Source: a virus
Strand: one strand, 5' to 3'
IMG/VR virus record: IMGVR_UViG_3300035698_004879
Location: 1 to 20,855 of that record
Length of the DNA stretch: 20,855 nucleotides
Both the position numbers and the translations under genes were made by a program. The notes below the pieces were generated by a model. It did not search any database. It had not been told where the DNA came from and was given only the letters and a program-made list of their open reading frames with translations. Shown here piece by piece: positions 1 to 20,855 of this stretch; within the stretch, counting starts at the first letter, position 1, and each line of letters starts with the position of its first letter.

Positions 1-23
1 CCACATTTTTTACATTGCTTCAT
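1..23 (-). CDS. 5' end of a possible Cys-rich (zinc-finger) protein, cut by the window edge
   Basis: Only the first seven codons are inside the window (reading MKQCKKC, then the start of a Gly codon). A GGAG motif lies about 8 bases upstream of the ATG. A CxxC pair directly after the start is common in zinc-ribbon and HNH-type phage proteins; the endonuclease VII-like protein further upstream in this operon also begins with MKCSKCG. The fragment is too short to assign, and it could be chance. Confidence 0.3.
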
Positions 24-55
24 TTAACAGCTCCACTTTACAAATAATCATGTTT

Positions 56-101
56 CCCATAAGAATATTATGGGTATTAGGTGTTAGCCCCTTAGTGGGC
101 T
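56..101 (-). other. Two short stem-loops after the 222-aa virion gene
   Basis: On the minus strand a GC-rich hairpin (AGCCC/GGGCT, 97-101 with 86-90) spans the stop codon of the gene ending at 92. A second hairpin follows (CCCATAA/TTATGGG, 68-74 with 56-62, 5-base loop). Neither is followed by a T-tract, so they do not look like an intrinsic terminator. They may protect the 3' end of a processed messenger or cause partial pausing. Confidence 0.4.
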
Positions 102-760
102 GCTGTTAATACGTGGATATTGACAATATCGTCGGTACTTGTCCAATTTGTAATCTCAAATCGGCATCCTGTTATAGGTCCCGATGAAGTGCCGTCATAG
201 TCACCATTGCTTGCACCGAGATCGGCAATGTAGTTTGCTGTTTCAGCGCTGAATGATTCATCAAATACGTCTGATACCGTGTATTTAAACTCGCTTGTTA
301 GGTCTGCGCTTGCGCTCAAGTCAACTGCATAAGTAATAGGCTCACTATAAGAATCCGTGACAATAAGCACTGTGTCTGCCTCGTCAGCAGAACCTACCGT
401 GATATTACCTGTTGCCGCGCCGTCAGTAGCTACCTGAGTTACGGTTTTAAAGTTTGCCGTAGTAGTTACAGTGGTTGCACCGGGTCCTGCTATTTCTTCT
501 GATAAAGCGTTATTCCACCTATCTGTTCCCGTGATGGTGAATGTATCGCCTGATTCATCGGAAGCAGAAGTAATTGAAACATGCCTCGGTATAGGGTCTA
601 CTTGATTTGAACCGGATGTTGCAACGGGCATAGTAGCAACTCCGCCAGAAGCATGGTCTCCTGCGATAGTTAAATTTGCCGCTACAGTAGGTTTTTGGGA
701 AACGCATATGCCGTCAGCGTCAGCTACAGACATGCTAAATTGGATGTGAATTGGGCGCAT
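92..760 (-). CDS. Putative virion structural protein, 222 aa
   Basis: The protein is rich in Ala, Thr, Ser, Gly and Asp with few Lys or Cys, and alternates short beta-type segments with Thr/Ser-rich turns. This composition is typical of phage head-decoration, tail or neck proteins. There is no signal peptide or membrane segment. The ATG is preceded by AGAGAGG at a good distance. It is the last complete gene of the leftward head-gene block, downstream of the beta-helix protein, so a virion role is likely from context. No conserved domain could be named by eye; a decoration or tail-completion protein are equal alternatives. Confidence 0.6.
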   Translation of the reverse strand: MRPIHIQFSMSVADADGICVSQKPTVAANLTIAGDHASGGVATMPVATSGSNQVDPIPRHVSITSASDESGDTFTITGTDRWNNALSEEIAGPGATTVTTTANFKTVTQVATDGAATGNITVGSADEADTVLIVTDSYSEPITYAVDLSASADLTSEFKYTVSDVFDESFSAETANYIADLGASNGDYDGTSSGPITGCRFEITNWTSTDDIVNIHVLTAAH

Positions 761-829
761 AATAAACCTCTCTATTAAAATTGTTTATTTACTTTTAACT
801 TGATTCTTGCTCTATTCGCCTCATAAATA

Positions 830-931
830 CTATTCGTCATCAGGACCGTTTTCTGGCGGATAATTTACTGCTGTTTCTTTTTTCTTCGGTTCTGTTTTCG
901 GTTTTTCAGTTTTCTTTTTGTCTTCTGGCAT
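830..931 (-). CDS. Small Lys/Glu/Pro-rich protein, 33 aa
   Basis: A short reading frame with AGGGG about 7 bases before its ATG, set 11 bases after the stop of the preceding gene. The product is almost entirely charged (repeats of KKKTEKPKTEPKKKE type) and ends in an acidic tail (NGPDDE). It is probably disordered. Position and SD support translation, but there is no domain to compare. It could be a minor virion or scaffold-like peptide. Confidence 0.5.
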   Translation of the reverse strand: MPEDKKKTEKPKTEPKKKETAVNYPPENGPDDE

Positions 932-942
932 TTCATTTACCC

Positions 943-1224
943 CTATGGTTTATGTTTACCTTTTTTAACCTCATCAAAGATTTCGTCACATTTCTCTTTA
1001 ATGTCATTGATACTATCTTTAATGTCTGATATGTCGTCAATAACATCATTTAATGCCGTGGAGTTTTCTGATTCACCCCAGAGCATCAGCTTATCGCCGT
1101 TACAGTTGGGGCATACTGTCTCTGTAATTTCTTCGTTACTACCCGTACTGTAATTTCTGCGGGTGAGGTATCCCACCCCGCTACATTCAGGGCAAACCTT
1201 ATATAGCTTCTCATTTCCTGCCAT
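943..1224 (-). CDS. DnaJ-type zinc-finger protein with C-terminal coiled coil, 93 aa
   Basis: The N-terminal half contains CPECSGVGY and CPNCNGDK, two CxxCxG knuckles about 30 residues apart, which resembles half of a DnaJ central zinc domain. The C-terminal half (NDVIDDISDIKDSINDIKEK) has the heptad character of a coiled coil. I choose the ATG at 1224 because AAAGGTGG lies 5 bases upstream; an in-frame GTG at 1233 lies inside that ribosome site. Such small knuckle proteins are frequent between phage structural genes and may bind zinc, nucleic acid or a partner protein. A second, shorter knuckle protein is encoded at 11812-11973. Confidence 0.7.
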   Translation of the reverse strand: MAGNEKLYKVCPECSGVGYLTRRNYSTGSNEEITETVCPNCNGDKLMLWGESENSTALNDVIDDISDIKDSINDIKEKCDEIFDEVKKGKHKP

Positions 1225-1289
1225 AGTATCCACCTTTAGATATATAGGGGAAAGAGCGTACCCTCTCCCCTAACATATCTGATTTAATA

Positions 1290-2171
1290 TTAAGCTCCAC
1301 CGATTGTTACATTCGGAAGAAAATTGTGGAAATTGTTTTGCCATGAATCATTTGTCTGGGCTTCTGTAACACTTGACCATGTAGCAGTCTCGAAGATATA
1401 GTTGCCATTGACATCGTTGTAATCGCCATTCGTAGCACCATATCCAACCGTATCAATACAGGTTGTCATTGTGCTAAAATGATTACCTTTAATAAGGCAA
1501 CGTCTCATAGGCATATAAATGCCTTTGGTTACTTTATCGCTAAAGTAATTATCAACGACTTCCCATCCTGTTGCAGATGTGAATGGCGCGGAAGTAGCAG
1601 AAATACACTCATCCATCCATGTAAAATGATTATTGTAGATTTTGACGTATGCAGGACAACCGTTAGCTTTTATCGCATATTTTGCGGTTGCACCTGTCGA
1701 TTTGAATACATTGTCGTGAATATAAATAGCATCCGAATCATTAGATACCACCTCGGAAATATCTATAGCGCAACCAGTGGTTGCACCGTCTGGGCGGAAT
1801 AGTAATCCTGTTACCTCTGCATTCTGAGCACCAGACAGGGTGAGAATTGTTGTGTCTGCATCAGAACTCCAAGCACCGCCCGATTCCCCAAACCCGTGAC
1901 CTACGAGTTTAACATTATCAACAGTCAGTGTAACTGCCTCGTCATAATTTGTCGTTGTTCCCTTGATATGAATATAACAATTTACTGTTGCTGCCGTACA
2001 TGCTTCCTGAATTGTCAGATAAGGCGCTTCACTTGTGCCTTTACCAGCCTTCGTAACTCCACTTCCTGCAAGATTATTTACATAAAAATGGTCAGCGAAG
2101 GGGTCATAGTTTCCTATCATTGGAACGCCGTTCCATGTAGGAATACCTTTTCCAAATTTGTATTTCGCCAT
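1290..2171 (-). CDS. Right-handed beta-helix structural protein, 293 aa
   Basis: After a short N-terminus the sequence has the pattern of a pectate-lyase-like parallel beta-helix. An opening GTSEAPYLTIQEAC segment is the usual 'set the table and list the items' start of such helices. It is followed by repeated short strands with Asn/Gly turns (VKLVGHGF, IYIHDNVF, VKIYNNHF, WEVVDNYF, CLIKGNHF, DVNGNYIF). The regular N-x-F/Y rungs are visible about every 25-35 residues. In phages this fold is used by tailspikes and by capsid-attached proteins. No catalytic residues are evident. It lies two genes downstream of the major capsid protein (with the HNH gene between them), so it may be a capsid fibre or decoration rather than a tailspike. 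SD AGGAG lies 6 bases before the ATG. Confidence 0.75.
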   Translation of the reverse strand: MAKYKFGKGIPTWNGVPMIGNYDPFADHFYVNNLAGSGVTKAGKGTSEAPYLTIQEACTAATVNCYIHIKGTTTNYDEAVTLTVDNVKLVGHGFGESGGAWSSDADTTILTLSGAQNAEVTGLLFRPDGATTGCAIDISEVVSNDSDAIYIHDNVFKSTGATAKYAIKANGCPAYVKIYNNHFTWMDECISATSAPFTSATGWEVVDNYFSDKVTKGIYMPMRRCLIKGNHFSTMTTCIDTVGYGATNGDYNDVNGNYIFETATWSSVTEAQTNDSWQNNFHNFLPNVTIGGA

Positions 2172-2255
2172 TTTGCTACTCCTTTGTTTGTTGAGCAGTA
2201 ACGGGACGGCTACATCCCATTACCAGCATTATTATTGTTATTTGAGTAAGCCCCG

Positions 2256-3185
2256 CTAAGGCGCTTGGCATCTCATTAGGGCTAACTCGTTCCCAGACCA
2301 ATGGGAGTTTAAATAGTCGATTGCTTTTAACATTGTTTCTGGCGAGTCGTGAAAGTTTCCAAGACCCGTGTTACATTTACGGCAAAGAAGTCCACGAACT
2401 TTTCCTGTCGAGTGACAGTGGTCAACTGCTAAATCTTGTGGCATATCTTTACCTTTTTGCTTTAGTGTTTCTTTCTTTTTACATATAGCACAGACTCCGT
2501 TTTGTCCATTAAGAAGGTTGTCATAATCATCGAGTGTTATACCGAAAGCCTTTTTCAGGCTTGCGTTTTTAACTTTTCTGGAGTTCTTGTCACGCCACAC
2601 TTTCATGTATTCGTTTCTTTGTGCCTTAACATCCCCGCTATTTGTTTCAACTATTATAGGGACGTACCACTCAAAATTATCTCTTCCTAACTCCTTTGCA
2701 GGGTCTATCGCTTTTATTGTGTGGTTCAGAGAAGGTCTGTCTCCTACATCCTCAACGAATTTCCAGAAATCTTTCCACCTTTCGCTTAAAATATAATCTA
2801 TAGACCTTTTTCTCCATGTCCATATGCTATGTAAAGGATGTTTCTCCTTCGACCCCCACCCAGCAGGTCTTGTTTGTCCTAGATGTCCGTGACGTTTCCA
2901 TCGTGCCCTGTGCATATTGCATAATCCTTTTGCGACAGAAATTTTTTCACAGCCTTCTACTGAACAAACTTTTCTTACTTTGGTATATTCCGGTGTGCCA
3001 TTTCTGTTTCGTCTTGAATTACAAGACCTACACAAGCCATGTGCCGCTATCGGCTTCTCTTCTCCACAGAACACACATTTTTGAATCTTGTATACCCTGC
3101 GCTTTAATGACTTTTTATAGCACTCCTCACAAAGATTTTTATTCTGGACGAGTCTTGTTACTTCACCACATTTTGAACACTTCAT
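2256..3185 (-). CDS. Endonuclease VII-type HNH homing endonuclease with zinc-finger array, 309 aa
   Basis: Three zinc-binding modules come first: C3/C6/C19/C22, C37/C40/C52/C55, and C74/C79/C89/H92 in a GLCNMHRARWKRHG context common in phage HNH enzymes. Residues about 116-176 (HPLHSIW...DFWKFVEDVGDRPS...NFEWYVP) resemble the DNA-binding segment often joined to phage HNH proteins. Residues 222-292 are the recombination endonuclease VII domain: CAIC at 232-235, LAVDHCHSTGKVRGLLC with the D255-H256-C257-H258 core, then CRKCNTGLG with N272. All expected metal and catalytic residues are present. It sits alone between the major capsid gene and the beta-helix gene, a typical place for a free-standing homing endonuclease that cuts capsid-free relatives. 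A host-junction resolving role is less likely. Confidence 0.88.
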   Translation of the reverse strand: MKCSKCGEVTRLVQNKNLCEECYKKSLKRRVYKIQKCVFCGEEKPIAAHGLCRSCNSRRNRNGTPEYTKVRKVCSVEGCEKISVAKGLCNMHRARWKRHGHLGQTRPAGWGSKEKHPLHSIWTWRKRSIDYILSERWKDFWKFVEDVGDRPSLNHTIKAIDPAKELGRDNFEWYVPIIVETNSGDVKAQRNEYMKVWRDKNSRKVKNASLKKAFGITLDDYDNLLNGQNGVCAICKKKETLKQKGKDMPQDLAVDHCHSTGKVRGLLCRKCNTGLGNFHDSPETMLKAIDYLNSHWSGNELALMRCQAP

Positions 3186-3248
3186 TACTACCTCCTATTG
3201 GTCTGGAAAATGCTATTATATACTACCTAAGTACTTGTTTCTATTGGA

Positions 3249-4160
3249 CTAACTACCCTCGCTGGCAAACATAGCCCGAGGGTCAGTCGCTCCGAAGGAA
3301 TACCTGGCTACAGTCTTGAACTTAGCGTTGTCAGTATCGAAATCATTATCCTGACTGAATCTATCTGTCCACCGCTCGAAATGCCTCATACCAGTGGGGC
3401 AGTCCGTGCCGATAAACCAAGCTTTGGTATCGGTAAAGTAATGGTTAACATGAACTCCGCCCGGGAATTTTCCAGTAGCCCTTAACACATTGATATCGTT
3501 ATTGGCTCCACCGCTCTGTAACTGCGATTTGAGAATTCTTCCCGCCTCAAAATCAAGGTCAGCAGGGATATGAAGTTTCATCGGTTTTACCGCGATTGTC
3601 AATCCTCTGTCGTTCGTGAGCTTGCTTATGTCGATACAGGCTTGCTCAAGAGAGGCTTCGGAAAGGTCAGCCGAAGTTGTTAATTCATTTCTCCACGTTC
3701 CACCGGATGCGTTCGGGTGAGCTGAGGAAAACAACTCAACACCGTCACCATAAACATAACTGTCATTAAATCCACGGTTAAGAATATTAGCGGCAACGGT
3801 TTCCCGTGTAGTGTATACTGAAAAAGCGAGTGCAGACGCACGATTCAGTACAGGTTGTTCGTACTGATTGTCATCATACATTTCGCGTGTTACTATGAAA
3901 CCAAGCCCATAAGTGACATGGGTATAACGTGTTACGAACGCCTGTTTCTGCGTGTCGTAACTAACTCCGCTTCCTTCGGCTTTCACCGGAGTAAGCCCGA
4001 ATGATGTTACACCGACATCCTCTTCAAACTTTTTAGTCGAAGGACTGGTTGTAAAGATTTGTTTATACTCCATGCCGTATTTTTTATACTCGGCGCCGTA
4101 GATAGTGTTCACGCCCGGCCATAGGAGTTTGCCAAAATTACCTGTGGAAATAGCAGGCAT
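3249..4160 (-). CDS. Major capsid protein, Mu gpT-like / HK97 fold, 303 aa
   Basis: The protein resembles the Mu-type major head subunit group. It has an N-terminal segment about starting assembly (MPAISTGNFGKLLWPGVN), a region YGLGFIVTREMYDDNQYEQP typical of these capsids, and a central FSSAHPNASGGTWRN followed by a long helix (LEQACIDISKLTNDRGL). It ends in a C-terminal region with FERWTDRFSQDNDFDT and ARYSFGATDPRAMFAS. Length about 300 aa is normal for the group. SD AAAGGAG lies 8 bases before the ATG. It follows the scaffold and decoration-like genes, the usual head-operon order. No protease gene is seen nearby, consistent with scaffold-driven assembly. Function is inferred from sequence pattern and gene order. 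Confidence 0.88.
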   Translation of the reverse strand: MPAISTGNFGKLLWPGVNTIYGAEYKKYGMEYKQIFTTSPSTKKFEEDVGVTSFGLTPVKAEGSGVSYDTQKQAFVTRYTHVTYGLGFIVTREMYDDNQYEQPVLNRASALAFSVYTTRETVAANILNRGFNDSYVYGDGVELFSSAHPNASGGTWRNELTTSADLSEASLEQACIDISKLTNDRGLTIAVKPMKLHIPADLDFEAGRILKSQLQSGGANNDINVLRATGKFPGGVHVNHYFTDTKAWFIGTDCPTGMRHFERWTDRFSQDNDFDTDNAKFKTVARYSFGATDPRAMFASEGS

Positions 4161-4231
4161 ATTAAGCTCCTTTTAAAATTATTATTGTATTAGTTAAGAA
4201 TCATATATTTGTTTCTTTAGTTCTCTACTAC

Positions 4232-4810
4232 TTAGACGCCTGCGTGTTGGTCAGCAAACTGGTGGTTATTGAGCTTCACAAGAACCTTAACATCTGCTGC
4301 TACCGAATTATCTGCTCGTTGAACAAATCCGAGAATTTTGCACATATCGCCTGCGGTACTGCCAACTTCAGAAGCATCTAACTCAATTCCTGATGCGCCT
4401 GTAGTTCTGCTACCTGCGCTAGTCTGAATAAGAATACAGTTCTGGCCTATATCAGTTACAGCCAGTGCTTCGTTAGCCTGAACCTCATAAATTGTTGCGG
4501 GGTCAGTACAGACGTTAACGTATCCTGCGGATGCTCCGTCAATCCATGTTCTTGAGAGATTGTCTGCATCGGGGTCAATACTTACAATAACACCGCAAGT
4601 ATCATTGCCGGATGCGAGTGTAGCTTTCACAACACTGGGAATACCATCGGCATCACCAGACGAACTCATAATCACTGGGTCGCCAGGGAATAAATCGTGC
4701 GTTACGGTAGTTCCTGCGGCATGATACATTTTCATGGTCTGCCCACTCCAAGGCCCACCGCTGATGTGCTGAACGGGTATAAGCCCGTTAACTCTATCTA
4801 CATTTGCCAT
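4232..4810 (-). CDS. Putative capsid decoration / head-stabilising protein, 192 aa
   Basis: The start MANVDRVNGLIPVQHISG and the following beta-rich, Gly/Ala/Thr-rich sequence match a group of phage structural proteins encoded just before the major capsid gene. Internal segments such as FPGDPVIMSSSGDADG, NDTCGVIVSIDPDADN and EVQANEALAVTDIGQN look like a compact beta-sandwich. It carries no membrane or catalytic features. SD AAGGAG lies about 9 bases before the ATG. Its place between scaffold and capsid fits a head-surface protein, but minor head or fibre-anchoring roles are possible. Confidence 0.7.
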   Translation of the reverse strand: MANVDRVNGLIPVQHISGGPWSGQTMKMYHAAGTTVTHDLFPGDPVIMSSSGDADGIPSVVKATLASGNDTCGVIVSIDPDADNLSRTWIDGASAGYVNVCTDPATIYEVQANEALAVTDIGQNCILIQTSAGSRTTGASGIELDASEVGSTAGDMCKILGFVQRADNSVAADVKVLVKLNNHQFADQHAGV

Positions 4811-4848
4811 TTAAAAAATCTCCTTATTATAAAAACGTAAGCGTGTGG

Positions 4849-5283
4849 TTAGCGCTTAATGGTAACTTCGCCATAAGCACCAGAATCTTCGTCGATTCCG
4901 TCTTTCTTGTTTCTAACCAAACCCCTTTCGTTTTTGTCAATATTGTCTTGTTTTAGTTTTTGATCTGCCTTAAACAACTTCTCAGGAATTTCCATAAGAA
5001 CAGCAGACCTTCCGCCACCAACAGAACGTCTTACTTCCGTTCCCATTTGGCTTTCACCCCCAGAGTCTTCTCTAAGGTCTTGATTTGGTGCGGTTACTTT
5101 TGTCCAACCGGCGGCTTCATACATTTTTACATTTTGCCCGTCATCAACATCATTGACAACTCTTCTCGCAAAGCCTTCTCGTTGGTCGTATTTCAGTTTG
5201 TCTTGCTGTGCTACTGGAACTCTTGTCTGTCTTGTAGTGGCTTTGTTGCCTCTACCCGCTACTCCAGGTCTCTTGTTTGCCAT
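4849..5283 (-). CDS. Basic, probably disordered head-region protein, 144 aa
   Basis: The start codon overlaps the scaffold stop (TAATG), with AGGAG inside the end of the scaffold gene, so the two are translationally coupled. The protein is highly charged and Gly-rich, with a basic N-terminus (MANKRPGVAGRGNKATTRQT), a central KMYEAAGWTKV segment, and a charged tail. There are no Cys residues and no membrane segment. Similar short proteins between scaffold and capsid genes are common, but I recognise no family. A nucleic-acid-neutralising or assembly-helper role would be speculative. Confidence 0.6.
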   Translation of the reverse strand: MANKRPGVAGRGNKATTRQTRVPVAQQDKLKYDQREGFARRVVNDVDDGQNVKMYEAAGWTKVTAPNQDLREDSGGESQMGTEVRRSVGGGRSAVLMEIPEKLFKADQKLKQDNIDKNERGLVRNKKDGIDEDSGAYGEVTIKR

Positions 5284-6383
5284 TATTTTAATACTCCTGT
5301 CTCAACCAATTCATCGACATACTCTTGCCTCGAATATCCTTCGATTGCATCAACCATGTTATCGCAGACTCGTTTTGCTTCTGCGCTTAGGTCTTCGTAT
5401 GTAAATTTCTTGGCTGTGTTTGTTTTGTTTTGGTTAACAGTGCTTTCCACTGTTGCGACTTGTGGCTGTTTTTTCTTCTGTTCTTCAGCCTTCTTTTCTT
5501 CTTCTTTCTTAGGTTCTTCAACAGCCTTGGTTTCTGGTTCTTTAGGAGAGAATACCTCCATCTCCTTATCTATCAGTTTAAGTAAATCTTCATCGTGCGC
5601 ACCTCCGGATTTTTCCCATTTATCAATAATTGCATTTGCGTATGCTGTTTTGGGTCCGTCAGTGGTATACCAAGTATTCTTGTCTTGCCATTCGACAATA
5701 AGAGGGTCTACTTCTGGTGTTTCCTCTGTCTTGGTACTGTCTGCTTCTTTTTGTATTTCCTCTATTTTGGTTTCTATTTGCTCGACTTCTTCAACTTCGC
5801 CTGCCCTGATAGCCTCTTTTTTGTCTTCTTTTAGTTTATCAAGTTCAGCTTTGTATCTCGCATCGAATAATGCGTTTTGGTGTTTTGTTTGTGATACTAA
5901 AATTTTCTTAATATCAGTTACTTCTTTTGCGAGACGCTTATTTTCCTTTCTCGCGCTGTGAGCTATTTCAGGTGCATTGAGAATAAACTGTTTAGCGTCT
6001 ATAAACTCTTTGCCTTCTCCACCGTCAAACTCATCTTTAGGTCTCCATCCCATTGTACGGGCAAGTGCTTCGTATGCCTCGTCTTTAATTTTTTCCTCGC
6101 TCGTTTGCTCGGTTACGGCGGGAGCGTCCTCGTCCTTCTTTGTTTCTGGTTCAACTTCCTTTTCGTCGGCTACTTCTTTTTTAGCCTCGGGTTCTTTCTC
6201 TTTTTTTTCATCGTCACCTTTTGTGCCGTCTTCTGCTGCTTTCTTTGCTTCTGCCTCTTTCTCTTCTTTTTCGTCAAACGATTTTTCTCTTGTGTCTAAG
6301 AGAGTTTCCGTTATCTTTTCCATCTCTGCGTGTTCTTCTGGGGTATACTCAATACCATCCACTACTACCGGTTCTCCAGCCAT
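5283..6383 (-). CDS. Capsid scaffolding protein, 366 aa
   Basis: The N-terminal third is a low-complexity Lys/Glu/Ala stretch. A segment RTMGWRPKDEFDGGEGKEF with DAKQFI follows; the GW(R)P-K-E/D-F pattern recurs in scaffold proteins of phages with P22-like heads. A long coiled coil follows (about residues 185-235 and again after 290), and the C-terminus is compact and mixed-charge, where scaffolds normally bind capsid. I use the ATG at 6383, which has AAGGAG 7 bases upstream, rather than an in-frame TTG at 6410 inside the terminator T-tract. It lies directly ahead of the decoration and capsid genes and directly behind the promoter/tandem-repeat/terminator leader, so its expression, and perhaps that of the capsid block, is probably set there. 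Confidence 0.82.
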   Translation of the reverse strand: MAGEPVVVDGIEYTPEEHAEMEKITETLLDTREKSFDEKEEKEAEAKKAAEDGTKGDDEKKEKEPEAKKEVADEKEVEPETKKDEDAPAVTEQTSEEKIKDEAYEALARTMGWRPKDEFDGGEGKEFIDAKQFILNAPEIAHSARKENKRLAKEVTDIKKILVSQTKHQNALFDARYKAELDKLKEDKKEAIRAGEVEEVEQIETKIEEIQKEADSTKTEETPEVDPLIVEWQDKNTWYTTDGPKTAYANAIIDKWEKSGGAHDEDLLKLIDKEMEVFSPKEPETKAVEEPKKEEEKKAEEQKKKQPQVATVESTVNQNKTNTAKKFTYEDLSAEAKRVCDNMVDAIEGYSRQEYVDELVETGVLK

Positions 6384-6408
6384 CTTTGGCTCCTTTCTAA
6401 TGTTAAAC

Positions 6409-6468
6409 AAAAAAAAGCCCGAATGATTGACTGCCTATCTTAATAGGTTTTCAGTCTAATACATTCGG
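6409..6468 (-). terminator. Intrinsic terminator in the leader of the scaffold gene
   Basis: Minus-strand stem CCGAATG (6462-6468) pairs with CATTCGG (6419-6425). Inside it is a second helix GACTG/CAGTC carrying CCTAT/ATAGG with a TAAG loop. The structure is followed by GC and an eight-T tract (6416-6409). This is a complete Rho-independent terminator on the strand of the scaffold gene. It lies only 25 bases upstream of that gene's start, after a promoter, so it is placed to act as an attenuator rather than the end of an operon. Its first two bases (CC) are also the last two bases of the upstream repeat copy. Confidence 0.85.
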
Positions 6469-6573
6469 ACTTGAATCACACTTCTCTTGCCTTGAAGTGC
6501 TATCAGTAACCTTTGTAATGTCTTGTTTCAGGACTTGAATCACGTTAATTAAAGCGTTATCAGTAACCTTTGG
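6467..6573 (-). promoter_or_regulatory. Tandem 43/49-nt repeat, candidate double aptamer of an attenuator
   Basis: Two direct copies lie in the leader, at 6531-6573 (first transcribed) and 6467-6515. Each copy runs AAAGGTTACTGATA, then a variable hairpin, then GTGATTCAAGTCC. The flanks are nearly identical. The middles differ in sequence but keep pairing: CACTTC/GAAGTG in the second copy, and a weaker AT-rich stem in the first. The flanks can pair with each other (GG-bulge-ACT with AGTCC). Conserved flanks around a covarying hairpin suggest selection on RNA structure. The 3' CC of the second copy is shared with the terminator stem, so the two folds exclude one another. I recognise no known riboswitch class. 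A protein operator pair is the main alternative. Confidence 0.7.
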
Positions 6574-6579
6574 AAAAGG

Positions 6580-6608
6580 AACATATGTTAAATTTTAGTT
6601 ATTGTCAA
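6580..6608 (-). promoter_or_regulatory. Sigma70-type promoter for the scaffold/capsid block
   Basis: Minus-strand TTGACA (6608-6603), a 17-base spacer, then TATGTT (6585-6580). The -35 box is perfect and the -10 box matches four of six. It starts just after the co-chaperonin stop codon and faces the tandem repeat, terminator and scaffold gene, giving a leader of about 190 bases. It would boost head-protein transcription over read-through from upstream. Confidence 0.75.
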
Positions 6609-6621
6609 GTGTTTTTTTAAA

Positions 6622-7005
6622 TTATTTTTCATCCGGTATATAACCAAGTACATCTTCATCGTTCATATACCTGTATACGTCAGGGTCTTGCTTTACTTCT
6701 CTTCCCGCATGTAGAACAAAGTCTATGACATCCCATTGCTTACACCACGGACCTTCAGTATATCTGTCTTTGTCTGCATAACACCCGGGTCCCATCTTAA
6801 CAACGATACCCCGCGCCTGATTGAGTTCCAGTCTTTCTTTTGTTACGGGAAGCAGGGCTATGCCATGTTCCGAAACATCCTTTACTCTGGGCATTTTTAT
6901 TAATATTCTCCACCCGACAGGTTCTCCGAGTTTTTCTTCTAATCTTTTTAGCTTTGCTTCCATTTCCTCCAGTGTCATGTCCCTTGTTATTACCGGCTTC
7001 TCCAT
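6622..7005 (-). CDS. GroES-like phage co-chaperonin, 127 aa
   Basis: From residue 31 the protein follows the GroES (Cpn10) layout. It has an opening strand GWRILIKMP, a short flexible region at the mobile-loop position, and the dome/roof strand ARGIVVKMGPGCY. A WDVIDFVLHAGREVKQD strand pair corresponds to GDkVlf...ageevk. The closing RYMNDEDVLGYI corresponds to GroES y-ilreeDILavi. An N-terminal helical extension (residues 8-27) is unlike bacterial GroES. Phage versions such as T4 gp31 replace host GroES to fold a capsid protein. Here the gene lies next to the scaffold and capsid block, which fits that role. SD AAATGGAGGAAG lies ahead of the ATG. The putative mobile loop is not obviously the canonical GroEL-binding tripeptide. 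Confidence 0.8.
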   Translation of the reverse strand: MEKPVITRDMTLEEMEAKLKRLEEKLGEPVGWRILIKMPRVKDVSEHGIALLPVTKERLELNQARGIVVKMGPGCYADKDRYTEGPWCKQWDVIDFVLHAGREVKQDPDVYRYMNDEDVLGYIPDEK

Positions 7006-7024
7006 TTGCTTCCTCCATTTTTGT

Positions 7025-7195
7025 TCATTTAAGAAACGTGCTTTCGTGACTTATACTGCATGATGCTACATTACCTTCACTAAAACATAGAATAACCGTA
7101 GTCTTCCCAGTTTTTCTACTATCGTTGTAGTCTTTTATCATGTCGTCAAACTTTCTAACCATTTCTTTACGCTTCTTTAAAGACTTTTCGCTCAT
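7025..7195 (-). CDS. Small basic protein of unknown function, 56 aa
   Basis: The frame starts one base after the preceding stop (TAATATG) and ends just before the co-chaperonin ribosome site. The N-terminus is a charged helix (MSEKSLKKRKEMVRKFDDMI) and the C-terminal half looks like a beta hairpin (KTTVILCFSEGNVASCSIS). The SD is weak, so translation probably depends on coupling to the upstream gene. I recognise no family. Confidence 0.5.
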   Translation of the reverse strand: MSEKSLKKRKEMVRKFDDMIKDYNDSRKTGKTTVILCFSEGNVASCSISHESTFLK

Positions 7196-7196
7196 A

Positions 7197-7442
7197 TTAT
7201 TCCCAAGTATCGTATGTCATTATAACATCTATTACCTCATCAAGGCAATCTTTAAAGGATATATCTCTCGTCATGTTTTCGTGTGTTTTAATCGCATTCC
7301 CTGATTCATAGGCACTACCGTCAGCGAGGTTATCTAAACTTTCGGATTGCATTGACTTAATAAGTTCAATTAACTTCTGTGTTTCATCTTGGGCTAACCA
7401 GTCTTCGTGATGAGCTTTATCAACTTTCAGTATTTTCGCCAT
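7197..7442 (-). CDS. Small acidic helical protein, 81 aa, unknown
   Basis: Overlaps the 3' end of the portal gene by 23 bases, indicating translational coupling. The product is acidic and mainly helical (MAKILKVDKAHHEDWLAQ..., FKDCLDEVIDVIMTYDTWE), without metal ligands or membrane segment. The place after the portal is often used by head-completion or adaptor genes, but this sequence is short for one. Function not recognised. Confidence 0.6.
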   Translation of the reverse strand: MAKILKVDKAHHEDWLAQDETQKLIELIKSMQSESLDNLADGSAYESGNAIKTHENMTRDISFKDCLDEVIDVIMTYDTWE

Positions 7443-9495
7443 CGCTCTTCTTCCCCATTATAAGTTTTTTAAGAGTCTGCATAAGCCCTTTGTTAACTCC
7501 ATCTTTCGCTGTGAGTTCGCGGCTTATCTCGTCAAGTCGTGCCTCTACGCTTACATTTCTCGCCTCTTCGTTGGCTTTATTGGCTTCTGCGGCTGCTTTC
7601 AGGGCTTCCTGTCTTAACTTCTCGTTTTCAAATTCAGCGGTTTTAGCCTTTATATCCACCTCTTTTTCTTTTGCGGCAATCTCTCTCTCTTTTATTTCCA
7701 TCTCTTTTTGTGCCATCTGTTCTTCTGGGGTCGGGGGCGGCGGCTTAGGGTTATCGGGGAATAGCTCATCAAGATCGTCAATGCCGAGTGCTTCCACATA
7801 ACGTCTGGTAATTATATCTTTTCTTTTTTGGTCGGTTATCTTGCCCCCATCTACAAGTTCCATTAATGCCTGCGCCTTGAGTCTTCTCTGGCTATTTGTA
7901 ATAACCTCGGGATCGCTTACAGGAACTATATCACAATCATCGGTATTGTAATCATCAACACTTATCGCCTCAGTTGAGTCAAGAACGCGGTAATAATCTA
8001 TATCGCTGAGATACAGTTTATTTAATCTGAATAACTTCTTAAACTCTTTTTTGAGTGAGCGGTGAATACGCCTGTATATGGATGTCGTTGTAGCTAATCC
8101 CTGTTCAAGCATTGTGAGTGTCGTTGTCGCGGGTACGCCAGCAGGAGGAGGTTTCCCTGCCATTAAATCTGTGGATGAAGAGAACTCCTTTGCTGAATCA
8201 ATCATAAGGTTAAGGAGATTATACAGCACAAGAGAGGGTTCGTTCGTAGGGATTTTATAGAACGATTTGCTTAAATCCTCACCTCTATGGTTTACCGCTT
8301 TCCATTCACCGATTTCAAACTCAAGATTACCGCCTTCTCTTCCGGCTTTAAGCGCAACTTTCTGGCTTACGAAACCGCCGCTAAGATTATTTAGCGTTCC
8401 GGCATCAAGAAGTTGGTTGAGGGTTGTATTTACGACTTTATTGCTATTGCTGAGAAGTATTCCGAACCCGATAGGGTAGAATGAACCGTCAATAGGAGGT
8501 AAGAACCTATAGTCCGTGAAATATTGGACTGGTTCGATTCTTATGAGTTTGCCTTTTTTGTCTTCCTTAATTCCGTCAATATCCCATCGTGCAACTATTC
8601 TGACGGTAGTCTGACTTTGTTTATGGACTGTGGCGATATAGGGTTCTTTATATCCGTCATCATCTACATCAAGCCACCGATGCTGTTCGTAGAATGTATG
8701 AGATGCGTCTTTATCATTGTTGTCGTTTTTGCCTTTCTTTTTGTCATCTTCATCTGTCTGGGCATTACCAAAATCCCATTTAATGAATGTCCCCGCATTT
8801 ATCCTTTCTACAATTTCATTCGGGTACAGCGTGTATACGTGAGTTATACGGTTTACGCTGTCAAGGCTTTTTGCCCAGTAATTAACAACAACATCATCTG
8901 CGCTGTAATATTCAGATACATTCTTGCCATTAACAAAGTTTTTGAACGTTTTCTTATAAGCAAGCCCGACAATAGGAAGAACCATTAAAAGCCTGTCCAT
9001 GCCATCTTCCCAGCCATCCATTACTTCGAGAATCTGGTAACTCATGTGTGCGCCTACTCTGTCGGCTCTCTTCCTTTTTTCTCCTTCTGGGTCAGCACCA
9101 ACTACTTTGCCCTTGACAATCTGTTCGTCTTTAATAAGATTTGCAGACGCTCGGGATGCAAACTGTAATGCCGCCTGAGCAATGATAGGATACATTATAT
9201 TCGCGGCTTTCTTCCATGGAAATGCCTTTGGAGTAGGAATCATCTTGGCAAGTTTAACTGCCTTTTCTGTCTGGAGTTCCCATTCTGCGCGGCTTTCTTT
9301 GTCGATATCGTGTTCCTCAATAACCGTTCGAGCAATAAGATTAAGTTTTTCTTCGTTAAAGAATTTCTTATTGGTGGCGATGTTGGTCATTTCCATCATC
9401 TGCTCATAGATATTCTTCTCGTATTGCTCTGCTTGTTCCGCCGTGATTTCTGGAGCAACGCTTTCTTCTTCTACAGCCGCTATATCTTCTATCAT
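7420..9495 (-). CDS. Portal protein, 691 aa
   Basis: The length, the gene order after the large terminase, and the sequence all fit a large portal protein of the P22-like/podovirus group. The N-terminal wing includes FPWKKAANIMYPIIAQAALQFASRA, a typical segment in which the portal family places W-K-x-A-x-N-x-x-x-P. A middle beta-rich region ends with PVQYFTDYRFLPPIDGSFYPIGFGILL. The long crown/stem helix region (LLNLMIDSAKEFSSSTDLMAGKPPP, LEQGLATTTSIYRRIHRSLKKEFKKLFRLN) follows. From about residue 580 a proline run leads into a 100-residue charged coiled coil, which would form the internal barrel. Twelve copies would make the packaging channel at the capsid vertex. SD GAGGTG lies before the ATG. 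Confidence 0.9.
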   Translation of the reverse strand: MIEDIAAVEEESVAPEITAEQAEQYEKNIYEQMMEMTNIATNKKFFNEEKLNLIARTVIEEHDIDKESRAEWELQTEKAVKLAKMIPTPKAFPWKKAANIMYPIIAQAALQFASRASANLIKDEQIVKGKVVGADPEGEKRKRADRVGAHMSYQILEVMDGWEDGMDRLLMVLPIVGLAYKKTFKNFVNGKNVSEYYSADDVVVNYWAKSLDSVNRITHVYTLYPNEIVERINAGTFIKWDFGNAQTDEDDKKKGKNDNNDKDASHTFYEQHRWLDVDDDGYKEPYIATVHKQSQTTVRIVARWDIDGIKEDKKGKLIRIEPVQYFTDYRFLPPIDGSFYPIGFGILLSNSNKVVNTTLNQLLDAGTLNNLSGGFVSQKVALKAGREGGNLEFEIGEWKAVNHRGEDLSKSFYKIPTNEPSLVLYNLLNLMIDSAKEFSSSTDLMAGKPPPAGVPATTTLTMLEQGLATTTSIYRRIHRSLKKEFKKLFRLNKLYLSDIDYYRVLDSTEAISVDDYNTDDCDIVPVSDPEVITNSQRRLKAQALMELVDGGKITDQKRKDIITRRYVEALGIDDLDELFPDNPKPPPPTPEEQMAQKEMEIKEREIAAKEKEVDIKAKTAEFENEKLRQEALKAAAEANKANEEARNVSVEARLDEISRELTAKDGVNKGLMQTLKKLIMGKKSDGENTES

Positions 9496-9508
9496 TCTTC
9501 ACCTCATA

Positions 9509-9751
9509 TTATTCTCTGAACATTAATATCGTTTCATTGCCGCCTATTGCACACAATTCATCTCCCCGAAAGTCATTATGCTGTATTGTACGACCGTCAT
9601 TAAACCAATAACAGGTAACATGGGGATTCTCGTCTGCCATTTCACCTTTTTCTTTCCTGATATATTTAACTTTTTCAACCACCATATTAACTGATGTGGC
9701 TATTTTAGGCGATACCATATCACCGGCAAAAACATCAATTTCTTTACGCAC
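9509..9751 (-). CDS. YodC/DUF2158-like small protein, 80 aa
   Basis: Begins with GTG, which has GGAGG 8 bases upstream. The layout GDMVSPK, then SVNMVVEKV, then HVTCYWFNDGRTIQHNDFRGDELCAI matches the small YodC-like family. In that family a GD-V-L opening is followed by M-V and then V-C-WF-G and F-ELE segments, forming a compact beta barrel. The biochemical function of that family is unknown. Here it lies between the lipoprotein and portal genes. The assignment is by pattern only. Confidence 0.6.
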   Translation of the reverse strand: MRKEIDVFAGDMVSPKIATSVNMVVEKVKYIRKEKGEMADENPHVTCYWFNDGRTIQHNDFRGDELCAIGGNETILMFRE

Positions 9752-9754
9752 AGT

Positions 9755-10135
9755 CTATTCCTCCATAGTATCGGTACTGTCTGGTTCACCCTCAACAGGC
9801 TCTATTAACGGCGTAGGAGTTGGCTCTACTCGTATATTCCCCGCCGTAGTGAACTCAAAAACGTAATAAACACCATCTGCCCGCCTCACATACAGGTTTT
9901 CACCAATCTCAAGTTTATTCTTATAAATATATCCGATAACAGGAATCTGGGGGAAATGTACGCCTTTGTCTGGATTTGCAAGATATTCCTGTGGCGAAAT
10001 TGTTTGTGGTTGCGGTTGAATTTGCGGTTGAGTCTGTGTTACTGCCGGAGTAGGTGTAGTATTTTTAACGAGTCCATAACCGCATGACTGGAATAACACC
10101 GCAATTAGTAAGATGATAATGAGTTTCTTCGACAT
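9755..10135 (-). CDS. Putative lipoprotein with Pro/Gln-rich linker, 126 aa (alternative upstream start at 10240)
   Basis: From the ATG at 10135 the protein begins MSKKLIIILLIAVLFQSCG: two Lys, a hydrophobic core and a Cys at residue 18, a signal peptidase II type leader with an imperfect lipobox (FQSC). A Pro/Thr/Gln-rich linker and a compact C-terminal domain with YVRRADGVYYVFEF and a TPTPLIEP tail follow. SD AGAGGG lies 8 bases upstream. The same frame is open to an ATG at 10240 that overlaps the previous stop (ATGA) and has its own SD (AGAGG). That form would carry 35 extra residues, rich in Phe, Arg and Lys. A membrane-anchored phage lipoprotein could act in lysis (outer-spanin-like) or superinfection exclusion; the sequence does not decide. 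Confidence 0.6.
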   Translation of the reverse strand: MSKKLIIILLIAVLFQSCGYGLVKNTTPTPAVTQTQPQIQPQPQTISPQEYLANPDKGVHFPQIPVIGYIYKNKLEIGENLYVRRADGVYYVFEFTTAGNIRVEPTPTPLIEPVEGEPDSTDTMEE

Positions 10136-10236
10136 GTTTGCATCCCTCTCTTTAGATATGTAATTAACTTTATCCTCTTCTATAACACCTTTTCTAAAAA
10201 AAAGCAAGAAGTATTTTCTAAAAAAATTAAATATCC

Positions 10237-10422
10237 TCATTTAAACCTCTCTTTGTTTTGCTTGATATAGTCAGTCCAACACGTTATACAATGACATTTA
10301 ATCTGACAACACGACTTATCCTCATACATACATCCACGCCCGAACATTACATCAACAACCCGCTTCCACGTTCTAATATTACGAATCCTTGACGTATTTA
10401 TCGTTTCAGTCTCACGTTCCAT
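10237..10422 (-). CDS. Small Cys-rich protein, 61 aa
   Basis: I start at the ATG at 10422, which has GGGAGG 4 bases upstream; the frame is open further to an ATG-less upstream region overlapping the terminase end. The C-terminal half carries CMYEDKSCCQIKCHCITC, six Cys within 18 residues, and so probably binds zinc or another metal. No family is recognised. It overlaps the start region of the lipoprotein gene by ATGA. Confidence 0.6.
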   Translation of the reverse strand: MERETETINTSRIRNIRTWKRVVDVMFGRGCMYEDKSCCQIKCHCITCWTDYIKQNKERFK

Positions 10423-10432
10423 TTGACCTCCC

Positions 10433-11815
10433 TTAATATCCGGTTTCATCTACGTTAGCCCGTCTATCCTCACCCTTTGAATATTTATTACGCTCACGTT
10501 CCTCAGTCACATCAAAATCATCGTCATCGCCCATAATTTCCTCATAGAATGTTTGTAATAGGGCTTCTGCCACATCTGGTGATGGTAGATTTCTCTGTTT
10601 GCCCTTCATGTGTTTTTTTGTTTCTATTACTATTTGACCTTTACCGTTTGGATCATATTCGGGATTTGTCAAGTCAGCAATAAGTTCAGTGTCATCGGGT
10701 ATATCGGCATTTTTTAGCCAATCCCTCATCCTGCCCCACATTTCAGCACGTTTATTAAAATACTTTGCTTTGTCGTCTGCTTTCTCTCCTGAATTTGCCT
10801 CCGTGCAATGTCTCCCCATAGCTGTTTTAAGATGGTCAACCACGCCTGCGCCCATGTTACCCACGTCAATATAAGTATAGCCCACCTCATGTTCATCCTG
10901 TGTAACCGCGATATGTCTCGCCATTTCTATTGTATTAAATTTCTGGTACTTCTTTATTTCAAGGATTTTCAGCCCTTTCCTTACACAGATAACACTTTTG
11001 TCATCTCCGAACCGTGCTATATCAACCCCCATAATTACCGGAGCATACTGGTAATTTGGGTATTTAAGCTCTCTACTAACCGCGGCATTGACTAAACTAA
11101 ACGGAATGAATTGCCTACTCTGAGATGCATTCCAACTACAGAAAAATTCTTGTTCGATAAGGTCTTCTGGCATTCCCCCCGCGCGTTCTTGCTCAATATC
11201 CTCTTCTGTAACAGCTCCAGTGTCTCTAATTGTCAATAACTCAGAAAACCAAATATGTGGGTTCTTTTTAGCTGTATTATATAATTCATAGCCATGCGTC
11301 ATCCCTCGGGGCGTATACGGGAATATTGCCCATCCGGAATTTTCAACTAAGATTGGTCTTATATATTGCCATGCCATAGGGTTTTGAATAGAATATTCAG
11401 AGAATACACAGCCTATTGGGTTCGTTCCCATAATAGCATCAAATTTATCAGTTCCTACTACTTGGAATATTGAGTTGTTCCTTAGTGTTAATTTCATTTC
11501 TGTACTGTTTTTGCCGACTATCATCTCTGGGGGAAAGTGGTCTAAGAACTTAAATCCAGCCTTATCCATGCCGTCCCAGATGATTTTTTTCCCTTGGGCA
11601 TACGTTGGCAGAAAGTAATAATATGACCCTACTACTTGACACGCTTGTTCCGCCATAACATTTATACAGGTTTTATCTTTCCCTGCGCGCCTATGCCACA
11701 CCGCGATACATCTCTTGTACCCTACTTTAATTGAATTTGATAGTTTCCTTTGATAATCTCTCGCAATGAATTTATACGGAAGTGTTACCTCTTTCTTAAC
11801 AACATTATTGTTCAT
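10433..11815 (-). CDS. terL: Terminase large subunit (packaging ATPase/nuclease), 460 aa
   Basis: The ATPase domain comes first. Walker A is WHRRAGKDKT (residues 40-49) and Walker B ends in GCVFSEY (135-141, with the catalytic Glu at 140). The coupling motif region is FPYTPRGMTHG. The C-terminal RNase H-like nuclease has the first Asp in IMGVDIARFGDD (D265), the second in YTYIDVGNMGAG (D317), and a third in SPDVAEAL near the end. All hallmark residues are present and the length is normal. The enzyme drives DNA into the prohead through the portal and cuts the concatemer. No small terminase is recognisable among the short upstream genes. The ATG overlaps the stop of the upstream 53-aa gene (ATGA). 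Confidence 0.93.
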   Translation of the reverse strand: MNNNVVKKEVTLPYKFIARDYQRKLSNSIKVGYKRCIAVWHRRAGKDKTCINVMAEQACQVVGSYYYFLPTYAQGKKIIWDGMDKAGFKFLDHFPPEMIVGKNSTEMKLTLRNNSIFQVVGTDKFDAIMGTNPIGCVFSEYSIQNPMAWQYIRPILVENSGWAIFPYTPRGMTHGYELYNTAKKNPHIWFSELLTIRDTGAVTEEDIEQERAGGMPEDLIEQEFFCSWNASQSRQFIPFSLVNAAVSRELKYPNYQYAPVIMGVDIARFGDDKSVICVRKGLKILEIKKYQKFNTIEMARHIAVTQDEHEVGYTYIDVGNMGAGVVDHLKTAMGRHCTEANSGEKADDKAKYFNKRAEMWGRMRDWLKNADIPDDTELIADLTNPEYDPNGKGQIVIETKKHMKGKQRNLPSPDVAEALLQTFYEEIMGDDDDFDVTEERERNKYSKGEDRRANVDETGY

Positions 11816-11973
11816 GTAATATCCTTCACCTGCTTTTCGGTTAATTTAACGCTGTCGGTATATTCAGGACTCGGTTCTTGAACGTAGATATATCCTCTAC
11901 CACAGCAATTAGGGCAAGAAGTTCTAACGAATCTAACGTTTGGTCTGAGTTTTCTTTTCTCGTTTTGACTCAT
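11812..11973 (-). CDS. Single zinc-knuckle protein, 53 aa
   Basis: A short frame with an ATGA overlap at both ends: its start overlaps the stop of the upstream gene and its stop overlaps the terminase start. It contains CPNCCGRGYIY, one CxxCxGxG knuckle of DnaJ type, between a basic N-terminus and a Lys/Glu-rich C-terminus. With one knuckle it would need to dimerise, or pair with another protein, to bind zinc. It shares the knuckle with the 93-aa protein at 943-1224. Position directly ahead of the large terminase is where a small terminase would be, but it is too short and lacks a helix-turn-helix. Confidence 0.65.
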   Translation of the reverse strand: MSQNEKRKLRPNVRFVRTSCPNCCGRGYIYVQEPSPEYTDSVKLTEKQVKDIT

Positions 11974-12188
11974 TTCTTCCCCTTCTCTTTCTTGCCCGTT
12001 CTCGGGTTTATTCCCCTGACTCTTTTATCAAGACAGACTCCACTCATACACTGGATATTATACTTCTTGCACCACATAATATTCGCTGGGTATCCCCGAT
12101 TATAAGGTTCTGATTTAACCTCATTACAGTTACCTTCTTTAATACACTCCTTAATTTGTGTGCTGAATGGTTTATATAGGTCAGTCAT
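11970..12188 (-). CDS. Small Cys-containing protein, 72 aa
   Basis: Start ATG at 12188 has AGAGGAA 5 bases upstream and overlaps the stop of the preceding gene. The sequence MTDLYKPFSTQIKECIKEGN leads into RGYPANIMWCKKYNIQCMSG with four to five Cys, then a strongly basic tail (NPRTGKKEKGKK). A metal-binding or DNA-binding role is plausible. No family is recognised. Confidence 0.6.
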   Translation of the reverse strand: MTDLYKPFSTQIKECIKEGNCNEVKSEPYNRGYPANIMWCKKYNIQCMSGVCLDKRVRGINPRTGKKEKGKK

Positions 12189-12340
12189 TCTATTTCCTCT
12201 AATATATCGCACAGTTCTGCGAATTGCTTCATTAAAAACCTAACCTCTGGTAAATAAAAGTCTCCGCCAAGTTCGCCTAAATTATTTTCATATGCTAACA
12301 CATTTTTCTTAATTATGCTTATTTTAGTTTTTTTATTCAT
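12185..12340 (-). CDS. Small helical protein, 51 aa
   Basis: A short frame overlapped by ATGA on both sides and preceded by GGGAGGAAGC. The product MNKKTKISIIKKNVLAYENN continues as GELGGDFYLPEVRFLMKQF with an acidic helical end. It looks like a small soluble helical protein. The coupling on both sides is the main support; function unknown. Confidence 0.55.
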   Translation of the reverse strand: MNKKTKISIIKKNVLAYENNLGELGGDFYLPEVRFLMKQFAELCDILEEIE

Positions 12341-12744
12341 TTTGCTTCCTCCCTTATTTCTGCCCGTATTCTGTTTTCGATATATCTGACAATTACTTCT
12401 TCGTCATGCTGTCCATACTCCCATGTTCCCTCCATCACAATATCATCAGTCCACTCGGCTTTCACGGCATCCATGCCCGCGGTGAGTCCACCCAAATCAT
12501 CGTCAGTTATTTCAAGCGTCCGCTCCGCAGCTTCTAACAGCCCCGAAGTGCTATCCTCATGGGTTTTTGTAGAATAGCCCGCGTCATAGTAAAAAGTATC
12601 ACCAAAGATAATATTCGGTTCATTAGGAATATAGATATCTGCTATATCATAGCTTACGTCTCTCCATGCGGAATAAATCATAATGCCTAATATTAAACAT
12701 ACAGCTATTGCGCCTCCCAGTATCCCATATATATATGATTTCAT
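12337..12744 (-). CDS. Single-pass membrane protein, 135 aa
   Basis: The N-terminus MKSYIYGILGGAIAVCLILG continues as a hydrophobic segment to about residue 26 (IMIYSAW), giving one transmembrane helix or an uncleaved signal anchor. The remaining 105 residues are acidic and probably outside the cytoplasm. There is no Cys lipobox. SD AAAGGAGG overlaps the end of the upstream gene. It might be a holin-like or exclusion protein by its size, but it has one helix and a large soluble domain, so I do not assign it. Confidence 0.6.
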   Translation of the reverse strand: MKSYIYGILGGAIAVCLILGIMIYSAWRDVSYDIADIYIPNEPNIIFGDTFYYDAGYSTKTHEDSTSGLLEAAERTLEITDDDLGGLTAGMDAVKAEWTDDIVMEGTWEYGQHDEEVIVRYIENRIRAEIREEAK

Positions 12745-12938
12745 GCTTCCTCCTTTATCATCTCTAATAATTTTGCTTGGTATTTCTGCATTTTTGCGTG
12801 TGTGCCGTGTTTATGGCAGAGGTCAATTGTTAGTTTTATATGATTGCCATACCTCAATTCAATAACAGAATCAAACTTTACAGGACTTGCATAACCGCAC
12901 CCAGGGACATCGCATGTATAGAAATGTTTTTGTGACAC
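12741..12938 (-). CDS. Small zinc-finger protein, 65 aa
   Basis: GTG start overlapping the preceding stop (TAGTG), with GAGGAG upstream. Cys9 and Cys14 (TCDVPGCGY) and Cys41 with His44 (LCHKHGT) form a CxxxxC...CxxH zinc site joined by a beta hairpin, then a C-terminal helix (AKMQKYQAKLLEMIKEEA). This layout resembles small phage and actinobacterial proteins of the type C-x-x-C...C-x-x-H. Function unknown, perhaps DNA or protein binding. Confidence 0.6.
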   Translation of the reverse strand: MSQKHFYTCDVPGCGYASPVKFDSVIELRYGNHIKLTIDLCHKHGTHAKMQKYQAKLLEMIKEEA

Positions 12939-13144
12939 TACTTCTCCTCGGTAGATTTTATTTTATTTTCAAACTCTTTTCTATCAACAAGAATACTATT
13001 CCTCCCAATAAAATGGATTTCACTAGCTAACACATCTTCCTTTTGCCAATCACACCAATAAGATATAGTATCAAGATTAATAGATACTTTTGTTTGCCTT
13101 TTATGCCCATTATTGGTAATTAAAGAGAATTTACCTATTACCAT
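12938..13144 (-). CDS. Small beta-rich protein, 68 aa, unknown
   Basis: ATG with CAGGAGGAAGTA upstream, placed 19 bases after a structured leader (13163-13249). The sequence MVIGKFSLITNNGHKRQTKV then INLDTISYWCDWQ and SEIHFIGRNSILVDRKEF suggests a small beta sheet of four or five strands with a helical end. No domain is recognised. The structured leader suggests its translation is regulated. Confidence 0.55.
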   Translation of the reverse strand: MVIGKFSLITNNGHKRQTKVSINLDTISYWCDWQKEDVLASEIHFIGRNSILVDRKEFENKIKSTEEK

Positions 13145-13162
13145 TACTTCCTCCTGTTTTAA

Positions 13163-13249
13163 AAGGGGTGATAGCGCGAAAGGAGAGCCGTTTATGGCTT
13201 ATCGCTATTTTTCCTAAGCGGCAATGCACCCCTTAATATGGTCTCCTTT
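13163..13249 (-). promoter_or_regulatory. Structured leader L4 ahead of the 68-aa gene
   Basis: On the minus strand AAGGGGTG (13234-13227) pairs with CACCCCTT (13170-13163). Inside this, ATAGCG pairs with CGCTAT (13208-13203 with 13176-13171), enclosing a hairpin AGCC/GGCT (13199-13196 with 13189-13186). A further 8-base pairing, AAAGGAGA (13249-13242) with TCTCCTTT (13186-13179), competes with this and also resembles an SD / anti-SD pair. No T-tract follows, so it is more likely a translational or stability element than a terminator. Confidence 0.55.
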
Positions 13250-13266
13250 TAAATAAGGGCTATTCC

Positions 13267-13509
13267 TTACATAAATACATCATCATTCTTCGCACCACGC
13301 TTTGACATTGCCTGTGGATATGATGGGTCATGGAATTTAACAAGTACCTTACCCTCGGCCCCGTGTTCGTGTTGTATAAGTTTGTCTATTTTGCGTTCAA
13401 TGCCATTCAGCTGATCTGACTGCATTTTTACTGCTCTGCGAATCCGTTCAATTTTCTCCGTATTGTCAATTTCTGACCAATATTTTTCACGGCCGGCTTC
13501 TTTACACAT
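13267..13509 (-). CDS. Small charged protein beginning MCKEAG, 80 aa
   Basis: Begins MCKEAGREKYWSEI and contains a helical, coiled-coil-like middle (KIERIRRAVKMQSDQLNGI, then ERKIDKLIQHEHG) with a basic C-terminus. Its first codons and 30 upstream bases are nearly the same as those of the next gene upstream (13584-13853), so the two genes share a duplicated leader and start, although the rest of the proteins differs. SD AAAGGAGG. Function unknown. Confidence 0.6.
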   Translation of the reverse strand: MCKEAGREKYWSEIDNTEKIERIRRAVKMQSDQLNGIERKIDKLIQHEHGAEGKVLVKFHDPSYPQAMSKRGAKNDDVFM

Positions 13510-13523
13510 CTTTACTTCCTCCT

Positions 13524-13595
13524 TTGGTTTTTGATAGGTGGTGATAATTCACCCCCTAATATAGTCTACTTTAACCAATGCTGTTAAAACCTATC
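13524..13595 (-). promoter_or_regulatory. Structured leader L3 (duplicate of L2b) ahead of the 80-aa gene
   Basis: The minus-strand arm GATAGGT (13595-13589) lies inside the last codons of the upstream gene and pairs with ACCTATC (13539-13533). A 5-bp hairpin GGTGA/TCACC sits just inside the 3' arm. Directly after the stem comes CAAAAACCAAAGGAGG, whose AACCAA can pair with TTGGTT (13578-13573) in the loop, making a pseudoknot next to the SD. The 3' part matches leader L2b closely (TATCACC, then CAAAAACCAAAGG, then AGGAAGTAAA). The architecture is that of a translation-controlling RNA. Confidence 0.6.
13558..13587 (-). promoter_or_regulatory. Possible weak promoter within leader L3
   Basis: Minus-strand TTAACA (13587-13582), 18-base spacer, TATATT (13563-13558): each box has five of six consensus matches. 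It overlaps the end of the 89-aa gene. If active, the transcript would lack the 5' arm of leader L3, so this conflicts with the proposed fold or provides an unregulated form. Confidence 0.35.
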
Positions 13596-13853
13596 AAGAG
13601 TTTTATTGATGCCATTAAGAATCTCCCTTATTAAGTTTATGTGTGAGTTTGTTGTATGTAAATCGCCGTCTGCAGGAGATTTACTATCAGGAGCAACCTC
13701 TGCTGGCTCCTCTCCCATCATTTTACCCGTTATATTCTCCGCCTTGACTCTTAGAGAAATAGCGTTTTGAACCAAATCAGATGAATTTTGTCTAACTTCT
13801 GCTGAAAATAATTCTTTCTGAGGTGCTTTAGCAACTCCTGAGTCTTTACACAT
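13584..13853 (-). CDS. Small protein beginning MCKDSG, 89 aa
   Basis: Starts MCKDSGVAKAPQKELFSAEV with SD AAAGGGAGG. A middle helix (SDLVQNAISLRVKAENITGK) is followed by a Pro/Ala/Asp-rich linker and a C-terminal amphipathic helix (SHINLIREILNGINKTLDRF). No Cys pair beyond position 2 and no membrane segment. The start and leader are shared with the 80-aa gene downstream. Small proteins of this kind are common in phage genomes, and I recognise no family. Confidence 0.6.
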   Translation of the reverse strand: MCKDSGVAKAPQKELFSAEVRQNSSDLVQNAISLRVKAENITGKMMGEEPAEVAPDSKSPADGDLHTTNSHINLIREILNGINKTLDRF

Positions 13854-13868
13854 TTTACTTCCTCCCTT

Positions 13869-13939
13869 TGGTTTTTGTTAAGCGGTGATATTGGCTCTCG
13901 TTATAATCCGCATTACACACAATATCCAAAACCACCGCT
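13869..13939 (-). promoter_or_regulatory. Structured leader L2b with pseudoknot potential, ahead of the 89-aa gene
   Basis: Minus-strand AGCGGT (13939-13934) pairs with ACCGCT (13886-13881). A second helix, GATATTG (13926-13920) with CAATATC (13893-13887), stacks directly on its 3' side. Between the two 5' arms is a 7-base bulge GGTTTTG (13933-13927). After the stem comes CAAAAACC (13877-13870), immediately before the SD AAAGGGAGG. GGTTTT and AAAACC are complementary, giving an H-type pseudoknot that abuts the ribosome site. The tail resembles that of preQ1 class I riboswitches, but the core is far too long. It is closely similar at its 3' end to L3. Confidence 0.65.
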
Positions 13940-13950
13940 GATTAATTTAA

Positions 13951-14039
13951 GGGGCTGGCAGAAACCGTTACACCGGCGTCACCGTATGACCCAAACGCCT
14001 ACTGGCGCCCACGTGCCCGTCTTTCAGAGCCACAGCCCC
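13951..14039 (-). ncRNA. GGGGCTG-closed structured RNA element L2a
   Basis: The minus strand reads TGGGGCTGTGGC at the 5' end and GCCAGCCCCTTAA at the 3' end, with closing stem GGGGCTG (14039-14033) with CAGCCCC (13957-13951), extended by GGC/GCC and GAAA/TTTC pairs. Inside are GC-rich hairpins (CGCC/GGCG and GTCA/TGAC within GGC/GCC). The element shares its closing stem and an internal GACGGG with L1. It lies between the 57-aa gene and leader L2b and has no T-tract. It may be a 5'-processed stability structure or an independent small RNA. Confidence 0.55.
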
Positions 14040-14049
14040 ATTATAGATA

Positions 14050-14223
14050 CTAATTAATTGGGTTTTTTGTATAAACAACAACCCTTTTGGCGTGGGCTCT
14101 GTTCGACTCAACTTCATTAATTAGAACGTCTGTTTCTTTTTCAAATGCGTCCAATAAGATGCCAATTTCTTTCTCTAGCTCGCTTTTTTTGGTATTTACT
14201 AAATTAATTGTTAAGCCTGGCAT
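14050..14223 (-). CDS. Small coiled-coil protein, 57 aa
   Basis: ATG preceded by TTTAAAGGAGGGAAGAAAC, a strong SD. It is the first gene after the 14.38 kb promoter and its structured leader. The product is a charged helical protein (LVNTKKSELEKEIGILLDAF, EKETDVLINEVESNRAHAKR) with a short C-terminal strand (VVVYTKNPIN). No family is recognised. Strong promoter and SD suggest high expression, as for a small regulator or inhibitor, which is only inference. Confidence 0.6.
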   Translation of the reverse strand: MPGLTINLVNTKKSELEKEIGILLDAFEKETDVLINEVESNRAHAKRVVVYTKNPIN

Positions 14224-14274
14224 GTTTCTTCCCTCCTTTAAAATTATGGTAATTTACACATATATGTGGTTATA

Positions 14275-14362
14275 AAGGGGCTGACCCGTTTGTCAGACTG
14301 GTGGGCAACCTTGACAGCCGTTTTTATATGGGTGTCCGTCATCCCGTCAAACACAGCCCCTT
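14275..14362 (-). ncRNA. 5'-terminal structured leader L1 closed by a 9-bp stem
   Basis: The minus-strand AAGGGGCTG (14362-14354) pairs perfectly with CAGCCCCTT (14283-14275). A second helix TTTG/CAAA lies inside, enclosing TGACGG with CTGTCA and a GGT/ACC hairpin, so a branched fold is possible. The 5' arm starts at the expected transcription start of the promoter at 14366-14394, so the messenger would begin with its first base in a stem. Such 5' stems are known to stabilise messages. The closing stem and GACGGG are shared with L2a. No T-tract follows. Confidence 0.6.
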
Positions 14363-14365
14363 AAT

Positions 14366-14394
14366 ATTATACACTGTCCTCCGATTTTTGTCAA
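14366..14394 (-). promoter_or_regulatory. Consensus sigma70 promoter of the late leftward unit
   Basis: Minus-strand TTGACA (14394-14389), exactly 17 bases, then TATAAT (14371-14366): both boxes perfect. The start of transcription should fall at about 14359-14362, the first bases of leader L1. It lies right after the mini-HNH gene and would serve the small genes, terminase and portal. Confidence 0.85.
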
Positions 14395-14403
14395 CAGATA
14401 CTT

Positions 14404-14559
14404 TCATTTTATCCCCACAACCTTGTTATGGCAGTTGATACAAAGACGTGATAACTTCTCTTTATATTCGTCTGTTTTATCCTTATAGCCCATAAACGTG
14501 TGGTGTTCTTTAGCTCTACAGCAACATCTCGGGCAGAAATATTTATAAGTTTTAATCAC
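14404..14559 (-). CDS. Mini HNH-type zinc protein, 51 aa
   Basis: GTG start with AGGGG upstream, overlapping (GTGA) the stop of a 14-codon frame that begins inside the helicase end. The residues FCPRCCCRAKEHH, a 19-residue linker, and LSRLCINCHNKVVG give the treble-clef pattern of compact HNH proteins: C9, C12, H19/H20, C40, C43, H44. Small HNH proteins of this kind occur in many phages next to replication or packaging genes and can be nickases. Whether this one keeps activity cannot be judged by eye, because the linker is shorter than usual. Confidence 0.65.
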   Translation of the reverse strand: MIKTYKYFCPRCCCRAKEHHTFMGYKDKTDEYKEKLSRLCINCHNKVVGIK

Positions 14560-14589
14560 TCGCCACCCCTGTGGTATTTGCTATATATT

Positions 14590-15939
14590 TTATCTATCAT
14601 ACAGTCCATAAAAACTTGCGTATTCAGCCTTCCAGTACAGTAATACTGTACCACACTCTCCGTTCCGGTTTTTCCTGACAATAAGTTCCCGAATGTTCTC
14701 ACACCCTTCATCGCTATTAACTTCATATTTCTGTTTCTGTTCCGCTGAAGCGTTATGAACGAACATCACAATATCGCTATCCTGTTCAATACTCCCTGAT
14801 TCTCTAAGGTCTGCAAGAACAGGACGATGCTCTTCTCCCCGATGGTCTATTCCTCTTGAAAGTTGAGATAACGCCACCACCGGTATTTTATAGTGCATTG
14901 CATACTGCTTTAACGCCCTTGTTATGCTCTCTACCTCTAATCGCCTATCTTTAGGATTAGTGCCTCTTATTAACTGAAGATAATCTATTATAATCATCTG
15001 CACGCCGTATTCACGAACGCATTTCTCAATCTTTAATTGCAGTTTATTCAGAGTTATAGCGGGTGTTTCGTCAATAATAATAGGATATTTACTCAGTCTT
15101 TTACATCCATCAGATACCGTACTCCAAAACAAACCTTCCTCTTTTTTAGATTCAAATTTCCGATACTGTATATTTGATATCTCGGCAGGTGATTCTTTGC
15201 TTATTAATCTTTTTGCTATATCGTTACACGACATTTCTAGGCTGAAATAAACAACCGGTATATTCTGTTTCGCCACATTCATTGCAATATCAAGCGCGAT
15301 TGCTGTCTTTCCCTGAGAAGTCTTGCCTCCAATCACAATTAATTCATTATTATTAAAACCCCCTATCGCTTTGTCAATAGAGCTTATTCCGCACGATATC
15401 CCTATAGTGCTGTTACTTTCCCTTGTTTTAACAATATTATCATACGCTTCCGGCAATAATTCTTTTAGCAGTCTATACCCTTTATCTTTTTTGCCACCTA
15501 TTTTATTCAGATTATTCTGTATCTTTTCCATTATATCTTCACTCTTCTCTGAATCGTCAGCAGCAAGGCTTACTAAATTCTTCCCGAGTAATAATAATTT
15601 TCTACGCTCATTATACTCTACCAGAACATCGCAGTACCAATTCGCATTCGCCGCAGAATTAGTCTCTAAATTTATTCCTGCTATAAATACCGACCCGCCA
15701 ACTTGCTCTAATTGACCCTTATTAATCAGCACAGCCTCAATAGTCAAAGAATCAATCCCTGAGTTTTTTTCATATAACTCACACATAGCATTAAAAATCA
15801 TCTCATTGTTAGGGTCGTAGAAACAAGAAGGCTCTAATCTTTCAATAGCTATCTCTACTGCGGAGATATCCCACAGCATACTTCCTAAAACTGCTCGTTC
15901 ATATTTCTTTGCGCTCGGAATATCATTTAGTTCGTTCAT
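14590..15939 (-). CDS. dnaB: Replicative DNA helicase, DnaB family, 449 aa
   Basis: Residues 1-100 are the DnaB N-terminal helical domain (YERAVLGSMLWD, CFYDPNNEMIFNAM, and a GG-VFIAGIN motif). The RecA-like helicase core follows: Walker A GGKTSQGKT (204-212), catalytic Glu in YFSLEMS (E235), Walker B MIIIDYLQLI (D319), the DNA-sensing Gln in ALSQLSRG, and the arginine finger region LADLRESGSIEQDSD. Length is close to that of bacterial DnaB. All essential residues are present. It unwinds the replication fork and is loaded by the upstream initiator or loader. The ATG overlaps the upstream stop by 17 bases, with AGGAGGGG upstream. Confidence 0.95.
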   Translation of the reverse strand: MNELNDIPSAKKYERAVLGSMLWDISAVEIAIERLEPSCFYDPNNEMIFNAMCELYEKNSGIDSLTIEAVLINKGQLEQVGGSVFIAGINLETNSAANANWYCDVLVEYNERRKLLLLGKNLVSLAADDSEKSEDIMEKIQNNLNKIGGKKDKGYRLLKELLPEAYDNIVKTRESNSTIGISCGISSIDKAIGGFNNNELIVIGGKTSQGKTAIALDIAMNVAKQNIPVVYFSLEMSCNDIAKRLISKESPAEISNIQYRKFESKKEEGLFWSTVSDGCKRLSKYPIIIDETPAITLNKLQLKIEKCVREYGVQMIIIDYLQLIRGTNPKDRRLEVESITRALKQYAMHYKIPVVALSQLSRGIDHRGEEHRPVLADLRESGSIEQDSDIVMFVHNASAEQKQKYEVNSDEGCENIRELIVRKNRNGECGTVLLYWKAEYASFYGLYDR

Positions 15940-16681
15940 TTTGGTATGGTTCCCCTCCTTGCATTATTCGAGGTGGCGGCTCATTCGATGGTGATTGTTT
16001 TTTATTACTATCCCTGTTTTTATAGGTATCAAACGGCAATGCTTCATCCACAAAGTTCTTTAAAGCTCTGGGTAAAAAATCCTCAAGCGTATATCGGTGA
16101 GAGTAATAATGTTTATCTGACTTAAATATTTTTCCGTAATTACATATTCCCTTTAATATCTCTTCTGCCCCATAATCTTTTATTGCGGTATTCATCTTTT
16201 GTCGCATTTTATCATTTATTTTCTTGTGTACGATAATCTTTTGTTGGTTCCATGAGGAAAAAATCACAGGGTATATGTCTTTGTTATTTTCTTTCTTCTC
16301 TCTTACTTCTTTCTTCTTATCTCTTTGAGGTGAAGATACTTCAATCTTACTTCGTAGTAATTTTTTCGTCCATGTGTCGCACAACTCTGCTAATTTATTG
16401 CAGTTAATTGTTATATTTCTCTCTGTATAGGTGACGATAAATCGGTTGTTTATTTCACAGAAAGTAAAAACTTTTGCCATTTTTTGCCCAGAAACTTGCA
16501 GTTTTTTCTTTAAAAACTTGCGGGAAAATGTTGATATTCCAGGGTTATCTATATCAAATTCCCTTGCCATCATCTCAAGAACTCCAAAAAAAACAAGGTA
16601 TCCGTCACCGCCATAATTTTCTATCAACCCGCTCACAAATGGGTCATCTAAACTGTCCGATATATGTTTATACCACTTGAT
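15923..16681 (-). CDS. Phage replication initiator / helicase loader (replisome organiser-like), 252 aa, non-standard start
   Basis: The N-terminus IKWYKHISDSLDDPFVSGLI then ENYGGDGYLVFFGVLEMMAR is the winged-helix opening of phage replisome organisers. A second wing (VSGQKMAKVFTFCEINNRF) and a Lys/Glu-rich linker follow, then a C-terminal helical block (DKMRQKMNTAIKDYGAEEIL, HRYTLEDFLPRALKNF) like DnaD-type loaders. The conserved N-terminus is reached only if translation starts at ATC (16681) or ATA (16687), because no ATG, GTG, TTG or CTG occurs in frame before the GTG at 16636. AAGGAGG lies 7 bases before the ATC, while the GTG has no SD and would remove 15 conserved residues. The nuclease stop just upstream suggests coupling. 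It likely opens the origin and loads DnaB. Confidence 0.75.
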   Translation of the reverse strand: MKWYKHISDSLDDPFVSGLIENYGGDGYLVFFGVLEMMAREFDIDNPGISTFSRKFLKKKLQVSGQKMAKVFTFCEINNRFIVTYTERNITINCNKLAELCDTWTKKLLRSKIEVSSPQRDKKKEVREKKENNKDIYPVIFSSWNQQKIIVHKKINDKMRQKMNTAIKDYGAEEILKGICNYGKIFKSDKHYYSHRYTLEDFLPRALKNFVDEALPFDTYKNRDSNKKQSPSNEPPPRIMQGGEPYQNERTK

Positions 16682-16683
16682 GG

Positions 16684-17298
16684 CTATTCCTCCTTTATAT
16701 TACTATCTACTGAAAGATTCTCTTTATCTTCTCCAGTGATATACGATATAACATCTAATGCAATAGCCATTGGGTCGTCTTTTATTTCTTTTCCGGTATA
16801 ATGTAAAACATCATAACCTTTTTTCTGAAAAAATCTATCCCTTTTCTTCTCGTATCTTCTTTCTGCCTCTGTTCTTTCGTGAAATTGTTGAGAATCACAC
16901 TCAACGAGAACTTTTTTCCCATCGTTATTTTCTATATTCTCCTTGTTTAAAACAAATCCTTTATTGAAGTATGTTATTTTAAAGTCAGCCCTATACTCTC
17001 CAATTTTATATTGAGGCGAAATATCAATACCATCCGGCATATAATCAACCCATTTTTTCTTAGATGAGAAATCTGCCAAGATACAGTTAGGCCCACTCAT
17101 ATTAAAGCCATTAAGCTTTATAATTGTTCTTATTGCTATGTAAAAAAGATGCTCTATCGGTGAATTATCGGTGTCGCTTGTGACTCTATCAAAAGTATCA
17201 TAATTAAAATAATCTGCTTCTGCTTTTCCGACCTCTTTAGAACACTCATTAAGAAAATCTAATACATTTGGAGCTAACTTAAACTCTCGCTTACTCAT
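16684..17298 (-). CDS. PD-(D/E)XK nuclease, Vsr/DUF559-like, 204 aa
   Basis: The C-terminal half fits the restriction-like nuclease fold: E49 (SPIEHLFY), D105 (GEYRADFKI), and the VLVECDSQQFH motif with E133 and D135, plus H140. This is followed by the charged helix ERTEAERRYEKKRDRFF and the closing strand GYDVLHYTGKEI. In DUF559/Vsr-like nucleases the motif is E, D, E-x-D and a His after the last strand. It is the first gene of the leftward replication unit. It may process DNA during recombination or host takeover. SD AGAGGTG is immediately preceded by the terminator of the leader, so production depends on read-through. Its last codons contain the SD of the initiator gene. Confidence 0.75.
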   Translation of the reverse strand: MSKREFKLAPNVLDFLNECSKEVGKAEADYFNYDTFDRVTSDTDNSPIEHLFYIAIRTIIKLNGFNMSGPNCILADFSSKKKWVDYMPDGIDISPQYKIGEYRADFKITYFNKGFVLNKENIENNDGKKVLVECDSQQFHERTEAERRYEKKRDRFFQKKGYDVLHYTGKEIKDDPMAIALDVISYITGEDKENLSVDSNIKEE

Positions 17299-17314
17299 AA
17301 TACACCTCTAATAT

Positions 17315-17389
17315 AAAAAAGGCGCAGGTGTGCGCAACTTAACGTAGTAAGTTGTCTATCATAGCCGAAACATGGATAGAGCCTGCGCC
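17315..17389 (-). terminator. Intrinsic terminator with branched head, leader of the leftward unit
   Basis: Minus-strand GGCGCAGG (17389-17382) pairs with CCTGCGCC (17328-17321) and is followed by a T-run (17320-17315). Two further hairpins sit inside: TCTATC/GATAGA, and CAACTTA/TAAGTTG with a CTACGT loop. The opposite strand has no T-run, so it acts on leftward transcripts only. It lies 16 bases before the nuclease start codon, in an attenuator position. Confidence 0.82.
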
Positions 17390-17484
17390 TATTATTATAA
17401 TAGTTATTTTGTTTTAAATTTAATTTGTGGAGCATATCGAACTCCTATCGCTACGCTTAGTTTATCGCACTGTAAATCATTGTC
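17315..17484 (-). ncRNA. Candidate leader / small RNA of about 165-170 nt
   Basis: Transcription from the consensus promoter at 17490-17518 should begin near 17483 and, if the terminator at 17315-17389 stops it, would yield an RNA of about 168 bases. Its 5' half has a hairpin GGAG/CTCC with a TTCGATATG loop, preceded by two GCGATA-containing stretches (GCGATAAACTAAG and AGCGATAGG). A long AT-rich single-stranded stretch joins it to the terminator head. It could be an attenuator for the replication genes or a free small RNA. No known class was recognised. The region 17299-17628 holds no protein-coding gene. Confidence 0.5.
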
Positions 17485-17489
17485 CTATA

Positions 17490-17518
17490 ATTATATGGTA
17501 TATTTACAGTTTTGTCAA
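17490..17518 (-). promoter_or_regulatory. Consensus sigma70 promoter of the leftward replication unit
   Basis: Minus-strand TTGACA (17518-17513), 17-base spacer, TATAAT (17495-17490), both perfect. It drives the structured leader, nuclease, initiator and helicase. It is divergent from the rightward promoter about 50 bases away. Confidence 0.85.
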
Positions 17519-17543
17519 GGATTATTTTCAATATTTATGAAAT

Positions 17544-17568
17544 AAGCGTATTTATTAAAATAACGCTT
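17544..17568. promoter_or_regulatory. Imperfect 25-bp palindrome between the divergent promoters, possible operator
   Basis: The arms AAGCGT (17544-17549) and ACGCTT (17563-17568) are perfect, and the pairing continues imperfectly through the AT-rich centre. The right arm overlaps the weak -35 box of the rightward promoter, so a bound repressor would block it. No repressor gene is recognised in the window. Confidence 0.45.
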
Positions 17569-17595
17569 GCATATTTGAGTTTGACAGTGTATAAT
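17567..17595 (+). promoter_or_regulatory. Rightward promoter with strong -10 and weak -35
   Basis: TTGCAT (17567-17572), 17-base spacer, TATAAT (17590-17595). The -10 is perfect and the -35 keeps only TTG. A TTGACA at 17581-17586 is too close to the -10 to act with it. It lies 33 bases before the first rightward gene. Confidence 0.65.
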
Positions 17596-17628
17596 AAATA
17601 AAGTTAATCACTTCAACAAGGAGAAGCT

Positions 17629-17862
17629 ATGACAGATAAAGAATGTGTAGAACAGTATTTTTTGCCAAACCCGACCAAGGAAGGAGAGGTTGTAACGTAC
17701 ACGCTTACTTTAATGGGTGTAGTTAAAATATTAAACGATGTAGCCGCTACTGAGGTATACGGCGGTAGTCTTGGTGGGTGGGATGGGCTATCAGACAATC
17801 CTAATGAGTCAGAGAATAATGAGATTTTTAGGACTTGTATAAGGAATGATTTAGTAGATTAA
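17629..17862 (+). CDS. Small acidic protein, 77 aa, first gene of the rightward unit
   Basis: ATG with AAGGAG about 6 bases upstream. The sequence is acidic, with a beta-type N-terminus (EGEVVTYTLTLMGVVKILND) and a Gly/Trp-containing turn (GGSLGGWDGLSDNPNESENN). No helix-turn-helix is seen, so it is not an obvious repressor. Unknown. Being first behind the promoter and possible operator, it could be an early regulator, which is inference only. Confidence 0.6.
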   Translation: MTDKECVEQYFLPNPTKEGEVVTYTLTLMGVVKILNDVAATEVYGGSLGGWDGLSDNPNESENNEIFRTCIRNDLVD

Positions 17863-17881
17863 TCACTTTAAAAGGCGTGGT

Positions 17882-18391
17882 ATGAAAAAACTTAATATCC
17901 TTGATATTGAAATAGCGTTAATGCAACATCTTAATATTAGACAGAACATAATAGTTCCGAATGTTTTCTGGGGTATGGGGTTTATGCACGAATGTGATTT
18001 ATTTGTTATGTCTAAAAATAATTACGGGCATGAAATTGAGATAAAGACATCCCGGGCTGATTTAAAAGCGGACTTAAAAAAATGGCACGGTCATAGAAAC
18101 GATAAGATAAGCCGATTATCTTTTGCAATCCCAGACTATATGGAAAAAGATATAGCATTAATTCCAGAAAAGGCAGGTATTCTCATTATTGAGCGTGTTA
18201 GATATGAGCATTCTGAGGAGTTTTATATAAGGGTTTTTGAGAAAAGGAGGGCTAAAATAAATAATAGATATAAATTTACAGATAAGGAACGCTGTAAATT
18301 AGCAGAGTTGGGGTGTATGAGAATACTTGGATTTAAAGAAACTATTCGTAATAACTTTTTATATAATAGGCAAATGGAACTTAATTTATAA
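17882..18391 (+). CDS. MmcB-like DNA repair / PD-(D/E)XK nuclease-fold protein, 169 aa
   Basis: The segment MHECDLFVMSKNNYGHEIEI followed by KTSRADLKADLKKWHGHRND gives a nuclease-type metal site: D39 on the first strand, then E53-x-K55. The strand is continued by ISRLSFAIPDY and the alternating strands AGILIIERVRYE. This matches the MmcB-like family (a PD-(D/E)XK-fold DNA repair protein found in bacteria and phages). A C-terminal basic helix (KERCKLAELGCMRI) may help DNA binding. It lies between the unknown 77-aa gene and the integrase. Activity is plausible but inferred. Confidence 0.7.
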   Translation: MKKLNILDIEIALMQHLNIRQNIIVPNVFWGMGFMHECDLFVMSKNNYGHEIEIKTSRADLKADLKKWHGHRNDKISRLSFAIPDYMEKDIALIPEKAGILIIERVRYEHSEEFYIRVFEKRRAKINNRYKFTDKERCKLAELGCMRILGFKETIRNNFLYNRQMELNL

Positions 18392-18402
18392 GGAGGAAGC
18401 AA

Positions 18403-19020
18403 ATGGCAATGCCAAAAGGTCATAACAGCAACGCACCAAAGAAAGGCATGAGTACCCGAGTAGACCCTATTAAGCGTCCAGAGGATATTCGGGCTATTAA
18501 GGTAATGTTATCTGATAGTCCTCGGAATTACTGTCTGTTCACGCTCGGCATTAACACTAATTTACGGGCAAGCGACCTGTGTAGGTTAACCGTTGAGCAA
18601 GTGGTTAACTTAGAACCTATGGATGAAGTAGTCCTTAAAGAGAAAAAAACAGGGAAACTCCGTAGGATTAATCTCAATGAATCATGCATAAAAGCAATTA
18701 AAGAGCTAATCGACAAAGAATGGCGGTTATGGAAATCCCATAGACTTTGCAACCAATCACTCTTTCTCGGTCAACGCGGCCCAATTAAACCATCTGCGGT
18801 TCATGCTCTCGTAAAGAGTTGGTGTAAAGAGGTCGGATTAAAGGGTAATTACGGCAGCCATACTCTTCGGAAAACTTGGGGGTATCAACAGAGAGTATAT
18901 TATGAAGTAGAATTACCGTTACTTATGAGGTGCTTTAATCATTCAAATGAGAAGGAGACTTTGGAATATTTGTGCATCCAACCAGAGGAAATCAAAGCTG
19001 TTTACGCAAACGAAATATAA
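18403..19020 (+). CDS. Short tyrosine recombinase / integrase, 205 aa
   Basis: All catalytic residues of the family are visible: Arg55 in NTNLRASDLCRLTVEQV, Lys82 in the KKTGKLRRINL beta hairpin, His153 and Arg156 in GSHTLRKTWGY, His180 in RCFNHSN, and the nucleophile Tyr189 in ETLEYLC. The protein is only about 205 residues and has a short N-terminal stretch instead of the usual arm-binding and core-binding domains. Short recombinases like this occur in phages. It would carry out site-specific integration, excision or dimer resolution. SD AAGGAGG. No attachment site could be recognised. Confidence 0.85.
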   Translation: MAMPKGHNSNAPKKGMSTRVDPIKRPEDIRAIKVMLSDSPRNYCLFTLGINTNLRASDLCRLTVEQVVNLEPMDEVVLKEKKTGKLRRINLNESCIKAIKELIDKEWRLWKSHRLCNQSLFLGQRGPIKPSAVHALVKSWCKEVGLKGNYGSHTLRKTWGYQQRVYYEVELPLLMRCFNHSNEKETLEYLCIQPEEIKAVYANEI

Positions 19021-19029
19021 GGAGGAGAA

Positions 19030-19200
19030 ATGAAAATATCTCGGTACTATAAATGCTTTGTCTGTGACAGGACGTTTCTATCAACTCAAACACAGCTTAA
19101 ATATGTTCCAAACAAGTCAAGACGTTGCCCGTTATGTAATAGCAGATTAAACCGAGTATACCCGCCAAAGAAACACAGGGGAGAGGAGATTAGGATATGA
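19030..19200 (+). CDS. Small zinc-ribbon protein, 56 aa
   Basis: ATG with AAGGAGGAG just upstream; the stop overlaps the next start (ATGA). Two CxxC pairs (KCFVCDRTF and RCPLCNSRL) about 25 residues apart form a zinc ribbon, and the C-terminus is basic (PPKKHRGEE). A DNA- or RNA-binding role is plausible. Confidence 0.7.
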   Translation: MKISRYYKCFVCDRTFLSTQTQLKYVPNKSRRCPLCNSRLNRVYPPKKHRGEEIRI

Positions 19201-19409
19201 AAGCGTCCCTAGAGGTTGGTGATGTTGTCGTAGTGTCTAATGCGCTATTCGGGCTTAAAGAATATCCCGTGATTGCCATTATCGGCAATAAAGCTGAAAC
19301 GAAATTTAGGACTTTTCACAAAAAAATATACCCAGGTGGTAATGTTTATGAATTTGGTACAAGGAAGTATGACCAATGGGCAAATGGCTATTGGATAAAG
19401 TCAAAATAA
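19197..19409 (+). CDS. Small beta-rich protein, 70 aa, unknown
   Basis: Coupled by ATGA to the zinc-ribbon gene, with GGGGAGAGGA before the ATG. The opening MKASLEVGDVVVVSNALFGL then EYPVIAIIGNKAETKFRTFH suggests a small SH3-like barrel of the type seen in short phage proteins. A tail rich in Tyr, Lys and Trp follows. No confident family. Confidence 0.6.
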   Translation: MKASLEVGDVVVVSNALFGLKEYPVIAIIGNKAETKFRTFHKKIYPGGNVYEFGTRKYDQWANGYWIKSK

Positions 19410-19422
19410 TCTAAAATAGTCC

Positions 19423-19451
19423 TTGACTTTTCATCCCTAATAGCATATAAT
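19423..19451 (+). promoter_or_regulatory. Strong sigma70 promoter for the metallophosphoesterase
   Basis: TTGACT (19423-19428), 17-base spacer, TATAAT (19446-19451): one mismatch in the -35 and a perfect -10. It sits in the 87-base gap ahead of the phosphoesterase gene, giving that gene its own expression. Confidence 0.8.
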
Positions 19452-19496
19452 TATATATACTTTATGCGCACTCTAACAGAACTTTAAGGAGGTTAT

Positions 19497-20414
19497 ATGA
19501 AGAACGAGAAGAGTAATGCGCCAGAGATTAGAAATTTAGTAGTTGTATCAGATTTACATTCTGGATGCCAGTTCGGTCTATGCCCACCCAATCCGCAACC
19601 TAAAGATGGCGGAGGATACTATATCCCGTCAAACCTACAAATCAAAGTGTGGGACTGGTGGGCTTCATTTTGGAGAGACTGGGTTCCAATGGTAACACGT
19701 AACGAGCCGTTCGCTGTGCTTATTAATGGCGATAGTACAGATGGGGTACACCATAATTCCACAACACAAATATCTCATAACCTTAATGACCAGAAAGAAA
19801 TCGCTAGACGTATTTTAGAACCCATTGTAGCCCAGTGTTCCGGTAACTTCTATATGATTAGAGGGACAGAAGCTCATGTAGGGCAATCGGGTCAGAATGA
19901 AGAAATACTGGCTAAGGAACTTGGGGCAATCCCGCAAGACCTTAATGCCGGAGATATCAGTGAAATACAAAGACTTTTCCCAAATACGACACCAGAAAAA
20001 AACCTAAACTACGCTAGATGGCTTATGTGGATAGAGATGGGAGAAGGTCTAATCCATGCCACACACCATATAGGAACTACTGGTTCAACTGCCTATGAGT
20101 CCTCAGCCCCAATGTCAGAGCTTGCAAACGCTTTCTCGGAAGCAGGGCGGTGGGATGAACGCGCACCGGACGTAATTATTCGATCACATCGTCATCGTGC
20201 AATTCAGGTTGAGGTTCCTACCCGCACAGGATACGGTATATGTTCTGTAACCCCAGGGTGGCAGTTGAAGACGCCCCTAATTCACAGAATAGCCGGTGGT
20301 AGAATGACTACACCCCAATTCGGGGGTTTAATAGTTAAAGCAGGTGACGAGGACCCAATCTACGTTCGGTCAAAGATATGGAATATAGAGCGCACACCAT
20401 CGGTTAAACTGTAA
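19497..20414 (+). CDS. Calcineurin-like metallophosphoesterase, 305 aa
   Basis: The two-metal phosphoesterase signature runs through the protein. VVVSDLHSG gives D19 and H21, LINGDSTDG gives D79 (the GD motif), and IRGTEAH takes the place of GNHE/D. HATHH supplies the first late His pair (H190/H191), and IIRSHRHR gives H231 and H233 (GHxH-like). The N in GNH[ED] is changed to T (RGTEAH), the one unusual point. Phage relatives are often DNA-modifying or repair phosphoesterases, but the substrate cannot be inferred. SD AAGGAGG, and its own promoter just upstream. Confidence 0.85.
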   Translation: MKNEKSNAPEIRNLVVVSDLHSGCQFGLCPPNPQPKDGGGYYIPSNLQIKVWDWWASFWRDWVPMVTRNEPFAVLINGDSTDGVHHNSTTQISHNLNDQKEIARRILEPIVAQCSGNFYMIRGTEAHVGQSGQNEEILAKELGAIPQDLNAGDISEIQRLFPNTTPEKNLNYARWLMWIEMGEGLIHATHHIGTTGSTAYESSAPMSELANAFSEAGRWDERAPDVIIRSHRHRAIQVEVPTRTGYGICSVTPGWQLKTPLIHRIAGGRMTTPQFGGLIVKAGDEDPIYVRSKIWNIERTPSVKL

Positions 20415-20438
20415 GAAAAATAGGGTAGTTTTTCTTAC
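20411..20438 (+). other. Perfect 10-bp stem-loop spanning the phosphoesterase stop
   Basis: GTAAGAAAAA (20411-20420) pairs with TTTTTCTTAC (20429-20438) around an 8-base loop. The stem is AU-rich and its 3' arm carries five T, but no T-run follows, so it is at most a weak terminator. It lies 7 bases before the SD of the next gene and could affect its translation. Confidence 0.5.
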
Positions 20439-20454
20439 AAAACAAGGAGGAATA

Positions 20455-20676
20455 ATGTCAATCGTAAAGTATCATCATCACGGCAGAGAAGTCTCGGTAA
20501 TAGAAGAATTAAAAGGTAAGCACAGGGACAATTGTTTATGCCATAGTAATTGCGTATGGTTTAAGCCCGGAACACCAGAAGGTAATTGTCCCGTAGCAAA
20601 CTTATTATATGCCGTTTGTATTGAGGCGGGGATTACTGCTCCTATTTATGAATGCCCGCTATATAGGGAGGAATAA
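20455..20676 (+). CDS. Small Cys-rich protein, 73 aa
   Basis: ATG with AAGGAGGAA upstream. Cysteines occur in the pattern NCLCHSNCVWF, NCPVA, VCIEAG and ECPLY, giving at least six Cys spread over 45 residues, consistent with a zinc or iron-sulphur site. The spacing does not match a family I can name. The stop codon overlaps the next start (TAATG). Confidence 0.6.
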   Translation: MSIVKYHHHGREVSVIEELKGKHRDNCLCHSNCVWFKPGTPEGNCPVANLLYAVCIEAGITAPIYECPLYREE

Positions 20677-20855
20677 TGTCTGACGCTAAAATCACCGAAT
20701 CGGAATGGATGGCTGAGCTCGATAAGATAAAATCTGCCATTGAGCGCGGTAATCTTACAGAGGATGAATATAACTATATTGACTATGCGAGAAGCGGTGC
20801 TAAAAAGATTCTGTGGGATAAACTTCTTGCTCTTTATAACAGCCAGTTTAACCAC
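20676..20855 (+). CDS. Helical protein, N-terminal 60 aa (cut by the window edge)
   Basis: ATG overlapping the previous stop, with AGGGAGGA upstream. The visible part MSDAKITESEWMAELDKIKS then AIERGNLTEDEYNYIDYARS is helical and charged and runs on past the window. Nothing allows a function. Confidence 0.6.
   Translation, partial: MSDAKITESEWMAELDKIKSAIERGNLTEDEYNYIDYARSGAKKILWDKLLALYNSQFNH

Follow-up and report, generated by a model that had tools for sequence, protein, structure and literature searches.

A 238-bp gap (6621-6384) in the head module of this phage contains a candidate promoter, two tandem repeat units and a terminator, raising the question of whether these parts form a switch that controls the scaffold and capsid genes or an element of another kind. 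The window, i.e. the whole stretch of DNA that was analysed, is one contig of 20,855 bases, the minus strand of which carries a head module consisting of terminase, portal, a GroES-like gene, a putative scaffold gene, two small genes and the major capsid protein gene. All parts of the leader lie on the minus strand, inside the gap that separates the GroES-like and putative scaffold genes:

6622..7005, minus strand: GroES-like gene (phrog_3188, PF00166), upstream of the leader
6580..6608, minus strand: candidate sigma-70-like promoter, -35 TTGACA at 6608-6603, 17 nt, -10 TATGTT at 6585-6580
6558..6572, minus strand: A1, CAAAGGTTACTGATA, 15 nt, identical to A2
6557-6544, minus strand: variable middle of copy 1, 3 bp plus mismatches
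6531..6543, minus strand: B1, GTGATTCAAGTCC, 13 nt, identical to B2
6501..6515, minus strand: A2, CAAAGGTTACTGATA, 15 nt, identical to A1
6480..6500, minus strand: variable middle of copy 2, GCACUUC..GAAGUGU stem of 7 bp
6467..6479, minus strand: B2, GTGATTCAAGTCC, 13 nt, ending in AAGTCC, six bases with which the terminator stem begins
6409..6472, minus strand: strong intrinsic terminator, -25.8 kcal/mol, z -6.26, U8
5283..6383, minus strand: putative scaffold gene, 366 aa, acidic, first gene past the terminator
3249..4160, minus strand: major capsid protein gene (PF25209, phrog_371), in a common transcription unit with the scaffold gene

The promoter TTGACA-17-TATGTT, the two repeats and the terminator, which ends 25 nt upstream of the scaffold ATG at 6383, were all found where the initial annotation had placed them. 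The promoter candidate has 10 of the 12 consensus bases; when the 238-bp gap is dinucleotide-shuffled, 9% of the results equal or beat it, so that it is suggestive only, plausible but not proven. Transcription is predicted to start at about 6573, 1–3 nt ahead of A1. The putative scaffold gene is named from its position between the GroES-like and capsid genes, an order kept in relatives, and its protein yielded neither a family match nor any match when used as a search query. The capsid protein had no match in the bacterial genomes searched, and the likeness of the window DNA to phage and plasmid records was at chance level only. Behind the capsid gene lies an Endonuclease VII-type gene (2256-3185, minus strand; PF02945, E 1e-24), likely a free-standing homing endonuclease.

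The A/B repeats exceed chance, the longest exact repeat in the gap being 15 nt against a maximum of 14 nt and a usual length of 7–8 nt in 2,000 shuffles. The flanks of the two copies had been described as nearly identical, and blocks A and B indeed match at every base, enclosing middles of 14 nt in copy 1 and 21 nt in copy 2 that differ in sequence. From start to start, the A blocks are 57 nt apart and the B blocks 64 nt, corresponding to a 7-nt indel between A and B; the pair is therefore not a coding repeat and keeps no constant helical phase. A 47-codon open frame that spans the repeats was considered as a coding reading and rejected, since it has no start with a ribosome site and the indel contradicts it; a search for homologues of this frame among phages gave none. 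Because the middles differ in sequence and length, a recent plain duplication does not explain the identical flanks, a pattern that implies constraint on A and B rather than mere duplication.

The solid part of the switch idea is the sequence common to B2 and the terminator stem: as had been noticed, copy 2 supplies the opening of the stem. Removal of AAGTCC changes the stem energy from -25.3 to -14.7 kcal/mol and leaves the stem 4 nt off the U-tract, so that holding B2 should weaken termination. B1 also ends in AAGTCC, and no terminator is found there, which suggests that these bases belong to the element and that the terminator was built onto B2. No promoter is evident between the terminator and the scaffold gene; the locus has the layout of a transcription attenuator, with an intrinsic terminator between the promoter and the first gene. 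A terminator of this strength ahead of the capsid genes would presumably be costly if it were unregulated. Of the switch originally proposed, the requirement that scaffold and capsid expression read through the terminator stands, as does the overlap of the second repeat with the terminator stem, here six bases; the selected RNA structure is not supported.

The reading favoured here, tentatively, is a cis-acting transcription-attenuator leader with tandem A/B sites recognised by a putative factor. The promoter at 6608-6580, together with read-through from upstream, would make a leader of about 165 nt, the RNA normally ending at the terminator that precedes scaffold. Sequence specificity would reside in the two A..B units, which the putative factor would recognise in the nascent RNA; a phage or host protein, or RNA polymerase itself, seems likelier in this role than a small molecule. 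If B2, with the AAGUCC at the base of the terminator stem, were held, termination would be weaker and polymerase could enter the scaffold and capsid genes. The trp, pyr and rplJL leaders, which are protein- or ribosome-dependent attenuators, similarly have a promoter, a leader of 150–200 nt and, immediately upstream of the first gene, an intrinsic terminator whose 5′ arm has bases in common with a leader element. The window leader differs from them in lacking a leader peptide that has both a start codon and a ribosome site, in its hypothetical factor and predicted alternative fold, and in its target, which is phage scaffold and capsid.

It is the terminator that accounts for most of the folding excess in the leader. 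Without it, the repeats do not fold more stably than shuffles (z +0.57 together; copy 1 +0.77; copy 2 -1.08), and the unusually stable fold common to both units that would be expected of a tandem riboswitch was not found. The hairpin between the flanks, which had been said to stay pairable, is a stem of 7 bp in copy 2 and only 3 bp plus mismatches in copy 1. Pairing of A with B is possible (GG[UU]ACUGA with UC[A]AGUCC), and the duplex is unexceptional, with shuffled A and B pairing equally well in 30% of trials (p 0.30). Taken with the folding of the repeats alone and the short stem of copy 1, this leaves the selected RNA structure claimed by the initial annotation unsupported. In thermodynamic folds of growing transcripts, A-B pairing ranks among the leading folds predicted for the nascent RNA before the 3′ arm of the terminator appears, the probability of the A2-B2 stem being 0.4–0.7 before that arm emerges and 0 thereafter. 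The finished terminator beats A2-B2 by a wide margin, and an attenuator must therefore assume a factor. One of the three middle-stem pairs has a double change between the copies (shuffle control 248/500), and with only two sequences the covariation of this stem cannot be significant; since no homologue of the A..B element turned up in the viral contigs, genomes and relatives searched, it offers no covariation evidence.

The Rfam search of the leader gave no match at the family cut-off, in agreement with the earlier failure to assign it to a named class, and C/D-box snoRNA hits (E 0.6) were set aside as chance. Neither the 2.9 million viral contigs nor the 84,980 genomes searched contain the exact A..B pattern. 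A looser pattern produced 10 matches, none of which has a tandem copy, a terminator or a link to the element; they were rejected as homologues, being apparently coding and at chance level. The A..A pattern was found in 65 contigs, mainly as in-frame VTD protein repeats, and in a CRISPR array in contig L233. The A..B element is an orphan within the searchable collections, in which records very close to the window may be omitted.

The capsid protein query returned 58 relatives with 45–59% identity, and the set was widened to 214 loci by querying with the capsids of two relatives. No A..B element was present in the loci of capsid-sharing relatives searched with the pattern or with a model of the two copies; the covariance model recovered only the copies in the window, other matches having E values of at least 0.013 and broken pairs. 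Rfam gave no matches in 11 relatives. In most relatives the GroES and scaffold genes are close or overlapping, and in about 10 a strong intergenic terminator stands directly ahead of GroES (L003, L004, L077, L017 and L080) or of scaffold (L048, L038, L072 and L152; in L090, which also has a strong terminator, the placement is less clear), without the repeat. A strict scan of the 1.8–3.2 kb before the capsid gene gave sense hits at 19 of the 107 distinct loci and antisense hits at 10, a moderate excess of which the intergenic cases are the convincing part.

Since relatives have the terminator and not the repeat, the terminator appears as the recurrent feature of the GroES/scaffold junction and the repeat as an addition in the window phage. 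The occurrence of these terminators without the repeat, an outcome that the initial annotation had itself named as counting against its proposal, speaks against a switch that depends on the repeat; their recurrence supports the view that termination before the head genes may be useful to such phages. Sequences upstream of the terminators in L048 (AAGGGTTACT), L003, L004 and L077 (TGATTCTAAG) were considered as A/B-like remnants and rejected after comparison with shuffles (p 0.07–0.99). In two relatives (L152:1067-1180 and L038:5003-5100), a stretch upstream of the terminator (TTGGGCnnAACCT..) pairs with GCCCAA or GCCCGAA downstream, enclosing the terminator before the next gene.

A second leader lies at 17518-17299 on the minus strand of the window, with a perfect TTGACA-17-TATAAT promoter at 17518, a leader of about 190 nt and a terminator whose end lies about 20 nt upstream of ATG 17298. 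The 5′ part of the leader, GUGCGAUAAACUAAGCGUAG, is complementary to CUACGUUAAGUUGCGCAC in the terminator region, and the alternative fold formed by this pairing is the one predicted as optimal (z -3.04), making the region a second attenuator candidate, by folding better supported than the scaffold leader. No motif common to the two leaders is evident. The order of promoter, leader, terminator and gene occurs twice in this phage, which makes regulated termination more likely. Two related minus-strand elements, GGGGCTGTG..GACGGRCAC..CAGCCCC, at 14360-14277 and 14039-13951, each stand ahead of one of two consecutive small genes, the former immediately downstream of a perfect sigma-70 promoter at 14394; they had no match among phage records and their folding is not unusual (z -1.1). 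At 943-1233 on the minus strand, a gene encodes a small zinc-ribbon protein, DnaJ CXXCXGXG-like, with weak matches to Q-like antitermination families (phrog_6060, E 5e-4; phrog_127, E 3e-3), which probably reflect merely a common zinc motif. This protein is a possible trans factor.

Among the other explanations, a stand-alone small RNA gene is the main rival, though rather unlikely. Its promoter at 6608 would give a transcript of about 165 nt that carries two linear A/B sites, acting as sponge, decoy or antisense, and ends at its own U8 terminator; its location before scaffold would be incidental and the head genes would depend on read-through. Only non-coding sequence lies between promoter and terminator, the segment looks inserted given the tight GroES-scaffold junction of most relatives, and repeats that are not unusually folded would suit linear binding sites. 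Such an RNA would, however, put a strong terminator before the capsid genes, and no promoter is evident downstream of that terminator; in addition, B2 is common to element and terminator, and relatives have a terminator at the junction without such an RNA. Phage small RNAs and RNA anti-CRISPRs (PMC10651486) are likewise short non-coding transcripts, encoded between phage genes and driven by a promoter of their own, and the candidate promoter within 250 bp upstream is a feature of the latter; the leader differs in its two copies, their unequal middles and the terminator abutting scaffold. A mimic of CRISPR repeats, acting as an RNA anti-CRISPR or a mini-array for a Cas12f/u-type system, is the most improbable of the readings considered. 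The unrelated IMG/VR contig L233 carries, at 6581-9563, a Cas12f/Cas12u3-like gene with a 12-repeat CRISPR array (repeat GTATCAGTAACCTTCGAGAGATTCAGTTGATGTGAG) that contains CGAAGGTTACTGATAC, equal to 14 of the 15 bases of A, and phages are known to carry single repeat units downstream of promoters (PMC10651486). The likeness is nevertheless partial, being confined to a 15-nt end of one repeat; B has no match there beyond chance, the spacer-like parts are 14 and 21 nt, and the match is a single one from a broad scan. As only one array is involved, the remainder of its repeat is unmatched (p 0.39) and the array polarity suggests that A would be antisense to the crRNA, the likeness is probably due to chance.

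Processive antitermination of the HK022 put kind, in which two units would act directly on RNA polymerase to make it ignore this and later terminators, is improbable. HK022 put consists of two stem-loops of about 70 nt that act in cis without a protein (PMC9378689), and the leader resembles its description in having two cis units just past a phage promoter with terminators downstream. The put stems are folded, whereas copy 1 here is nearly unstructured, so that two stable stem-loops are not found; the window units are about 40–50 nt, each with two linear conserved blocks, and the element has bases in common with the terminator. A DNA-binding operator would account for exact short repeats downstream of and near a promoter, and is still less probable, as A and B are not palindromic, their spacing shifts by 7 bp and B2 overlaps the terminator arm. 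The tandem aptamers suggested, among other options, by the initial annotation, as in cooperative riboswitches, found no backing in an Rfam match, a homologue or ligand evidence, and a metabolite-sensing tandem riboswitch is very improbable. Glycine-type riboswitches (PMC9481103) also combine two similar units with one terminator platform, and here too a unit overlaps the stem; the window element differs in belonging to no Rfam family or class, in its lack of a demonstrated common fold or unusually folded units, in the absence of its exact patterns from 85,000 genomes and 2.9 million viral contigs, and in being followed by structural rather than metabolic genes.

The locus is probably a regulated gate, as in the attenuator reading preferred here, or a small RNA gene, the RNA fold and the switch being hypothetical. 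That the leader belongs to a new class of phage RNA, using two split recognition sites to control read-through into virion assembly genes and thereby to time capsid production, is doubtful. Terminators placed directly before GroES or scaffold recur in about ten relatives at two alternative junctions. Should the tandem element prove to be the gate, it would constitute a new RNA regulator of virion assembly; should the leader be a small RNA, the interest would lie in its target.
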